Below the pieces are notes generated by a model, which was not told the DNA's origin, did not search any database, and saw only the letters and a program-made list of their open reading frames with translations. The translations under genes and the position numbers were made by a program. This document shows positions 1 to 64,000 of a stretch of 64,000 nucleotides of DNA, in pieces. Source of the DNA: a bacterium HR37 (lineage in GTDB: Bacteria; Desulfobacterota_D; UBA1144; Nemesobacterales; CSP1-2); NCBI GenBank assembly GCA_002898375.1, contig BEIN01000011.1, positions 20,001 through 84,000 of the forward strand. The letters run 5' to 3'. Every line of letters begins with the position of its first letter. Positions within the stretch are counted from its first letter, which is position 1.

Positions 1-94
1 AAACGGAAAAGGAAAGATAGAAATCGAATACTACTCCCATATGGAACTTGAAAGAATCCTAGAGTTAATTACAGGAAACAAACAGATATGGTAG
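1..94 (+). CDS. parB: ParB/Spo0J chromosome-partitioning protein, C-terminal end (partial)
   Basis: Only the last 30 codons are inside the window, in the frame whose first full codon starts at base 2, ending at TAG 92-94. The residues read NGKGKIEIEYYS then MELERILELI, which matches the C-terminal dimerisation segment of ParB/Spo0J, where a GKGxIEIxYxS strand is followed by an xELERIxELL helix. ParB binds parS sites near the origin and works with ParA in segregation. This match rests on pattern memory over a short segment; the DNA-binding part lies upstream of the window. purS starts 12 bases after the stop. Confidence 0.7.
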   Translation, partial: NGKGKIEIEYYSHMELERILELITGNKQIW

Positions 95-105
95 GCAGGT
101 GATGA

Positions 106-357
106 ATGAAAGAACTAAAAGCCAAAGTCGAAATAAAATTCAAACCAGGAGTTTTAGATCCTCAAGGGAAGGCAATTCTTTCTGCACTTCACAATCTGGG
201 CTACGGAGAGGTTGAAGATGCAAGGGTTGGCAAACTGATTGAACTAAAATTAAAAGACAAAAGTAAAGAAGAGGCAACGAGAAGGATCGAAGAGATGTGC
301 AAGAAACTACTTGCAAATCCCGTTATAGAAGACTTTATTATAAGATTTGAGGAGTAA
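106..357 (+). CDS. purS: Phosphoribosylformylglycinamidine synthase subunit PurS
   Basis: An 83-residue protein of the usual PurS length. It begins with a beta strand ([20 protein letters not shown]) and has the family pattern of Leu-Gly-Tyr followed by a charged helix. PurS is the small structural subunit that joins PurL and PurQ in the FGAR amidotransferase of purine synthesis in organisms with a split enzyme. An AGGTGAT sequence lies just upstream. The stop is directly followed by purQ, as in purSQL operons. No purL follows here, so it must be elsewhere. Confidence 0.93.
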
Positions 358-358
358 G

Positions 359-1105
359 ATGCCAAGGTTTGGTATAGTTGTTTTTCCCGGTTCAAACTGT
401 GATCACGATTGTTATCATGCAATAAAACACATACTTAACCAGCAATGTGAATTCGTATGGCATGAAGAAAAAAGTCTTGATGGGTTTGACTGTGTGGTAA
501 TTCCCGGTGGTTTTTCATACGGCGACTATCTACGTCCAGGTGCCATAGCACGATTCTCACCTATAATGCAGGCGATAAAAGGGTTTGCATCAGATGGCAA
601 ACCCGTTATAGGGATCTGTAATGGATTTCAGATTCTAGTTGAGGCAAAACTACTTCCAGGTGCATTTTTAAGGAATGCTTCTCTTAAATTTATATGCAGG
701 TGGGTAAACATCCGTGTAGAAAACACAAAAACACCTTTTACATGCTTACTTAGAGAAGGAACGGTGTTAAGAATACCAATAGCTCACGGTGAAGGCAACT
801 ACTTTATATCCTTAGAGGAGTTAAACCAGCTCAGAAAAAACTCTCAGATTGTATTTAGATACTGCAACACAAGAGGAGAAATTACATCTCAATCAAATCC
901 AAATGGCTCAATCGAAAATATAGCTGGAGTATGTAACCCTGAAGGAAACGTCCTAGGTATGATGCCACATCCTGAGAGATGCTGCGAAGATATCCTAGGA
1001 GGACACCATGGAAAACTAATATTTCAATCGGTTATCTACTGGATCTCTCAAAGAGGTTCAAAACAGGGACAGTCTCAACTGAAAATAGAACCGCTAACAG
1101 TATAG
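359..1105 (+). CDS. purQ: Phosphoribosylformylglycinamidine synthase subunit PurQ (glutamine amidotransferase)
   Basis: About 248 residues; class I glutamine amidotransferase. It starts [17 protein letters not shown], a typical PurQ opening. The nucleophile Cys sits in GICNGFQIL and the catalytic His/Glu pair in MMPHPER. It supplies ammonia from glutamine to PurL for FGAM formation. I choose the ATG at 359 because GAGGAG ends 4-5 bases before it; a TTG at 347 would overlap purS and has no better site. One base separates it from the purS stop, so it is translationally coupled. The tail is about 20 residues longer than many PurQ proteins. Confidence 0.95.
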
Positions 1106-1178
1106 CCAAGCAGGAATTTTATTTTCTTTTTTTTATGGTAATCTTAAAAATATTAATCATAGTTAAAGAATCTCCAAC

Positions 1179-1415
1179 ATGGAATCAATAAAAATTGATG
1201 AGAGAATCGATATAACAAAAGAGATTTGTCCGATGACGTTTGTAAAAACAAAGTTAAAGCTAGAATCTATGCGTTCAGGACAAGTGCTTGAGGTAACTTT
1301 AAAAGGTGGAGAACCGCTAAAAAACGTTCCAAAAAGCGTCAGAGAAGAAGGTCATAAGATCCTAGATATACGTAAAGAAAACGACCACTATAAAATCCTT
1401 ATTGAGCGTCGCTAA
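1179..1415 (+). CDS. TusA/SirA-family sulfur carrier protein
   Basis: 78 residues with the TusA fold signature: Cys17 in EICPMTFVKTKL, followed by GQVLEVTLKGGEPLKNVPKSV. In TusA proteins this Cys carries a persulfide from a cysteine desulfurase or rhodanese to a downstream acceptor. Here the motif is C-P-M-T rather than E. coli C-P-E-P, a form I associate with thermophile and sulfur-metabolism TusA-like proteins. The stop TAA overlaps the ATG of the cysteine-synthase gene by one base, so the two are coupled. No strong Shine-Dalgarno precedes it. It probably delivers sulfur to, or accepts it from, the next three gene products. Confidence 0.85.
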   Translation: MESIKIDERIDITKEICPMTFVKTKLKLESMRSGQVLEVTLKGGEPLKNVPKSVREEGHKILDIRKENDHYKILIERR

Positions 1416-2365
1416 TGGATTTCTTTCTAAGGTTAAAACCTCAGGTTCTGGAGAAAAAAAAAGCCGAATCTGTAATTGATTTGATAGGTAACACCCCCCT
1501 TATTAGACTGTCAAAAATCGCAGGTGATCTCAATTTAAACCCCAGAGTAGAGATATATGCAAAGGCAGAGTGGTTCAATCCAGGAGGCTCCATAAAGGAC
1601 AGACCTGCACTGTGGATGATCCTTGACGGAATTCGTACAGGAAAGCTTACACATGACAAAACTATTATGGATTCTTCATCGGGGAACACTGCCATTGCCT
1701 ATGCTATGATTGGTGCAGCACTTGGATATAGGGTTGAGCTGGTAACACCAGCAAATATAAACATTGAGAGGAAAAAAACCCTAGAAGCATTTGGTGCAAA
1801 GATAGTATTTTCGGATCCCCTTGAGGGCTCAGACGGTGCTATAAGGCTTGCAAGAAAACTCTATGCTGATAACCCAGAGAAATACTTTATGCCGGATCAG
1901 TACAATAACCCAGCAAATCCACTTGCACACTACGAAACAACTGCTCCAGAGATATGGGAACAAACAAAAGGAAGAATAACTCACTTTATTGCGGGTATTG
2001 GCACCAGTGGGACACTAATGGGTACGGGAAAAAGACTAAAGGAGCTAAACCCTAACATAAAAGTTATAGCTGTTCAACCAGCAGAAGCCCTTCACGGGCT
2101 GGAAGGATTAAAACATATGGCATCCTCCATCGTTCCAGGCATATACGACCCACAATTCCCTGACGAAACGATATTTGTGTCCACAGACAATGCCTATAAG
2201 GTAATGAAAGAACTCCTAAGAAAAGAGGGAATCTTCGTAGGACACTCAAGCGGGGCAGCGGTTTATGCAACCCTTGAGTACGCAAAAAAACTAAAAGAAG
2301 GAGTAGTTGTAACAATACTTCCGGACGGAGGATACAGATACCTAAGTGGAGGTATATGGTGGTAA
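1415..2365 (+). CDS. cysM: Cysteine synthase (CysM/CysK-type PLP enzyme)
   Basis: 316 residues, fold-type II PLP enzyme. The PLP lysine is K61 in NPGGSIKDRPA; the substrate-binding loop is SSSGNTAIAY, and the phosphate-binding loop is GIGTSGTLMG. The end, PDGGYRYLSGGIWW, resembles CysM rather than CysK. The reaction is sulfide or carrier-sulfide plus O-acetyl- or O-phosphoserine giving cysteine. The four-gene context (TusA-like, CysM, JAMM, E1) recalls the mycobacterial CysO-CysM-Mec system, where CysM uses a protein thiocarboxylate. That suggests, but does not prove, a carrier-bound sulfur donor here. It overlaps the next gene by 10 bases. Confidence 0.9.
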   Translation: MDFFLRLKPQVLEKKKAESVIDLIGNTPLIRLSKIAGDLNLNPRVEIYAKAEWFNPGGSIKDRPALWMILDGIRTGKLTHDKTIMDSSSGNTAIAYAMIGAALGYRVELVTPANINIERKKTLEAFGAKIVFSDPLEGSDGAIRLARKLYADNPEKYFMPDQYNNPANPLAHYETTAPEIWEQTKGRITHFIAGIGTSGTLMGTGKRLKELNPNIKVIAVQPAEALHGLEGLKHMASSIVPGIYDPQFPDETIFVSTDNAYKVMKELLRKEGIFVGHSSGAAVYATLEYAKKLKEGVVVTILPDGGYRYLSGGIWW

Positions 2366-2775
2366 AGCTGCTAACATCTGTTCACAAAGGAATGATTAAA
2401 CATGCAGAATCTGGCTATCCAGATGAGGTGTGTGGGGTTCTTATTGGAACTGGTAACACTATAAGTAACTTCAAAGAATGCAGAAATCTCAACAAAGAAA
2501 GAGCGCGTGATAGATACGAGCTGGACCCTTTATCGTTTAAGGAAGCAGATGACTGGGCTAGAGCGAATAAACTGGAGATATTGGGTATATATCATTCACA
2601 TCCGGATCATCCACCACGTCCATCGGAATTCGATAGGGAACGTGCTTGGCCTGGATGGGTATATATAATTCTCTCAGTAGGGAGAGGAAAACATATAGAC
2701 ACAAGAGCATGGACTCTTAACGAACACAATCACTTTGAAGAAGAAAGAATAGAACTAATCGAAGACAATAAGTGA
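2356..2775 (+). CDS. JAMM/MPN+ metallopeptidase (Mec+-like)
   Basis: 139 residues with a complete JAMM zinc site: Glu24 in PDEVCGVLIG, then His80-Ser-His82, seven residues, Ser90 and Asp93. Bacterial members such as mycobacterial Mec+ cut a C-terminal amino acid or adduct from ubiquitin-like sulfur carriers; in Mec+ this frees cysteine from CysO-Cys. Position between cysteine synthase and an E1-like enzyme supports the same job. The start ATG lies inside the end of cysM and the stop overlaps a possible GTG start of the next gene, so all four genes are probably one transcript. No CysO/ThiS-like gene is adjacent, so the substrate is unclear. Confidence 0.9.
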   Translation: MVVKLLTSVHKGMIKHAESGYPDEVCGVLIGTGNTISNFKECRNLNKERARDRYELDPLSFKEADDWARANKLEILGIYHSHPDHPPRPSEFDRERAWPGWVYIILSVGRGKHIDTRAWTLNEHNHFEEERIELIEDNK

Positions 2776-2786
2776 GGGTGACAACC

Positions 2787-3626
2787 GTGAAGTTAACAGA
2801 GGAACAAATATACCGATACAGTAGAAACATACTTCTTCCCGAAGTTGGAGGCTCAGGACAAGAAAAACTGCTAAGCTCAAAGGTATTCTGCGTTGGAGTG
2901 GGAGGACTTGGATCACCTGTTGCACTTTATCTAGTTGCAGCAGGAGTTGGCACTATAGGAATAGCCGACGCTGATCAGGTGGATATATCCAATCTACAAA
3001 GGCAGGTTATTCACTTTACAGATGACATAGGAAAACCAAAAACAGAATCAGCCAAGGAGAAACTAAAGAGGTTAAACCCGGATGTAAATGTTATAGTGTA
3101 TAAAGAAGCTATTACGAAAAAGAATATAAGGGATATCATAAAAGACTATGATATAGTGCTTGATGGTTCCGATAACTTTCCCACCCGTTACCTTGTAAAT
3201 GACGCATGCTATTTCGAGAAGAAAACCCTCATCTCAGGTGCTATTTTGCAATTTGAAGGGCAGGTATCTGTATTCAAACCATTTGCAGGTGGCCCATGTT
3301 ATCGTTGCCTTTATCCGGAAATCCCACCACTTGGTATGATTCCAAGCTGTCAGGAAGCAGGAATTCTAGGTGCTGTAGCTGGGATAATAGGGACTATCCA
3401 GGCTGTTGAGGCTCTTAAAGAAATACTTCAGATAGGTCGTTCCCTTGTAGGAAGACTTCTTGTTTTTAATGCGTTAAATATGTCTTTTACCGATATAAAA
3501 GTAAAAAAGGATCCAAATTGTCCCCTGTGTGGAGAAAACCCCTCTATAAGGGATTTATCAGATTACGATTACAGCCAGAGAGAAGAATGTGAATTTGATC
3601 TTGCATCCCTGATTGGAAACAAGTAG
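2787..3626 (+). CDS. E1-like adenylyltransferase, ThiF/MoeB/HesA family
   Basis: 279 residues from GTG 2787. It opens EEQIYRYSRNILLPEVGG, with the ATP loop GVGGLGSPVALYL, then DLDxVExSNLQRQ-type residues (ADQVDISNLQRQ). The zinc Cys pairs are CYRC and CPLC, and the likely active Cys is in IPSCQEAGILG. Such proteins adenylate the C-terminal Gly of ThiS, MoaD or CysO so that a thiocarboxylate can form. GAGGGTGA 2774-2781 is well spaced for GTG 2787; a GTG at 2772 overlapping the JAMM stop would add five residues. There is no C-terminal rhodanese domain, so sulfur must come from another protein, plausibly the TusA-like one. Confidence 0.9.
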   Translation: MKLTEEQIYRYSRNILLPEVGGSGQEKLLSSKVFCVGVGGLGSPVALYLVAAGVGTIGIADADQVDISNLQRQVIHFTDDIGKPKTESAKEKLKRLNPDVNVIVYKEAITKKNIRDIIKDYDIVLDGSDNFPTRYLVNDACYFEKKTLISGAILQFEGQVSVFKPFAGGPCYRCLYPEIPPLGMIPSCQEAGILGAVAGIIGTIQAVEALKEILQIGRSLVGRLLVFNALNMSFTDIKVKKDPNCPLCGENPSIRDLSDYDYSQREECEFDLASLIGNK

Positions 3627-3629
3627 TGT

Positions 3630-3658
3630 TTGACTGTTTAAAACTCAAGTGCTAAAAT
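3630..3658 (+). promoter_or_regulatory. Sigma-70-type promoter for the TPR gene
   Basis: TTGACT at 3630-3635, a 17-base spacer, then TAAAAT at 3653-3658. The TPR gene's AGAGGGG and ATG (3675) follow at normal distance. It lies just after the sulfur cluster stop (3626), so the TPR gene has its own start point. Confidence 0.65.
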
Positions 3659-3674
3659 CAGAATTAGAGGGGTT

Positions 3675-4160
3675 ATGTCAGAAAAGGATCGTTTACTCTT
3701 GGCCATTGAGTATTTTCAAAAGGCATATGAGTATCAAATGAGCGGTGAACTTGACCTAGCAATAGAGTATTACAAGAAGTCAATTGAAACTTATCCCACT
3801 GCCGAAGCTTACACGTTCCTTGGGTGGACATACAGCTTTCAAGGCAGGCTCATTGAAGCAATCGCCCAGTGTAAGAAGGCTATTGAAATAGACCCGGATT
3901 TCGGAAACCCCTATAACGATATAGGGGCATACCTGATTGAGCTTGGGAAGTATGATGAAGCCATACCATGGCTTGAAAAGGCAATACAGGCAAAACGGTA
4001 TGAACCCAGACACTACCCTCATTTTAATCTTGGTCGTGTCTATCTGATAAAGGGAATGATTAAAAAGGCCTTAGAAGAGTTTAATAAGGCCCTTGAACTA
4101 TGCCCTGAATACGAACTTGCCAAAGAAGCAATAAGAAAGCTAAAGTTTACTTTAAACTAA
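3675..4160 (+). CDS. Tetratricopeptide-repeat protein
   Basis: 161 residues made of about four TPR units, with recurring patterns such as GELDLAIEYYKKSIETYP, GRLIEAIAQCKKAIEIDPD and GMIKKALEEFNKALELCPE. There is no signal peptide or membrane segment, so it is probably a cytoplasmic scaffold; the partner is unknown. AGAGGGG precedes the ATG. Transcribed from the promoter at 3630-3658; the SDR gene starts 19 bases after its stop. Confidence 0.88.
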   Translation: MSEKDRLLLAIEYFQKAYEYQMSGELDLAIEYYKKSIETYPTAEAYTFLGWTYSFQGRLIEAIAQCKKAIEIDPDFGNPYNDIGAYLIELGKYDEAIPWLEKAIQAKRYEPRHYPHFNLGRVYLIKGMIKKALEEFNKALELCPEYELAKEAIRKLKFTLN

Positions 4161-4179
4161 CCAAAGTACTATTACCCGT

Positions 4180-4929
4180 ATGAATATAAACAACAAAGTT
4201 GCAATAGTAACCGGTGGAGCCAAGCGCATAGGAAAGGAAATATCCCTTGAATTAGCAAAACTTGGAGCAAACATAGTTGTAAACTACAACAAATCAGAGA
4301 AAGAGGCAAAAGAGGTAGTAAGGCTTATTGAGCAAACAGGAAAAGAAGCAATTGCAGTAAAATCCGATATCTCAAACTCAAAAGAAGCAAACCACTTGGT
4401 GGATACTACATTAAACCATTTTGGCAGGCTTGATATACTGGTAAACAACGCCGCAGTATTTTTTAAAACGCCTCTATTTGATATAACGGAAAAAGAATGG
4501 GATACCTTCATGAACGTAAATCTAAAGGGAGCCTTTCTATGTTCTCAAAAAGCTGCAAAGGCTATGCTTGATTCCATAGAGGGAGAAAACGAATACGGAA
4601 AGATAGTTAACATCGCGGATGCAGCAGGAGGATTCAAAGGATGGAAAGACTATATTCCTTACTGTGTTTCGAAGGCAGGTTTAATTATGCTTACAAAAGG
4701 ACTTGCAAAAGCCCTTGCTCCCAGGATACACGTAAATGCAGTTGCACCAGGCCCGGTACTTCTTCCAGAATACTGCTCGGATGAAGAAAAAGATAAAATA
4801 GCACATACCACCCTTCTTAAAAGATTAGGGACGCCAAGAGATATTGCAAAAGCCGTAACCTTCCTAATTGACTCAGACTACATAACAGGTGAGGTTATAG
4901 TGGTAGATGGGGGGAGTTTAATTAAATAA
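4180..4929 (+). CDS. Short-chain dehydrogenase, pteridine-reductase-like
   Basis: 249 residues, classical SDR: NAD(P) loop TGGAKRIG near residue 11, NNAA near residue 88, catalytic Tyr-Lys in YCVSK, and the C-terminal ITGEVIVVDGG. FabG proteins have TGxxxGIG; here the loop carries Arg, as in pteridine reductases (PTR1, FolM), and the segment before the active Tyr (NIADAAGGFKGWKDYIPY) also looks PTR1-like. Function as a dihydropterin/dihydrofolate reductase is an inference; a fatty-acid or generic SDR role is possible. No Shine-Dalgarno is visible; TACTAT at 4167-4172 ends 7 bases before the ATG, which would fit a leaderless message. Confidence 0.85.
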   Translation: MNINNKVAIVTGGAKRIGKEISLELAKLGANIVVNYNKSEKEAKEVVRLIEQTGKEAIAVKSDISNSKEANHLVDTTLNHFGRLDILVNNAAVFFKTPLFDITEKEWDTFMNVNLKGAFLCSQKAAKAMLDSIEGENEYGKIVNIADAAGGFKGWKDYIPYCVSKAGLIMLTKGLAKALAPRIHVNAVAPGPVLLPEYCSDEEKDKIAHTTLLKRLGTPRDIAKAVTFLIDSDYITGEVIVVDGGSLIK

Positions 4930-4935
4930 AAAGGC

Positions 4936-4964
4936 TTGACAATCTTTTTAACCTTACACATACT
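4936..4964 (+). promoter_or_regulatory. Possible promoter upstream of nuoN
   Basis: TTGACA at 4936-4941, 17 bases, then CATACT (4 of 6 consensus) at 4959-4964. It lies between the SDR stop and the nuoN Shine-Dalgarno (AAAGGAGC), which is where a nuoN promoter would be. Confidence 0.45.
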
Positions 4965-5018
4965 ACACCTTTCAAGTCACTATCCCACAGAGTTGTATAA
5001 AAAGAGAAAGGAGCAAAG

Positions 5019-6467
5019 ATGGATTTAAATGAGGTTCTAAAAAGCACCTTTCTTATAACACCAGAGCTCTCCCTTATATTAACAGGAATGATACTTATGG
5101 TTCTTGATCCATTTATACGGAACAGGTTTAAAAAAGAGCTCTTTTGGATAACCGCTCTGGGACTACTTATAGGATTTGCATTAAACCTTAACAGATTTAG
5201 GTATACAGAGAGCGCATTTGCAGGAACCCTCTCACTGGATGAGTTCACCGCTTACTTTAACATCATCTTTATAATAGGTGCACTGCTAGCCACTGTAATA
5301 TCAAGAGACTACATTGAAAAAACAGCATTAAAGCACGGTGAATACTATGCCTTAATTCTGTTTTCAACATCAGGTATGATGCTTTTAAGCTCTGCGCGGG
5401 AATTTATATCCCTTTTTCTATGTTTTGAAATAATGTCTGTTTCTGTTTATATCCTGTCTGGATTTAATAGAAGGTCTCCCCGCTCGGTAGAATCAGGTAT
5501 AAAGTACCTTGTATTAGGTGGATTCTCATCGGCCATACTTCTATATGGGATAGCCCTAATCTATGGAGCCTCTGGTTCTGTGTTCCTGGACGAAATAGCC
5601 TCTAGATTCAACATGGAAAACCCACTATACATTGCAGGCACAGCCCTGATACTGGCAGGTTTTGTTTTTAAGATAGGAGCTTTTCCCCTTCACCAGTGGA
5701 TTCCAGATATATACGAAGGAGCACCTATGACAGTTACAGGGTTCATGTCGGTTGGGGTAAAAGCTGCAGCCTTTGCTGTTTTCCTTAGGGTATTTTTTGA
5801 GGGATTTTCAACGCTTGAAGTACAATGGATGCAGATATTGTGGGTTATATCGGTATTTACAATGACAATAGGAAATCTTGCAGCAATAGTACAGAGAAGC
5901 ATAAAAAGGATGCTCGCATATTCTAGTATTTCCCATGCAGGCTATGCGCTCGTAGGGATTGTAGCCTCTTACGGAGAAAAAGAACTTGGCTTAAGCAGTG
6001 TGCTTTACTACCTTTTTGCTTACACCTTCATGAACCTAGGGGCTTTTGGAACACTGGCATACCTTTCACTAAAAGATAGAGAGTGTGAGATGCTAGAAGA
6101 TATATCCGGTCTTTGGCAAAGAAAACCTCTTGTTGCTATAGCACTGGGTATATTTATGTTTTCTCTAGCGGGTATTCCACCTACAATTGGCTTCTTTGCA
6201 AAATACAGAGTATTTCTATCAGCCATAAGGGCCGAGTTTTATTGGCTTGCCATAATAGGAATACTAAACAGCGTTCTATCAGCATACTATTACCTTAGAG
6301 TGCTTGTATATGCGTATATGAGGGAAGAACAGATGGAATTTCCAGCACCACAACCTCTCTCGGCTTTTGCGATTGCAATCCTTTCACTGGGTGCCCTTAT
6401 ACTCGGGATCTTTCCACTTTACTCTTGGGAGCTAGCCATAAAAGCAGCAGGGTCATTTATTCCCTAA
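5019..6467 (+). CDS. nuoN: NADH-quinone oxidoreductase subunit N
   Basis: 482 residues, almost entirely membrane-spanning, with the Nuo antiporter-like core: EIMSVSVYIL, the Lys-bearing GVKAAAFAVFLR, the broken-helix region around FPLHQWIPDIYEGAP, and SISHAGYALVG. NuoN is one of three large proton-pumping subunits of complex I. Length matches the family. GAAAGGAGC precedes the ATG. It stands alone here; nuoABCD lie 5 kb downstream on the other strand and nuoL, nuoM and others are not in the window, so the complex is encoded in several loci. The ends of nuoN and the FAD gene converge. Confidence 0.95.
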   Translation: MDLNEVLKSTFLITPELSLILTGMILMVLDPFIRNRFKKELFWITALGLLIGFALNLNRFRYTESAFAGTLSLDEFTAYFNIIFIIGALLATVISRDYIEKTALKHGEYYALILFSTSGMMLLSSAREFISLFLCFEIMSVSVYILSGFNRRSPRSVESGIKYLVLGGFSSAILLYGIALIYGASGSVFLDEIASRFNMENPLYIAGTALILAGFVFKIGAFPLHQWIPDIYEGAPMTVTGFMSVGVKAAAFAVFLRVFFEGFSTLEVQWMQILWVISVFTMTIGNLAAIVQRSIKRMLAYSSISHAGYALVGIVASYGEKELGLSSVLYYLFAYTFMNLGAFGTLAYLSLKDRECEMLEDISGLWQRKPLVAIALGIFMFSLAGIPPTIGFFAKYRVFLSAIRAEFYWLAIIGILNSVLSAYYYLRVLVYAYMREEQMEFPAPQPLSAFAIAILSLGALILGIFPLYSWELAIKAAGSFIP

Positions 6468-6479
6468 GACATTCAAAAA

Positions 6480-7895
6480 TCAACCCTTCCTTTTGCTTTT
6501 ACAAACTATATCTTTTGCAAGAGAAGCACTCTTTTTACCCTCCCAAATAGCAGATTCCACCGCAGAAGCCATTTGACCATCACTGTGAGCAAACAGGATA
6601 CTTTCAATCGGCTCTATTATGTATGGCTTTACAGTGGTTAGTGCTCCAACACCAGAAAGTACAAGTGGGTAGTTCCACCTAAAAACCCTGATCTCATCTA
6701 CAGCCTGAGAGATACCCGGAATAACACTTTCTAGATCAGAAACTATTTTCCCTATCCTGTAATTGATCCAAGTTTCGCTTGAAAGCAACTTGCGATTATA
6801 AGGCTCAACTGGACTATAAACAGTAATAACCGAGTTAGAATGTGTCTTGCTATCCAACCACTCTGAAACGATAAAGTCCGTAAAGGTAGCCCCACTTACC
6901 CAGGTATCATAACTTCCACGGTAAAGGGCTTTTCTTAGAAACAAATTAACCACAAGATAGGGCTCATACACAATGCTCCCCATGGCAGTTTTTTGCTTCT
7001 CGGAAAGACCCTTTACGATATACCTGGCAAAACACTTGGGTACAGCAACAATAGCACAGTCTGAAGAAACTGTTTCCAGATTGCCATCCTTTATATAGGT
7101 TATCCAGACCCTTCCACTCCCTACAGGTCTAACACTTATAACGGTAGCTTCGGTTACAAACCTTCCATCCCCTGCTTTATTTACAGACCCTTCTAGAATC
7201 TCAGCAAGCAAAGCCGTTCCCCCAGGAAGGGAATAAACCGATTCGATTTCACCCAAACAAAAATTTATTCCCCAGTAAGCAGAGATCTGGGATACTGAAC
7301 CCCCAAGAGTTGACCTACAGTAAAGATCCAAAAGACTAACAAGTTCTCTACTATAAGGCCTTAGATACTCTCTAAAGGAAAAACGGTCATACTTAAGGCT
7401 TTGAGGATCAGCTTTCTCTACAGGTAACTTAGGGGGTGGGAAAAGGGCTTTAATGTCCCGCTTAAACCTTTCAAATTCAACTGCTACCTTACCATTTTTA
7501 TCCAAGAAACCACTGGATAGATCAAACAATGATCCTTCAGAAAAAAAGCTCTTAACTGGCTTTTTAACCTTTTTAAGCTGCAGGCCAATGTCACTGTAGA
7601 ATCTCTCAAACTCCCCTTCTGGTTCTGCAAAGTAAGCACCTCCCTCAGAGTACCAGATACCTTTCCAGAACTCACGCCTTGCATGTCCTCCTACCCTTTT
7701 TTCTTTTTCAATAACAAGTATGTTCATATCCCTTAATTCATATGCAGCACTTAACCCACTTATACCACCTCCGACAATAACAACCTCATAATCCCTAGAG
7801 GGTTTGGGAATGGACACCCCACAATCACCACTAAAAACACTGTTTGGAAGAGATTTCTCCCCACTTATTAACACCGGACAGTCTATTTTCAACAT
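6480..7895 (-). CDS. FAD-dependent amine-oxidase-like oxidoreductase
   Basis: 471 residues. The dinucleotide loop is VGGGISGLSAAYEL at about residues 41-54, followed by IEKEKRVGGHARR, a typical amine oxidase / protoporphyrinogen oxidase / desaturase opening. About 35 residues precede the fold, with no clear signal peptide. Mid-protein segments such as FCLGEIESVYSLPGGTALLAE fit FAD-binding amine oxidases. Substrate cannot be told from sequence: carotenoid, polyamine or porphyrin chemistry are all possible. It is a lone minus-strand gene between nuoN and ftsK. Confidence 0.8.
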   Translation of the reverse strand: MLKIDCPVLISGEKSLPNSVFSGDCGVSIPKPSRDYEVVIVGGGISGLSAAYELRDMNILVIEKEKRVGGHARREFWKGIWYSEGGAYFAEPEGEFERFYSDIGLQLKKVKKPVKSFFSEGSLFDLSSGFLDKNGKVAVEFERFKRDIKALFPPPKLPVEKADPQSLKYDRFSFREYLRPYSRELVSLLDLYCRSTLGGSVSQISAYWGINFCLGEIESVYSLPGGTALLAEILEGSVNKAGDGRFVTEATVISVRPVGSGRVWITYIKDGNLETVSSDCAIVAVPKCFARYIVKGLSEKQKTAMGSIVYEPYLVVNLFLRKALYRGSYDTWVSGATFTDFIVSEWLDSKTHSNSVITVYSPVEPYNRKLLSSETWINYRIGKIVSDLESVIPGISQAVDEIRVFRWNYPLVLSGVGALTTVKPYIIEPIESILFAHSDGQMASAVESAIWEGKKSASLAKDIVCKSKRKG

Positions 7896-7996
7896 ATAAA
7901 TGCTCTCAGAAGTGGAAAAGGTTTTAAGGAATCGTCCAGGATCCTAATATCTAAAAGGATATCTTACTTCACACCCTATTTCCAAATGTTATTTAT

Positions 7997-8025
7997 TTGA
8001 CAACTTTCTTTAACTCCGCTATTTT
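7997..8025 (+). promoter_or_regulatory. Candidate sigma-70 promoter for ftsK
   Basis: TTGACA at 7997-8002, a 17-base spacer, TATTTT at 8020-8025. The ftsK ATG at 8067 follows, leaving a leader of about 35 bases without an obvious Shine-Dalgarno. The 171-base gap between the FAD gene and ftsK holds nothing else I can support. Confidence 0.6.
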
Positions 8026-8066
8026 GTTGATAAACATCGAATAAAACAAAATTACCATAAGCCAAG

Positions 8067-10301
8067 ATGCCCAAAAGGAAAGGTCATCTAAAAGAGGCAA
8101 ACAAAAGCTATCTATTAAGGGAAACAATTTCTGCAGTACTATTTACACTGGGAGTTTTTTCCTTTCTAAGTTTATTGTTCTACAGTAACAAATCCGGACT
8201 GGATGTAAAAGGAGCAATGGGGACAATCGGTTTTTTCATATCCACCATACTTGGAAAAGCTTTTGGTATTTGCTCCTTCATAATTCCATTTGTAATGTGC
8301 TACTCAGCGTTTGTTGTGTTCACCAACAGAACAACCGTTGACCTCTACCGCAAGGCCTTCTCATCACTTATATTTCTATTCACCTCAACAACCATTCTAG
8401 GACTTACTTTTGGAAGAGGAGAGTTACTTGGGTATACCCCTCCGGGCGGGATTGTGGGCACCTTTCTTGCTATGGCACTAAAAGATAAGATTGCGGGAAC
8501 CGTTGGTTCTTACATATTTGTAACCATTTTTCTTGCCCTGAGTTTAATAATAATGTCAAACCTTACTTTATCTCAGGTTTTGGGTGGTATTGAAAAGGCT
8601 TCTATGCTTGTAGCAAATACGATTAACAGAGGAACAAAATCGCTGCTAAACTTTATTGCAAAACTTCCAGAAAGCTTAAATGAGCTTTTCTCAAAACCAA
8701 AACTTGGATTAGGCTCATCCGAAAAGGAAAGCAAGGAACTACCTTTCCTGAGACAGGAAGTCTCCCCAAGTAAAACAGAAGTTGGTTTTTCCAATCCTCA
8801 GATCATAGTTAGAGAAGTCAGAAAGAGTGGGGAGGCTAGAGCTGAAAACTCATCCCTACAACACACGGATTTTAAACTTCCCCCAATTGAGCTTCTTGAG
8901 CCAAAGAAAGATACGGGTATAAGGATTGACAAAAATGCCATATACGAGAAAGCAAGGCTAATTGAGGAAAAGCTAAGCAACTTTGGTGTATCTGGAAAAG
9001 TTACAGAGATAAGACCCGGCCCTGTAATTACCATGTTTGAGTATAAACCTTCACCTGGTATAAAGATTAACAAGATCGCTTCCTTATCAAATGATCTGGC
9101 AATGGCCCTTAGCGCTCTTAGTATAAGGATCATAGCTCCAATTCCTGGAAAAGATGTTATTGGCATTGAGGTTCCAAATGAAAAGAGAGAAACAGTGGTT
9201 CTTAGAGAACTTCTAGAAAGCCATGAATTCTTACGCAGCAAATCAATACTAACTCTTGCCCTGGGAAAAGAGATTTCAGGCCTTCCATTCTACATGGATT
9301 TAAGAAAGGCTCCCCACCTTTTGATCGCAGGAACCACAGGTTCTGGTAAAAGTGTTCTGCTTCATTCGGTTATAACAAGCATGCTTTTCAAGGGAAGTCC
9401 AAAAGAGCTTAAGTTTATAATGATCGATCCCAAGATGCTTGAGCTCTCTGTATATGAGAACATTCCCCATCTCCTACATCCAGTGGTTACAAACCCAAAG
9501 GAGGCTTCTCAGGCGTTAAAATGGGCAGTAAAAGAGATGGAAAACAGATACAAGATGCTCTCAGAAGAGGGTGTAAGGGATATAGAGAGCTACAATAGAA
9601 AAGTCACCAAGGTTGAACACCAAAAAGACAGACGTCTTCCCTACATTGTAATAATAATAGATGAGCTAGCCGATTTAATGATGGTTGCTCCACACGAAGT
9701 TAGGGAATCCATAACAAGGCTTTCTCAAATGGCAAGAGCTGCAGGAATCCATCTGGTAGTTGCAACCCAGCGTCCATCAGTCGATGTGGTAGCTGGGCTT
9801 ATCAAAGCAAACTTTCCGGCAAGAATATCATTTCTTGTATCCTCACGCATAGACTCCCGTATAATCCTTGATACCACCGGAGCAGAACAACTGCTCGGGA
9901 AAGGAGATATGCTTTTCCTTCAACCGGGAACCTCAAAACTCATAAGAATACAGGCTGCAATTATATCAGATGAAGAGAGGGAAAGGATAACGGAGTTCTT
10001 AAGAAGCCAGGGCAAACCAGAATACAACGAAGAGATTACCAAAATTGAAGAATCGGAAGAGTCTTTAGGATTGGAAGACGAAAAGGATGAGCTTTACTAT
10101 GAAGCCCTCAGAATAATAGCTCAAACCCGTCAGGCTTCGATATCAATGCTTCAGAGAAAGCTTAAAATAGGCTACAATAGAGCAGCCCGTATAGTTGAAA
10201 TAATGGAGAAAGAGGGCTTGATAGGTCCCCAGGAATCTGCGGGTAAACCAAGAGAGGTATTTATAAATTTAGACCAGATTAAGGAGCGAGGGAAAAATTG
10301 A
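8067..10301 (+). CDS. ftsK: DNA translocase FtsK
   Basis: 744 residues. Four membrane segments occupy about residues 20-175, then a short linker, then the motor: Walker A GTTGSGKS near residue 422, Walker B VIIIDELADLM, and the MARAAGIHLVVATQRPSVDV signature. The last 60 residues (ISMLQRKLKIGYNRAARIVEIMEKEGLIG) are the winged-helix gamma domain that reads KOPS. FtsK pumps DNA at the septum and activates Xer recombination at dif. The linker is short compared with E. coli FtsK, closer to SpoIIIE size. lolA overlaps its stop, as in many Gram-negative genomes. Confidence 0.96.
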   Translation: MPKRKGHLKEANKSYLLRETISAVLFTLGVFSFLSLLFYSNKSGLDVKGAMGTIGFFISTILGKAFGICSFIIPFVMCYSAFVVFTNRTTVDLYRKAFSSLIFLFTSTTILGLTFGRGELLGYTPPGGIVGTFLAMALKDKIAGTVGSYIFVTIFLALSLIIMSNLTLSQVLGGIEKASMLVANTINRGTKSLLNFIAKLPESLNELFSKPKLGLGSSEKESKELPFLRQEVSPSKTEVGFSNPQIIVREVRKSGEARAENSSLQHTDFKLPPIELLEPKKDTGIRIDKNAIYEKARLIEEKLSNFGVSGKVTEIRPGPVITMFEYKPSPGIKINKIASLSNDLAMALSALSIRIIAPIPGKDVIGIEVPNEKRETVVLRELLESHEFLRSKSILTLALGKEISGLPFYMDLRKAPHLLIAGTTGSGKSVLLHSVITSMLFKGSPKELKFIMIDPKMLELSVYENIPHLLHPVVTNPKEASQALKWAVKEMENRYKMLSEEGVRDIESYNRKVTKVEHQKDRRLPYIVIIIDELADLMMVAPHEVRESITRLSQMARAAGIHLVVATQRPSVDVVAGLIKANFPARISFLVSSRIDSRIILDTTGAEQLLGKGDMLFLQPGTSKLIRIQAAIISDEERERITEFLRSQGKPEYNEEITKIEESEESLGLEDEKDELYYEALRIIAQTRQASISMLQRKLKIGYNRAARIVEIMEKEGLIGPQESAGKPREVFINLDQIKERGKN

Positions 10302-10981
10302 AAAAGATAACCATTTTTATCACAGCCATCCTTTTTACCTTATCTGCTGCTTCCACACATGGACAACAGGGAAAAAGTCTCGATGAGATAATTGAAATGA
10401 TCCAAGCAAAGTACAGATCCGTAACGGATTTCTATGCCAGGTTTAACCAAGAAGCAAGTATTAAGGCTCTGAACCAGGTTCAGAAATCCGAAGGTGAGTT
10501 TTGGTTTAAAAAGCCCGGTAAATTAAGATGGAGTTATCACAAACCCCAAAAGCAGGAATACGTATCAAACGGTTATACTTTCTGGTTTTATAACCCTCAG
10601 GAAAAACAGGTTATTGAATACCCTATAAGCGAGCTTATCAACCCCGGAAACCCAACAACCACCTCTTCTCTTCCCGAGCTACTTGGCAATATAAACACCC
10701 TATTTAGGCCTGCTTTCTCAGATATAAAAGACAGTAGCAACTATGTAATAGACCTCATTCCAATAGAAGAAACTGATCAATACAACAAGCTAACCATAGT
10801 TGTAGACAAAAAGAGCCTAATGCTCAAATCACTTTACTTATACGATTCATTCGGAAATGCAACTAAAGTAATACTAAGAGATATTAAAATCAATAAGGGC
10901 ATTCCTGATTCCGTATTCAAACTGGACATACCAGAGGGAACAGAACTAATAAAGGCACCATCTTTAACAGAAGGACACTAA
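10298..10981 (+). CDS. lolA: Outer-membrane lipoprotein carrier protein LolA
   Basis: 227 residues with an N-terminal signal peptide (MKKITIFITAILFTL, then small residues before QQGKSLDE). The body is LolA-like: helix IIEMIQAKYRSVTDFYARF, then ASIKALNQVQKSEGEFWFKKPGKLRW and repeated beta strands. LolA ferries lipoproteins across the periplasm to the outer membrane, so the organism is diderm. The start is TTG at 10298, overlapping the ftsK stop as TTGA, with GGAGCGAGGG upstream. It probably shares the ftsK transcript. Confidence 0.9.
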   Translation: MKKITIFITAILFTLSAASTHGQQGKSLDEIIEMIQAKYRSVTDFYARFNQEASIKALNQVQKSEGEFWFKKPGKLRWSYHKPQKQEYVSNGYTFWFYNPQEKQVIEYPISELINPGNPTTTSSLPELLGNINTLFRPAFSDIKDSSNYVIDLIPIEETDQYNKLTIVVDKKSLMLKSLYLYDSFGNATKVILRDIKINKGIPDSVFKLDIPEGTELIKAPSLTEGH

Positions 10982-11000
10982 ACAACAATGGGAGAGAGAT

Positions 11001-11330
11001 ATGAAAAACATCAAAGGGATCTTGATAATAGTGATAATTACACTTTTAGCCGTATTTACCTACCAAGGTTTTACAGAGGAAGAGTTTATTCCCAGCAAAC
11101 TACAGTCCGAATTTGCAAAATCCCTTATATCCATACCTGGTGTTGAAAATGCTGTATGGAAAACTCATGTAGATCTCTGGATTCAGGCAAGGGTAGATGA
11201 CCCTAAAAAGGCAAAGAACATAGCAGCAGATGTGGTTTCAAAAGGAAGTAAGGAATTTGGTCAGATCTTCTGTGTTCACGTACACAGTGGAGATTGGAAG
11301 GAGCTCTCAAAGTTGTGTTGGATATACTAA
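11001..11330 (+). CDS. Small secreted or membrane-anchored protein of unknown function
   Basis: 109 residues that I do not recognise. Residues 5-22 (KGILIIVIITLLAVFTY) form a signal peptide or anchor; the rest is a small soluble domain with ISIPGVENAVWKTHVDLWIQARVDD followed by an amphipathic helix and two Cys near the end (QIFCVHVH and KLCWIY). The layout of a short strand, DDPKKAKNIAADVV helix and strand suggests a compact alpha/beta fold. GGGAGAG precedes the ATG, 19 bases after lolA, so it may ride on the ftsK-lolA transcript. It faces nuoD tail to tail. Confidence 0.7.
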   Translation: MKNIKGILIIVIITLLAVFTYQGFTEEEFIPSKLQSEFAKSLISIPGVENAVWKTHVDLWIQARVDDPKKAKNIAADVVSKGSKEFGQIFCVHVHSGDWKELSKLCWIY

Positions 11331-11342
11331 ATGCTAAGCATC

Positions 11343-12566
11343 TTATCTATCTACCTCACCAAGCACTATATCTATACTTCCAATTGCAGCAATAACGTCT
11401 GCAAGCAATCTTCCCTCAACCATCTTAGGAAGGGCCTGAAGGTTGACAAAAGAAGGACCTCTTACACGCATCCTGTATGGTTTCCCGGAACCATCACTTA
11501 CAATATAGTAACCTAATTCACCTTTGGGATTTTCAACGGCATGATATACTTCCCCAGGAGGGGGTTTAAACCCCTCATACACAAGTACAAAGTGTCTTAT
11601 AAGAGATTCCATTCGTGTATATGTAAGCTCCTTGGGTGGAAGCACTATATCAGGCAAATCAGCTATATACGGACCATCCGGAAGGTTGTTTATTGCCTGC
11701 TCTATAATCTTAAGGCTCTGGTGCATCTCTTCCAGACGGCACAGATAACGAGCATAGGCATCTCCATCCGTTGAAACTGGAATCTCAAAATCGTAATTCT
11801 CATATCCTAAATAGGGCATAGCTTTCCTAACATCGTATGGAACACCGCTACCTCTAAGAACAGGTCCCGTAAGACCCAAATCAATTGCATCTTCCGCACT
11901 TATGTACGCAACCCCTTTTGTTCTCTCCACCCAGATTCTATTCCTTGTAAGGAGCTTATCTATCTCAACAAGGGTCTTTGGAAACGCTTTAAGAAAGTTT
12001 CTAATCGCTTCTTCAAAGTTCTCAGGAAGATCCTCTGGTAAACCACCGACCCTCGGATAAGAGGTGGTCATTCTTGCTCCACAAACCATCTCCAAGATAT
12101 CGTAAATCCTCTCCCTTTCTTTAAAGCAGTAAAGAAAAGCACTTACCGCTCCCAAATCCATGGCACTCGTCCCAATCCCTATAAGGTGAGATTCTATTCT
12201 TCCGAGCTCAAACAGAATAACCTCTGCAACCTTTGCTCTCTCGGGGATCTCATTTTCAATACCTAGAAGCTTCTCCACAGCAAGAATAAACCCTATGTTA
12301 TTACAGATAGAAGCAACGTAGTCCATCCTGTCAGTATATGGCAGACACTGTTGATAGGTTATATGCTCACATAGCTTCTCTATCCCCCTGTGCAGGTAAC
12401 CAATATACGGTATTGCTTTAACCACTATTTCCCCATCCAGGTGTAGAACAACACGTAAAACACCGTGCGTAGAAGGGTGTTGGGGACCCATGTTTAGCAT
12501 GAGTGTTTCAGTACGGAGCTTCCCCTCCTGATCAACTTCTTCTTTTATGAACTGAACCCTTTCCAT
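11343..12566 (-). CDS. nuoD: NADH-quinone oxidoreductase subunit D
   Basis: About 407 residues, 49-kDa subunit family. Signatures: LNMGPQHPSTHGVLR near the start, IGYLHRGIEKL, the quinone-site region YTDRMDY, and the C-terminal VLGEVDR. It forms the quinone-binding pocket with NuoB. A longer reading from 12617 runs into nuoC; I choose the ATG at 12566 because AGAGGGGA lies about 7 bases upstream and the protein then starts MERVQFIKEE. It begins 1 base after the nuoC stop, last in a nuoA-B-C-D order. Confidence 0.96.
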   Translation of the reverse strand: MERVQFIKEEVDQEGKLRTETLMLNMGPQHPSTHGVLRVVLHLDGEIVVKAIPYIGYLHRGIEKLCEHITYQQCLPYTDRMDYVASICNNIGFILAVEKLLGIENEIPERAKVAEVILFELGRIESHLIGIGTSAMDLGAVSAFLYCFKERERIYDILEMVCGARMTTSYPRVGGLPEDLPENFEEAIRNFLKAFPKTLVEIDKLLTRNRIWVERTKGVAYISAEDAIDLGLTGPVLRGSGVPYDVRKAMPYLGYENYDFEIPVSTDGDAYARYLCRLEEMHQSLKIIEQAINNLPDGPYIADLPDIVLPPKELTYTRMESLIRHFVLVYEGFKPPPGEVYHAVENPKGELGYYIVSDGSGKPYRMRVRGPSFVNLQALPKMVEGRLLADVIAAIGSIDIVLGEVDR

Positions 12567-12567
12567 A

Positions 12568-13086
12568 CTAAGTCCCCTCTTTAAGAGCCCTTTCAAAAGA
12601 ACGCTTAGAGGGCTCACGATTCCTTACATCAAAGTCCTTTCTCAACGGAAATGCCTCATAGTCCTCGGGCATAAGAATTCTCCTTAAATCTGGATGCCCT
12701 ACAAACTCTATTCCAAACATGTCATAGACTTCTCTTTCAAGCCAGTTTGCACCACTCCAGACAGAAGTTACAGAATAGACTTTTGGATCTTCTTCCGGAA
12801 CTTCAACTTTTAACCTTATCCTTATATTTTCCTCAAAATCCGGACCAAACCTGTGCAGGTAGTAAACCACCTCAAAACGCGGGGTTTTTCTTCCAAGATA
12901 GTCAACGGCCGTAATGTCGACAATAAACTTAAAGTCAAATTCTTTTTTCAAATAACTACATATCTCCCTTATAAGTTCTCTCTTAACAAAGACACTAACC
13001 TCTCCCCTAAAGGTCTTTATCTCACCAATTGCATATGGATACTTATTCCTTAGGGAATCTATAACCTGCTGTATACTAACGCTCAT
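12568..13086 (-). CDS. nuoC: NADH-quinone oxidoreductase subunit C
   Basis: 172 residues, 30-kDa subunit family. The core signature is intact: [28 protein letters not shown]-type residues, followed by [15 protein letters not shown]. It is part of the peripheral arm next to NuoD. Separate nuoC and nuoD genes (not the fused E. coli nuoCD) fit many thermophiles. Its start ATG overlaps the nuoB stop as ATGA. Confidence 0.96.
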
Positions 13087-13568
13087 AGTACAGGAGCTCC
13101 CTGCATTTCTATCTTCTTTTGGATTTTCATCACAGCATCAATCAAAGCCTCTGGTCGCGGAGGACACCCTCCTACGTAAACATCAACCGGAAGGAACTCA
13201 TCAATCCCTTGAACAACTGCATAGCTATCAAAAGGTCCACCACCACAGGTGCACGAACCCATAGCAATCACCCACTTTGGCTCAGGCATTTGATCATAAA
13301 TCCTTCTGCACACAGATGCCATCTTATACGTGATGGTTCCTGAAACTATCATGAGGTCTGCCTGTCTTGGGGAGAATCTGGCCACCTCTGCTCCAAACCT
13401 TGAGAGATCAAATCTAGAAGCAAAAACCCCCATCATCTCAATAGCACAACAAGCTGTACCAAAGGGCATTGGCCACAGACTGTTTTTCCTGGCCCAGTTG
13501 GCTATTGCGCTTAGCTTTGTGGTTATAAAACCATCCCCCCCAAAGATGGGGCTTGTGTTTAGTCCCAT
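13083..13568 (-). CDS. nuoB: NADH-quinone oxidoreductase subunit B (N2 cluster)
   Basis: 161 residues. The four Cys ligands for the N2 [4Fe-4S] cluster are visible: the CC pair in [11 protein letters not shown], Cys in [10 protein letters not shown], and Cys in [12 protein letters not shown]2 hands electrons to quinone. The preceding Trp-Pro-Met-Pro-Phe-Gly motif is also standard. The start overlaps the end of nuoA by 10 bases. Confidence 0.97.
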
Positions 13569-13915
13569 TCGAGAGCCTCCTTCTTAAGAAGGTAGAAATA
13601 CCCCCCTAAAATTACTATTAAGAATACAAGAACCTCTATGAAAGCAAGAAGACCTAGTTTTTTAAAGATCACAGCCCAAGCAAAGAGAAAAGCAATTTCC
13701 ACGTCAAAAAGTATAAACAGAGCGGCAATAAGGTAATACCTAGCTGAAAACCTCCCACGAGTGTCTCCTACAGGAGGAATACCACACTCATAAGGGGTAA
13801 GTTTTCTTTTCTCATACCTCTTTGGTCCAAGAGCATGCGATATAAGAAGCAATGCCGCAGCTAGCAACACCGCCAGTACTATCATTATTAATATCGGAAC
13901 ATATCCATCAATCAC
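13559..13915 (-). CDS. nuoA: NADH-quinone oxidoreductase subunit A
   Basis: 118 residues with three membrane helices. The motif [11 protein letters not shown] contains the conserved Glu-Cys, and the second and third helices ([35 protein letters not shown]) match NuoA closely. The start is GTG at 13915 with no clear Shine-Dalgarno. It follows the 138-residue membrane gene by 42 bases and may be cotranscribed with it. Confidence 0.95.
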
Positions 13916-13957
13916 AGAAATAAGGTTAAGATGAATAAGAGAATTGTCAAGAAACCA

Positions 13958-14374
13958 CTATGCAATTAGAGCAGTATAGAGAAAAACAACAAACAGCGTT
14001 ACTATGAAGTAAATAGATAGCGCAAAGAAGGCACTTGAGAGACTGTAAGCATACTCGTTGATCCTCATAGAATAGAGGTGAACCAGATCTATAGATACGG
14101 AAAAAAGCAGGCTAAAAAGCAGAGCAAACGTGATAATCAGAATAAAGGTATAACAAAGGAGTCCACTCTGACCTCTTATCTGGGTACTGGAGATCCTGTA
14201 CTCAACAGCTGAAAGAGCTATTATAACAGAGAAGAACACAAGCTTTGGACCCACAAGAGACCTAAGAATATCTAACGAAGGAGATGGGCTGATCATCATA
14301 ACGGTTAAAACGGCAAAAAGAAGTGTAAAGACCATCCAAACAATCCCCAAAAGAACTCCATCTTTTGAAACCAT
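13958..14374 (-). CDS. Four-helix membrane protein upstream of nuoA, unknown
   Basis: 138 residues, four predicted membrane helices separated by short polar loops (one is EYRISSTQIRGQSG). I do not recognise a family; it is not NuoJ, NuoK or NuoH by motif. AGGAGGT lies about 7 bases before the ATG, the best ribosome site in this block. Position at the head of nuoABCD suggests a role in, or simply cotranscription with, complex I. The 117-base gap between it and the divergent sirtuin gene must hold both promoters. Confidence 0.7.
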   Translation of the reverse strand: MVSKDGVLLGIVWMVFTLLFAVLTVMMISPSPSLDILRSLVGPKLVFFSVIIALSAVEYRISSTQIRGQSGLLCYTFILIITFALLFSLLFSVSIDLVHLYSMRINEYAYSLSSAFFALSIYFIVTLFVVFLYTALIA

Positions 14375-14474
14375 CTCTGTTACCTCCTTTTTCAGATATC
14401 TATATATCGAGATTTTATCACACTTATTATTTTTGCTTCTACTAAATTTTCATCTCCAATTGTTGAATAAAGTT

Positions 14475-14503
14475 TTGAAAAGAAAAAACTTTTGATTTAC
14501 ATT
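14475..14503 (+). promoter_or_regulatory. Possible promoter for the sirtuin gene
   Basis: TTGAAA at 14475-14480, 17 bases, TACATT at 14498-14503 (4 of 6). The start point would fall near 14510, only about 3 bases before the ATG at 14513, so the message would be nearly leaderless. Confidence 0.4.
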
Positions 14504-14512
14504 TTAGATACA

Positions 14513-15241
14513 ATGAAAGACGAAAAGATCCTAAAAGCAAAAGATATTGTAAAAGAAGCAACGAGCATAACAGTACTTACAGGAGCAGGAATATCTGCAG
14601 AAAGTGGGGTTCCAACGTTTAGAGGAAAAGATGGACTATGGAAGAATTTTCGTCCAGAAGATCTTGCAACCCCACAGGCATTTGCAAGGAATCCAAAACT
14701 TGTTTGGGAATGGTATGAGTGGAGAAGAAAGCTTGTAAAAGAAGCAAGGCCAAATCCGGGTCACCTTGCACTTGTTAAACTCGAAGAGGAAAAACCCAAG
14801 TTTACACTGATAACTCAAAACGTAGATGGGCTTCATAAGATGGCTGGCAACAAGAATATAGTCGAGTTGCACGGAAACTTATGGCAGATAAGGTGCACAA
14901 GATGCGGTTCTGTAGAAGAGGATTTTAATGTACCACTTGAAAAAATACCTCCTGAGTGCAAAAAATGTGGAGGAATTGGGCGACCAAATGTTGTCTGGTT
15001 TGGAGAGATAATACCAATGTCGATAATAGAGAGAGCAATTAAATCAATTAAAGAGTGCCAGGTAATGTTAATAGTTGGAACCTCTGGTGTTGTAGAACCT
15101 GCAGCCTCGTTGGGACTTCTAGCAAAGCAAACGGGCAAAGTTGTAATAGAGGTAAACTTAGAACCAACCCTCAATTCAACTCTTTATGACCTGACCATTT
15201 TGGGAAAATCCGGAGAGGTACTCCCTCTTATTGTCTACTAG
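14513..15241 (+). CDS. NAD-dependent protein deacylase, sirtuin family (class III-like)
   Basis: About 242 residues. Motifs in order: GAGISAESGVPTFRG (NAD loop), TQNVDGLH, catalytic His in VELHGNLW, a zinc site CTRC then CKKC, GTSGVVEPAASL, and EVNLEPT. WEWYEWRR supplies the Tyr and Arg that class III (SIRT5/CobB-like) enzymes use to bind succinyl- or malonyl-lysine, so desuccinylase activity is likely by family knowledge. I choose ATG 14513; a TTG at 14492 would add seven residues and has no better ribosome site. It overlaps the convergent pdxA stop by 4 bases. Confidence 0.92.
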   Translation: MKDEKILKAKDIVKEATSITVLTGAGISAESGVPTFRGKDGLWKNFRPEDLATPQAFARNPKLVWEWYEWRRKLVKEARPNPGHLALVKLEEEKPKFTLITQNVDGLHKMAGNKNIVELHGNLWQIRCTRCGSVEEDFNVPLEKIPPECKKCGGIGRPNVVWFGEIIPMSIIERAIKSIKECQVMLIVGTSGVVEPAASLGLLAKQTGKVVIEVNLEPTLNSTLYDLTILGKSGEVLPLIVY

Positions 15242-16206
15242 TCAAGAGAAAACGATTTTCTTTTTTTTGCGAGGTTATAAGCCAACCTTATAGCAGCTAT
15301 CATACTAGATGGATCAGCCTTTCCCTTCCAAGCTATGTTATAAGCTACACCATGGTCTGGAGAGGTTCTTATTATAGGGAGCCCAAGTGTTACATTAACC
15401 CCCTGATGAAAATAAAGCATCTTAAAAGGAATCAATCCCTGATCATGATACATGGCAACAACCACATCCCAGTTCCCCTGCAAAGCATAAAAAAACAGGG
15501 TATCTGCTGGCATAGGACCTACAACATTTATTCCCCTTTTCCTTGCCGCCTGAACAGCAGGAGCAATATAGAGTATCTCTTCGTTTCCAAACGCACCTGC
15601 TTCACCTGCATGGGGATTTAAAGCAGAGACAACTATTTTAGGCCTCGCAATGCCAAAAAGGTCTCTAAGAGACTCATTTGCAATCTCAATTGTGGAGAGA
15701 ACCCTTTCTCTGCTGATTAACTTTGGGACCTCTGATAAAGCGCAGTGTATTGTAACAAGTACAACTCTAAAATTTCCTCCCTCAAACATCATAGCAACCT
15801 TTTTTGCTCCTGTAAGCTCCTGAAGGATCTCAGTATGTCCGGGGTATTTTATACCAGCAAGGTGCATAGACTCTTTGCTGATAGGTGCTGTAACAACTGC
15901 ATCCACCTTACCTTCCATTGCAGAGGCGGTAGCTTCTTTTATGTATAAAAAACTTGCTTCTCCTGCTCTTCCATTAGGAAACCCGGGATTTAGATCTCCC
16001 CTTCCAAAAGCATCAATATCAACCACCCTATACGTTGGCTTTAATCCAACCAGTTTCTCTGCTTCTTTCATAACTTCCTTGCTACCAAATACCAAAAAAT
16101 CACAAAGCTCTCTAAGCTCACTGCAGGCAAGTGCTTTAACTATAATCTCTGCTCCAATACCATTTGGATCCCCCATCGTAATTCCTATTGTAAGTCTGCG
16201 TTGCAT
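15238..16206 (-). CDS. pdxA: 4-hydroxythreonine-4-phosphate dehydrogenase PdxA
   Basis: About 322 residues. Signatures: ITMGDPNGIGAEI, APISKESMHLAGIKYPGHTEIL, VSALNPHAGEAGAFGNEE, and MYHDQGLIPFKM, with the metal-binding His residues in the last three. The enzyme oxidises 4-phosphohydroxy-threonine in the DXP-dependent vitamin B6 pathway. I choose ATG 16206 because a GGGG sequence lies about 8 bases upstream; ATG 16233 would add nine residues with weaker support. It sits directly after tatD, as part of a pdxA-tatD-nrdR-glyA minus-strand run; glyA is a major PLP user. Confidence 0.95.
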   Translation of the reverse strand: MQRRLTIGITMGDPNGIGAEIIVKALACSELRELCDFLVFGSKEVMKEAEKLVGLKPTYRVVDIDAFGRGDLNPGFPNGRAGEASFLYIKEATASAMEGKVDAVVTAPISKESMHLAGIKYPGHTEILQELTGAKKVAMMFEGGNFRVVLVTIHCALSEVPKLISRERVLSTIEIANESLRDLFGIARPKIVVSALNPHAGEAGAFGNEEILYIAPAVQAARKRGINVVGPMPADTLFFYALQGNWDVVVAMYHDQGLIPFKMLYFHQGVNVTLGLPIIRTSPDHGVAYNIAWKGKADPSSMIAAIRLAYNLAKKRKSFSLD

Positions 16207-16235
16207 AAAACTACCCCAGATAGCAGGAATCATTA

Positions 16236-16994
16236 TCAGTAAAAGCCAAAAAGCTCTTTTGCATTTCTTGTTGTTTCCTCAGCAACTTTTTCCAAAGGCT
16301 CACCTCTTAACTCTGCTATCTTCTCAGCAACATATACCACATATGATGGTTCATTTCTCTTTCCCCTAAAAGGGAAAGGAGCAAGATAAGGAGAGTCAGT
16401 CTCTATAAGCAACTTTTCAGGAGGAATCATTCTTGCGGCTTCCCTTATCTTATCTGTGTTTTTAAATGTAATTATACCGGAGAACGAAATATAAAAGCCC
16501 ATATCGATGTATCTATCTGCTGTAAGGTAATCACCCGTAAAGCAATGTATTACCCCCTTTATTCCCTCCGAAATTTGCTCTTTAAGTATGGAAACCACAT
16601 CCTCATGTGCATCCCGAACATGTATAACAAGAGGAAGAGAAAACCTCTTTGCAAGTTCTATATGATTTTTAAAACTGGCTATCTGAACTTCACGAGGTGA
16701 ATTCATGTAGTGATAATCAAGCCCGGTCTCTCCTATAGCCACCACCTTTGTGTTTTCCAATAGTTTCTCCAATTCTTCCATAACCCTTTTATCTAAACTC
16801 AAAGCCTCATGAGGATGCACTCCAACAGCTGCAAAAACCTGTGGGAAAGTTCTTGCAATCTCAAGAGTCCTTTTCGATGATTCCAGATTGGAAGAAATAG
16901 CAACAACTCTACTAACCCCATGAGCAAGTGCTCTTTCAATTACAATCTCGACGTCTTCTAGCATCTCTAGATGTGCATGGGTATCCACAAACAT
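16236..16994 (-). CDS. TatD-family metal-dependent hydrolase (YcfH type)
   Basis: 252 residues, amidohydrolase-like barrel. Metal ligands: VDTHAHLEM at the N terminus, GETGLDYHY, His in LVIHVRDAHEDV, VIHCFTGD, and Asp in LLIETDSPYLAP. TatD proteins are Mg-dependent 3'-to-5' exodeoxyribonucleases; the YcfH branch has a less clear substrate. Six bases follow the nrdR stop, so it is cotranscribed. Confidence 0.92.
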   Translation of the reverse strand: MFVDTHAHLEMLEDVEIVIERALAHGVSRVVAISSNLESSKRTLEIARTFPQVFAAVGVHPHEALSLDKRVMEELEKLLENTKVVAIGETGLDYHYMNSPREVQIASFKNHIELAKRFSLPLVIHVRDAHEDVVSILKEQISEGIKGVIHCFTGDYLTADRYIDMGFYISFSGIITFKNTDKIREAARMIPPEKLLIETDSPYLAPFPFRGKRNEPSYVVYVAEKIAELRGEPLEKVAEETTRNAKELFGFY

Positions 16995-17000
16995 CCCAAT

Positions 17001-17537
17001 CTATTCCACACCCTTCTTTATAAGCTCCAAAGTTGGTTTGGACCTAAATTCCCCCTGACCCTTATCCTTGGCTTTCTGAGACTCCTTCTCCCGTAGAAGC
17101 TCTTTTAGCTCATCCATAAATTGGTTTATATCCTTAAACGACCTGTAAACAGAGGCAAATCTTACATAAGCAACCTCATCAAGTTCATATAATTTTTTCA
17201 TAACTCTTTCGCCTATTTCCTTACTTTCCACCTCTCTTTCCCCTCTTTCCTGTAGCTCTCTTTCAAACTCCGAAACAAAGTTTTCGATGATTTTTACACT
17301 TATTGGTCTCTTTTCACATGCCTTAAGCATTCCCGTTATGATCTTATTCCTGTCAAATGGCTCCCTTCTTCCGTCTTTCTTTACCACAAGCAGGTTTATC
17401 TCCTCAACACGTTCATAGGTGGTAAAACGTCTTCTACACTCAAGACACTCCCTGCGTCTTCTTATAGCCAAACCATCTTTGCTAAGACGTGAATCTATAA
17501 CTTTATCTCTTTGACTGGAACAAAAAGGACACTTCAT
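17001..17537 (-). CDS. nrdR: Transcriptional repressor NrdR
   Basis: 178 residues. The N-terminal zinc ribbon is CPFCSSQ then [13 protein letters not shown], followed by an ATP-cone ([18 protein letters not shown]) and helices ending [14 protein letters not shown]. NrdR represses ribonucleotide-reductase genes when dATP is bound. The last 25 residues exceed the usual 150-residue length and are lysine-rich. It starts directly after the glyA stop (TAG then ATG). No nrd genes are in the window. Confidence 0.96.
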
Positions 17538-18785
17538 CTAAGTTAACTTATGCCTGTAAATAGGAAATCTACCACACAGCTCCCTTACATCCTCCTTTAT
17601 TCGTGAAAGCACCTTTTCGTTATCAATGTTGTTTAAAGCCTCATATATTAAATCCACTATTAACTCCATTTCCCTCTCCTTCATACCCCTAGTGGTAACA
17701 GCAGGAGTCCCTATTCTTATGCCACTTGCTATTGCAGGTGGCCTTGGATCAAAGGGAATAGCATTTTTGTTTACAGTAATTCCGGCCTTCTCCAAAGTCT
17801 CTTCAGCCAATTTTCCTGTAATCTCTGTATCCCTCAGGTCAACAAGAACAAGATGGGTGTCTGTTCCACCGGAAACAAGTTTAAAACCCTTTTTCTTCAA
17901 GCACTCACCCATAACCTTTGCATTCTTCACAACCTGATTCTGATAATCTATAAAAGAAGGCTGAAGAGCCTCCTTAAAGGCAACTGCTTTAGCCGCTATT
18001 ACATGCATAAGGGGTCCTCCCTGAGTACCTGGGAAAACCCTGCTGTTTACTGTCTTTTCGTATTCCTTCTTCATCATAATCATACCACCCCGTGGTCCCC
18101 GCAGGGTTTTATGAGTAGTTGTGGTTACAAACTCACAGTACGGAATCGGATTTGGATAAAGACCTGCAACAACAAGCCCTGCAGGGTGCGCAATATCAGC
18201 CATAAGTAACGCCCCACATTCATCTGCTATTTCACGAAACCTTTTAAAATCTATCTTCCTAGGATAAGCACTCCATCCAACAACTATCAACTTTGGACGA
18301 TGCTTTAGAGCCAGTTCCCTTACCTCATCATAATCTATAAGACCACTCTCTTTACTTACCCCATAGGGAACCACGTTATATAGAAAACCGGAAAAATTTA
18401 CAGGACTTCCGTGGGTAAGATGTCCACCGTGGGCAAGGTTCATTCCAAGAATGGTGTCTCCTGGTTTTAAGGCTGCAAAATAAACAGCCATATTAGCCTG
18501 TGCCCCCGAATGAGGTTGTACATTTACAGCTTCGGCTCCAAAAAGTCTTTTTGCCCTCTCAATTGCAAGTGTCTCGGCTATATCAACAAACTCACAGCCC
18601 CCATAATACCTTTTTCCGGGAAGCCCCTCTGCATATTTGTTCGTAAGAACAGAGCCCAGCGCCTCAAGCACTGCATCACTTACGTAGTTTTCAGAGGCAA
18701 TAAGCTCCAACCTCCATTCCTGGCGCTCTATCTCAAGCCTTATTGCACGAGCTATCTCAGGGTCTACTTTCTCCAGATTAACCAT
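17538..18785 (-). CDS. glyA: Serine hydroxymethyltransferase
   Basis: About 415 residues. Signatures: [29 protein letters not shown], the PLP lysine in [14 protein letters not shown], and [17 protein letters not shown]. It interconverts serine and glycine with tetrahydrofolate. The open frame extends upstream to 18878, but the protein proper starts [11 protein letters not shown] at 18785, preceded by GGGAGG. The 153-base gap to the divergent HAD gene shows no riboswitch or clear promoter that I can support. Confidence 0.97.
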
Positions 18786-18938
18786 TTTACATAACCTCCC
18801 TAAACTCACGAAAATGGTATCTAAAATTAGAGAATTTATCAAATCCTGTAACCAGATTAAGATAACAAGGGGAAACAAACCAATTTAAATACCACAACTT
18901 GAAAGACTTTTTTTTTCAGTTTTAATAAATTATCGGTA

Positions 18939-19652
18939 ATGAAAATGGGACAAAAAAAGAAAGCTGTTTTTTTTGATTTTGGTGATACACTTGCATCAAC
19001 CCAGCCATCCTATTTAACCCGTATTGCAATGGCAATGCGGAAAGCAGGATATAGGGTTTCAGATCTAGAGTTTGAAAGAGCCTATATAAAAGCAGATTAC
19101 GAGCTATATAAGATGTATAAAGCTCAAGGCAAAATCTCTCCTCAGGAATACAGAGAGTGGTTTTTCCCCATACTTTGCAGTTATCTATCTATAACAGATA
19201 ACCCACAAAGCGTACGCATAAAAACAAGGGAAGCTCTAAGAGAGATAAATTTCAAAAGAGCCACGCTTCCAGGAGCTACTGAGCTTCTTGAATCACTTAA
19301 GGAAAGAGGATTTAGGCTTGTTGTAATATCCAATAACGATGGGAAAACAGAAGAAAAATGCGAAGAAGTCGGTATCAGACACTACTTTGACCTAATAGCA
19401 GATTCAACAAAACTCGACCTGATAAAGCCGGATTCCCGTATATTCCATTTTGTACTAAGCAAGCTTAACATATACCCAGAGGAGGCAATACATATAGGGG
19501 ATCTCTACGGCTCCGATGTTATGGGAGGATTGAATGCTGGCTTAGAAGTTATATGGTTTAATCAAAGGCAAATAGATGAGCCCAACGGTAAAAATGTTAC
19601 AAAGGTTAAGAATCTAACCGAGATAAAAAACATAATAACAACATCCACCTAG
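18939..19652 (+). CDS. HAD-superfamily hydrolase
   Basis: 237 residues. Motif I is FFDFGDTLAS: the nucleophile Asp is present, but the Asp normally two residues later is Gly, with Asp one place further, a variant found in some HADs. Motif II is VISNND, motif III has the Lys region LIKPDSRIFHFVL, and motif IV is HIGDLYGSDVMGG. It is a C1-cap phosphatase-like enzyme of unknown substrate. ATG 18939 and ATG 18945 are both possible; no Shine-Dalgarno is seen. uvrA starts 30 bases after it. Confidence 0.85.
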   Translation: MKMGQKKKAVFFDFGDTLASTQPSYLTRIAMAMRKAGYRVSDLEFERAYIKADYELYKMYKAQGKISPQEYREWFFPILCSYLSITDNPQSVRIKTREALREINFKRATLPGATELLESLKERGFRLVVISNNDGKTEEKCEEVGIRHYFDLIADSTKLDLIKPDSRIFHFVLSKLNIYPEEAIHIGDLYGSDVMGGLNAGLEVIWFNQRQIDEPNGKNVTKVKNLTEIKNIITTST

Positions 19653-19682
19653 AATAGAGAACCAGACATAAAGAGAGGAAAG

Positions 19683-22409
19683 ATGCAGGGTGAGATCAGG
19701 GTACTTGGGGCAAAGGAAAACAATCTAAAGAACATAAACATAACAATCCCATGGTATAGGTACACAGTTATTACTGGTCTTAGCGGTTCTGGTAAATCAT
19801 CTCTTGCTATTGATACAATATATACAGAAGCCCTAAGAAGATTTGTTGAGTGTCTCTCCACATACGCAAGACAGTTTCTAGAACGAGTCGATAGACCAGA
19901 TGTAGATGATATAACAGGCCTCCCCCCAGTAATTGCAATTGAGAGCAGGAACCATGTAAAGAATTCTCGCTCTACTGTAGGGACAACCACCGAAGTGTAC
20001 GATTATCTAAGACTTCTTTTCGCAAAGATAGGCAGGATATTCTGTCCAGACTGCAATATAGAGGTAAGACCTTCATCTCCTGAAAACATAGCGGAAGAGG
20101 TTGTTAAAAACTATAGAGGCAAGCGCATCTTTATAACTTTTCCCTTAAAGGCTCCTAAAGCCCCGGAAGAACTCCTATCAAAGGGTTTTACCAGAGTCTG
20201 GGATAAAGGTAAATTGGTTGACATAGAAGAGCTAACCTTCCTCCCTCAGGGTTTTGAAGTACTCGTTGATAGGGTGGTTGCAGGGGATGATTCTAAATAC
20301 AGGATAACAGATTCACTCGAACAGGCATTTAATCAAAATACCTTGATAAACATACACATAGAGACGGGAAAAACGCTTAGATACTCAAAAGAACTGGTTT
20401 GTCCATATTGTAACAGAGAATTCTATAAACCGTTTCCCCTTCTTTTCTCATTTAACAGCCCACAGGGTGCCTGCAAAGAGTGCAGGGGGTTTGGAAACAT
20501 ACTCCGAGTGGATCCCGACTTGGTTGTTCCCAACCCCGATAAGACACTGGCACAGGGGGCAATAGAACCATTTACAAAACCTTCTTTTAGATACGAGATG
20601 AAAAGGCTTCTTCAATTTGCAAAAAAGAAGGGAATAGATATAAATACCCCTTATAGGAATCTTCCGGAAGAAGCCAAAGAACTTTTGTTTGAGGGAGATG
20701 GAGAATTTCCGGGTATAAACGGATACTTTAAATACCTAGAAGAGAAAAACTATAAGCTTCATGTGAGGGTATTTCTTAGTAAATACAGATCAGCTTTTAC
20801 ATGTAAAACCTGTAAAGGAAGCAGGCTAAAACCCGAAGCACTCTGGGTAAAGATTGGAGGAAGAAACATATGGGAGCTTACAGAACTCTCAATAAAGGAA
20901 CTAAAAGCCTTCTTTGAAAAGCTAAGACTAACGGAGTATGAAGAGAATATAGCAAAGGAAATCCTGAGACAGATAAACTCAAGAATAGATTTCCTTTTAA
21001 AGGTTGGCTTAGACTACTTAACACTCTCCAGGCTTACAAGAACCCTATCAGGAGGAGAAGCTCAGAGGGTAAATCTTGCATGCCAGCTTGGGGGAAGTCT
21101 TACAGATACCCTCTATATAATGGATGAACCCTCTGTAGGGCTTCATCCAAGAGATATAAGTCGTTTGATCTCAATTATCAAAGAACTAAGGGATCGAAAC
21201 AACACCATTGTGGTTGTTGAACATGACTTTGACATGATCCGCTCAGCTGACTACATAATCGAACTAGGTCCCTTTGCAGGAGAGAAAGGGGGAGAGGTGG
21301 TTTATCAGGGGCCTATAAATGATTTCCTTAACAACGGTTGCCCCTCCCTAACAAGAAACTATATGATCCAAAAGGAGATAATTCCCCTTCCCTCCAGAAG
21401 GCGTGAGGGGAACGGTAAAACCCTGACAGTTGTAGGAGCTTCAGAAAATAACCTCAAGAACATTACCGTTACCTTCCCGCTTGGCACTCTTATATGCATA
21501 ACAGGGGTTTCTGGTTCTGGGAAAAGCTCGTTAATTTACAATGTACTCTATTCAAATCTCGCACGCAAGTTTAACAAAGACCTAGAAAAACCTGGGAAGG
21601 TCGAAGATATAGTTGGCACATCTAATATATCGGATATAGTAATGCTTGATCAAAACCCTATAGGGAAAAGCTCAAAATCAAATCCCGTAACCTATATAAA
21701 GGCCTATGATGATATTAGAAAGATTATGGCTCATACAAGGGACGCTCAGCTAAAAGGATTTTTGCCTTCGCACTTTTCCTTTAACACCCCGGGGGGAAGA
21801 TGTGAGGCCTGTGAAGGAGAAGGAAAACAAAAGATAGAGATGCATTTCCTTGCAGATATCTACATAACGTGTGACGAATGTCAGGGGAAAAGATTTAAAA
21901 AAGACGTACTGGAAGTAAAGTACAAAGGGAAGAATATAGATGATATCTTAAACCTTACAGTTGAGGAAAGCATCTTATTCTTTGCAGAATTCCCAGCACT
22001 AATCAGAAAACTAAATATCCTAAAAGAGGTTGGGCTTGGCTACCTAAGACTGGGGCAACCAGCGCCTACACTCTCAGGTGGAGAAGCACAAAGAATAAAG
22101 ATTGCAAGAGAACTTGGCAGGAAAGATGGTAAAGACATACTCTACATATTAGATGAACCTACTGTTGGGCTTCACATAGAGGATGTAAAGAAACTGCTTT
22201 CCGTTCTGAACAGGTTAGTTGATGCCGGAAACACTGTGATAGTTATTGAACACAACCTTGACGTTATAAAATCTGCAGACTACATAATAGATCTAGGACC
22301 TGAAGGCGGGGAAAAGGGAGGATATGTAGTTGCTCAGGGAACCCCAGAAGAAGTTGCCAAAAGCAAAGATTCATATACAGCCAAGTATCTAAGACAACTC
22401 CTAAATTAG
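19683..22409 (+). CDS. uvrA: Excinuclease ABC subunit A
   Basis: 908 residues, two ABC modules. The first has Walker A GLSGSGKSS and signature LSGGEAQRVNLA; the second has GVSGSGKSS and LSGGEAQRIKIA, each followed by DEPSVGLH or DEPTVGLH. Zinc-finger Cys pairs are CKEC/CRGF-type in module 1 and CEAC/CDEC in module 2. It scans DNA for lesions and loads UvrB. It is somewhat short for the family (about 940), and the UvrB-binding region reads IAIESRNHVKNSRSTVG instead of the common IDQKTTxxNPRSTVG, which may place it in a divergent clade. GAGAGGAAAG precedes the ATG. Confidence 0.93.
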   Translation: MQGEIRVLGAKENNLKNINITIPWYRYTVITGLSGSGKSSLAIDTIYTEALRRFVECLSTYARQFLERVDRPDVDDITGLPPVIAIESRNHVKNSRSTVGTTTEVYDYLRLLFAKIGRIFCPDCNIEVRPSSPENIAEEVVKNYRGKRIFITFPLKAPKAPEELLSKGFTRVWDKGKLVDIEELTFLPQGFEVLVDRVVAGDDSKYRITDSLEQAFNQNTLINIHIETGKTLRYSKELVCPYCNREFYKPFPLLFSFNSPQGACKECRGFGNILRVDPDLVVPNPDKTLAQGAIEPFTKPSFRYEMKRLLQFAKKKGIDINTPYRNLPEEAKELLFEGDGEFPGINGYFKYLEEKNYKLHVRVFLSKYRSAFTCKTCKGSRLKPEALWVKIGGRNIWELTELSIKELKAFFEKLRLTEYEENIAKEILRQINSRIDFLLKVGLDYLTLSRLTRTLSGGEAQRVNLACQLGGSLTDTLYIMDEPSVGLHPRDISRLISIIKELRDRNNTIVVVEHDFDMIRSADYIIELGPFAGEKGGEVVYQGPINDFLNNGCPSLTRNYMIQKEIIPLPSRRREGNGKTLTVVGASENNLKNITVTFPLGTLICITGVSGSGKSSLIYNVLYSNLARKFNKDLEKPGKVEDIVGTSNISDIVMLDQNPIGKSSKSNPVTYIKAYDDIRKIMAHTRDAQLKGFLPSHFSFNTPGGRCEACEGEGKQKIEMHFLADIYITCDECQGKRFKKDVLEVKYKGKNIDDILNLTVEESILFFAEFPALIRKLNILKEVGLGYLRLGQPAPTLSGGEAQRIKIARELGRKDGKDILYILDEPTVGLHIEDVKKLLSVLNRLVDAGNTVIVIEHNLDVIKSADYIIDLGPEGGEKGGYVVAQGTPEEVAKSKDSYTAKYLRQLLN

Positions 22410-22417
22410 GAATTTAA

Positions 22418-23221
22418 TTACCGGTTTCTCTGTCTTCCTAAAGATAAGACGTCTAGCATCTCTTTATGGATTATCCCATTGGTTGCAAGCAACTCTTCAC
22501 TATATATACTAAACTCCCTGCCGTTAAAATCCGTAATTTTACCTCCAGCCTCTTTAAGAATTAAAGATCCCGCTGCAGTATCCCATGGATTGAGTCCAAG
22601 CTCCCAAAAACCATCGTATCTTCCACAAGCAACATAACATAGATCAAGAGCTGCAGATCCATCCCGTCTAACTGCTTGCGCTCTTTTTATAAAGTTTGCA
22701 AAGTGTATTAAATTCTCTTCAACCATCCACTCGTTTTCATGTGTAAATCCAGTGCAGAGAAGACTCTCCTTTACAGTTCTTACAGCTGAAACCTTTATGC
22801 TCTTTTCATTAAGGTATGCACCACTTCCAAGCTCTGCGCTGAACAATTCTTCACGTAAGGGATCATAAACCACCCCAAGTACCAAAGTCCCTTTTATCTG
22901 AAGTGCAATAGATACCGAAAATACAGGATAGGTATGAGCGTAATTTGTGGTGCCATCGAGCGGATCAATGATCCAGAGGTAATCCGACTCACTACTGCTC
23001 TTACCTCTCTCCTCCGCAAAGATACCGTGTGATGGGAAAGAGGCCTTTATTACCCCAATTATTGTGTTTTCCGAGAGCCTATCTACTTCGGTAACTAAAT
23101 TGTTCTCACCCTTGTATGCAATTTCCCTTACCCTACCTAAACTCCTCCTCAGAATACCTCCGGCCTCCAAGGCCGCTTTTATAGCAACTTCCATAAATTC
23201 CAAATTTCTTCTGCTCCTCAT
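22418..23221 (-). CDS. Inositol-monophosphatase-family phosphatase (copy 1)
   Basis: 267 residues. The lithium-sensitive phosphatase motifs are present: FAEERG (metal Glu), WIIDPLDGTTNYAHTYPVFSVSIAL, and LNPWDTAAGSLILKEAGG. Likely substrate is inositol-1-phosphate or a related sugar phosphate; FBPase activity is possible in thermophiles. A second member of this family lies at 61269-62066. The start is either ATG 23221 or the Met nine codons in; neither has a good Shine-Dalgarno. The 185-base gap to the DUF1614 gene is A+T-rich with no gene. Confidence 0.9.
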   Translation of the reverse strand: MRSRRNLEFMEVAIKAALEAGGILRRSLGRVREIAYKGENNLVTEVDRLSENTIIGVIKASFPSHGIFAEERGKSSSESDYLWIIDPLDGTTNYAHTYPVFSVSIALQIKGTLVLGVVYDPLREELFSAELGSGAYLNEKSIKVSAVRTVKESLLCTGFTHENEWMVEENLIHFANFIKRAQAVRRDGSAALDLCYVACGRYDGFWELGLNPWDTAAGSLILKEAGGKITDFNGREFSIYSEELLATNGIIHKEMLDVLSLGRQRNR

Positions 23222-23406
23222 CAGCTGTAAAAACTACAAACAAGGCTTTATTAACCCACAAAAATACCTTAGCATGAAAGTATAAAATTAAAAGGAAAAT
23301 CTTAAATGGTCAACAACAAGGTTTACAAACGGCATTGCTAAGTAAACTATAAAAATATATTCTTACAATCAACAGGCCTCAAATAAGCTAGGAGAAATAA
23401 AGAAAG

Positions 23407-24093
23407 ATGGACAAACACAGCGCTTTCTACTTTCCTTTTACACGACCTTTCTTCATCTTCTTCCTTTTCATCCTTATTACACTCATTGCTATGATTGAGA
23501 TAGGCATCATCCACTACGCATATGAGAAAATAGGAATAGATAAGCACCTTGTAGCTGTATTGCTGTTCCTATCCCTTCTTGGGAGTTATATTAACATACC
23601 CATTTTAAAGCTACCAACACAGGTAGTTATTTTTGAAAGAGAAACCGTATCCTATTTTGGGATCAGATACGTTATACCAAGAAGCCTAGAGGTAAGAGCT
23701 ACAGTGGTTGCTATAAATGTAGGTGGAGCAATCATACCAACCCTTCTATCCGTATATCTTGCTATTAAGAACGCTCTCTATATCCAGAGCATCATAGGTA
23801 CGGCCATAGTAGCTATACTAATAAATAGAATCGCAAAGCCCATACCCGGTTTGGGAATTGCAGTTCCGGTTTTTATTCCCGCAATACTTTCAGCAGCAAT
23901 TGGTATTCTATTTTCTAAAGACTTGGCCTCACCTCTAGCCTATATTGTAGGCAGCCTAGGAACCCTTATAGGCGCAGACCTTATGAATCTTAACAAAATA
24001 AAGGAACTGAGAGCGCCAGTTGTATCAATAGGAGGAGCAGGAACATTTGATGGAATATTTTTAACTGGTATCCTAGCTGTTTTGCTAACCTAG
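23407..24093 (+). CDS. DUF1614 multi-pass membrane protein
   Basis: 228 residues with about seven membrane segments. The segments ATVVAINVGGAIIPTLLSVYL, GRGIAVPVF-like GLGIAVPVFIPA, and GTLIGADLMNL are typical of the DUF1614 family, whose function is unknown. The C terminus carries VSIGGAGTFDGIFLTGILA, the most conserved stretch. TAGGAGAAA precedes the ATG. A possible promoter is TTGCTA 23335-23340, 17 bases, TATTCT 23358-23363. The aminopeptidase gene follows 36 bases later. Confidence 0.85.
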   Translation: MDKHSAFYFPFTRPFFIFFLFILITLIAMIEIGIIHYAYEKIGIDKHLVAVLLFLSLLGSYINIPILKLPTQVVIFERETVSYFGIRYVIPRSLEVRATVVAINVGGAIIPTLLSVYLAIKNALYIQSIIGTAIVAILINRIAKPIPGLGIAVPVFIPAILSAAIGILFSKDLASPLAYIVGSLGTLIGADLMNLNKIKELRAPVVSIGGAGTFDGIFLTGILAVLLT

Positions 24094-24129
24094 GAGGCCC
24101 ATACTAAAATTGCCGGGGAGGTTAGGAAA

Positions 24130-26733
24130 ATGCCTGACAAGAAAGAAAACCCCTATCGTTTACCCACAAACGTTAAACCAATTCACTACCACCTTGAGAT
24201 TCAGCCTGATCTTAACAAATTCATATTTTCCGGAAAAGAAAGGATAACGATTGATATAAAAGAACCAACTTCTGCAATTACAATGCACTGTGTGAACCTA
24301 AAGATCCACAAAGCTTATCTCACACAGAACGATAGAATAGAGAAGGTTGTTCGCATTTCCACCAACAAGAAGAAAGAAACAATAACTCTTTTTCTTAACA
24401 GAGAAATACAGGGAAGAGCTGAGCTGTATATAGACTTTGAAGGAACAATAAACGAAAAAATGCACGGCTTCTACAGGACATCCTATACGATAAACGGAAC
24501 AAAGAGATACGGTGCAGCAACACAATTTGAAGCAACGGATGCAAGGCGTGCATTCCCATGCTGGGATGAACCGGATAGAAAAGCAAGATTTAGCCTAACT
24601 CTTATCGTTCCAAAGAACCTAACCGCACTCTCGAATATGCCCATAGTGAGGGAGGAGTATGTAGGGGATTCACTAAAACGGGTAATTTACGATACAACCC
24701 CTCCGATGTCTACATATCTTCTCGCCTTTGTAGTTGCCGAGCTTGAGTCAATAGAGGCAATAGATAGAAACGGAATTCCCATAAGGGTATGGACAACGAT
24801 TGGGAAAAAAGAACAGGGCAGGTTTGCTCTTGAATGTGCACTCCATACCCTTCCCTACTTTGCAGATTGGTTTGGTATAGGGTATTCCTTCCCGAAGCTA
24901 GATATGGTGGCTATTCCAGACTTTGCTGCTGGTGCAATGGAAAACTGGGGACTTATAACCTACAGAGAAACAGCTCTCCTAGTTGATCCCCAAAATTCAG
25001 CTACCAGCGCCAAACAACGTGTAGCTGAGGTTGTAGACCACGAACTTGCACATCAATGGTTTGGCAACCTTGTAACAATGGCATGGTGGGATGACCTCTG
25101 GCTTAATGAAGGGTTCGCATCTTATATGGGGCCTAAAGCAGTTGATCACCAGTTCCCCGAGTGGGATATATGGACACAGTTTGTAGCAGATGATTTTCTA
25201 GCCGCACTTTTCAAAGATAGCTTAAAAAACACCCATCCCATAGAAGTTCCGGTAAAGGAACCTCACGAGATAAACGAGATATTTGACGCAATTACCTATA
25301 GAAAAGGATCTGTAGTTAACCGCATGATCGAACACTACTTAGGTGAAGGGGATTTCCGAAGGGGATTGAATTCATATCTTAACCGCTATGCCTATGGAAA
25401 CGCAAAAACTAAAGACCTATGGCATGTACTGGAAGAGGTTTCAGGAAAGCCTGTAAGGGATATAATGGAAAGCTATACAAAACAACCTGGTTACCCGCTT
25501 CTTACTGTAAAAATCAAAGAACCTTCCAAGGGAAAGCTTATGCTTGAGCTAGAACAGAGAAGATTCCTTATAGATGGAAGCAAGGATAAGAAAAACCCTC
25601 TTTGGAAAATACCCGTTGGTATTTTAACCTCTAGCATGAGTGAGCCGATTTTTGAGTACATGAAGGAAAGAAAAATGAAGCTTTCGGTAAAGCTAGGGGA
25701 TGATGAGTGGATTAAACTAAACCCATACCAGAGCGGATTTTATAGGGTCCTCTACCCTCAAGAGCTTCTTGGACGTCTTATAGAAGCAATAAGAAGCGGT
25801 AGTCTATCAACCATTGATAGACTGGGTTTTCTAGACGATGTCTTTGCCCTATCTTGGGCAGGTTTTATGAAAACATCTCAGGCTCTTGGTGTTTTAACCG
25901 CTTACCAAAACGAAACAAACTTCAGTGTATGGACTGTAATCTCTAAGAATATAAATTTTATCAATAACCTTATAGCAGAAGAGCCCTGGAAGGATATGTT
26001 TGATAGCTTTGTAAGGGATCTTTTCAGACCAATTGGGCTCATAAAAGGATGGGAAAAATCTAACCAAGACACCCATCTCGATATAATGTTAAGATCCCTT
26101 GTCCTAAGAAACCTGGGTGTGTATGGAGATACCCCAACCATAGAAGAGGCAAAAAGACGCTTCTGGGATTTTGTAAATGGTAAAAACCTTGATCCCGACC
26201 TAAGACTATCAGTTTACACAATTGTGGCAAGACATGGAGGTAAAGAAGAATTCGATAGATTAATAGACCTGTACGAGGCAACAGACCTGCATGAGGAAAA
26301 AAACAGAATCCTTACAGCTATAGGACAATTCTATGATAAGAACCTCCTTAGAAGAGCGTTGGAGTTTGCACTATCTACGCAGGTAAGATTACAAGATACT
26401 CCCTTTACATTCAACTCTGTTGGTCAAAATCCTGGGGGGAAAGAGCTGGCCTGGGAATTTTTAAAGGAAAACTGGAAAACACTTACGGAGCGTTATGGCA
26501 ACGGAGGACTCTTTCTGCTTGCAAGAATAATTGAGGGAACCACAACGAATCTATGCACAAAGGACAAGCTAGAAGATGTAAAAAGCTTCTTTAAAACACA
26601 TAAAGTTCCAGGAGCAAAGCGAACCATAAAACAGGCAATCGAGATGATAAAAGTCAATATAGCTGTAATTGATCGGGATCGTAAAGATATAAAGGAGTGG
26701 CTTGAGTCATATAGCCAGAGCAGAGGTAACTAA
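24130..26733 (+). CDS. M1-family aminopeptidase
   Basis: 867 residues. The substrate motif AAGAMENWGL is near residue 265, the zinc site HELAH at about 304-308, and the third ligand Glu in LNEGFAS. It opens with PYRLPTNVKPIHYHLEIQPDL, like the tricorn-interacting-factor/puromycin-sensitive group rather than E. coli PepN. The C-terminal half is the helical ERAP1-like domain. No signal peptide, so a cytoplasmic peptide-trimming role is likely. GGGGAGGTTAGG lies upstream of the ATG. Confidence 0.94.
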   Translation: MPDKKENPYRLPTNVKPIHYHLEIQPDLNKFIFSGKERITIDIKEPTSAITMHCVNLKIHKAYLTQNDRIEKVVRISTNKKKETITLFLNREIQGRAELYIDFEGTINEKMHGFYRTSYTINGTKRYGAATQFEATDARRAFPCWDEPDRKARFSLTLIVPKNLTALSNMPIVREEYVGDSLKRVIYDTTPPMSTYLLAFVVAELESIEAIDRNGIPIRVWTTIGKKEQGRFALECALHTLPYFADWFGIGYSFPKLDMVAIPDFAAGAMENWGLITYRETALLVDPQNSATSAKQRVAEVVDHELAHQWFGNLVTMAWWDDLWLNEGFASYMGPKAVDHQFPEWDIWTQFVADDFLAALFKDSLKNTHPIEVPVKEPHEINEIFDAITYRKGSVVNRMIEHYLGEGDFRRGLNSYLNRYAYGNAKTKDLWHVLEEVSGKPVRDIMESYTKQPGYPLLTVKIKEPSKGKLMLELEQRRFLIDGSKDKKNPLWKIPVGILTSSMSEPIFEYMKERKMKLSVKLGDDEWIKLNPYQSGFYRVLYPQELLGRLIEAIRSGSLSTIDRLGFLDDVFALSWAGFMKTSQALGVLTAYQNETNFSVWTVISKNINFINNLIAEEPWKDMFDSFVRDLFRPIGLIKGWEKSNQDTHLDIMLRSLVLRNLGVYGDTPTIEEAKRRFWDFVNGKNLDPDLRLSVYTIVARHGGKEEFDRLIDLYEATDLHEEKNRILTAIGQFYDKNLLRRALEFALSTQVRLQDTPFTFNSVGQNPGGKELAWEFLKENWKTLTERYGNGGLFLLARIIEGTTTNLCTKDKLEDVKSFFKTHKVPGAKRTIKQAIEMIKVNIAVIDRDRKDIKEWLESYSQSRGN

Positions 26734-26751
26734 CCCCATTTGAGAACCCCG

Positions 26752-26780
26752 TTGATAGGGGTAAATTCTCCATGTATATT
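26752..26780 (+). promoter_or_regulatory. Sigma-70 promoter of the crcB operon
   Basis: TTGATA at 26752-26757, 17 bases, TATATT at 26775-26780 (5 of 6). The predicted start near 26786 falls on the first base of the fluoride aptamer, so the two assignments support each other. A GAGAA-CCCC / GGGG-TTCTC hairpin at 26742-26770 overlaps the -35 and spacer; its role is unclear and it lacks a terminator U-tract. Confidence 0.7.
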
Positions 26781-26785
26781 ATCGC

Positions 26786-26843
26786 AGGCAATGGAGTTCT
26801 GCCTCTAACCACTGTCCAATTTGGGTCAGTTGATGACTCCTAC
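26786..26843 (+). ncRNA. Fluoride riboswitch (crcB motif)
   Basis: The sequence fits the crcB RNA layout. P1 pairs AGGC 26786-26789 with GCCT 26801-26804. The second stem pairs ACTG 26811-26814 with CAGT 26827-26830, with an inner CC/GG. Then come the conserved TGATG (26831-26835) and ACTCC (26836-26840), which can form the pseudoknot with GGAGT 26793-26797. The aptamer sits directly before crcB. There is no U-tract, so control is probably translational: ACTCC could instead pair with GGGAG of the crcB ribosome site near 26878-26882, and fluoride would free it. Confidence 0.85.
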
Positions 26844-26888
26844 CAGAGTTATTATAGAGTTTTAATTCCAGTTGGCGGGAGCAAAGAG

Positions 26889-27278
26889 ATGCTAAAGATC
26901 CTCTTCATAGCAGTTGGAGGAGCAGTAGGTGCACTGTTACGATACGGGGTATCAGGGGTTACCTATAAGTACTTAAACGGTTTTTTCCCTTGGGGAACAC
27001 TTATTGTGAACCTTAGCGGATGCCTGATAATAGGTTTTCTATGGCAACTATTTGAAGCAACAGTTGCTTCCCCCAGTTTAAGAGCTCTCTTTTTAATAGG
27101 TTTTCTGGGAGCCTACACTACATTCTCCACGTATGCTCTGGAAACCTTCAACCTATTTCGGGAAAATGAAGTTATGTTTGCACTCTACAATTTCCTTTTA
27201 AATAACGCACTGGGAATAGTTTTTGTTTTCTTTGGATTTGTGCTATCAAGATATTTGTTTACTTTACTACTCAAATAG
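26889..27278 (+). CDS. crcB: Fluoride channel CrcB/Fluc
   Basis: 129 residues, four membrane helices. Family signatures: GGAVGALLRYGVSG, FPWGTLIVNLSGCLIIGFLW with the pore Asn, and the GFLGAYTTFSTYALE motif containing the Thr-Thr-Phe-Ser track. Fluc is a double-barrelled fluoride exporter. The longer open frame from 26772 would translate the riboswitch, so I choose ATG 26889 with GGGAG upstream. It is followed 11 bases later by a DUF190 gene, its common partner. Confidence 0.96.
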   Translation: MLKILFIAVGGAVGALLRYGVSGVTYKYLNGFFPWGTLIVNLSGCLIIGFLWQLFEATVASPSLRALFLIGFLGAYTTFSTYALETFNLFRENEVMFALYNFLLNNALGIVFVFFGFVLSRYLFTLLLK

Positions 27279-27289
27279 GGGGTAAAGAC

Positions 27290-27622
27290 ATGAATCTAGA
27301 TGATGGGGAAGGAATACTCTTGAGAATCTTTATAGGAGAAGCAGATACTTATAAGGGAAAAGCACTCTATGAACAGATCGTTCTTAAAGCAAGGGAACTA
27401 AACATAGCGGGGGCAACGGTTATAAGAGGGATAATGGGGTTTGGAGCAAATAGCCGCATACACACAGCAAAGCTTCTAAGACTGTCTGAAGACCTACCTA
27501 TCGTTATAGAACTGGTTGATTCTGAAGAAAACATAAATAGGCTTATACCCTTCCTTAACGAGGTAGTAAAAGAGGGGCTTGTTACAAAGGAGAAGGTGCA
27601 AATTATAAAATACGGCAGATAA
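27290..27622 (+). CDS. DUF190 family protein (CrcB-associated)
   Basis: 110 residues. It has the DUF190 pattern LLRIFIGEADTYKGKALYEQIV, then GATVIRGIMGFG and LPIVIELVDSEENINRLIPFL. These proteins have a PII-like ferredoxin fold and are often encoded next to crcB; their job is not established. GGGGGTAAAG precedes the ATG. Position suggests it is induced with crcB by fluoride. Confidence 0.92.
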   Translation: MNLDDGEGILLRIFIGEADTYKGKALYEQIVLKARELNIAGATVIRGIMGFGANSRIHTAKLLRLSEDLPIVIELVDSEENINRLIPFLNEVVKEGLVTKEKVQIIKYGR

Positions 27623-27700
27623 AGCAGGCTCATCTTGAACCCTAGTGCTATCTTGTTTAAACTACTTAAACACCCACTGTATCTAAAAGAGGTGAGCGCT

Positions 27701-28147
27701 ATGAAAATAGCCGTTGGAAGCGATGAACGTACCTATCTAACGGATTTCGTAATAGAAGAGTTAAGGAAAAGAGGTTTTGAAGTTGAGTTATATGGGCCAC
27801 CTGCTGGAGAATCCATTCAGTGGGCAGAGGTTGCTCAGAAAGTTGCAGAAAAGGTTGCAAGTGGAGAATGCAAACAGGGTATACTCTTTTGCTGGACTGG
27901 AACTGGAGTAAGCATAGCTGCAAACAAAGTTCCCGGAATAAGGGCAGCACTATGCACGGACGCAGAAACCGCAAGGGGAGCACGAAAGTGGAACGATGCC
28001 AACATACTGGCAATGAGCCTGAGACTTACCTCTCCCATCGTAGCCAAAGAAATACTGGATGCATGGTTCAGCACAGGTCCTGAAGAAGAAGAAAGACCAA
28101 ACATAGAGAAGGTAAAAGATATAGAGAGGAAATACACACAGTGCTAA
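27701..28147 (+). CDS. RpiB/LacA/LacB-family sugar-phosphate isomerase, divergent
   Basis: 148 residues. The RpiB frame is clear: MKIAVGSDE, then GILFCWTGTGVSIAANKVPGIRAAL. The catalytic Cys in CxTGxG is kept, but canonical SDHAG is SDERT and the RpiB RxHNDAN region is RKWNDAN, so the ring-opening His is Trp. A standard ribose-5-phosphate isomerase role is therefore doubtful; another sugar phosphate is likely. I choose ATG 27701 with GAGGTGAG upstream rather than the TTG at 27635. It is 78 bases after DUF190. Confidence 0.83.
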   Translation: MKIAVGSDERTYLTDFVIEELRKRGFEVELYGPPAGESIQWAEVAQKVAEKVASGECKQGILFCWTGTGVSIAANKVPGIRAALCTDAETARGARKWNDANILAMSLRLTSPIVAKEILDAWFSTGPEEEERPNIEKVKDIERKYTQC

Positions 28148-28180
28148 GCAAAACAAGAAGACACTTCCCATGGAGGAACA

Positions 28181-29203
28181 ATGAAAAGGGAGAGCTATAA
28201 CATAGCAATAGTTGGCGCAACAGGTGCTGTAGGACAGGAAATGATCAGGATACTAGAAGAGAGAAACTTTCCTGTTGGAAAACTAAAGCTTCTTGCCTCA
28301 GAAAGGTCAAAGGGTAAGGAAGTTGAATTCAAAGGAGAAAAACTAATTGTAGAGCAACTAGAGGAAAACTCCTTTAAGAACATACATATAGCCCTTTTTT
28401 CAGCGGGAGCTTCAAGAAGCAGGGAGTATGCACCAAAGGCAGTTCAATCTGGAGCTGTTGTAATAGATAACAGCTCAGCATTCCGTATGGAACCGGATGT
28501 TCCACTGGTTATACCTGAAATAAACGCTCACAGGGTGGCAGACTACAGGAAAAGAGGTATTATTGCAAATCCCAACTGCACAACAGCCATAACCCTTATG
28601 GCACTAAAACCTTTACATGATATAGCTAAGATAAGAAGAGTAATTGCATCAAGTTACCAGGCAGTTTCAGGAGCAGGAGCACAAGCTATAGAAGAGCTGA
28701 GACTTCAAACACTTGCATGGCTACAGGGGAAACCCTTTGAAACCAGAGTCTTTCCTTACCAGATTGCCTTTAACCTTATCCCTCACATAGATTCATTCCT
28801 TGAAAACGGATACACAAAAGAAGAGATGAAGCTTCATCATGAAACCCGGAAAATTCTTGAGGATGAATCCATTCAGGTTGCAGCAACAACGGTAAGAGTC
28901 CCCGTTTTTCGAGCCCATTCAGTTGCACTTAACATAGAAACCGAAAGAAAGATAACAGTTGAACAGGCCAGGAAAGCCATAGAGGATTTTCCAGGGGTTA
29001 AGTTAGTTGACGACCCCTATAGTGCAAAGTATCCTATGCCCATAGAGGCAGCTGGAAAGGATGAGTGCTTTGTGGGACGTATCAGGGAGGACTATACTAT
29101 ACCTTCAGGTCTTAACCTCTGGGTAGTAGGGGATCAGTTAAGAAAAGGAGCTGCTCTAAATGCAGTTCAAATTGCTGAAGTTCTTATAAGGGACTATGTT
29201 TGA
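28181..29203 (+). CDS. asd: Aspartate-semialdehyde dehydrogenase
   Basis: 340 residues. NADP loop GATGAVGQEMIRIL, FSAGASRSREYAP, catalytic Cys in ANPNCTTAI, and His in PVFRAHSVALN. It makes aspartate semialdehyde for lysine/DAP, threonine and methionine. GGAGGAAC precedes the ATG. dapA, the next enzyme toward DAP, lies 600 bases downstream but has its own promoter. Confidence 0.97.
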   Translation: MKRESYNIAIVGATGAVGQEMIRILEERNFPVGKLKLLASERSKGKEVEFKGEKLIVEQLEENSFKNIHIALFSAGASRSREYAPKAVQSGAVVIDNSSAFRMEPDVPLVIPEINAHRVADYRKRGIIANPNCTTAITLMALKPLHDIAKIRRVIASSYQAVSGAGAQAIEELRLQTLAWLQGKPFETRVFPYQIAFNLIPHIDSFLENGYTKEEMKLHHETRKILEDESIQVAATTVRVPVFRAHSVALNIETERKITVEQARKAIEDFPGVKLVDDPYSAKYPMPIEAAGKDECFVGRIREDYTIPSGLNLWVVGDQLRKGAALNAVQIAEVLIRDYV

Positions 29204-29741
29204 TTTCCTTTCCCAAATAATAAGAGAACTTAAGCTATGGATAAACGAAAGAAAAAAAGCAGCCTTAACCGAGCTTCCACAAGGAATAAAAACGGGTCTT
29301 TTAAAACACCTAAAACCACAGGAAGAGATACTTCTTACCCTTAGGAGCTTTCGGGCAATATATAAACCTCCCAGATGGATAGACAGCAATACCTTTTTTA
29401 ACTCCTGGTTTATACTAACAAACCACAGGATAATAGTTGCACGGAACTCTTCATCGTTTAAGAAGTTTAGAGATATCCTTCTTCATACAGTTAATCAAAC
29501 AGAGTATGAGGAAGGAGAACGAGAATCAAGGCTTACAATACATTCACCAGGCACAGTCGATATAATAGAGTTTTTAAAGGAAGTCAGAGCACACTGTGAA
29601 GACATAGAAGGGATGGTAAAAAAAGCATTGAAAGAAGCTTATACGATGAAACCCGATGTTGCATTCTGTTACGAGTGTGGAAGCCAAATACCAAGGCATA
29701 GCAAGTTCTGTCCAGAGTGTGGTATAAGGCTTTTAACATAA
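29196..29741 (+). CDS. Bacterial PH-domain-like protein with C-terminal zinc ribbon
   Basis: 181 residues. The middle (EEILLTLRSFRAIYKPP, then FILTNHRIIVAR and IEFLKEV) has the strand pattern of bacterial PH/YokE-like domains. The C terminus is a zinc ribbon: FCYECGSQIPRHSKFCPECG, two CxxC knuckles. No membrane segment is seen. It overlaps asd by 8 bases, so it is cotranscribed. Function unknown; such proteins are often envelope- or stress-linked. Confidence 0.75.
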   Translation: MFDFLSQIIRELKLWINERKKAALTELPQGIKTGLLKHLKPQEEILLTLRSFRAIYKPPRWIDSNTFFNSWFILTNHRIIVARNSSSFKKFRDILLHTVNQTEYEEGERESRLTIHSPGTVDIIEFLKEVRAHCEDIEGMVKKALKEAYTMKPDVAFCYECGSQIPRHSKFCPECGIRLLT

Positions 29742-29753
29742 TTTACTTATATC

Positions 29754-29781
29754 TTGATTTCCCACACAGCTTAAATATAAT
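29754..29781 (+). promoter_or_regulatory. Promoter for dapA
   Basis: TTGATT at 29754-29759, 16 bases, a consensus TATAAT at 29776-29781. dapA starts at 29811 with GGGGAGG in between. Confidence 0.7.
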
Positions 29782-29810
29782 GAAGTCAACCAGAAATGGG
29801 GAGGTCTTTG

Positions 29811-30686
29811 ATGATACAAGGTTCAATAGTTGCCATTGTCACACCGTTTAGAGATGGTGAGATAGATGTAGACTCTCTTAAAGAGCTTATTGAATTCCAG
29901 ATAGCAAATGGAACCCATGGTATAGTTCCCTGTGGAACGACCGGTGAATCACCTACCCTTTCCCATGAGGAACACGAGTACGTAATTGAGTTAACCGTAA
30001 AAACTGTTAAAAAAAGAATCCCGGTTATAGCGGGAACTGGGTCAAACAGTACCGAAGAAGCTATAAGGCTTACCAAATTTGCTGAGAAAGTGGGAGCAGA
30101 CGCAGCGCTTCTTGTGGTACCGTACTACAATAAACCTACCCAGGATGGTCTTTACCGCCATTTTAAGCACATAGCCTCCCAAGTTGAGATACCAATTATT
30201 CTCTACAACATCCCTGGAAGAACCGGGATAAACATGACCCCTGAAACAATAGCAAAGCTGGCAAAAGAATGTAAAAACATAGTGGGGGTTAAAGAGGCAT
30301 CAGGTTCTCTCTATCAAGCAAGCAAAATCCTCCACTTATGCGGTATGGACTTTATACTCCTTTCCGGAGAAGATGCACTTAACTTTCCGATACTTGCAAT
30401 AGGGGGAAAAGGATTCATAACGGTTACTGCAAACATCGCTCCAAAAGATGTAGCAGAACTCTACAACGCCTATGTAAGGGGGGATTTTAACCGTGCAAGA
30501 GAACTGCACTACAAACTCTTCCCATTAAATGAGGTTATGTTTATTGAAACAAATCCAATACCAGTAAAAACCGCTCTTGGTCTCATGGGAAAGATTAAAG
30601 ATGAGTTTAGGCTTCCTCTCTCTCCCATGTCCCCGAATAACCTTGAGAAGCTAAAGACCACTCTACAGCAGTACGGGTTAATATAA
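29811..30686 (+). CDS. dapA: 4-hydroxy-tetrahydrodipicolinate synthase
   Basis: About 291 residues, TIM barrel. Signatures: GSIVAIVTPF, CGTTGESPTLS, catalytic Tyr in LYNIPGRTG, Schiff-base Lys in VGVKEASGS. It condenses pyruvate with aspartate semialdehyde for DAP and lysine. The ATG at 29811 has GGGGAGG 6 bases upstream; an ATG at 29796 lies before that site and would add five residues. Confidence 0.97.
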   Translation: MIQGSIVAIVTPFRDGEIDVDSLKELIEFQIANGTHGIVPCGTTGESPTLSHEEHEYVIELTVKTVKKRIPVIAGTGSNSTEEAIRLTKFAEKVGADAALLVVPYYNKPTQDGLYRHFKHIASQVEIPIILYNIPGRTGINMTPETIAKLAKECKNIVGVKEASGSLYQASKILHLCGMDFILLSGEDALNFPILAIGGKGFITVTANIAPKDVAELYNAYVRGDFNRARELHYKLFPLNEVMFIETNPIPVKTALGLMGKIKDEFRLPLSPMSPNNLEKLKTTLQQYGLI

Positions 30687-30720
30687 CTAGGATATCCAGT
30701 TGCTTTATTTGTATAGAACC

Positions 30721-31329
30721 ATGACCCAAACTAGAAAAACCCTTGATTATGCACTTGAAAAAGAGATATGGAATAAGGGGAAAATACCCGTAGGGGTAGA
30801 TGAGGCTGGGAGAGGACCCCTTGCAGGGCCGGTTGTTGCAGCAGCTGTTATTCTACCCAGAGGGTGCAAAATAGAGGGTTTGAAAGACTCAAAACAACTA
30901 CCACCCAAGAGAAGAGAAAATCTTTTTCGCCACATACAAAATACTGCAATAGCAATATCAACGGGCATAGTAGAAGCTGAGGAAATAGATGAATTAAACA
31001 TACTTAAAGCAACCATCATTGCCATGGAAAGAGCAATAAAGAGCCTGGAGATACAACCCCTATTTGTACTAATAGATGGAAATATAAAAACCTCCATCAA
31101 GATCCCACAGAAAGCGGTTATAAAAGGAGATTCCATATACCCGTCTATAGCAGCAGCCTCAATAGTTGCCAAGGTAACCAGGGATTCACTTATGGACTAC
31201 TATCACAGTGTGTATCCACAGTACAACTTTATAAAAAACAAAGGCTACCCTACAAAAGAGCATATAGATGCCCTCAGGAGGTTTGGGCCATGCCCTATTC
31301 ACCGAAAGACATTTAAGTGGGTTCTTTAG
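30721..31329 (+). CDS. rnhB: Ribonuclease HII
   Basis: About 202 residues. Catalytic motifs: VGVDEAGRGPLAGPVVAAAV (Asp-Glu), LKDSKQL, FVLIDGN, and SIAAASIVAKVTRD. It nicks RNA in DNA duplexes, including single ribonucleotides. The frame is open to a TTG at 30700; ATG 30721 gives a normal start. No good Shine-Dalgarno. Confidence 0.95.
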   Translation: MTQTRKTLDYALEKEIWNKGKIPVGVDEAGRGPLAGPVVAAAVILPRGCKIEGLKDSKQLPPKRRENLFRHIQNTAIAISTGIVEAEEIDELNILKATIIAMERAIKSLEIQPLFVLIDGNIKTSIKIPQKAVIKGDSIYPSIAAASIVAKVTRDSLMDYYHSVYPQYNFIKNKGYPTKEHIDALRRFGPCPIHRKTFKWVL

Positions 31330-31347
31330 GTGGGGATGTCTTTTATC

Positions 31348-31376
31348 TTGACAATTTTATCCATTTATTCTAGTTT
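31348..31376 (+). promoter_or_regulatory. Promoter for the MerR-family gene, nearly leaderless
   Basis: TTGACA at 31348-31353, 17 bases, TAGTTT (3 of 6) at 31371-31376. The ATG starts 7 bases after the -10, so transcription would begin at or next to the start codon. Confidence 0.55.
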
Positions 31377-31382
31377 TATCCT

Positions 31383-31736
31383 ATGCTCAATGAAAGAGCA
31401 CAAGAGATTAAGCTACCTGATAAAATATATTTCAGAATAGGAGAGGTAAGCGAGTACACAGGAATTAAACCATATGTTCTTAGATACTGGGAGACCGAGT
31501 TTCCTGAAATAAAACCAATAAGGAGAAAATCCCAGAGGTTGTATGACAGAGAAACCATATACTTAATTATGAAGATAAAACACATGCTCTACGAGCAAAA
31601 CTACACCATAGCGGGGGCAAAAAAGAAGCTCAAAGAGGAGATGAACCAAAAACGTGTAACAACAAAGGTAAACGAGTTGCTAAGAGAAATCCTTACAGAG
31701 CTAAAATCTATTCCATTCACAAAGAAAATAGAGTAA
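31383..31736 (+). CDS. MerR-family HTH regulator (HspR/MlrA-like small form)
   Basis: 117 residues. The N-terminal winged helix reads YFRIGEVSEYTGIKPYVLRYWETEFPEIKP, then RLYDRETIYLIMKIKHML, the standard MerR DNA-binding half. A short coiled segment (AKKKLKEEM) follows, with no ligand domain or Cys metal site. In delta-proteobacteria and relatives, a small MerR gene of this type often follows housekeeping genes; its target is unknown. No Shine-Dalgarno; see the promoter at 31348-31376. Confidence 0.88.
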   Translation: MLNERAQEIKLPDKIYFRIGEVSEYTGIKPYVLRYWETEFPEIKPIRRKSQRLYDRETIYLIMKIKHMLYEQNYTIAGAKKKLKEEMNQKRVTTKVNELLREILTELKSIPFTKKIE

Positions 31737-31761
31737 TATAATATATACCCTATGCAGAAAT

Positions 31762-31837
31762 CGGGGTGTAGCGCAGATGGTAGCGCACCGGCATGGGGGG
31801 CCGGTGGTCACCGGTTCGAGTCCGGTCACCCCGACCA
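31762..31837 (+). tRNA. tRNA-Pro (anticodon GGG), CCA encoded
   Basis: Full cloverleaf. Acceptor CGGGGTG (31762-31768) pairs CACCCCG (31827-31833). D stem is GCGC/GCGC. Anticodon stem CCGGC/GCCGG closes loop ATGGGGG, with anticodon GGG at 31795-31797. T arm is ACCGG-TTCGAGT-CCGGT. Discriminator A and CCA are at 31834-31837. TATAAT at 31737-31742 is a possible -10, without a clear -35. The stretch from here to surE has no other gene. Confidence 0.97.
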
Positions 31838-31969
31838 CAGTTAAGTCCGATTTTAAACAATTGCATCCTACACACAAAGCCCTTTAGGATAATTTGAGAA
31901 TATCTTCTTCTTCGGTTATTCTATTTCCCCTAATAATTGATTTATTTTTGTTTGAGCAAAGTATCCCAC

Positions 31970-32734
31970 ATGTCAATACGAATCCTTATATCAAACGATG
32001 ATGGAATAAACTCAGAAGGGCTTTATGCGCTATATGAAGCCTTAAAAGACCTTGGGGAGGTCTTTGTTGTTGCTCCTGATCGCGATCAAAGTGCATCAAG
32101 TCATGCACTAACCCTCCATCGTCCTTTAAGGATTGAGGAAATAAGCAAAAACATCTACAGTGTTGATGGAACACCTACAGACTGTATAAACCTTGCAGTA
32201 AACGGACTTCTAAAGGACAGGAAACCAAATCTGGTGGTATCTGGGATAAACAAAGGTGAAAATCTAGGGGATGATATAACTTACTCGGGGACGGTAAGTG
32301 CAGCAATGGAAGGAACCCTTCTTGGTATTCCATCTATTGCTGTTTCCCTTTCAGGAAAAGATAACTTTCACTTTGAAACCGCCTCTTACTATGCAGTCAT
32401 ACTGGCAAGATACGTTCTGGAAAAATCTCTCCCTTTAGGTACTCTACTTAACGTAAATGTTCCCAACCTTTTGAAAGAAAAGGTAAAGGGAGTTAAGGTA
32501 ACCAGACAGGGTAAAAGGTTATACGGAGAACCAATTGTGGAGAATATAGATCCAAGAGGGAGAAAATACTACTGGATAGGCGGAAACGAACTTGGATTTT
32601 TAGATATTGAAAACTCTGATATTACAGCTTTAAAACAGGGATACGTATCTGTAACCCCAATCAAGCTTGATCTCACAGATTACGATTTTTTAAACAAACT
32701 AAAGCTGGATTTAAAAAACCTAGAAAATGCTTAA
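31970..32734 (+). CDS. surE: 5'/3'-nucleotidase SurE
   Basis: About 254 residues. Signatures: ILISNDDGINSEGL (metal Asp pair), APDRDQSASSHALTLHRPL, VSGINKGENLGDDITYSGTVSAAMEG. It dephosphorylates nucleoside monophosphates and short polyphosphates. I choose ATG 31970 (MSIRILIS); a TTG at 31937 would add eleven residues before the fold. It overlaps the DedA/YqaA gene by 8 bases. Confidence 0.96.
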   Translation: MSIRILISNDDGINSEGLYALYEALKDLGEVFVVAPDRDQSASSHALTLHRPLRIEEISKNIYSVDGTPTDCINLAVNGLLKDRKPNLVVSGINKGENLGDDITYSGTVSAAMEGTLLGIPSIAVSLSGKDNFHFETASYYAVILARYVLEKSLPLGTLLNVNVPNLLKEKVKGVKVTRQGKRLYGEPIVENIDPRGRKYYWIGGNELGFLDIENSDITALKQGYVSVTPIKLDLTDYDFLNKLKLDLKNLENA

Positions 32735-33311
32735 ACGATTATATAACTGGGTGCTCAGCTGGGCTGAAACAAGATACGGAGTGCCAGCTCTCTCAACTGT
32801 TGCTTTCTTAGAATCTTCTCTGTTCCCTTTGCCCCCTGACCCATTACTTATAGCCCTTTGTCTTGGGGCACCATCTCGTTCTCTTTGGTTTGCTACTGTC
32901 TGTTCAATTGCCTCCGTTTTAGGTGGACTCCTAGGGTACTTAATAGGCTGGGGCGTATGGGAAATAGTTAGCGACTTTTTCTTTAAATACGTCTTTAGTA
33001 TCGACTCTTTTCTATACGTTAGCAAAAAATACCAAGAGAATGCCTTTCTTGCCGTACTGGGAGCAGCTTTTACCCCTATTCCTTATAAAGTCTTTACAGT
33101 ATCTGCAGGAGTTTTCAAGGTAAACCCGTTAACCTTTATACTCGCTTCAATTATTGGAAGATCAGCACGCTTCTTTTTAGAAGGAGCCCTGATATACCTG
33201 TTTGGTTTCAAAATTAAAGACTTCATTGATAAATACTTTAACCCTCTTGTTACCGCATTCTTTTTACTAGTAGTAATAGGATTTATAATAGTTAAGTACC
33301 TTATGAGATAA
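32727..33311 (+). CDS. DedA/YqaA-family (SNARE-associated) membrane protein
   Basis: 194 residues. The DedA signature is present: FLESSLFPLPPDPLLIAL, then AAFTPIPYKVFTVSAGVFKVNPLTFILASIIGRSARFFLEG. Family members move or flip polyprenyl-phosphate or phospholipid head groups across the inner membrane. uppS lies in the same window but is not adjacent. It overlaps surE, so the two are coupled. Confidence 0.9.
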   Translation: MLKRLYNWVLSWAETRYGVPALSTVAFLESSLFPLPPDPLLIALCLGAPSRSLWFATVCSIASVLGGLLGYLIGWGVWEIVSDFFFKYVFSIDSFLYVSKKYQENAFLAVLGAAFTPIPYKVFTVSAGVFKVNPLTFILASIIGRSARFFLEGALIYLFGFKIKDFIDKYFNPLVTAFFLLVVIGFIIVKYLMR

Positions 33312-33380
33312 ACGCATTGTTACCTCATAACGGAAGTAACCGGTAGGTAAGGATACCCCAACCATAGAGAAGGAACAGGA

Positions 33381-33866
33381 ATGCATGGAAAACATGTATT
33401 TAAAAGAGAGTTGATAGTAGGTGTTATAGGAGGTTCTGAAGTTCAAGAGAGAGAGTGCCAGATTGCAGAGGAGGTAGGAAGAGAAGTAGCAAAAAGAGGA
33501 GGTATACTCATCTGTGGAGGCGAAACAGGAATTATGGAAGCTGCAAGTAGAGGAGCAGCTTTGGAAGGAGGTATAACCGTTGGTATTCTTCCTGGTTTTA
33601 GCAAATATGAGGCAAATCCCTATATTTGGATACCAATTGTCACTGGGATGAGTCATGCAAGAAATATTATTATCGTTCGCTCAAGTGATGTTATAATTGC
33701 AATAGATGGTGGATATGGAACCCTCTCAGAAATAGCTTTTGCTTTGAAACTAAGGATTCCGGTTATCGGGATAAACACATGGGAGGTTTCTGCTGATATT
33801 AAAAAAGCTAAAACCGCAAAAGAAGCTGTGGATTTGGCTTTTGCTATTGCTCATTCTAAGCCTTAG
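33381..33866 (+). CDS. LOG-like Rossmann protein (TIGR00725 family)
   Basis: 161 residues. IGVIGGSE-type start (VGVIGGSEVQE), ICGGETGIMEAASRGA, and IDGGYGTLSEIAFAL. The last is the GGxGTxxE phosphate-binding motif shared with LOG/cytokinin-activating and molybdenum-cofactor-carrier-like proteins. A nucleotide-monophosphate-binding role is likely; catalysis is unproved. The next gene's signal peptide is read from its last codons in another frame. Confidence 0.85.
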   Translation: MHGKHVFKRELIVGVIGGSEVQERECQIAEEVGREVAKRGGILICGGETGIMEAASRGAALEGGITVGILPGFSKYEANPYIWIPIVTGMSHARNIIIVRSSDVIIAIDGGYGTLSEIAFALKLRIPVIGINTWEVSADIKKAKTAKEAVDLAFAIAHSKP

Positions 33867-34491
33867 TGGAGCATGTGCCAGAAAAAAGTCCCCTCCTTTA
33901 ACTCCCAAGAAAAATGTGAAGGACTGCATATCACAAAACAAAATGCTCGGAGAAAGGATAATCTATCATATAGTGCAACCAGGAGATACCCTATATAAGA
34001 TCTCCAGACTCTACAATGTCCAGCTAGGAGAACTCATAAGACTAAATGAGATAAAAGACCCTTCTCATATATTTGTTGGGCAAGCGCTAAAAATCCCAAG
34101 ATATGAAAACCCACAGTTTATATGGCCTGTTAAGGGTCGTATTTCCTCCTACTTTGGGAAAAGAGGACGCAAGGGTTTTCACTCAGGCATAGATATACCT
34201 GCTCCTAAAGGGACACCTATTAAGGCAGCAGCAGATGGCATGGTCGTTAAAAGTGGGAAAAGCCTTGATGGTTATGCAAAGTATGGGAAAATAATTATTA
34301 TAGAGCATACAAATGGTATAAGAACCCTTTATGCGCACAATAGGGTAAATTTTGTGAAAGCAGGAGAGTGTGTAAGAGCAGGAGATATAATAGGAGAGGT
34401 CGGTTCAAGTGGCAATGCAAGTGGCTCACATCTTCATTTTGAGATAAGAAAGAATGGAAGACCTCTAAATCCTTTAAAATACTTACCTTAA
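33793..34491 (+). CDS. LysM/M23 peptidoglycan endopeptidase lipoprotein (NlpD-like)
   Basis: Up to 232 residues. It has a LysM domain (HIVQPGDTLYKISRLYNV) and a LytM/M23 domain with zinc motifs HSGIDIPAPKGTPI and HLHFEIRKNG. From the TTG at 33841 the signal peptide would lack positive charges. In frame, a CTG at 33793 behind GGGAGG (33781-33786) gives ILKKLKPQKKLWIW, then a Leu run ending in LSGAC, a complete lipoprotein signal. No ATG/GTG/TTG exists between the in-frame stop at 33772-33774 and 33841. NlpD activates amidases or cuts cell-wall peptides. Confidence 0.87.
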   Translation: MILKKLKPQKKLWIWLLLLLILSLSGACARKKSPPLTPKKNVKDCISQNKMLGERIIYHIVQPGDTLYKISRLYNVQLGELIRLNEIKDPSHIFVGQALKIPRYENPQFIWPVKGRISSYFGKRGRKGFHSGIDIPAPKGTPIKAAADGMVVKSGKSLDGYAKYGKIIIIEHTNGIRTLYAHNRVNFVKAGECVRAGDIIGEVGSSGNASGSHLHFEIRKNGRPLNPLKYLP

Positions 34492-34505
34492 AAAGGAGAG
34501 AATTT

Positions 34506-35027
34506 ATGGAAGATTTAAAGCGATACATAAGAGACATCCCGAATTTCCCCAAAGAGGGAATAATATTTCATGATATAACCCCCCTCCTTAAAGACAAAAA
34601 GGCATTTAAAAAAGCTATAGATTCGATGGCTGAGATGCTTGAAGATAAGGATATAGAGTACCTAATAGGAATAGAAGCACGGGGATTTATATTTGCCTCA
34701 GCACTTGCATACAAGCTGGAGAAAGGACTTGTTATAGTAAGAAAACTTGGGAAACTTCCATATGAAACCATAAACGCTACTTATGACCTTGAATACGGAA
34801 AGGATATACTTGAGGTGCATAGAGACGCAATATCAGATGGCAGTAAAGTGGTTCTTGTAGATGATCTCCTTGCCACTGGAGGCACTGCTGCTGCTGTAGG
34901 AGAACTCGTAAGGAAACTGGGAGGAGAAATTGTTGGTTACTCCTTCCTTGTGGAGCTTACAGAGCTAAAGGGAAGAGAAAGATTAAAGCCCTATCCTGTG
35001 TGGTCTCTTATACAACTTCCAATATAA
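34506..35027 (+). CDS. apt: Adenine phosphoribosyltransferase
   Basis: 173 residues. Starts with the Apt pattern IRDIPNFPKEGIIFHDITPLL; PRPP loop VVLVDDLLATGGTAAA; GIEARGFIFASALAYKL. It salvages adenine to AMP. AAAGGAGAG precedes the ATG, 14 bases after the M23 gene stop. Confidence 0.97.
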   Translation: MEDLKRYIRDIPNFPKEGIIFHDITPLLKDKKAFKKAIDSMAEMLEDKDIEYLIGIEARGFIFASALAYKLEKGLVIVRKLGKLPYETINATYDLEYGKDILEVHRDAISDGSKVVLVDDLLATGGTAAAVGELVRKLGGEIVGYSFLVELTELKGRERLKPYPVWSLIQLPI

Positions 35028-35038
35028 AAACAGCCAAA

Positions 35039-36142
35039 ATGGAGAAGATAAGCATAAAGTTCAGAAGAACAGAAGATAGGTCATATGAAATCCTTATAGG
35101 CAACGGCATACTAAAGAATATCCCCCTGGATTTAAAAGAAGCAAACATAGCCTACACCTACGCCATAATAACGGACTCCAGGGTCGCCTCCCTCTACGGT
35201 AAGGAAATGCTAAAGGAATTTCTAAATAGCGGTCTAAAAACCTACCTTATTTCATTTCCTGAAGGAGAAGAAAACAAGAATCGTGAGACAAAAGCCAAGA
35301 TAGAAGATGAAATGCTCAGCCTTAAGATGGCAAGAGACTCAGCCATAGTAGCACTAGGAGGAGGTGTAGTAGGAGACCTTGCAGGTTTTGTTGCAGCAAC
35401 ATACAACCGGGGTATCCCCTATATTCAGGTCCCAACCACTCTTGTTGCATCGGTGGATAGCTCTATAGGTGGAAAAACCGGGGTTGATACCGTTTACGGG
35501 AAAAACCTAATAGGTGCCTTTTACCAGCCGTGGAGAGTGTATATAGATGTCAGTACACTAAAAACACTACCTAAAAACCATATTCAAGAAGGGCTTTCAG
35601 AGGTTATAAAATATGGAGTGATAAGGGATGAAGAGCTTTTTGAATTCTTAGAGAAATACATAAACAAAGTATTCTCATTAGATACAGAAGTCATAACTTA
35701 TATAATAAAAAGAAGCTGCCAAATTAAAGGAGAAGTCGTGGAGCTTGATGAGAAGGAATCAAACCTCAGAAAGATACTAAACTTTGGTCATACAGTTGGA
35801 CATGCAATTGAGAAACTCTACAACTTTAAGATCTCACATGGAAAGGCTATATCTATAGGTATGACAATAGAAGGCAAAATAGCTGTGGAACTCGGGTTAT
35901 GGGATAAAAACGAGCTTAATAGACTCATATCCCTCTTAAAAGCAGCTGGACTTCCTACCAAACCTACAAAAACACTGGATGCTAACGATATGATAAAAAC
36001 CATGAAACTGGATAAAAAAGCAAGAGAGGGAAAAATCGAGATGGTTTTCCCAGAAAGAATTGGACAGATGGCAACGATAAATGGCTCATACGGTATAAAA
36101 GTTGAGGACGATTTGATATATCGCATTCTTAAGGAAACTTAG
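35039..36142 (+). CDS. aroB: 3-dehydroquinate synthase
   Basis: About 367 residues. NAD region ALGGGVVGDLAGFVAATYNRGIPYIQVPTTLVASVDSSIGGKTG, zinc His residues in NFGHTVGHAIE and SHGKAISIGM, and LKLDKKAREG-type MKLDKKAREGK. Second step of the shikimate pathway. I choose ATG 35039; the frame extends to 35000 inside apt. No clear Shine-Dalgarno. The first-step enzyme (DAHP synthase) is 1.6 kb downstream. Confidence 0.95.
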   Translation: MEKISIKFRRTEDRSYEILIGNGILKNIPLDLKEANIAYTYAIITDSRVASLYGKEMLKEFLNSGLKTYLISFPEGEENKNRETKAKIEDEMLSLKMARDSAIVALGGGVVGDLAGFVAATYNRGIPYIQVPTTLVASVDSSIGGKTGVDTVYGKNLIGAFYQPWRVYIDVSTLKTLPKNHIQEGLSEVIKYGVIRDEELFEFLEKYINKVFSLDTEVITYIIKRSCQIKGEVVELDEKESNLRKILNFGHTVGHAIEKLYNFKISHGKAISIGMTIEGKIAVELGLWDKNELNRLISLLKAAGLPTKPTKTLDANDMIKTMKLDKKAREGKIEMVFPERIGQMATINGSYGIKVEDDLIYRILKET

Positions 36143-36179
36143 GTATTTTCTTGCTTACAAATATTAACCCCATACACAA

Positions 36180-36851
36180 ATGAGGAATCTGATTCTTAGT
36201 CCTCTTATTCTGGACATAACAGAGTACATCTTACCCTTAAACCCCATAGATGTTTTTGGTAACCAAAACGATACCGCTCTAGAAATCGGCTTCGGTGAGG
36301 GAGACTTTCTAATAGAGCTTGCCAGAAAAAAAACGGATTGGAATTTTATTGGAATTGAAATAAAGAAAAAGCGCTTTGTAAAAGCAATAAAAAAGGCAGA
36401 AGGATTTCAATTAAAGAATATACGTTTTCTTCTTATGGATGCCCAGATTGCAATATCTGAGGTCTTCTCCAAAGATAGTTTTAGTGAAGTTTATATTAAT
36501 TTTCCAGATCCATGGCCCAAAGAACGCCATAAAAAACACAGGTTTATAAACATACCATTTTTAAGAAGGCTTTCACTAATAATGAAATCAGGCGCTATTT
36601 TAGAGATTGTAAGTGACCACAAAGAATATATCGATTATATTCTCGAAGCCATACAAGAAGCAAAAACCTTTAGAGCTGAGTTTGAATACCCCCATTACAT
36701 AACGGTAACCCCTTCTGACAGACCAAAAACACGATACGAAATAGAATTTAGGAAAGAAGGCAGAGAGATATACTATTTGAGATTTATAAATGAGAAGGAG
36801 GATGAAATCCATGAAACTCATTGTAATAATAGTGCTACTGACGCTTCTTAA
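36180..36851 (+). CDS. trmB: tRNA (guanine-N7-)-methyltransferase TrmB
   Basis: 223 residues. SAM loop LEIGFGEGDFLIELA, the family motif NFPDPWPKERHKKHR, and the late TPSDRPKTRYEIEF motif (TxxxTxYE-like). It makes m7G46 in tRNA. Its last 14 codons overlap the start of the next gene and read through that gene's ribosome site, so the C-terminal tail is probably not functional. Confidence 0.94.
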   Translation: MRNLILSPLILDITEYILPLNPIDVFGNQNDTALEIGFGEGDFLIELARKKTDWNFIGIEIKKKRFVKAIKKAEGFQLKNIRFLLMDAQIAISEVFSKDSFSEVYINFPDPWPKERHKKHRFINIPFLRRLSLIMKSGAILEIVSDHKEYIDYILEAIQEAKTFRAEFEYPHYITVTPSDRPKTRYEIEFRKEGREIYYLRFINEKEDEIHETHCNNSATDAS

Positions 36852-37071
36852 CAGCTGTTCAGGAAATTCAGGAGGCGCAGGGTATTGGTTTCACTTTGTA
36901 TTTGTAATAATTCCGCTTGTTGTTATAGGCACTCTTATACTTAGAAAAGCTGAGAGCATATCGGATTCTCTTTTTGTCATCGAAGGACAGATAAAAAAGG
37001 CTCTAAGCAAGCTCGAAAACCTAGAGGAAAGACTAAAGAAATTTGAAGAAAAGAACGATGATACCAAATAA
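36811..37071 (+). CDS. Small putative lipoprotein with membrane helix and coiled coil
   Basis: 86 residues from ATG 36811; GGAGG ends 9 bases before it. The start MKLIVIIVLLTLLNSC looks like a lipoprotein signal (LLNSC), then a second hydrophobic segment FVFVIIPLVVIGTLIL, then a charged coiled coil IKKALSKLENLEERLKKFEEK. I do not recognise a family. An ATG at 36802 would add three residues. It overlaps trmB by 41 bases. Confidence 0.65.
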   Translation: MKLIVIIVLLTLLNSCSGNSGGAGYWFHFVFVIIPLVVIGTLILRKAESISDSLFVIEGQIKKALSKLENLEERLKKFEEKNDDTK

Positions 37072-37091
37072 ATAATAATTTTAATAATTTC

Positions 37092-37589
37092 CTACTTATT
37101 TAGAATCCTATCTCTATATTTAGCTGGTACAGAACCCAACTCATTGGTTACATGGAGTATGCCTTTATCGTCCACCCATCTATAAAGCTTACTTCCCCCA
37201 CTCAGTGAAGAATAGGTTACTTCCTCAGAAGATTCCCCTACTTCCTTCTCTCTACTCTCACCAATAGAGCTAACCTCGGTTTCCGTAAAAGCCTCATCGG
37301 ATCCCTTTTTCTCCCGTGGTTTATTGACTTCAAGGTTACTTTTTCTTTTGGTAGGGCTTGTTAGCGTACTCTCCGTTTTTCTCTGTTTTAGACCGCTGTT
37401 ACCCAAAGTCGACATCTCAAAAACATCTAGGTCTTTTTGAGGAAAGTAAGGCGGATTAACAAATTGTTCCCCTTGTTGTTGACCCTGCGGAGAAACAGTC
37501 TGCACATCTGTATTAACTGTTTGAGAGAAACCAGATTCAGCATATAAAAAAACCAAAACCACTATTCCCAAAATAAATAATCTCCCCAT
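37092..37589 (-). CDS. DUF4124 domain secreted protein
   Basis: 165 residues. Signal peptide RLFILGIVVLVFLYAESGFS, then a long low-complexity Ser/Thr/Glu/Lys region, then the DUF4124 core LYRWVDDKGILHVTNE near the C terminus. DUF4124 proteins are periplasmic with unknown role; the tryptophan-Asp-Glu/Asp-x-Gly turn is diagnostic. AGGAGGGATAG precedes the ATG on the minus strand. The 153-base gap to DAHP synthase holds promoters. Confidence 0.8.
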   Translation of the reverse strand: MGRLFILGIVVLVFLYAESGFSQTVNTDVQTVSPQGQQQGEQFVNPPYFPQKDLDVFEMSTLGNSGLKQRKTESTLTSPTKRKSNLEVNKPREKKGSDEAFTETEVSSIGESREKEVGESSEEVTYSSLSGGSKLYRWVDDKGILHVTNELGSVPAKYRDRILNK

Positions 37590-37673
37590 CTATCCCTCCT
37601 TTTTGACACAGTGCTAACCATAAATATACTACCTAACTCTTATACACTCAAATGCACAAAACCAATGCAAATG

Positions 37674-37702
37674 TTGACAAAAAAAACTCTTCCATGTTAA
37701 GT
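37674..37702 (+). promoter_or_regulatory. Possible promoter for DAHP synthase
   Basis: TTGACA at 37674-37679, 17 bases, TTAAGT (3 of 6) at 37697-37702. A better -10 hexamer, TATTAT at 37702-37707, is 22 bases away. TAGGAGAG and the ATG follow at 37743. Confidence 0.4.
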
Positions 37703-37742
37703 ATTATGAAATAACAATATTCCATACCTAGGAGAGAAAAAG

Positions 37743-38762
37743 ATGATTGTGGTAATGAAAAGTGAAGCCACAGATGAACAGATCGAAAAGGTGGTTTCGA
37801 CAATAAAAGAACTCGGCTACAAGGCTCATGTAATCAAGGGTGTATTGAGAACCGTAATAGGAGCCGTAGGGGATGAAAGAGGAAAACCCCACCACCTTGA
37901 ATCGTTAAGCATCCTTGAAGGCGTTGAGAAAGTAGTTCCCATATTGCAACCCTATAAACTTGCCAGTCGTGAGTTTAAACCCGATAACACTATAGTCAAG
38001 GTAGGTAATGTAGAGATAGGAGGAAACAAAATAGTTGTAATGGCGGGCCCCTGCTCCGTTGAGAACGAAGAGCAAATAATTGAAACAGCAATAGCTGTAA
38101 AAAACGCAGGGGCCTCAATTCTTAGAGGGGGAGCATATAAACCAAGGACCTCCCCTTACACCTTTCAAGGACTTGGCGAAGAAGGACTTAAGCTACTTGC
38201 TAAAGCAAGACAGATAACAGGTCTTCCAGTTGTGACCGAGATCCTAGATCCACATGATCTAGACGTTATTGCAGAATACTCGGATATGCTCCAAATCGGA
38301 GCACGCAATGCACAGAACTACGCCCTCTTAAAACACGTAGGAAGGTGTAATAAACCTGTTCTCCTGAAAAGAGGGATGGCAACAACAATTACAGAATTTC
38401 TTATGGCTGCTGAATACATACTCTCTGAGGGAAATCCAAATGTTGTTTTGTGTGAAAGGGGAATAAGAACCTTTGAGACCGCCACAAGAAACACATTTGA
38501 TCTAAACGCAATTCCTGTACTTAAAGAAAAGACCCATTTACCTGTACTGGCTGACCCAAGTCATGGAACTGGTTACTGGCAGTATGTAACCCCTATGGCG
38601 CTTGCTGCTATCGCAGCAGGGGCAGATGGATTACTTATAGAAGTTCATTATAAACCTGAAATCGCTGTAAGTGATGGTGGTCAATCGCTAAAACCCTCTA
38701 AGTTTGCTGCGTTAATGGAGAAAGCAAGAGCTGTTGCAAAAGCTGTGGGAAGAGAGATTTAA
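37743..38762 (+). CDS. aroF: 3-deoxy-7-phosphoheptulonate synthase, type I beta
   Basis: 339 residues. Residues 1-70 form a ferredoxin-like/ACT-like regulatory domain ([18 protein letters not shown]), as in Thermotoga maritima DAHP synthase, where it mediates feedback inhibition by Tyr or Phe. The barrel has [36 protein letters not shown], and DPSHGTGYW. It makes DAHP from PEP and erythrose-4-phosphate. TAGGAGAG precedes the ATG. Confidence 0.95.
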
Positions 38763-38773
38763 ATGCAGCTTAA

Positions 38774-39109
38774 CTAATTACTGAAGAACAGAGAAAGTAT
38801 ATCTCTAGCCTCTTTAATTTCCTCAGAGTAAACCATTACCCTGATGCCTTGGTACGCAAGTGGAGAGAATAGATGAAGGTTAAGGCTGTGTGAGAAGTAA
38901 TTGTCCAGATAGCAAAGTATATCGTGATCTTCTAAAACCTCTTTGATTAAGCCAGCAAGACCCACATCTTCCGTTCTAAAAACCTCTACAAAGGTTGCTC
39001 CTCTGAGCCCTCTTTCAAAAGTGTTTTCTGGAATATTACCCACCTGGCACCCAGGGCAGTACTTGACTTCCTTATCGTATTTCTTTTTACAAATAGGACA
39101 TTGAGGCAT
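38774..39109 (-). CDS. Zinc-ribbon and DUF2007-like signal-transducing protein
   Basis: 111 residues. An N-terminal zinc ribbon (CPICKKKYDKEVKYCPGC) is joined to a DUF2007-like domain: VEVFRTEDVGLAGLIKEVLEDHDILCYLDN, then IRVMVYSEEIKEARDIL. DUF2007 proteins resemble PII-like regulators; the ligand is unknown. It starts at the last base of purN, so the two are coupled. Confidence 0.8.
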   Translation of the reverse strand: MPQCPICKKKYDKEVKYCPGCQVGNIPENTFERGLRGATFVEVFRTEDVGLAGLIKEVLEDHDILCYLDNYFSHSLNLHLFSPLAYQGIRVMVYSEEIKEARDILSLFFSN

Positions 39110-39714
39110 TAGTCCCTTATAAACACCCGTCTACCTTCAATATGAAGCTTCCCTTCTGCAAACAATCTTATTGCCTCTGGATATATCCTATGCTCTTCCT
39201 TGTGAATTCTCTCAAGGAGTTTCTCCTCAGTATCATCATCATAAACCGGAACAACAGATTGAAGTATTATAGGTCCGGTATCAACCCCCTCGTCCACAAA
39301 GTGCACTGTACATCCGGTATACTTTACTCCATAAGATAAAGCCTGCCTTACAGCGTTAACACCTGGAAAAGCAGGTAAAAGTGCGGGATGAATATTCATT
39401 ATTCTATTTTTATACGCCCGTACAAAGAACGGAGAAAGTATCCGCATAAAGCCTGCAAGCACAATGAGATCAACTCTATATGGTTCAAGCTTCTTTATAA
39501 TCTCTCTCTCAAACTCTTCTCTTGAGGAATAGTTTCTGTGGTCTATTACCTCAACAGGAATATTATGACGTTTTGCACGTTCTATAGCATAAGCATTGGG
39601 GTTATTACTTACCACAACAACTATCTCAACATTTGGTATATTTGCATCTATGATAGCCTGTAGGTTTGTTCCGCTTCCAGAGACAAAAACTGCCACACGG
39701 GTTTTTTTATTCAT
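39109..39714 (-). CDS. purN: Phosphoribosylglycinamide formyltransferase
   Basis: About 201 residues. Signatures: VFVSGSGTNLQAIID, LAGFMRILSPFF, NIHPALLPAFPGVNA, and the active Asp region HFVDEGVDTGPIILQ. It formylates GAR with 10-formyl-THF. ATG 39714 gives MNKKTRVAVF; a GTG at 39726 would add four residues. It lies downstream of the 5S rRNA gene on the same strand. Confidence 0.95.
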   Translation of the reverse strand: MNKKTRVAVFVSGSGTNLQAIIDANIPNVEIVVVVSNNPNAYAIERAKRHNIPVEVIDHRNYSSREEFEREIIKKLEPYRVDLIVLAGFMRILSPFFVRAYKNRIMNIHPALLPAFPGVNAVRQALSYGVKYTGCTVHFVDEGVDTGPIILQSVVPVYDDDTEEKLLERIHKEEHRIYPEAIRLFAEGKLHIEGRRVFIRD

Positions 39715-39744
39715 ACAGGAAGACACAATAAAATTAAAGTGAAT

Positions 39745-39861
39745 CAGGGCAGCTACCTACTTTCCCACCCCCGTGCGGAGGCAGTATCATCGGCCTTGAG
39801 GAGCTTAACTTCCGGGTTCGGAATGGGACCGGGTGTTTCCTCCCCAGTATCGCCACCCAGA
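39745..39861 (-). rRNA. rrf: 5S ribosomal RNA, isolated gene
   Basis: Reading the minus strand gives TCTGGGTGGCGATACTGGGG, then the conserved CCGAACCCGGAAGTTAAG core, and ends GGTAGCTGCCCTGA. The 5' CTGGGTGGC pairs with the 3' GCTGCCCTG (with two G-U pairs) to form helix I. It is about 117 bases. Neither 16S nor 23S lies beside it: xer is upstream and purN downstream. Ends are good to a few bases. Confidence 0.95.
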
Positions 39862-39871
39862 TTCAGCAATA

Positions 39872-39899
39872 ATTTTAACAAAAACTAAAACCTTGTCAA
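39872..39899 (-). promoter_or_regulatory. Dedicated promoter of the 5S rRNA gene
   Basis: On the minus strand, TTGACA (39899-39894), 16 bases, TAAAAT (39877-39872). The start point would be at about 39865, within a few bases of the mature 5S end, so little 5' trimming would be needed. Confidence 0.7.
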
Positions 39900-39951
39900 G
39901 CTTGCATGTCATTATTGCAATTCACATCTAAAAATGCTTTAATTTAATAAC

Positions 39952-40830
39952 ATGGAAGAGTTAATAAAGGAATTTATCGATTCGCTGGCACGGAGAGAAA
40001 CAACGAAAGAAACCTATTTAAAAGCACTTCGAGAATTTTCTAAGTGGCTTGGAGGCTCCTCCCCTCTTGGGCTTACTTCAAACGATATCCAGAAATACAA
40101 AGATGAGCTGATATCCAAAAACCTCTCACCCACATCCCTATCAACATACCTTACGGCAGTCAGGCGATTTTATGACTATCTTATATTAAAGGGTTTTGTA
40201 TCCGAAAACCCTGCAAAGAAGATCAAGGGAAGCAAAAGACCCCAAAGACACCTTAGGGCAGCACTAACACCCGAAGAGGTAGAGAAATTGCTTGGTTCAA
40301 TAGATACATCTTCACCTGTTGGGCTTAGAGACTGGACCATGATTAACTTTATGGTAAGGTGTGGCCTCAGTGAAATAGAAATTGTAAGGGCTAATGTGGG
40401 GGACATAAAGATAAAAGGCGGGAAACAGGTTATCTTTGTTCAGGGTAAAAGCAAAGACAAGAAGGACGAATACGTTATACTGCCCCCTCAAGTGCAGGAA
40501 GCGCTAAAAAGGTATATGGAAGGAAGAGAGAAAGCAGAGGAAGATGAACCCCTTTTCTGGGGAGTAGGTAACAGAGCAAAAGGAGGACGAATAACAACCA
40601 GGGCTATAAGGGAACGTGTTAACCACTATCTGAAGCTAGCAGGGATTAAAAGAGAAGGAATAACCCCCTATAGTTTAAGGCACACAGCCGCAATACTTGC
40701 AATTGAAAGTGGAGCAGCAATATCGGAAGTAAAACAGATGTTACGTCATAAAACAGTTGATTCCACTTTGGTCTATTTTGAAGAAGCTGAGGAGCTTAAA
40801 AGAAGTAAGAGTTACAATAAAAACACCTAA
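39952..40830 (+). CDS. Tyrosine recombinase (XerA/XerC/D-like)
   Basis: 292 residues. An N-terminal SAM-like core-binding domain (residues 1-85) is followed by the catalytic domain: first Arg in [11 protein letters not shown], the Lys beta hairpin [13 protein letters not shown], HxxR in SLRHTAA, second His in LRHKTVD, and nucleophile Tyr in [10 protein letters not shown]. No att sites or mobile genes flank it, so a chromosome-dimer-resolution role with FtsK is more likely than a prophage integrase. Its stop overlaps the convergent rpoD by 4 bases. No Shine-Dalgarno. Confidence 0.9.
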
Positions 40831-42434
40831 TCCTTATCAATATAACTCTTTATAGGGTATATACGGTTTGCACGTTTTAGCTTTTTTATAGCCTTTACCT
40901 CTATTTGTCTTATTCGTTCCCTCGTTACGTTAAACTCTTGACCAACTTCTTCAAGTGTGTGTTCCTTATCACTATCGATCCCAAATCTGAGCTTCAGTAT
41001 ACTTGCTTCTCTATCACTTAAAACAGATGATAATGCATTTCTTATTATCTGCTTAAGCTCCTTCATTTCGAGCAACTGCAACGGCGAGGCCATATTTGTA
41101 TCCTCTATAAAGTCCATTAATTTACCGTCTTCTTCATCACCTATCGGACTTTCAAGAGATACCGGATCCTTTGCAATCCTAAGAACCCTTATAACCTTAT
41201 CAACCGGTATACCCACCCTTTCAGCTATTTCTTCGGGGAAGGGCTCACGCCCTAACTCCTGTACAAGTGTTCTTGAAACCCTGATGAGCCTATTTATAGT
41301 TTCCGTCATATGAACAGGAATTCTTATGATTCTTGACTGATCTGCAAGCGATCGGGTTATTGCCTGCCTTATCCACCAGGTGGCATAGGTAGAAAACTTG
41401 TATCCTCTCTGATACTCAAACTTATCAACTGCACGCATAAGACCCATATTCCCCTCTTGGATTAAATCCAGAAAAGGAAGCCCTCTGTTTATGTATCTTC
41501 TTGCTATGCTTACAACAAGCCTTAAATTGGACTCAATAAGCATTTTTCTTGCTCTATATACCTTCTCCTCTCCCTGCTCTATCCTCTCAAGATTTCTTTT
41601 AAGCTCTTCAATACGCTGCCCTATTTCTGCCCTTAGTTCTCTTAGCCTTTTCTTTAATACACCCCTTATTTCCTGAGTATGTGTTCCTTTGTCGTTTGCC
41701 AAATCTCCAAGCTCGCTTTGCACTTCCTCAACTTTTCCTATATAACTCCTAGCAACAGACAGTATTCTGTCCATCTGGTTCTTGTTGAGATTTAGCTGCT
41801 CAAGGTAAGAAGCTATTTTACGATTGTTTTTCTTCAATTTCTGTCCAAGCAGCTTCCTTTCCTTCTCTTTAGAGGCTTTACCTAGCTGTCTTTTTATCCG
41901 TTCATTTTCCTTATAAAGCCTTTTAATTGCGTTTATGCATCTCTTTATACCTAAAACAACCTCCTCCTCTATCTCTTCATCTGAATCGTCATCCAAAGAG
42001 CTCGTTATATCCCTTACACTTAGTGCACCCTTATTTAACTTCTCACCTAGATTTATAATTTCTCTAAGGATAATAGGTGAATTAAGGATGGCTTTTGCAA
42101 TTATCTTTTTCCCCTTTTCTATTTCTTTTGCAATCTGAATCTCTTCCTCCCTGGAAAGAAGGGAATGGGAAGCAATCTCATGCAGGTAAAACTTTATAAG
42201 ATCATACTCACTTACGGACTCCTTGTCTCTCTGGATATCTATATCTTTTGTAGAGGTAAGAATCTCCTCCTTATCAGAATCACCCGTGTCGTAATCCTCA
42301 TCATAAACACCGTAGCTGATAAACTCCTTTTCCTCGGTGTTATCGTGCTTAATGGAGCCACTATATGAAATCCTTGAAATCCCCTCTTCTATATCATATT
42401 CAAACTGATACTCAAGCTTTTTCTTGAATTTCAT
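40827..42434 (-). CDS. rpoD: RNA polymerase primary sigma factor (sigma-70/RpoD)
   Basis: 535 residues. Region 1.2 is [21 protein letters not shown]; a long charged non-conserved region follows. Regions 2.1-2.4 contain [39 protein letters not shown] and [16 protein letters not shown]; region 4.2 is [23 protein letters not shown]. The TTGACA/TATAAT-like promoters found in this window agree with it. TAATG overlap with dnaG; third gene of the rpsU-dnaG-rpoD operon. Confidence 0.97.
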
Positions 42435-44209
42435 TAACCTTCTCCCCTTATTTTCTTTTCCTCTTCTACCAGGTTTTTATACTCACCAAGCAGTTTTTTT
42501 TCCAATAAATGGTCTCCCTCTTTTACAGCCCTATCTAACCTTACTCGAAGAAGCTTTAGTCTGTTTTCTAGCTCCCTTAGTTTCACCTTTCGTAAGCAAT
42601 CCCTTAGCATCCTATATGCACTTTCTTCATCCACAATATCATCCGAGTACAAGATAGCTTCAGACAAAGTCCCTTGAATGGAACTCTCCGGAAACCTTAC
42701 AAGAAGAGAAGATATATCACTTAAACCTTTGTCCATCATTTCCCCCAAAATGCTTTTAACATCAGGGTCCATAAGACAGTTAAGCATATCTTCCTTTAAG
42801 AGAGAATCTAAAAACTTGGGGAACTTAAGAATGATTTTTAAAATCAATCTATCCAAGCTCTCAGAGCTTACCTTATAATAACCTGTTGTTTCGTGATTAT
42901 GAGCGTATCCTTTCCTATACCTGTCTATTAACGAAATGATATCATTCTCCCTTATACCAAAAACCTCTCCTACTCTTTTTACATAATGGCTCCTCTCTAT
43001 TGGATCTCTGAGTTTTGCAATAAGAGGCACCACCCTATAGATGGCTTCTTTTCTGCTTATATGTGCATGCTCAAAGTCCTCTTTTGCTTTCTCTATAAAG
43101 AAATCCAGCAAGGGCATTGAATTCTCTACCATTTGAGAGAACTCTTCTTGTAAACCCTTTAAGACAAACGAAGCAGGATCCTCACCTCTTGGCAGAACAA
43201 CCATAAAGGGAAACAGCCCTTCCTCAAGACAGATATCTAAAACCCTTAAAGAGGCCTTAATCCCAGCTTCGTCTCCATCAAAAATAACAACCAGTCTATC
43301 TGTATAACGCTTTAATAACCGTGCGTGGCTCTGGGTAAAGGAAGTTCCCAGAGTGGCAACCACATTTTTTATCCCAATCATAAAAAGAGAAAGCAAATCC
43401 ATATATCCTTCAACTAAAACAACTTTTCTTTTGCTTCTTATATGCTCTCTAGCCTTATCAAGTCCGTACAATACACTTCCCTTATGATAGATCTCAGATT
43501 CAGGAGAGTTAATATACTTGGGTTGTCCCTCACCTAAAGCCCTACCTCCAAATCCAATCACCATACCCTCAACATTTCGTATAGGAAAAACTATCCTTTC
43601 ACGAAACCTATCATAATATCCCCTCTTGTTTTCCTTTTTGATTAAAAGTCCTACCTTCTCTGCCAAGTAAAGAGGAACGTTTTTCTTCTTAAAGAAGCTC
43701 AACAGCGTATCCCAGCCACCTGGAGCATATCCTATTTCGAACTCCCTTATAACATCACCAGAGATCCCCCTTTCCCTTAAGTACTCTCTTGCCTTTAGTC
43801 CTTCTTTTGAAGCAATCAACAACCTGTGGTAAAAAAGAGAAGCCAATCTATTTATCTTATATAAATAGCTTTCGATCCTCTTACGCCCTGAGTAAGGGGA
43901 AAGAACTTGATTTTTGTAAACTTTAAGGTTTAACCTTTTGGCAAGTTCCTCTACGGCTTCAGAAAAACTTATATTCTTGTATTTCATTAAAAAAGCAAAC
44001 ACATCTCCCCCGGCACCGCAACCAAAACAGTGAAACACCCCTTTTTCTTCACTTACATACATAGATGGATTCTTATCGTCGTGAAATGGACAGAGCCCTA
44101 CAAAATTCTTTCCGGATCTCTTAAGGGATACATAAGTTTCTATGAGGTCTACAATACCTAACCTCTCTTTTATTTCTTTAATAACTGGTTCATATAATAA
44201 ATTGCCCAT
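42434..44209 (-). CDS. dnaG: DNA primase DnaG
   Basis: 591 residues. CHC2 zinc finger [11 protein letters not shown]...[10 protein letters not shown] near residues 40-65; the catalytic core has [16 protein letters not shown] and the TOPRIM motifs LVEGYMD and IFDGDEAG. The C-terminal DnaB-interaction region is poorly conserved, as usual. No Shine-Dalgarno is visible; TATATA lies about 10 bases before the ATG. It follows rpsU and a possible 29-codon reading frame. Confidence 0.97.
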
Positions 44210-44230
44210 TACACACAGGCTATATAAAAA

Positions 44231-44320
44231 CTAAAACCAGAAAAGGATAAACAAAAGAGCAGGGAGAAAAACCTTGGGCAGATGAACAAGAAGCTGAAAA
44301 CAACTCCACCTTCCGGTCAA
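44231..44320 (-). CDS. Possible 29-residue hydrophobic peptide between rpsU and dnaG
   Basis: After the rpsU stop, a perfect AGGAGG (44337-44332) is followed by an ATT at 44323 (8-base gap) and a TTG at 44320 (11-base gap). The frame reads MTGRWSC, then FQLLVHLPKV and FLPALLFILFWF, then stops at 44231. It would be a one-helix membrane peptide. The ribosome site has no other good start codon, which is the main support. No homology can be judged at this size. Confidence 0.3.
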   Translation of the reverse strand: MTGRWSCFQLLVHLPKVFLPALLFILFWF

Positions 44321-44338
44321 AATTTTTCTTTCCTCCTG

Positions 44339-44530
44339 TTAAGATTTTTTGGCCTTTTTCATAAGCCGTTTTCTTGCTGCAAACAGCTTCTTTTTTCTTT
44401 TCTCACTGGGTTTTTCGTAGAATTCCCTTTTTCTCAGTTCCGAAAGTATCCCTCCTTTTTCAACCTGTTTTTTAAACCTTTTAAGCGCACTGTCTATACT
44501 TTCGTTGTTGCCAACTATAATACCAGGCAT
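44339..44530 (-). CDS. rpsU: Small ribosomal subunit protein bS21
   Basis: 63 residues. [26 protein letters not shown] and the basic C terminus ([16 protein letters not shown]) match bS21. It opens the classic macromolecular-synthesis operon with dnaG and rpoD. TGGGAGGGATG lies ahead of the ATG. Confidence 0.96.
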
Positions 44531-44639
44531 TCACATCCCTCCCATTTTTTACAATAAAAACACCTGCTAAAGTACTTTTTACAAAGCTAAAATATTATTT
44601 CCAAATTGTCAAGAAACGAAAAATGATGTTTATAAAATC

Positions 44640-44820
44640 TTACTCATCCCTGGATACGACCTTGTCTTTTGAAGGAAATACACCAACCAATTGTCGGTTT
44701 CTTTGGATCTCCTCCTCTCTATCTGTATAACCCTTCTCCTCGGATTCATCTCTACGGTGTTCTTCAAACCTCTTCATCCATGAATCTCTCTTTTTCCTTA
44801 TATCGTCAATAAGTCCCATA
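44640..44820 (-). pseudogene. Small charged protein gene, apparently frameshifted
   Basis: TAGGAGGTG sits 6-7 bases before ATG 44820. The frame reads MGLIDDIRKKRDSWMKRFEE then TP and a TAG near 44752. If one A is skipped at the AAA run near 44761, a second frame continues HRRDESEEKGYTDREEEIQR and stops at TAA 44640-44642, giving a 59-residue charged protein. The strong ribosome site and the 39-codon open second half suggest a real gene with a one-base insertion (true mutation, sequencing error, or recoding). It follows yibQ by 14 bases. Confidence 0.5.
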
Positions 44821-44834
44821 AAAACACCTCCTAC

Positions 44835-46049
44835 CTATTCTACCAACTTAGATACAGGAACCACATTAACCTCTTTCTCAATACCATGAATTGCTTCGGA
44901 GAGCACTTTAATCGTAGCAGGATAAGGATGACAGATACCTATAGCATATCCTTTTTCTTTAGAAATCAGTATAAGTTTTTTTATTTGATCCCTTACATAC
45001 CTCTCATCACGCCTAGGGTCATCCAGAAAAAGGTCTCTCTGAGCCGTTCTTACCTTGAGCTTTCTTGCCAGTTGATACCCGGTTGTATTAGGAGAAGTCC
45101 GGCTGTCTATAAAGAAAAGCCCCCTAGCCTTTATCTCCTTAAGAACAATCTCCATAAGCTCTTCGTTCTCCGTAAATTTTGAACCCATGTGATTATTTAC
45201 ACCCTTTATATACGGAACAGATTCTAGGGTCCTATCAAGCTTAGAAAGTATCTCTTGCTTTGAGAGTCCCACAAGAAGCACACCATCACCCGCATCAACC
45301 CCCATATACCCAGAAGACTCCTTAGGTTCCATTGGGAGGTGAAGAAGAACATCAACCCCATTTTTATGGGCAACTTCTGCTGTATACCTCGAATATGGAA
45401 GGTAAGGTAAAACAGCCAGGCTAAGCTTTTTAGAAATACCAATAATCCTATTAACCGCTTCTTTTTCCAGTCCTAGATCATCGACTATAATAGCCACCTG
45501 CGGTTTTATCTTGGTCCTTTTTTGTTTAAAAACCGAATCAATGGCATTTGAGGAGTAAGGCCTCTTACTCTCAAAATCAAATTCGATTGTGTGAGTAGGA
45601 ATATCATACACACTTATATTAACTATCAAAAAGGCACCGCTTTTTCTAAACTCTTCCGTAATATAGAAGTCTGAAAGAAACCTTTTGAATTCAGATTTAA
45701 TCTGATCCTCTTTAACTATTTGTGTAAGCTTAACCCTTATAATTTTGAACTCCCAAACAAGTTCCTCATCCTTTCTCTTTTCCCTAGTCACCTTAACATC
45801 CTTTAAAGACACCCCAAGGTTAAAGAGCGCGCCCGATATATTCTTGTCAACCTGATTTATCAACCCATCTATACTCGATGTGGAGGGAGATAAGACGTTA
45901 AAGAGTTTTCTTAAATAGTCGATACTGTAGAAGCTTAAAACCATAAATACAACAAGCCCCAAAGTAAACAGGTAAGCTCTGAGTTTCCCCGCTTTCTGTG
46001 TGTTACTCTTTCTTACAGCTTTACTAAATCTCCGATATCTTTTACCCAA
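44835..46049 (-). CDS. Divergent polysaccharide deacetylase (YibQ/DUF610 family)
   Basis: 404 residues. One N-terminal membrane anchor (residues 25-47), a coiled/beta linker, then the divergent NodB-like barrel: VAIIVDDLGLEKEAV (metal Asp pair), LAVLPYLPYSRYTAEVAH, LLHLPMEP, GVNNHMGSKFTE, FFIDSRTSP, and IGICHPYPAT. YibQ proteins are periplasmic and usually sit with a CtpA protease and NlpD-like M23 factor. Here ctpA is directly upstream. Substrate is thought to be a cell-wall or exopolysaccharide. Confidence 0.9.
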   Translation of the reverse strand: MGKRYRRFSKAVRKSNTQKAGKLRAYLFTLGLVVFMVLSFYSIDYLRKLFNVLSPSTSSIDGLINQVDKNISGALFNLGVSLKDVKVTREKRKDEELVWEFKIIRVKLTQIVKEDQIKSEFKRFLSDFYITEEFRKSGAFLIVNISVYDIPTHTIEFDFESKRPYSSNAIDSVFKQKRTKIKPQVAIIVDDLGLEKEAVNRIIGISKKLSLAVLPYLPYSRYTAEVAHKNGVDVLLHLPMEPKESSGYMGVDAGDGVLLVGLSKQEILSKLDRTLESVPYIKGVNNHMGSKFTENEELMEIVLKEIKARGLFFIDSRTSPNTTGYQLARKLKVRTAQRDLFLDDPRRDERYVRDQIKKLILISKEKGYAIGICHPYPATIKVLSEAIHGIEKEVNVVPVSKLVE

Positions 46050-46068
46050 TCAAGAAAAAACCCCTTCT

Positions 46069-47250
46069 TCAGTTGTTGATCCCCGGAAAAACCCCACTAA
46101 CCTTTGAAGACCGAAGGAGTTCTTTAGCTCTTTCAAGCTGAATATCCCTGTTATCCCTGTTTTCAACCACTATATCGGGAGTAACACCCACTTCATTTAT
46201 TGACCGTCCACTAGGTGCATAGAATCTAGCTGTTGTAAGCTTAAGACCAGAACCATCTTCGAGCTTAATTATTGTTTGCACAGAGCCTTTTCCAAAAGTT
46301 TTTGTTCCAAGTATTACAGCTCTCTTGCTATCCTGTAGAGCCTCAGCTACAACCTCAGAAGCACTTGCACTACCTTTATTCACTATAACAACAAGCGGGC
46401 ACTTGGTAAGCCTCCCCTCTTTTGTAGCATAGTAATCCGTAATCTGATCTTCTGTTCTTCCCCTAACACTAACTATTAGCCCTTTATCCATAAATTCATC
46501 CGCAACCTCCACAGCCTGCGTAAGTAACCCACCTGGATTATTACGTAAATCAAGTATAACTCCTTTTAATTTCCCCCTATTTAACAACTCAAGTCGTTCT
46601 ATTGCATCCTCTAGCTCTTTTGATGTTCTTTCCTGAAATTGGGAAATCTTTATATATCCAATACCATCATCAAGCAAACTATACTTAACACTCTTTACAT
46701 GGATAATATCCCTTACCAGCTCCACTTCCCTAGGTTCAGCATCACCTTCTCTTCTTACAGTAATCCTTACCGAACTTCCTTTTGGACCACGAAGCATATT
46801 TACAGCCTCAGAGATGGTTATACCCTGTGTCGATTTACCGTTAATAGCTATTATCTGATCCCCAGGCTTTATTCCCGCTTTATCTGCAGGAGTATCTTCT
46901 ATAGGGGATATTACCGTAAGTACACCGTTTTTAATGGTAACCTCAATTCCTACACCTCCAAACTCTCCAGAAGTACCTATTTCAAGTTCCTTATAGCGTT
47001 CCGGGGTTAGGTATGCAGAGTAAGGATCCAGAGTTTTTAACATCCCCTCAATCGCACTTACTACCAACTTTTTAGTATCAACCTCATCTACATAGTTTCT
47101 CTCCACCAAATCAAGAACCCTTGTAAAACTAGAAAGTGCTTCGTAGACCTCATCCTCCTCTTTACCGTTTCCCTCAACAGCCAGGCCCACTCTATTTGCC
47201 AGAAGAAAGATATATAAAACTACAATAAATACATATGCAAATCTTCTCAT
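46069..47250 (-). CDS. ctpA: Carboxy-terminal processing protease CtpA/Prc (S41)
   Basis: About 393 residues. Signal peptide (RRFAYVFIVVLYIFLL), a PDZ domain (GGVGIEVTIKNGVLTVISPIEDTPADKAGIKPGDQI), and the S41 core with catalytic Ser in NKGSASASEVVAEAL and Lys in FGKGSVQT. It trims periplasmic proteins involved in cell-wall turnover. I choose ATG 47250 with GGAGGA 6 bases upstream rather than a GTG at 47271. yibQ follows 19 bases later; together they form a standard pair. Confidence 0.95.
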   Translation of the reverse strand: MRRFAYVFIVVLYIFLLANRVGLAVEGNGKEEDEVYEALSSFTRVLDLVERNYVDEVDTKKLVVSAIEGMLKTLDPYSAYLTPERYKELEIGTSGEFGGVGIEVTIKNGVLTVISPIEDTPADKAGIKPGDQIIAINGKSTQGITISEAVNMLRGPKGSSVRITVRREGDAEPREVELVRDIIHVKSVKYSLLDDGIGYIKISQFQERTSKELEDAIERLELLNRGKLKGVILDLRNNPGGLLTQAVEVADEFMDKGLIVSVRGRTEDQITDYYATKEGRLTKCPLVVIVNKGSASASEVVAEALQDSKRAVILGTKTFGKGSVQTIIKLEDGSGLKLTTARFYAPSGRSINEVGVTPDIVVENRDNRDIQLERAKELLRSSKVSGVFPGINN

Positions 47251-47320
47251 AATATCCTCCTCCACCCACAAACAACTGTATAATAAAGAAAAACAAGATA
47301 GAACTTCTTTAGATACTCCT

Positions 47321-48325
47321 TTACTTAAAACTTACCGATTTTTTTGCTGAGTTGAATTCAAGCAACTCGTGAACTGCCTGAACAATGTTTCTAGCCTTAA
47401 GGCCAAAATACTCTAAAAGTTGCAAACCGTCACCAGATGTACCAAATCTATCTCTCATTCCAATTCTTCTCATAGGAGTTGGATAATGCTCACTTAACAC
47501 CTCTGCAACAGCCCCTCCAAGTCCACCGATTATGTTATGATCCTCAGCAGTTACAACTGCACCTGCAATTCTTGCACACTCAACTATAGTCTCAACATCA
47601 ATTGGCTTTATAGTTGAAACGTTAACCACAAATGCACTAATTCCCTCTTTTTCCAGTATCTTTGAAGCCTCTAGGGCCTCATACACCATGATCCCTATTG
47701 CAAAGATAGCCACATGTTTTCCTTCTCTTAGTACCTTTGCTTTACCTATTTCAAATTCATAGTTCTTTTTAAAGATGGTTGGGAACTTTGCCCTTGCAAG
47801 CCTTACATAAGTAGGCCCCTGATGTTTTACAATGGTTCTTATTACCTTCTCCGTTTCCACAGCATCAGCCGGTACAATAACGGTCATATTTGGAAGAACT
47901 CTCATAAGCGCAATGTCTTCAAGAGCCTGATGGGTGGCTCCATCTTCCCCTACCGTTACACCAGCATGAGTTGCAACTATTTTTACATTCAGCTTGGGAA
48001 AGGCTATTGACTGCCTTATATGTTCCCATGCGCGCCCCGTTGCAAAGACGGCAAAAGTGCTGGCAAAAGGGATCTTTCCAGAAAGTGCAAAACCTGCAGC
48101 AGTAGCCATCATATCCTGCTCGGAAACCCCCATTGTAAAGAACCTCTCAGGGAACTCTTTCCCAAAGAGGCTTGTCTTGGTAGAAACCGTAAGATCTGCA
48201 TCCAGAACCACCAGCTCAGGATATTCCCTGCCTAGCTCTACAAGGGTTTTACCATAAACCTCTCTTATATAAATGTGCTCCCTTATCTCATCGACAACCA
48301 CATCGCTTAACTTTGATTTGCTCAT
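47321..48325 (-). CDS. Transketolase, C-terminal (pyrimidine/PP-domain partner) subunit
   Basis: 334 residues. This is the beta half of a split transketolase: DADLTVSTKTSLFGKEFPERFFTMGVSEQDMMATAAGFALSG, then GEDGATHQALEDIALMR, and the C-terminal ligand-binding domain. Split transketolases are common in thermophiles and archaea. It overlaps the N-terminal subunit by 4 bases (ATGA). Confidence 0.94.
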   Translation of the reverse strand: MSKSKLSDVVVDEIREHIYIREVYGKTLVELGREYPELVVLDADLTVSTKTSLFGKEFPERFFTMGVSEQDMMATAAGFALSGKIPFASTFAVFATGRAWEHIRQSIAFPKLNVKIVATHAGVTVGEDGATHQALEDIALMRVLPNMTVIVPADAVETEKVIRTIVKHQGPTYVRLARAKFPTIFKKNYEFEIGKAKVLREGKHVAIFAIGIMVYEALEASKILEKEGISAFVVNVSTIKPIDVETIVECARIAGAVVTAEDHNIIGGLGGAVAEVLSEHYPTPMRRIGMRDRFGTSGDGLQLLEYFGLKARNIVQAVHELLEFNSAKKSVSFK

Positions 48326-49158
48326 ATATTTTCCCCCAGTTCTCTTAGTGCTAACTTTAGTTCCTCATCCGTAGGTGCAACACCGTGATACTTACCCTGA
48401 TTTTCAAAAATAGATATTCCCTTCCCCTTTATGGTATTTGCAATGATAACAAAAGGCTTTCCCTTTGTAACCCTAGCCCTATCAAAGGCAGAGAGCAAAC
48501 CAGCAAAATCATGTCCATCCGATAGCACCTCAACCTCCCATCCAAAGGCACGCCACTTATCCGGAAGTGGTTCTATATCCTTTATATCAGCCATAGCCCC
48601 ATCGTTTTGAAATCTGTTTCTATCAACAATCGCACATAGATTGTCCAGCTTTCTGTAAGAAGCAGTCATTATAGCTTCCCAAGTTGCACCCTCCTGAAGC
48701 TCCCCGTCACTTAAAAGAACATACACCCGTATATCCTTTTTATCCAGCTTTGCCGCAAGAGCCATCCCATTAGCAGCAGAAAGACCATGCCCCAGTGAAC
48801 CAGTTGTAGCTTCTATACCTATAGAGAGATCGTACTCAGGATGCCCCTGAAGCCGACTTCCAGGCTTTCTTAGGGTTAAAAGCTCCTCACGGGGAAAGTA
48901 ACCAGCATGAGCCAAAACCGCATACAGCGCAGGGACACCATGCCCTTTAGATAGCACAAACCTATCCCTGTTTTCCCATCGCGGGTTTTTGGGATCATGC
49001 CTTAGCTCCGCAAAGTACAGAGCCACTAGTATCTCTACAGAGGAAAGTGAACCGCCTGTATGTCCGGATTTAGCATGATGAAGTGCCTTTAGCAGATCAA
49101 TCCTTACTTGTCTTGCAATTTCCTTTAGCACCTCAACGTCTCTTGTTCTCTTAAACAT
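48322..49158 (-). CDS. Transketolase, N-terminal (TPP-binding) subunit
   Basis: 278 residues. ThDP-binding half: HHAKSGHTGGSLSSVEILVALYF, DRFVLSKGHGVPALYAVLA, GSLGHGLSAANGMALA, and the GDGEL-type motif LLSDGELQEGATWEA with NRFQNDG. It supplies erythrose-4-phosphate and pentose phosphates, linking to the DAHP synthase and purine genes nearby. No Shine-Dalgarno is visible. The 154-base gap upstream has no gene. Confidence 0.94.
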   Translation of the reverse strand: MFKRTRDVEVLKEIARQVRIDLLKALHHAKSGHTGGSLSSVEILVALYFAELRHDPKNPRWENRDRFVLSKGHGVPALYAVLAHAGYFPREELLTLRKPGSRLQGHPEYDLSIGIEATTGSLGHGLSAANGMALAAKLDKKDIRVYVLLSDGELQEGATWEAIMTASYRKLDNLCAIVDRNRFQNDGAMADIKDIEPLPDKWRAFGWEVEVLSDGHDFAGLLSAFDRARVTKGKPFVIIANTIKGKGISIFENQGKYHGVAPTDEELKLALRELGENI

Positions 49159-49312
49159 ATTTTTTTACAAATCTCCCGGCTAATTATTTGGTAAAACTTA
49201 TAATATAATGCCACATTATATGTTGTCAAACCTGCTTATTTTACCTTAACAAACAAAACAACTTGCTTCCTTGAACTCATAAACAAAATCAGATACTTTT
49301 AAGTATAATAAA

Positions 49313-49552
49313 ATGAAAAAAATGCTTAGAGAAATCCTTATAGATAGGTTTTTTCTTGGATTTAGGGAAATTACCTTAAAAATTTTAAGGAGCCGTCTTA
49401 TCCTGCTCAGCCCGCTGTTAATACCGATACTGGCAGTAATATATCTCTTTACCCTTTTTGTAATTCTGGCTTTGCTTCTCTTTGTTATTGGCATTGCAAT
49501 ACCGATCTCCAAACTGTCTAAAGCAAGGCTTAAACATCCTTTGGTTAGCTAA
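49313..49552 (+). CDS. Small one- to two-helix membrane protein, unknown
   Basis: 79 residues, rich in hydrophobic residues from about 30 to 65 (LLSPLLIPILAVIYLF, then FVILALLLFVIGIAIPI), with basic ends. TATAAT at 49304-49309 is only 3 bases before the first ATG; a second ATG is at 49322, so a leaderless start at 49322 is possible. No homologue recognised. A minus-strand frame over the same bases is not convincing. Confidence 0.5.
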   Translation: MKKMLREILIDRFFLGFREITLKILRSRLILLSPLLIPILAVIYLFTLFVILALLLFVIGIAIPISKLSKARLKHPLVS

Positions 49553-49585
49553 TTCAAAAATTATGATGTGCTAAGATATAAAACA

Positions 49586-50338
49586 ATGAAAGGAAAGCTA
49601 CAATCGTTACTCGACAAAGAAAAACTTCCAAGACACATAGTAATCATAATGGATGGAAACGGAAGATGGGCAAACAGAAAAGGCCTTGATCGCATAAGCG
49701 GTCACAGGGAGGGGATGAAAGCTGTTAGATCAGTGGTAAAGGCGGCCAGGGAACTTGGTATAAAATCGGTAACACTTTATGCTTTCTCCGCACAGAATTG
49801 GAAACGACCTAAAGAAGAGGTTAACGCTCTTATGGAACTCCTTAGGCAGTACCTTATTAAAGAAGGAGATAAGCTGGTGAAAGAAGAAATTCGACTAAAC
49901 GCAATCGGAAGACTTAGAGAGCTTCCTTCCGACGTCTATAAGGTGCTAATAGATACCATGGAGAAAACCAAACACTGCAAAGAAATGATACTTACACTGG
50001 CACTGAGCTATGGTGGAAGAGAAGAGATAGTGGATGCTGTAAGAAAAATCCTCTCAAGGGGAGATATATCTCCTGAAGATATAAACGAAGAGAGCTTTTC
50101 ACAGTTTTTGTACACGGTAGATTTACCCGAACCAGACCTTCTTATACGAACAAGTGGGGAAATGAGGCTCTCAAATTTTTTGCTATGGCAGCTTGCCTAT
50201 ACCGAGATATACGTTACAAAGACACTATGGCCCGATTTTAGGAAAAGACACCTTATAAAGGCAATCTTAAACTATCAGAACAGGGAAAGAAGATTTGGTC
50301 TTACAAGTGACCAGATAAAGAAAAGGCATATACAGTGA
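49586..50338 (+). CDS. uppS: Undecaprenyl diphosphate synthase
   Basis: About 250 residues. Signatures: PRHIVIIMDGNGRWANRKGL, GHREGMKAVR, LYAFSAQNWKRPKEEV, and RTSGEMRLSNFLLWQLAYTEIYV. It makes the C55 lipid carrier for cell wall. ATG 49586 is chosen over a TTG at 49568. No Shine-Dalgarno; TAAGAT 49572-49577 lies 8 bases before the ATG. dxr overlaps its stop; cdsA, usually between uppS and dxr, is missing. Confidence 0.96.
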   Translation: MKGKLQSLLDKEKLPRHIVIIMDGNGRWANRKGLDRISGHREGMKAVRSVVKAARELGIKSVTLYAFSAQNWKRPKEEVNALMELLRQYLIKEGDKLVKEEIRLNAIGRLRELPSDVYKVLIDTMEKTKHCKEMILTLALSYGGREEIVDAVRKILSRGDISPEDINEESFSQFLYTVDLPEPDLLIRTSGEMRLSNFLLWQLAYTEIYVTKTLWPDFRKRHLIKAILNYQNRERRFGLTSDQIKKRHIQ

Positions 50339-51486
50339 AAAGGATATCCATACTTGGATCAACAGGCTCAATAGGCCGTCAGACTCTGGAGGTTATATCC
50401 CAATTCCCTGACAGGTTCCGTGTGGTCGGACTTGCTGCTGGAAGAAACATAGGTCTCCTTAAGGAACAGATAATAGCTTTTAGACCGGAAGTTGTATCTC
50501 TTAAGAACAAAGAGGATGCAAACCTGCTTTCAAAAGAGCTTTCTACAGGTAAGGTTAAGGTTCTCTGGGGAGAAGATGGAGCAGAAGCTGTGGCAGCTTA
50601 TCCTGAAGCAGATATAGTGGTTTCCGCAATGGTTGGAGCATCTGGGCTAAAGCCAACCCTGTGTGCAGTTAAATCCGGAAAGAATGTAGCTTTGGCAAAT
50701 AAAGAAACACTGGTAATGGCAGGCAGTATATTAACAGAAGAAGCTTTTAAAAATAGGGTAAATATACTTCCTGTTGACAGCGAACACAGTGCTATATTCC
50801 AAGCATTAGGAAACAACAAAAGAGAATTTATAAAAAGACTTATCCTTACAGCTTCTGGAGGTCCTCTTCTTAAGCTTTCCGAGGATCAGCTAAATAACGT
50901 CACAATTGAAATGGCGCTAAATCATCCCACCTGGAAAATGGGTAAGAAGATCTCAATTGACTCAGCCACCCTCATGAATAAAGGATTTGAAGTAATAGAA
51001 GCAAAATGGTTATTTGGAGTTCCTCCTGATAAAATCTCAGTCTGGATTCATCCCCAGAGCATAGTGCATTCTATGGTGGAATATATAGATGGGTCGATAA
51101 TAGCACAGATGAGTATACCGGATATGAGAATACCGATAGCGTATGCGCTTTCTTACCCTGAAAGGATTCCGCTAAACCTCAATCGAGAAACTTCCATAAG
51201 CAGTTTTAAGGAACTGACTTTTGAGGAGGCTAGTTTTAGCAGATTTCCAGCACTAAAGCTTGCCTATAAAGCTGCAGAAGAAGGGGGAACAGTTCCTGCT
51301 GTAATGAATGCAGCAAACGAGATAGCTGTTGAGGCCTTTCTACAGGGTAAAATAAGGTTTACAGATATTATAAGAATAGTAAGCAAGGTTATGGAATTAC
51401 ATAGACCCCTTCCAGGTAACACCTTGGAAGAAATCCTTGAAATGGATTCTTGGGCAAGAAAAACTGCAAAGGCACTTATATCCTAG
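50335..51486 (+). CDS. dxr: 1-deoxy-D-xylulose 5-phosphate reductoisomerase
   Basis: 383 residues. NADPH loop ILGSTGSIGRQTLEVI, ALANKETLVMAG, metal site LPVDSEHSAIFQAL, ASGGPLL, and WKMGKKISIDSATLMNKGFEVIEA. Second step of the MEP isoprenoid pathway, feeding uppS and the geranylgeranyl-reductase-like gene. The start is GTG at 50335 overlapping the uppS stop as GTGA. Confidence 0.97.
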   Translation: MKRISILGSTGSIGRQTLEVISQFPDRFRVVGLAAGRNIGLLKEQIIAFRPEVVSLKNKEDANLLSKELSTGKVKVLWGEDGAEAVAAYPEADIVVSAMVGASGLKPTLCAVKSGKNVALANKETLVMAGSILTEEAFKNRVNILPVDSEHSAIFQALGNNKREFIKRLILTASGGPLLKLSEDQLNNVTIEMALNHPTWKMGKKISIDSATLMNKGFEVIEAKWLFGVPPDKISVWIHPQSIVHSMVEYIDGSIIAQMSIPDMRIPIAYALSYPERIPLNLNRETSISSFKELTFEEASFSRFPALKLAYKAAEEGGTVPAVMNAANEIAVEAFLQGKIRFTDIIRIVSKVMELHRPLPGNTLEEILEMDSWARKTAKALIS

Positions 51487-51499
51487 AGGAGCAAGGAGA

Positions 51500-53095
51500 A
51501 TGGTTACAATTCTGGCTTTTCTGTTTGTGATAGGAATACTGGTTTTCATCCACGAACTTGGACACTTCCTTATAGCAAAATGGTGTGGAGTAAGGGTAGA
51601 GAAATTCTCCCTGGGTTTCGGCAAGAAACTTCTGGGTTTTAAACGAGGGGAAACCGAATACCTAATCTCTGCTCTTCCCTTTGGTGGATACGTCAAGATG
51701 TATGGAGAGGGGGGAGAAGAAAATTTTATAATAGATACAGTAGAGCCAGGCTCCCCGGCAGAGAAAAGAGGGTTTAAACCCGGTGACAAGATAATAAAAA
51801 TAGAAGGAGTACAAGCCGATATATTTTCAACATGGGATGAACTTAAAGCCCACCTCAAAAAAGCTCCTGACCTGGAATACGCAGTGATTCTGGAGAGAGA
51901 TGAAAAAAGACTAAAGTTAAAAACCCCGGGTGATTTTCTAGAGGGTTTAAAAGCCTTTTCGCTCAAAGAATATCCACGAAGTTTCTCAAATCAGCCTATA
52001 GTTAATAGGTTCTTAATAGTCATAGCCGGACCCTTAATGAATATAGTACTCCCATTCCTTTTAATGCCGATTGTTTTTATGTCCGGTATAAGTACCCCGG
52101 CTTATCTTGAGAAACCTCCCGTTATAGGTTATGTAGAGCCAAACTCTCTGGCAGAGCAAGCAGGATTCAAAAAAGGGGATAAGATAATAGAGATAGGAGA
52201 CAAACGCGTATATACATGGAAAGAGGTAAATATAGCCTTTCAAATGAACCCTGATACCACCTTAGACGTAAAAGTAGAAAGGGGAGGAGATATTAAAACC
52301 CTAAGGGTAAAAACAGCCTCTTCACAGGGAATAGTATCTATAGGCATAGCAGAGGTTCTCGAAGCAAGGGTTGGAGACGTAATAGATGGAACACCCGCTA
52401 AGGAGGTGGGTCTTAAGAGAGGGGATAAGATAGTAGAGATAGACGGCGTTAAGATCTCAGACTGGTATCAAATGGCCTCCATTATAAGAAACAAGGTTAA
52501 CCAGGAAATCACACTGCTTGTTGAAAGAAATGGGAAAGTTCTAAAATTCAAAATAACTCCAGAACCTTTGCAGGAAAATGGTCAAGGAGCAATAGGAATT
52601 ACTCCCTACAGAGAAGAGATAGTAAAAAAGTATGGCTTCTTTAGGTCTATAGTAGAGGGAATAAAGGAAGCAGCAGAACTCATAGTTGAGGTTACAGTTC
52701 TACTGTTTTCCTTTTTATACAACATTATCACCGGTAAAATCACTCTTGGCACAGCAGGAAAGAGCATTGCAGGACCACTTCTTATAGCCAAAGTTTCGGG
52801 TTCCGCAGCAAAAAGTGGGATCGCCCCCTTACTTCAGTTCACCTCTTTTATCAGCATAAACCTTGCACTTATTAACCTACTACCTATACCAATGCTAGAT
52901 GGAGGCCATGTACTTTACTTACTAATAGAGCTAATCAGGAGAAAACCCCTTAGTCAAAGAACCCTTGAAATTTCTCAACGCATAGGCTTTACCTTTCTTA
53001 TATTTATAATGTTTCTTGCCATATACAATGACATCTCAAGGTTTAAAGGCTCAATCATTGACTCTCTTAATAGATTGATAGAAGCACTTAAATAG
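51500..53095 (+). CDS. rseP: Site-2 protease RseP, three PDZ domains
   Basis: About 531 residues. HELGH at residues 18-22 and the distal LINLLPIPMLDGGH complete the intramembrane zinc site. Between them are three PDZ-like units: VEPGSPAEKRGFKPGDKI, VEPNSLAEQAGFKKGDKI, and IDGTPAKEVGLKRGDKI. E. coli RseP has two and 450 residues, so this one is longer. It cuts anti-sigma factors and leftover signal peptides. ATG 51500 follows AAGGAG; the frame runs back to 51437 inside dxr. Third gene of uppS-dxr-rseP. Confidence 0.94.
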   Translation: MVTILAFLFVIGILVFIHELGHFLIAKWCGVRVEKFSLGFGKKLLGFKRGETEYLISALPFGGYVKMYGEGGEENFIIDTVEPGSPAEKRGFKPGDKIIKIEGVQADIFSTWDELKAHLKKAPDLEYAVILERDEKRLKLKTPGDFLEGLKAFSLKEYPRSFSNQPIVNRFLIVIAGPLMNIVLPFLLMPIVFMSGISTPAYLEKPPVIGYVEPNSLAEQAGFKKGDKIIEIGDKRVYTWKEVNIAFQMNPDTTLDVKVERGGDIKTLRVKTASSQGIVSIGIAEVLEARVGDVIDGTPAKEVGLKRGDKIVEIDGVKISDWYQMASIIRNKVNQEITLLVERNGKVLKFKITPEPLQENGQGAIGITPYREEIVKKYGFFRSIVEGIKEAAELIVEVTVLLFSFLYNIITGKITLGTAGKSIAGPLLIAKVSGSAAKSGIAPLLQFTSFISINLALINLLPIPMLDGGHVLYLLIELIRRKPLSQRTLEISQRIGFTFLIFIMFLAIYNDISRFKGSIIDSLNRLIEALK

Positions 53096-53128
53096 CTAAA
53101 CAGCTTAGCATAAAAGCTCATCTTCCCC

Positions 53129-53157
53129 TTGAATCCTGATTGTGGAGTGATTATTTT
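53129..53157 (+). promoter_or_regulatory. Promoter for hsp20
   Basis: TTGAAT at 53129-53134, 17 bases, TATTTT at 53152-53157. The spacer and leader are G+T-rich like the hsp20 gene body. A GCTAA/TTAGC inverted repeat lies just upstream near 53095-53109. No CIRCE element and no sigma-32 -10 (CCCCATNT) is seen, so any heat control must use something else. Confidence 0.6.
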
Positions 53158-53206
53158 TGGGTTGAGGTGGTTATAAAGAATATTAAAGTTAAGGAGGTGA
53201 TTGGGA

Positions 53207-53668
53207 ATGAGGGGAGAGTTAGCGGTATGGGATCCTTGGAAGGAGTTTGATAGTTTGCAGAGGAGGATAAACAGGGTATTTGAGGAGACTATGAGGGCTT
53301 TATCACCTGTTGTAGGTGGTGAGGAGCTTGAGAGGGGAGTTTGGAGTCCTGCTGTTGATATTTATGAGACTGGTGAGAGTTTTGTTATAAGGGCTGATTT
53401 ACCTGGTGTTAGCAAGGATGATATTCACATTGAGGTTAAGGACAATGTGTTAACGCTTAGGGGTGAGAAGAAGTTTGAGGAGAAGGTATCAAGGGATAAC
53501 TACATAAGGATTGAGCGTTCTTATGGTTCGTTTGTTCGTAGCTTCACCCTCCCACAGAATGTTGATGCTGATAAGATAAAGGCACACTACAAAGATGGTG
53601 TCCTTGAGGTAACCATACCAAAGAAAGAAGAAACAAAACCAAAACAAATTAAAGTCGAAGCTAGTTAA
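53207..53668 (+). CDS. hsp20: Small heat-shock protein Hsp20/alpha-crystallin
   Basis: About 153 residues. The alpha-crystallin domain has the usual marks: WSPAVDIYETGESFVIRADLPGV, IEVKDNVLTLRGEKK, IRIERSYGSFVRSFTLP, and the GVLEVTIPK motif; the tail KPKQIKVE has the I-x-V anchor. It is an ATP-independent holdase. ATG 53207 follows a perfect AAGGAGGTGA. Codon use differs from its neighbours: every Glu is GAG until about 53610 and the last three are GAA. A strong terminator follows. Confidence 0.96.
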   Translation: MRGELAVWDPWKEFDSLQRRINRVFEETMRALSPVVGGEELERGVWSPAVDIYETGESFVIRADLPGVSKDDIHIEVKDNVLTLRGEKKFEEKVSRDNYIRIERSYGSFVRSFTLPQNVDADKIKAHYKDGVLEVTIPKKEETKPKQIKVEAS

Positions 53669-53696
53669 TAAAAGCTAACAAAAGCACCTATTTTAA

Positions 53697-53730
53697 AAGA
53701 AACCCAACTAACACAAGTTGGGTTTCTTTA
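53697..53730 (+). terminator. Strong intrinsic terminator after hsp20
   Basis: A 13-bp perfect stem (AAGAAACCCAACT 53697-53709 with AGTTGGGTTTCTT 53716-53728), a 6-base loop, then a T-rich tail. It is the only classic rho-independent terminator I found in this window. The next ATG is only 17 bases after it, so the histone-fold gene either relies on read-through or on a promoter inside this region. Confidence 0.9.
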
Positions 53731-53746
53731 TATAAGGAGGGATAAC

Positions 53747-54199
53747 ATGGAAACCATAATGGGGGTGGCAAAATTTGAACGCCTATTTAGAAAAGCAGCA
53801 GGTTTAGACGTAGATAAAAGTGATCTTAAACGCTTAAGTGATTTTATCAACCAGAACCTCTATGATCTGTTACTAATAGGAGAATCAAAGGCAAAAGCTA
53901 ACAACAGGGATATAATTGAACCCTGGGACCTCCCTATAACAAAGGGACTCCAGGAAAGCATTAACGAATTTAAACAAATAGAAGAAGAACTTGAGTTAAA
54001 ACCAATTCTTGAGCAATTAGCCAAGGTATCAAAACTAGACCTTGAGTGCAGCTATCAAACCCAGCAAAAACTACCTGAAATAGTAGGAGCACTAACAATA
54101 AGTCTAGCCAAGACCTTTAAGGTTATTGATCCCCAGATTAAAAACCCAGAAGCCCAACACTGGGAAAGAGCTTTCAGCATATTTAATATGCTTCTCTAA
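53747..54199 (+). CDS. DUF1931 histone-fold protein (Aq_328-like tandem histone)
   Basis: 150 residues. The first half, KFERLFRKAAGLDVDKSD then LKRLSDFINQNLYDLLLIGE and NNRDIIEPWDL, aligns well with the archaeal histone fold: Arg after alpha-1, long alpha-2, then the Arg-x-x-Ile-x-x-x-Asp-Leu loop. The second half is a degenerate second copy. The Aquifex protein Aq_328 of this family has a pseudodimeric histone fold by crystal structure. DNA binding is not shown for this protein. AAGGAGGGATAAC precedes the ATG. Its stop overlaps the convergent HTH gene by 4 bases. Confidence 0.85.
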   Translation: METIMGVAKFERLFRKAAGLDVDKSDLKRLSDFINQNLYDLLLIGESKAKANNRDIIEPWDLPITKGLQESINEFKQIEEELELKPILEQLAKVSKLDLECSYQTQQKLPEIVGALTISLAKTFKVIDPQIKNPEAQHWERAFSIFNMLL

Positions 54200-54816
54200 C
54201 CCAGAGCCTCTTTTATAGCTTTTAAAAGCTGAGAAGGACTTTTTATTTCTTTTGGTAATCTTTCCCTAAGCTCTGATAACTTCTTATCTTCAATACTTAT
54301 ATCCGCTGCTCTTTCAAGCAGTTGCTCTACTGTAATTGGAAAATCCAACCCCTTTATCCTTCTTAGAACCTCAACAGGCCAGAATACCCCGTAAATTTCG
54401 GATGTGGTCTGAATGTAGTGTGAGAATAACTCCAAGTAATCCCTTCCTTCTTTGATCTCCTGATATGCCAACTTAGCAAGCCCCCCTGCAGTATGAGCTT
54501 TAAGCGTTTTCTTTGGAGTCTCAAGCTCACCACTTAGTCTTTGCTTTACAAGCTCAGGATCAGCTCTTAATATGTTTCTTACGGTGTTTCTAGCTATACC
54601 AAGAAACTGGGCTATTTCATCCTCTGTTTTAGCACTTTCATGTAAAAGCACAACAGCATAAGAGGCTGACATTAAACTTGGAAGCCACGTTAAGTTCCTA
54701 AATTCTATTAGCTTTCTAGGACCACCTATTATCTCAAGGGCTTTTAGAAAAACCCTTATTGCAACAGAATCAACATCGTATTCCTGGATCTCAGATGGTT
54801 CTAGTACCTTCATCAT
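54196..54816 (-). CDS. HTH protein paired with the KaiC-like ATPase
   Basis: 206 residues. A helix-turn-helix is visible near the middle: SAKTEDEIAQFLGIARNTVRNIL. The N-terminal part is helical and the last 100 residues are a helical domain of unknown fold with KSPSQLLKAI at the end. I do not recognise a named family; similar HTH proteins sit beside KaiC/RecA-like ATPases in thermophiles. The start overlaps the ATPase stop as TAATG, with GGAGGT upstream. A regulator of the nearby hsp20 or histone genes is an inference from position. Confidence 0.75.
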   Translation of the reverse strand: MMKVLEPSEIQEYDVDSVAIRVFLKALEIIGGPRKLIEFRNLTWLPSLMSASYAVVLLHESAKTEDEIAQFLGIARNTVRNILRADPELVKQRLSGELETPKKTLKAHTAGGLAKLAYQEIKEGRDYLELFSHYIQTTSEIYGVFWPVEVLRRIKGLDFPITVEQLLERAADISIEDKKLSELRERLPKEIKSPSQLLKAIKEALG

Positions 54817-55688
54817 TACCTACCTCCTCCCTTTAGTTCTTTTAGAGATTTACCCACCACAACCAACCCCGTCTCAGTTATAGTCATTAACCTTGTTGAG
54901 GTATCATGGCCACATATCCTACAACCGTCTATCCTGAATAACCTTACAATCTCACCAATAGGTAGTCCATACAACCTCTCATCATACGATGAATCTATGC
55001 TTTTTTTTGCAAGTGCAATATTACAATCAACAATGTGCGGAACAGCATAACCACCTGCTGCTTCTACAGAGAACTCCTCATGTCCACTCCGTTTCTGGGA
55101 GACAAAGAAGGCTGTTTGATACCACTTCTTCATAAAATTAAACAGCCTGCGAACAATAGTCCTTGCCATAACCTCTTTTGCTTCATAAAGGCCTGTTACA
55201 GAATCTATGACCACATTTTTTGCCTTGTACTTCTTTATTGAGTAAGCAAGCGTATTAAGTAAAGTCTGGATATCATCCCTTAACTGGTCATAACTTGCAG
55301 CATCTATTATTATTATCTTCTCTTCTATACTGCTTGGATTTATACCCATAGCACTTGCTCTTTCCCTTAAGCTGGCAGAAACAAAAGGTGCAGTGGTCTC
55401 TACGGTCACAAATATAGTGGTGTTTCCTAAGCTGGATTGCTTTATTGCAAACTGTTCGGCCATAAGAGTTTTACCCGTATCTGAAACACCTGTTACGTTA
55501 ATTACAGCGTACCTAGGAAATCCCCCGAGAGGTTGTTTTATAACCCTCCCATCTTTAATCTTTGTTATGTAAAATAGCTCATCAACTCCCTCTATACCTG
55601 AGGGTACTCCCTCAAGTTGGGGAGCTTCCTTTAAGCTCTGTTTTAACGGACTTATAGATTCTAGAACTACATTTTCCCTTTCATCCAT
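54816..55688 (-). CDS. KaiC/RecA-like ATPase (circadian-clock-type superfamily)
   Basis: 290 residues. A KaiC entry, EGVPSGIEGVDELFYI, is followed by the P-loop GVSDTGKTLMAEQFA, a KaiC-like FVTVETTAPFV, Walker B NVVIDSVTGLY, and VSQKRSGHEEFSVEAAGGYAVPHIVD. A C-terminal CRICGH with MTITETGLVVV is typical of single-domain KaiC-like proteins in archaea and Aquificales. It is not a clock protein; single-domain versions may control signalling or DNA-bound complexes. ATG 55688, no Shine-Dalgarno; see promoter at 55698-55726. Confidence 0.88.
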   Translation of the reverse strand: MDERENVVLESISPLKQSLKEAPQLEGVPSGIEGVDELFYITKIKDGRVIKQPLGGFPRYAVINVTGVSDTGKTLMAEQFAIKQSSLGNTTIFVTVETTAPFVSASLRERASAMGINPSSIEEKIIIIDAASYDQLRDDIQTLLNTLAYSIKKYKAKNVVIDSVTGLYEAKEVMARTIVRRLFNFMKKWYQTAFFVSQKRSGHEEFSVEAAGGYAVPHIVDCNIALAKKSIDSSYDERLYGLPIGEIVRLFRIDGCRICGHDTSTRLMTITETGLVVVGKSLKELKGGGR

Positions 55689-55697
55689 CACAAGAGT

Positions 55698-55726
55698 AAA
55701 ATAATCATTAAAGATGTTTTGTCCAA
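55698..55726 (-). promoter_or_regulatory. Promoter for the KaiC-like/HTH operon, nearly leaderless
   Basis: On the minus strand, TTGGAC (55726-55721), 17 bases, TATTTT (55703-55698), then 9 bases to the ATG. The -10 is the same hexamer as in the ftsK and hsp20 promoters. Confidence 0.5.
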
Positions 55727-55778
55727 TGTTTTTTTAAAATTTAGCCAATTTTTACCATAGTGTGCAATAATTAAATAC

Positions 55779-56681
55779 ATGTACCGAAAACGGAAAAAGA
55801 AAAAAAGGATACGAACAAGCTCAACAAAGGAAGGAATCCTCTTTTTAATAATTACACTGTTTGTAGGCATTGCAGCACTTAACACAGGAAACAATCTCCT
55901 CTACCTGATTTTTGGAATGATGATAAGTGCCGTTATAACCTCAGGAGTAATTTCCATGTTAAACCTTTCAAGGATAGATATAGGATTTACCACTTCAGGA
56001 GACATATTTGCCATGACCCCAACACACCTAAGGGTTCATCTTCGAAATTCAAAGCTCATTCCCTCATATTCGTTAACACTCGAGATAGAAGACAGAAAAA
56101 CCCACCTACTCTACCTCCCCTCAAAAAAGGAAAAAACCGTAATTATGGGATATATATTTAAAAAAAGAGGATGGAACAACATCCCTCCTATAAGAGTCTA
56201 TACCAGATTTCCTTTCGGATTCTTTAGGAAGTGGGTAGAAGTGGAACCAAAGAACCAAAGGATACTTGTTTACCCGAGACTCCAAAAGCTACAATTCCCA
56301 GAGCTAAATTATACAGAAGGTGCAGAAAAGGAAACCCATAACAGGGCAGGATCTGGAGATGAATTGAGATCGCTTAGGCCCTACAACCAAGGAGATAGCC
56401 CAAAGCTAATCCACTGGAAAACAACAGCTAAAGCCGGAAAGCTTATGATACGAGAGTCCCACGATAACGATTCCAAAAGAGTAGTCCTAAGGTTCAATCC
56501 GGTAGATACCGAAAGAGAACTTGAAAACCAGATAAGCTATACTACCTCCCTCCTTTTAGAACTGTTGAATCGAGGGTTTGATGTAGAGTTTTTAACACCA
56601 GATAAGACTTTTTACATATCCAGAACCGGCAAATCTATAAAGCAAGCATTAACATATCTTGCGCTTTTTAGAAACCAGTAA
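55779..56681 (+). CDS. DUF58 protein with two membrane helices
   Basis: 300 residues. Two N-terminal helices (LFLIITLFVGIAAL; LIFGMMISAVITSGVI), then the DUF58 core: RVHLRNSKLIPSYSL, IRVYTRFPFGFFRKW, and RSLRPYNQGDSPKLIHWKTTAKAGKLMIRE. DUF58 proteins often work with MoxR ATPases; none is adjacent. The start has no Shine-Dalgarno; TAATTA lies 5 bases before the ATG. It overlaps the convergent Nudix gene by 14 bases. Confidence 0.88.
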   Translation: MYRKRKKKKRIRTSSTKEGILFLIITLFVGIAALNTGNNLLYLIFGMMISAVITSGVISMLNLSRIDIGFTTSGDIFAMTPTHLRVHLRNSKLIPSYSLTLEIEDRKTHLLYLPSKKEKTVIMGYIFKKRGWNNIPPIRVYTRFPFGFFRKWVEVEPKNQRILVYPRLQKLQFPELNYTEGAEKETHNRAGSGDELRSLRPYNQGDSPKLIHWKTTAKAGKLMIRESHDNDSKRVVLRFNPVDTERELENQISYTTSLLLELLNRGFDVEFLTPDKTFYISRTGKSIKQALTYLALFRNQ

Positions 56682-57177
56682 ATGTCTTCTTTATATAATC
56701 CATAAGGGCATCTTTTGTACTCTGAAAAGCAAGTTCATCCCATGGAATCTCATCAGGAGCAAAGGTCTTTACCTCCAAACACTCATCACATGCTTTAAGT
56801 TCCCCGCCTATAACCTCAGCTGAATACACAATTATAATCACAGGACGACCGGTATAGGAATATATACCAACTAAATCCCTAAGTCTTACATCAAGATTTA
56901 CCTCCTCCTTGGTCTCCCGTATTGCCGCATCCTCAACCCTTTCCCCACGACTGACATAACCTCCAGGAAATACCCATTTACCGTAGCTTGGTTCAATACT
57001 GCGTTTAAGAAGAGGTATCTTCCCATCAATAGTACATATGGTGCACGCTGCCACCTTTGGATCAAGGTAGAAAACAAAGGAACAACCTTCGCAAACCAGA
57101 TATTCAGGTTCGTTAGATTTAATCCGCCTTAATCTTAAAATATTTCCACACTTGGGACAGAACTTATAATCTACCAT
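56668..57177 (-). CDS. Nudix hydrolase with N-terminal zinc ribbon
   Basis: 169 residues. Zinc ribbon Cys7-x2-Cys10 and Cys29-x2-Cys32, then the Nudix box GGYVSRGERVEDAAIRETKEEVNLD (GX5EX7REUXEE pattern intact). NADH pyrophosphatase-like enzymes have this layout. The substrate is unknown. The start is 6 bases after the MBL gene stop on the minus strand. Confidence 0.9.
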   Translation of the reverse strand: MVDYKFCPKCGNILRLRRIKSNEPEYLVCEGCSFVFYLDPKVAACTICTIDGKIPLLKRSIEPSYGKWVFPGGYVSRGERVEDAAIRETKEEVNLDVRLRDLVGIYSYTGRPVIIIVYSAEVIGGELKACDECLEVKTFAPDEIPWDELAFQSTKDALMDYIKKTFTGF

Positions 57178-57183
57178 ACCCTG

Positions 57184-57903
57184 TTATGTTAAGGTTTCTC
57201 CCGGCTTCAACTCTATAATCTCCATATCCTTGATGTCTTTTGTGAGCTCTCTTAGTTTAGAGGGAGTTCCTGTAAGGACAGGGAATGTACCATAATGCAT
57301 CGGTATAACGTATCTAGGAGAAAGGAAACGACAGGCATAGGCCGCTTCCTGTGGAGACATGGTAAAGAGGTCTCCTATGGGAATCATAACCAACTCGGGT
57401 TTGTAGATTTCAGCTATCAACTTCATATCGCTAAAGACTGCTGTATCTCCCGCATGATAGATTTTAAACCCGTTCTCAAATTCAATAACATATCCTACAG
57501 CTTCACCTCCGTAAATTATTTTCCCATCATCGTCCTGAATTCCACAGCTATGGTCTGCATGAACCATGGTAAACTTTATTCCATCTACCTCCTGTGTACC
57601 CCCTTTATTCATGGGCATAATCGATTCTACCCCCTTAGAGTTTACCCATACACATGTTTCAAAAATACCGACCACCTTAGGCTTATATTCCTTCCCAAGT
57701 GCCACAGCATCACCTATATGGTCGAAATGCGCATGGGTTATTGCCATAATATCTATGCGATCAAACTTTTTAAGTTCTTCAGGGCATGCAGGATTTCCAT
57801 ATACCCAAGGGTCAATAAGCACCACTTTTCCATTTGGTGATTTTATTTTAAAAGTAGCATGACCAAGGTACGTAATTTCAACTCCTTTATTTAGCTTTCC
57901 CAT
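57184..57903 (-). CDS. Metallo-beta-lactamase-fold hydrolase, UPF0173 family
   Basis: 239 residues. Zinc motif THAHFDHIGD, upstream VEITYLGHATFKI, further ligands in VMIPIGDLFTMSPQEAA and VIPMHYGTFPVLTG. The family is widely conserved; its substrate is not firmly known. GGAGAGAAATGG precedes the start. The 165-base gap to archease has no gene. Confidence 0.92.
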   Translation of the reverse strand: MGKLNKGVEITYLGHATFKIKSPNGKVVLIDPWVYGNPACPEELKKFDRIDIMAITHAHFDHIGDAVALGKEYKPKVVGIFETCVWVNSKGVESIMPMNKGGTQEVDGIKFTMVHADHSCGIQDDDGKIIYGGEAVGYVIEFENGFKIYHAGDTAVFSDMKLIAEIYKPELVMIPIGDLFTMSPQEAAYACRFLSPRYVIPMHYGTFPVLTGTPSKLRELTKDIKDMEIIELKPGETLT

Positions 57904-58068
57904 TTCTCTCCTCCGTCTTTAAATTGTCTTTCTAAAACTTAAATTAACCATACCACCGGATATATTGCAATACCTAAAATACCTAATAAAACCAGTTTAC
58001 GGTTGTATTTTTGTTAAGCTTACCTAGACTAATACACAGCACGTAATTATATTAATAATGGTTCAGAT

Positions 58069-58482
58069 ATGAAGTATGAAATCATTGACCACACAGCTGA
58101 TGTATGTATAAGGGTCTACGGTAAATCAATTGAGGAGCTTTTTAAAAATGCGGCAACAGCAATGATGGAGCTAATTACAGATACAGGCAAAGTGGAAACT
58201 TCCCAAGCAGTTGAAATCAAAGCTGAGGGTGAAACACCAGAAGAGCTTCTGGTTCACTGGCTAGAGGAAATACTCTACACACACCAGGTAAAGAAAATGG
58301 TTTTTAAAGATTTTGAAATAATAAACTTATCCAAAAACCAAATTGTTGGTAAGGCATTGGGCGAAAATATAGACCCAGATAAACACGATTTACATCATGA
58401 CATCAAGGCAGTCACATATCACAATTTGAGAATAGAGAACTTAAATGATAAATTAAAAGTAGATATAGTATTTGATATCTAG
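58069..58482 (+). CDS. Archease (RtcB activator)
   Basis: 137 residues. MKYEIIDHTADVCIRVYGKSIEELFKNAATAMMELI is the archease opening; Asp in HTADV and the C-terminal KVDIVFDI with DLHHDIKAVTYH supply metal ligands. Archease speeds RtcB guanylylation. rtcB starts 43 bases downstream, so they form the standard pair. No Shine-Dalgarno. Confidence 0.93.
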   Translation: MKYEIIDHTADVCIRVYGKSIEELFKNAATAMMELITDTGKVETSQAVEIKAEGETPEELLVHWLEEILYTHQVKKMVFKDFEIINLSKNQIVGKALGENIDPDKHDLHHDIKAVTYHNLRIENLNDKLKVDIVFDI

Positions 58483-58524
58483 TACTATACCAAAAGAAAG
58501 ATAAGGATATGGGGTGATTGTAAT

Positions 58525-59970
58525 ATGCAGGAGGATATAAAGCTTGTAAAGATACATGACTATCTATGGGAAATCCCAAAGAAGGGAGGGATGCGTGTAC
58601 CCGGCAGAATCTATGCAAGCGAGAAGATGTTAAAAGTTATCAAGGAGGATAAGTCGCTTGAACAGGTAATAAACGTTGCTCATCTACCAGGAATCCAGAA
58701 ATACTCTATAGCAATGCCTGATATACACTGGGGATATGGATTCCCGATAGGGGGAATTGCCGCAATGGATATAGACGAAGGGGTTATCTCCCCAGGAGGT
58801 GTGGGATATGATATAAACTGCGGTGTAAGACTTATGAGAACAAACCTAACAGAAGAAGAAGTTAGACCAAAACTGAGAGAACTGGTTGCTGAGTTGTTCA
58901 ATCGTGTTCCTTCAGGTGTTGGTGCAAGCGGTAAAATCAAGCTTTCAAGAAACGATTACAAGGAAATAATAGAGAAGGGTGCTAGATGGGCAATTGAGCG
59001 CGGATGGGGAGAGTCTGAAGACCTTGAGAGAATAGAAGACCACGGAACCTTCCCAGGAGGAGACCCTGATGCAATAAGTGCCAGAGCCTTTGAAAGGGGA
59101 AGTGATGAAATCGGCACCTTGGGCTCAGGAAACCATTTTCTCGAAGTTGATGTTGTAGAGCAGATATATAACCCAACCATAGCAGATGCCTTTGGACTCT
59201 TCAAAGGCCAGGTATGTGTACTTATACACTGTGGATCCAGAGGATTTGGTCACCAGATTTGCTCCGATTACATAGATAAAATGCTCTCTTACATGAGACG
59301 TGAAGGAATTAACCTTCCCGATAAACAACTTGCATGCGCACACATCAAGTCCAAGGAAGGACGAGATTACCTTGCCGCATTTGCAGCAGCTGTAAACTAC
59401 GCATGGACAAACAGGCAGATAATAATGGCCTCTGCAAGAGAAGCCTTCTACAAGGTATTCGGTATAGGCCCAAAGGACCTCGGTGGAGAGCTTGTATACG
59501 ATGTAAGCCATAATATAGCAAAATTTGAAGAACACAAGGTAAACGGGCAAATAAAGAAGCTATGCGTACACAGAAAGGGAGCAACAAGGGCATTTCCCAA
59601 GGGACATCCGCTTGTCCCTGAGGTGTATAGAGACGTTGGCCAACCAGTGCTTATTCCTGGAGATATGGGGAGAGCTTCATTCGTCCTTGTGGGAACCGAA
59701 GCAGCTCTTGAAGAGACTTTTGGATCAAGCTGCCATGGAGCAGGAAGGGTGCTCTCAAGAAGCAAGGCAATAAAGAGCGGAAGAGATAGGGACCTGTTTA
59801 AAGAGCTGGAAGAGAAAGGAATAATTGTAATGGCAAAGGGTAAAAAAACTGTATTAGAAGAAATGCCAGAAGCCTATAAAGATGCAGAAGAGGTATGTGA
59901 TATAGTTCACAATGCTGGAATCGCCAAAAAGGTAGCAAAACTAAGACCGATAGGAGTTGTAAAGGGATAA
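58525..59970 (+). CDS. rtcB: RNA-splicing ligase RtcB
   Basis: 481 residues. Metal Cys in GGVGYDINCGVRLM, His motifs in GSGNHFLEVD and LIHCGSRGFGHQ, and the GMP-attachment His in GSSCHGAGRVLSRSKA. It joins 2',3'-cyclic phosphate and 5'-OH RNA ends with GTP. No intein. GGGGTGA is 6 bases before the ATG. serS follows 9 bases later, hinting at a tRNA link. Confidence 0.97.
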   Translation: MQEDIKLVKIHDYLWEIPKKGGMRVPGRIYASEKMLKVIKEDKSLEQVINVAHLPGIQKYSIAMPDIHWGYGFPIGGIAAMDIDEGVISPGGVGYDINCGVRLMRTNLTEEEVRPKLRELVAELFNRVPSGVGASGKIKLSRNDYKEIIEKGARWAIERGWGESEDLERIEDHGTFPGGDPDAISARAFERGSDEIGTLGSGNHFLEVDVVEQIYNPTIADAFGLFKGQVCVLIHCGSRGFGHQICSDYIDKMLSYMRREGINLPDKQLACAHIKSKEGRDYLAAFAAAVNYAWTNRQIIMASAREAFYKVFGIGPKDLGGELVYDVSHNIAKFEEHKVNGQIKKLCVHRKGATRAFPKGHPLVPEVYRDVGQPVLIPGDMGRASFVLVGTEAALEETFGSSCHGAGRVLSRSKAIKSGRDRDLFKELEEKGIIVMAKGKKTVLEEMPEAYKDAEEVCDIVHNAGIAKKVAKLRPIGVVKG

Positions 59971-62058
<2,088 letters not shown>

Positions 62059-62066
<8 letters not shown>

Positions 62067-63207
62067 TTTGCGAAAACTCTACGATGTAATCATTGTAGGA
62101 GCAGGCCCAGCAGGAAGTATATGTGCCTATGAACTTTCAAAAAAGAACATTCAAGTGCTTTTGCTTGAAAGGGAAAAACTACCCAGATACAAGGTATGCG
62201 CAGGTGGGCTTACAAAAAAAGCCGTGGACATACTCCCAGAGGATGTAAAAGATATTTTAGAAGACCAAACACACACAGTACACCTCTCACTTAATCACAA
62301 GTTTACATTCTCTAAAACCACTTCCTTCCCACTGGTCAGTATGGTAATGCGAGACAAATTTGACCACTTCCTGGTTAAAAAGGCTATAGAGAGTGGAGCC
62401 CACCTAAAGGATGAGACAAGGGTTTTCTCGCTTACGGAACACCCGGATCTTGTAACCGTGGAGACATCAAGGGGAACCTTCGTATCAAAATTGCTTGTAG
62501 GGGCTGATGGAGTAACCAGCAAAGTGGCTCACCTTCTGGGAATTAGAAGAAAGCTTGATTTTGGTATAGCTCTTGAAGCAGAACTTTTTCCAAAACATCC
62601 GGATCTCATATCCAACTACCACGGCTCCCTTCATCTCGACTTTAACGTTATACCCAGAGGATATGGATGGATATTTCCCAAAAGAAAACAGCTTTCTGTA
62701 GGGGTATTTACTACTTTACCCAGTATAAGAAACATTAAGAGCTACTTTTATGCCTATGTAAGGAACAAACACCTCAGAAACCTTACATGTAAGTCCCTTA
62801 TAGGACACCAAATACCAATAGGCGGAAGAACAAACAAACTAAACACAGAGAGGGTACTGCTTGTAGGGGACGCATCTGGACTTGCCGATCCAATAACAGG
62901 GGAAGGTATATACTTTGCATTAAGAAGCGGACAAATAGCCGCAGAAACCATATCCAAGAAACTACTTAAAGAACCCTCTTTAAGTTTAGATGAATACTCT
63001 TTAAAGATAAATGAGGAAATGACAGAAAACTTTAAATATGCGAGATTTCTAGCCAGTTTTCTTTACAATATAAGCTATGTTTCGTATAACATTGCAAGAA
63101 AAGCAGAATCGGTAAACGACACGTTTATAGAGGTCGTCTCGGGCAATTGTTCCTATAAGGAAGCCCCACTAAAGATACTAAAAAAAACCTTGGGTTTAGA
63201 TTCCTGA
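62059..63207 (+). CDS. Geranylgeranyl-reductase-family FAD oxidoreductase
   Basis: 382 residues. FAD loop VGAGPAGSICAYEL, KLPRYKVCAGGLTKKA (the GGR CxGG motif), GADGVTSKVAHLL, and GDASGLADPITGEGIYFAL. It could saturate isoprenoid side chains of quinones or other lipids; bacterial members are often of uncertain substrate. It overlaps the IMPase gene by 8 bases and faces the histidine kinase tail to tail. Confidence 0.9.
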
Positions 63208-63251
63208 CTTAAACCCTATTTGCAAGAATATTAAAGCGTACTTATAAATCC

Positions 63252-63300
63252 TGTGGATAAGTCTTAAAAGCTAAAGTTAATTCTTAAGAAATGTGGGTAA
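63252..63300 (+). promoter_or_regulatory. Two DnaA-box-like sites, same orientation
   Basis: TGTGGATAA at 63252-63260 is an exact complement of consensus TTATCCACA; TGTGGGTAA at 63292-63300 matches TTACCCACA. They lie 40 bases apart in an A+T-rich gap between convergent genes. Together they could be an origin fragment or a DnaA-titration site; two boxes alone can occur by chance. Confidence 0.45.
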
Positions 63301-63328
63301 AAACACTGAGTCTTAATTAGAACTAATT

Positions 63329-64000
63329 TTAAGTACTTTCATTAACTATTGGTAATTCCACACAAAAAGTTGCACCTTCACCCTGTTTACTCATGGCATA
63401 AATCTTTCCTCCATGTTCCTTGACGATACCATAAGAGACTGAAAGTCCTAGACCAGTACCCTTCCCCTTTGGTTTTGTGCTGAAAAAAGGATCAAAAACC
63501 CTGTTTAAATTCTCCTCAGGGATTCCAGGTCCATTATCCTTAAACAAAAGCTCTATTACCCTGTTATCATCTCCTCCTTTTACCCTGCTCTCTATAGTAA
63601 TCTGACGGTCTCCTTCCTTATTACTTAAAGCCTGCTGGGCATTTATAAGGAGATTCAAAAATACCTGCTGGAGCTGATTTGGATCCGCCATAGTTGCTGG
63701 TAAGTCAGGATCCAGGTTCTTAACCAATGCTATATTGTTTTTCTTCAAATCATACTCAATAAGGCCTATGGTTCTATCTACAATATCATTTACCAAGATA
63801 TACTGTTTTTCAGGGCGATTGGGACGTGCAAAGGAAAGCAGATTGCGTATTACTTTTCTTGCTCTCTCAGCCTCATTGTGTATTATCCCAAGAGCCTTTC
63901 TTACCTGACTGTCCAGCTCAGGTTCTCCCATAAGCATCTCAGAGTACCCCATAATGACGGCAAGAGGGTTATTGACCTCATGCGTAACACCTGATATAAG
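63329..64000 (-). CDS. Sensor histidine kinase, C-terminal part (cut by window end)
   Basis: 224 residues are visible; the frame stays open to the last base. The HisKA His lies in GVTHEVNNPLAVI (codon 63982-63980), upstream of the first Met. The ATPase domain has the N box LNLLINAQQAL, G1 DNGPGI, and G2 GTGLGLSVSYGI. The end, FCVELPI, is typical of NtrB-type kinases. The sensor part and any partner regulator lie beyond the window. Confidence 0.92.
   Translation of the reverse strand, partial: LISGVTHEVNNPLAVIMGYSEMLMGEPELDSQVRKALGIIHNEAERARKVIRNLLSFARPNRPEKQYILVNDIVDRTIGLIEYDLKKNNIALVKNLDPDLPATMADPNQLQQVFLNLLINAQQALSNKEGDRQITIESRVKGGDDNRVIELLFKDNGPGIPEENLNRVFDPFFSTKPKGKGTGLGLSVSYGIVKEHGGKIYAMSKQGEGATFCVELPIVNEST

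Follow-up and report, generated by a model that had tools for sequence, protein, structure and literature searches.

The window is the whole 64,000-nucleotide stretch of DNA that was analysed. At the locus of interest, an hsp20 gene and a gene for a DUF1931 double histone-fold protein are read on the forward strand, while a KaiC-like ATPase gene and a gene for a helix-turn-helix (HTH) protein are read on the reverse strand (Table 1). Open reading frames and domain searches bear out the original prediction here: the four genes lie on the strands stated, and the two convergent units meet in a 4-base overlap. In addition, base 54816 is common to the KaiC stop and the HTH start.

Inspection of the sequence reveals a Shine-Dalgarno element (AAGGAGGTG) ahead of hsp20 and, between hsp20 and DUF1931, a terminator-like hairpin with a 10-bp stem (53700-53725) and a short T-rich tail, which scored too low to be listed by the terminator scan. 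Because of this hairpin, hsp20 and DUF1931 do not form a continuous operon. No sigma-70-like promoter at the locus scored above chance, and the search of the window region for heat-shock operators found neither CIRCE nor a clean HAIR element, the loose HAIR scan giving noise only. Elsewhere in the window, a fluoride riboswitch aptamer occurs at 26778-26849 (RF01734, 55 bits).

Table 1. Genes and other features of the locus, in window coordinates.
Feature	Position	Strand	Evidence or details
Duplicated block (hsp20 and upstream region)	53128-53668	+	blastn within genome
hsp20	ATG 53207 (alternative start TTG 53201) to 53668	+	ORF; PF00011 E=5e-30
Terminator-like hairpin between hsp20 and DUF1931	53700-53731	+	AAACCCAACT-AACACA-AGTTGGGTTT, then CTTTAT
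DUF1931 double histone-fold (pseudodimer) protein, 150 aa, type I clade	53747-54199	+	PF09123 E=6e-57
Tail-to-tail overlap of 4 bases, DUF1931 and HTH stop codons	54196-54199
HTH protein with near_KaiC domain, 206 aa	54196-54816	-	TIGR03879 near_KaiC_dom E=1e-32
Single-domain KaiC-like ATPase, 291 aa	54816-55691	-	TIGR03878 thermo_KaiC_2 E=1.6e-126

The block comprising hsp20 and its upstream region is duplicated: blastn within the genome matches it to a second contig (G000:C13, locus L231, 5732-6272) at 538 of 541 positions (99.4%), where the other hsp20 copy adjoins a reverse-gyrase gene. Each copy is followed by its own, separate hairpin. In both copies the GC skew is ~+0.63 over the first 320 bases and shifts sharply to ~0 in the last 140. 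Given this identity, the hsp20 of the window arose by recent copying, was made alike by gene conversion or marks the place of an assembly join; whichever applies, some hsp20 copy precedes DUF1931, since the latter starts 78 bp past the end of the repeat.

The KaiC/HTH pair

Both reverse-strand proteins pass the cut-offs of their families, the KaiC-like protein with 421 bits (TIGR03878, cut-off 232.2) and the HTH protein with 112.5 bits (TIGR03879, cut-off 65.1). The ATPase has an intact P-loop (GVSDTGKT) and Walker B motif (VVIDS). We rejected its assignment as a circadian KaiC, a protein with two KaiC domains and KaiA/KaiB partners, because it contains one KaiC domain (residues 29-280 of 291) and reaches 51 bits against a circ_KaiC cut-off of 546. 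The AlphaFold model of the HTH protein is confident (pLDDT 81); its comparison with solved structures gave weak matches to ParB, TFIIB and sigma-4 HTH domains, the ParB type ranking first and none falling below E=0.2.

One scan of bacterial and archaeal species genomes provided 80 other loci of the same KaiC family (TIGR03878), distributed over Aquificota, WOR-3, Hydrothermota, Aminicenantes, Campylobacterota, Thermodesulfobacteriota, Nitrospirota, Calditrichota, Spirochaetota and DPANN archaea; an additional locus lies on a Thermomicrobium megaplasmid. The HTH gene (TIGR03879) adjoins KaiC in 26 of 29 lineage groups, with both genes co-directional in 43 of 44 loci; any third gene family accompanies the pair in three lineages at most (80 loci, 29 lineage groups). 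Neither DUF1931 nor hsp20 was found near KaiC in any of the 80 loci. Among 50 genomes with this KaiC, a clear DUF1931 gene is present in just 7-8 and adjacent in none; as DUF1931 is carried by 52 of the 136 genomes of the Aquificota sample, its co-occurrence with KaiC does not rise above background. The regular adjacency of HTH and KaiC, together with the lack of nearby DUF1931 or hsp20 and of excess co-occurrence, identifies the pair as an independent unit.

This two-gene unit is a known one, already catalogued in NCBIfam, whose notes place the TIGR03879 domain beside a KaiC homologue. The supposition that the gene set had not been described was thus mistaken for this part of it. The conservation of the pair shows a unit of thermophiles that has spread widely by transfer among bacteria and archaea. 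It most likely serves as an ATP-driven sensor or switch that acts on a DNA-binding regulator or through one.

Some other genes recur in the vicinity of the family. Seven Aquificaceae loci (L023, L031, L032, L033, L036, L038, L055) have a KaiC gene without HTH 2.3-3.2 kb upstream of rseP, and in the window rseP lies just beyond hsp20. Archease-rtcB is found near the pair in a Microgenomates locus (L071, 258-4222) and in the window (54816-59970). A Nudix hydrolase gene is located within about 1.5 kb of the pair in Thermomicrobium (L005, 7930-8445), on a Nanohaloarchaeota contig (L067, 2470-2928) and in the window (56668-57177).

DUF1931 and its genomic neighbours

The DUF1931 protein matches PF09123 over its full length (192 bits, profile positions 1-138 of 138). 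With phmmer, Thermus TTHA1479 (1WWI; E=1.4e-48) is its closest solved homologue, and Aq_328 (1R4V) is found at 2.2e-9. Across an alignment of 28 diverse members, R54 and D61, which form the R-D clamp of histones, never vary. By contrast with nucleosomal histones, the residue after R54, i.e., the lysine of the RKT DNA-contact motif, is Asp or Glu in 27 of the 28, and the threonine position is occupied by V, I or F, so that R-[DE]-[VIF] replaces RKT. Furthermore, the window protein is acidic (pI 5.2), as are most members (pI below 6). These properties are in line with published surveys, which count DUF1931 among the two dominant families of histone-fold proteins in bacteria and describe it as devoid of DNA-binding residues and for this reason of unclear role (PMC11390915, PMC12701072, PMC13088155). 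A Thermus Tn-seq study reports few insertions in the DUF1931 gene (PMC13140390).

The neighbours of DUF1931 were ranked by an unbiased all-against-all comparison of the surrounding genes in 21 lineage groups. The most widespread real neighbour family is hsp20, which occurs within 6 kb in 8 of the 21. The 33 DUF1931 genomes contain 70 hsp20 genes in 74.6 Mb, or 0.94 per Mb, which gives a random locus a chance of about 1.1% of having an hsp20 gene within 6 kb. When the window is excluded, 7 of 20 lineage groups have this arrangement; with few lineages and a background density taken from the 33 genomes, the binomial probability is 1.5e-9, and it is still 0.007 if plasmids are assumed to have ten times that hsp20 density. 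The association of hsp20 with DUF1931 across bacteria is real. As far as could be found it is undescribed, and the available portions of the open-access literature (PMC13088155, PMC12701072, PMC11390915, PMC13140390) make no mention of chaperone islands with DUF1931.

Several of these loci are extensive stress islands on plasmids. In Trichormus, dnaK-trx-hsp20-groEL-groES adjoins DUF1931 on the groES side, and the same island, broken by insertion sequences, is present on a Nostoc plasmid. Rhodococcus and Nocardia plasmids carry dnaK-grpE-cbpA-cbpM-clpB-trxA-UBPzf-TrxR-DUF1931 (TrxR, thioredoxin reductase), with a last gap of 13 nt before DUF1931, and in a Streptomyces plasmid dnaK-grpE-dnaJ-cbpM-clpB lies at most about 7 kb away. 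An hsp20-hsp20-DUF1931 fragment occurs on an Aquicella plasmid, and dnaK-clpB-hsp20 precedes a frameshifted DUF1931 on an Azospirillum plasmid. The last two DUF1931 genes (L148, L149) are broken by transposon insertion and frameshifts, which indicates that the gene can disappear from stress islands. On chromosomes, Rhodothermus-like Bacteroidota have hsp20 0.6-2.4 kb from DUF1931, with clpB and cbpA as well in one genus (four of the five loci are syntenic close relatives and were counted once); Campylobacterota have the order Crp-YfdX-DUF1931-HdeD-DUF505-AhpC, and some Aquificota have YfdX about 1 kb upstream (YfdX-x-x-DUF1931). In the Rhodothermus-like genomes (L163-L167) and in the Azospirillum island (L149, 16092), DUF5335 is located directly upstream of DUF1931 and may be a further function-unassigned gene belonging to stress islands.

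Taken together, these loci show DUF1931 to be a repeated component of heat-shock and protein-quality-control islands. The tree places the window protein in a clade of 17 (SH-aLRT 100) that includes most of the hsp20-linked and all of the clpB-linked members. Many copies, among them most of those in Aquificota as well as copies in Nautiliaceae, Nitrospirota and Desulfobacterota, have no chaperone neighbour, and a search around the islands yielded neither CIRCE nor a clean HAIR element. The samples contained one DUF1931 carrier in Nitrospirota and none in Acidobacteriota or Armatimonadota. A phage origin was rejected, since DUF1931 is absent from 50,697 phage records and neither KaiC nor DUF1931 relatives were confirmed in viral contigs. 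In 60 relatives (same family, order and class or beyond), DUF1931 and the KaiC family were both without a match above cut-off, a distribution suggesting that the two were acquired laterally.

Interpretation of the locus

The locus is best explained as two unrelated transcription units meeting tail to tail, the overlap being a packing accident of this genome. We consider it probable that one is a KaiC/HTH switch and the other an hsp20 gene followed by a DUF1931 gene whose product is a chaperone accessory. Judging from genomic context and residues, the most likely role of DUF1931 is that of an accessory to heat-shock proteostasis whose histone fold does not bind DNA. It would act in the cytoplasm alongside the chaperone machinery, the histone fold being kept as a helical scaffold for protein partners or unfolding clients instead of DNA. 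A more specific version, which we advance tentatively, is that DUF1931 may be a dedicated part of laterally transferred heat-shock and protein-quality-control islands, its DNA-contact loop charge-reversed, and may serve as a protein-binding cochaperone or client scaffold with Hsp20, ClpB/DnaK or the envelope-stress module YfdX-HdeD. Against a chaperone accessory, it can be argued that the hsp20 link is not universal, many DUF1931 copies having no chaperone nearby and the islands no recognizable CIRCE or clean HAIR; that plasmid islands may collect stress genes without functional contact; and that the window hsp20 is a near-identical duplicate separated from DUF1931 by a hairpin.

The last of these points is the basis for regarding the proximity of hsp20 and DUF1931 as accidental here, a freshly duplicated hsp20 having landed upstream of a DUF1931 gene with another role. 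The nearly identical 541-bp block beside reverse gyrase, the separate hairpins downstream of the two copies and the absence of DUF1931 from other relatives of the order and class would fit such an event, but hsp20 adjoins DUF1931 in several unrelated lineages, a duplicate would hardly have landed here by chance, and two older copies made alike by gene conversion would give the same picture; we find an accident rather doubtful. The same repeat, being longer than short reads, might also have misjoined two regions during assembly, in which case the stretch on the rseP side, upstream of hsp20, may belong elsewhere. Such an error is improbable, and it would still leave an hsp20 copy ahead of DUF1931, which begins beyond the repeat, and the KaiC/HTH side untouched. 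As for DUF1931 itself, a nucleoid protein induced by stress, protecting or compacting DNA in heat shock, would account for its location in heat-shock islands and for the histone pseudodimer fold (1WWI, 1R4V), and high RNA or protein levels are reported for some bacterial histone-fold proteins (PMC10627809). This role is unlikely in view of the acidity of the protein, of the Asp or Glu that takes the place of the DNA-contact lysine in nearly all members, and of the surveys cited above, which find the family without DNA-binding residues.

The original prediction went further and joined all four genes in a stress-responsive chromatin module, in which the KaiC/HTH pair would control the histone-fold protein or be under its control. 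In a wider form of this reading, the pair would regulate hsp20 as well as DUF1931. The genes do adjoin in the window, and the lack of both families in the 60 relatives makes a joint arrival possible. Nevertheless, we rejected such a system, which is very hard to credit: it fails both tests that the prediction had set for itself, namely adjacency, as DUF1931 and hsp20 are near none of the 80 KaiC loci, and co-occurrence, as DUF1931 is present in just the 7-8 of 50 KaiC genomes mentioned above, in none of which the two genes adjoin; the units are convergent and have no common promoter region; and DUF1931 has no DNA-contact residues. An acidic protein with Asp/Glu in place of the DNA-contact lysine and with stress genes as neighbours is most likely not chromatin, which agrees with views expressed in two surveys (PMC11390915, PMC12701072). 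What survives is the link to stress, carried by hsp20 and DUF1931 and recurring across distant bacteria; the four-gene set and chromatin do not.

The reading of the locus as bacterial stress chromatin, tempting as it is, is thereby corrected, and the KaiC/HTH pair stands apart as an independent, widely transferred unit. The recurrence of DUF1931 in operons of chaperone genes and in stress islands (Cyanobacteria, Actinomycetota, Pseudomonadota, Bacteroidota and Campylobacterota) suggests a specific, testable role for the family. If true, the histone fold would have been diverted from DNA to proteostasis.

Comparison with known systems

The window pair runs start to stop, like most of the 80 loci, and is an ordinary member of the TIGR03878/TIGR03879 pairs of NCBIfam, with no distinctive feature; most Aquificaceae differ from it in having KaiC without HTH nearby. 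The DUF1931 protein resembles the double histone-fold proteins Aq_328 (1R4V) and TTHA1479 (1WWI) in its full-length match, R-D clamp and length.

Finally, the stress islands can be compared with the tLST heat-resistance island, in which YfdX and HdeD form a cell-envelope stress module and hsp20/ClpG a proteostasis module (PMC8290217). DUF1931 is absent from the gene list described for that island (PMC8290217). The tLST core brings dna-hsp20-clpG together, whereas in the window only hsp20 is beside DUF1931, with no clpG/clpB, yfdX or hdeD. Across bacteria, in turn, genes for Hsp20, Clp ATPase, thioredoxin, YfdX and HdeD are common to tLST and the DUF1931 loci (PMC8290217), and the latter are often found on plasmids.
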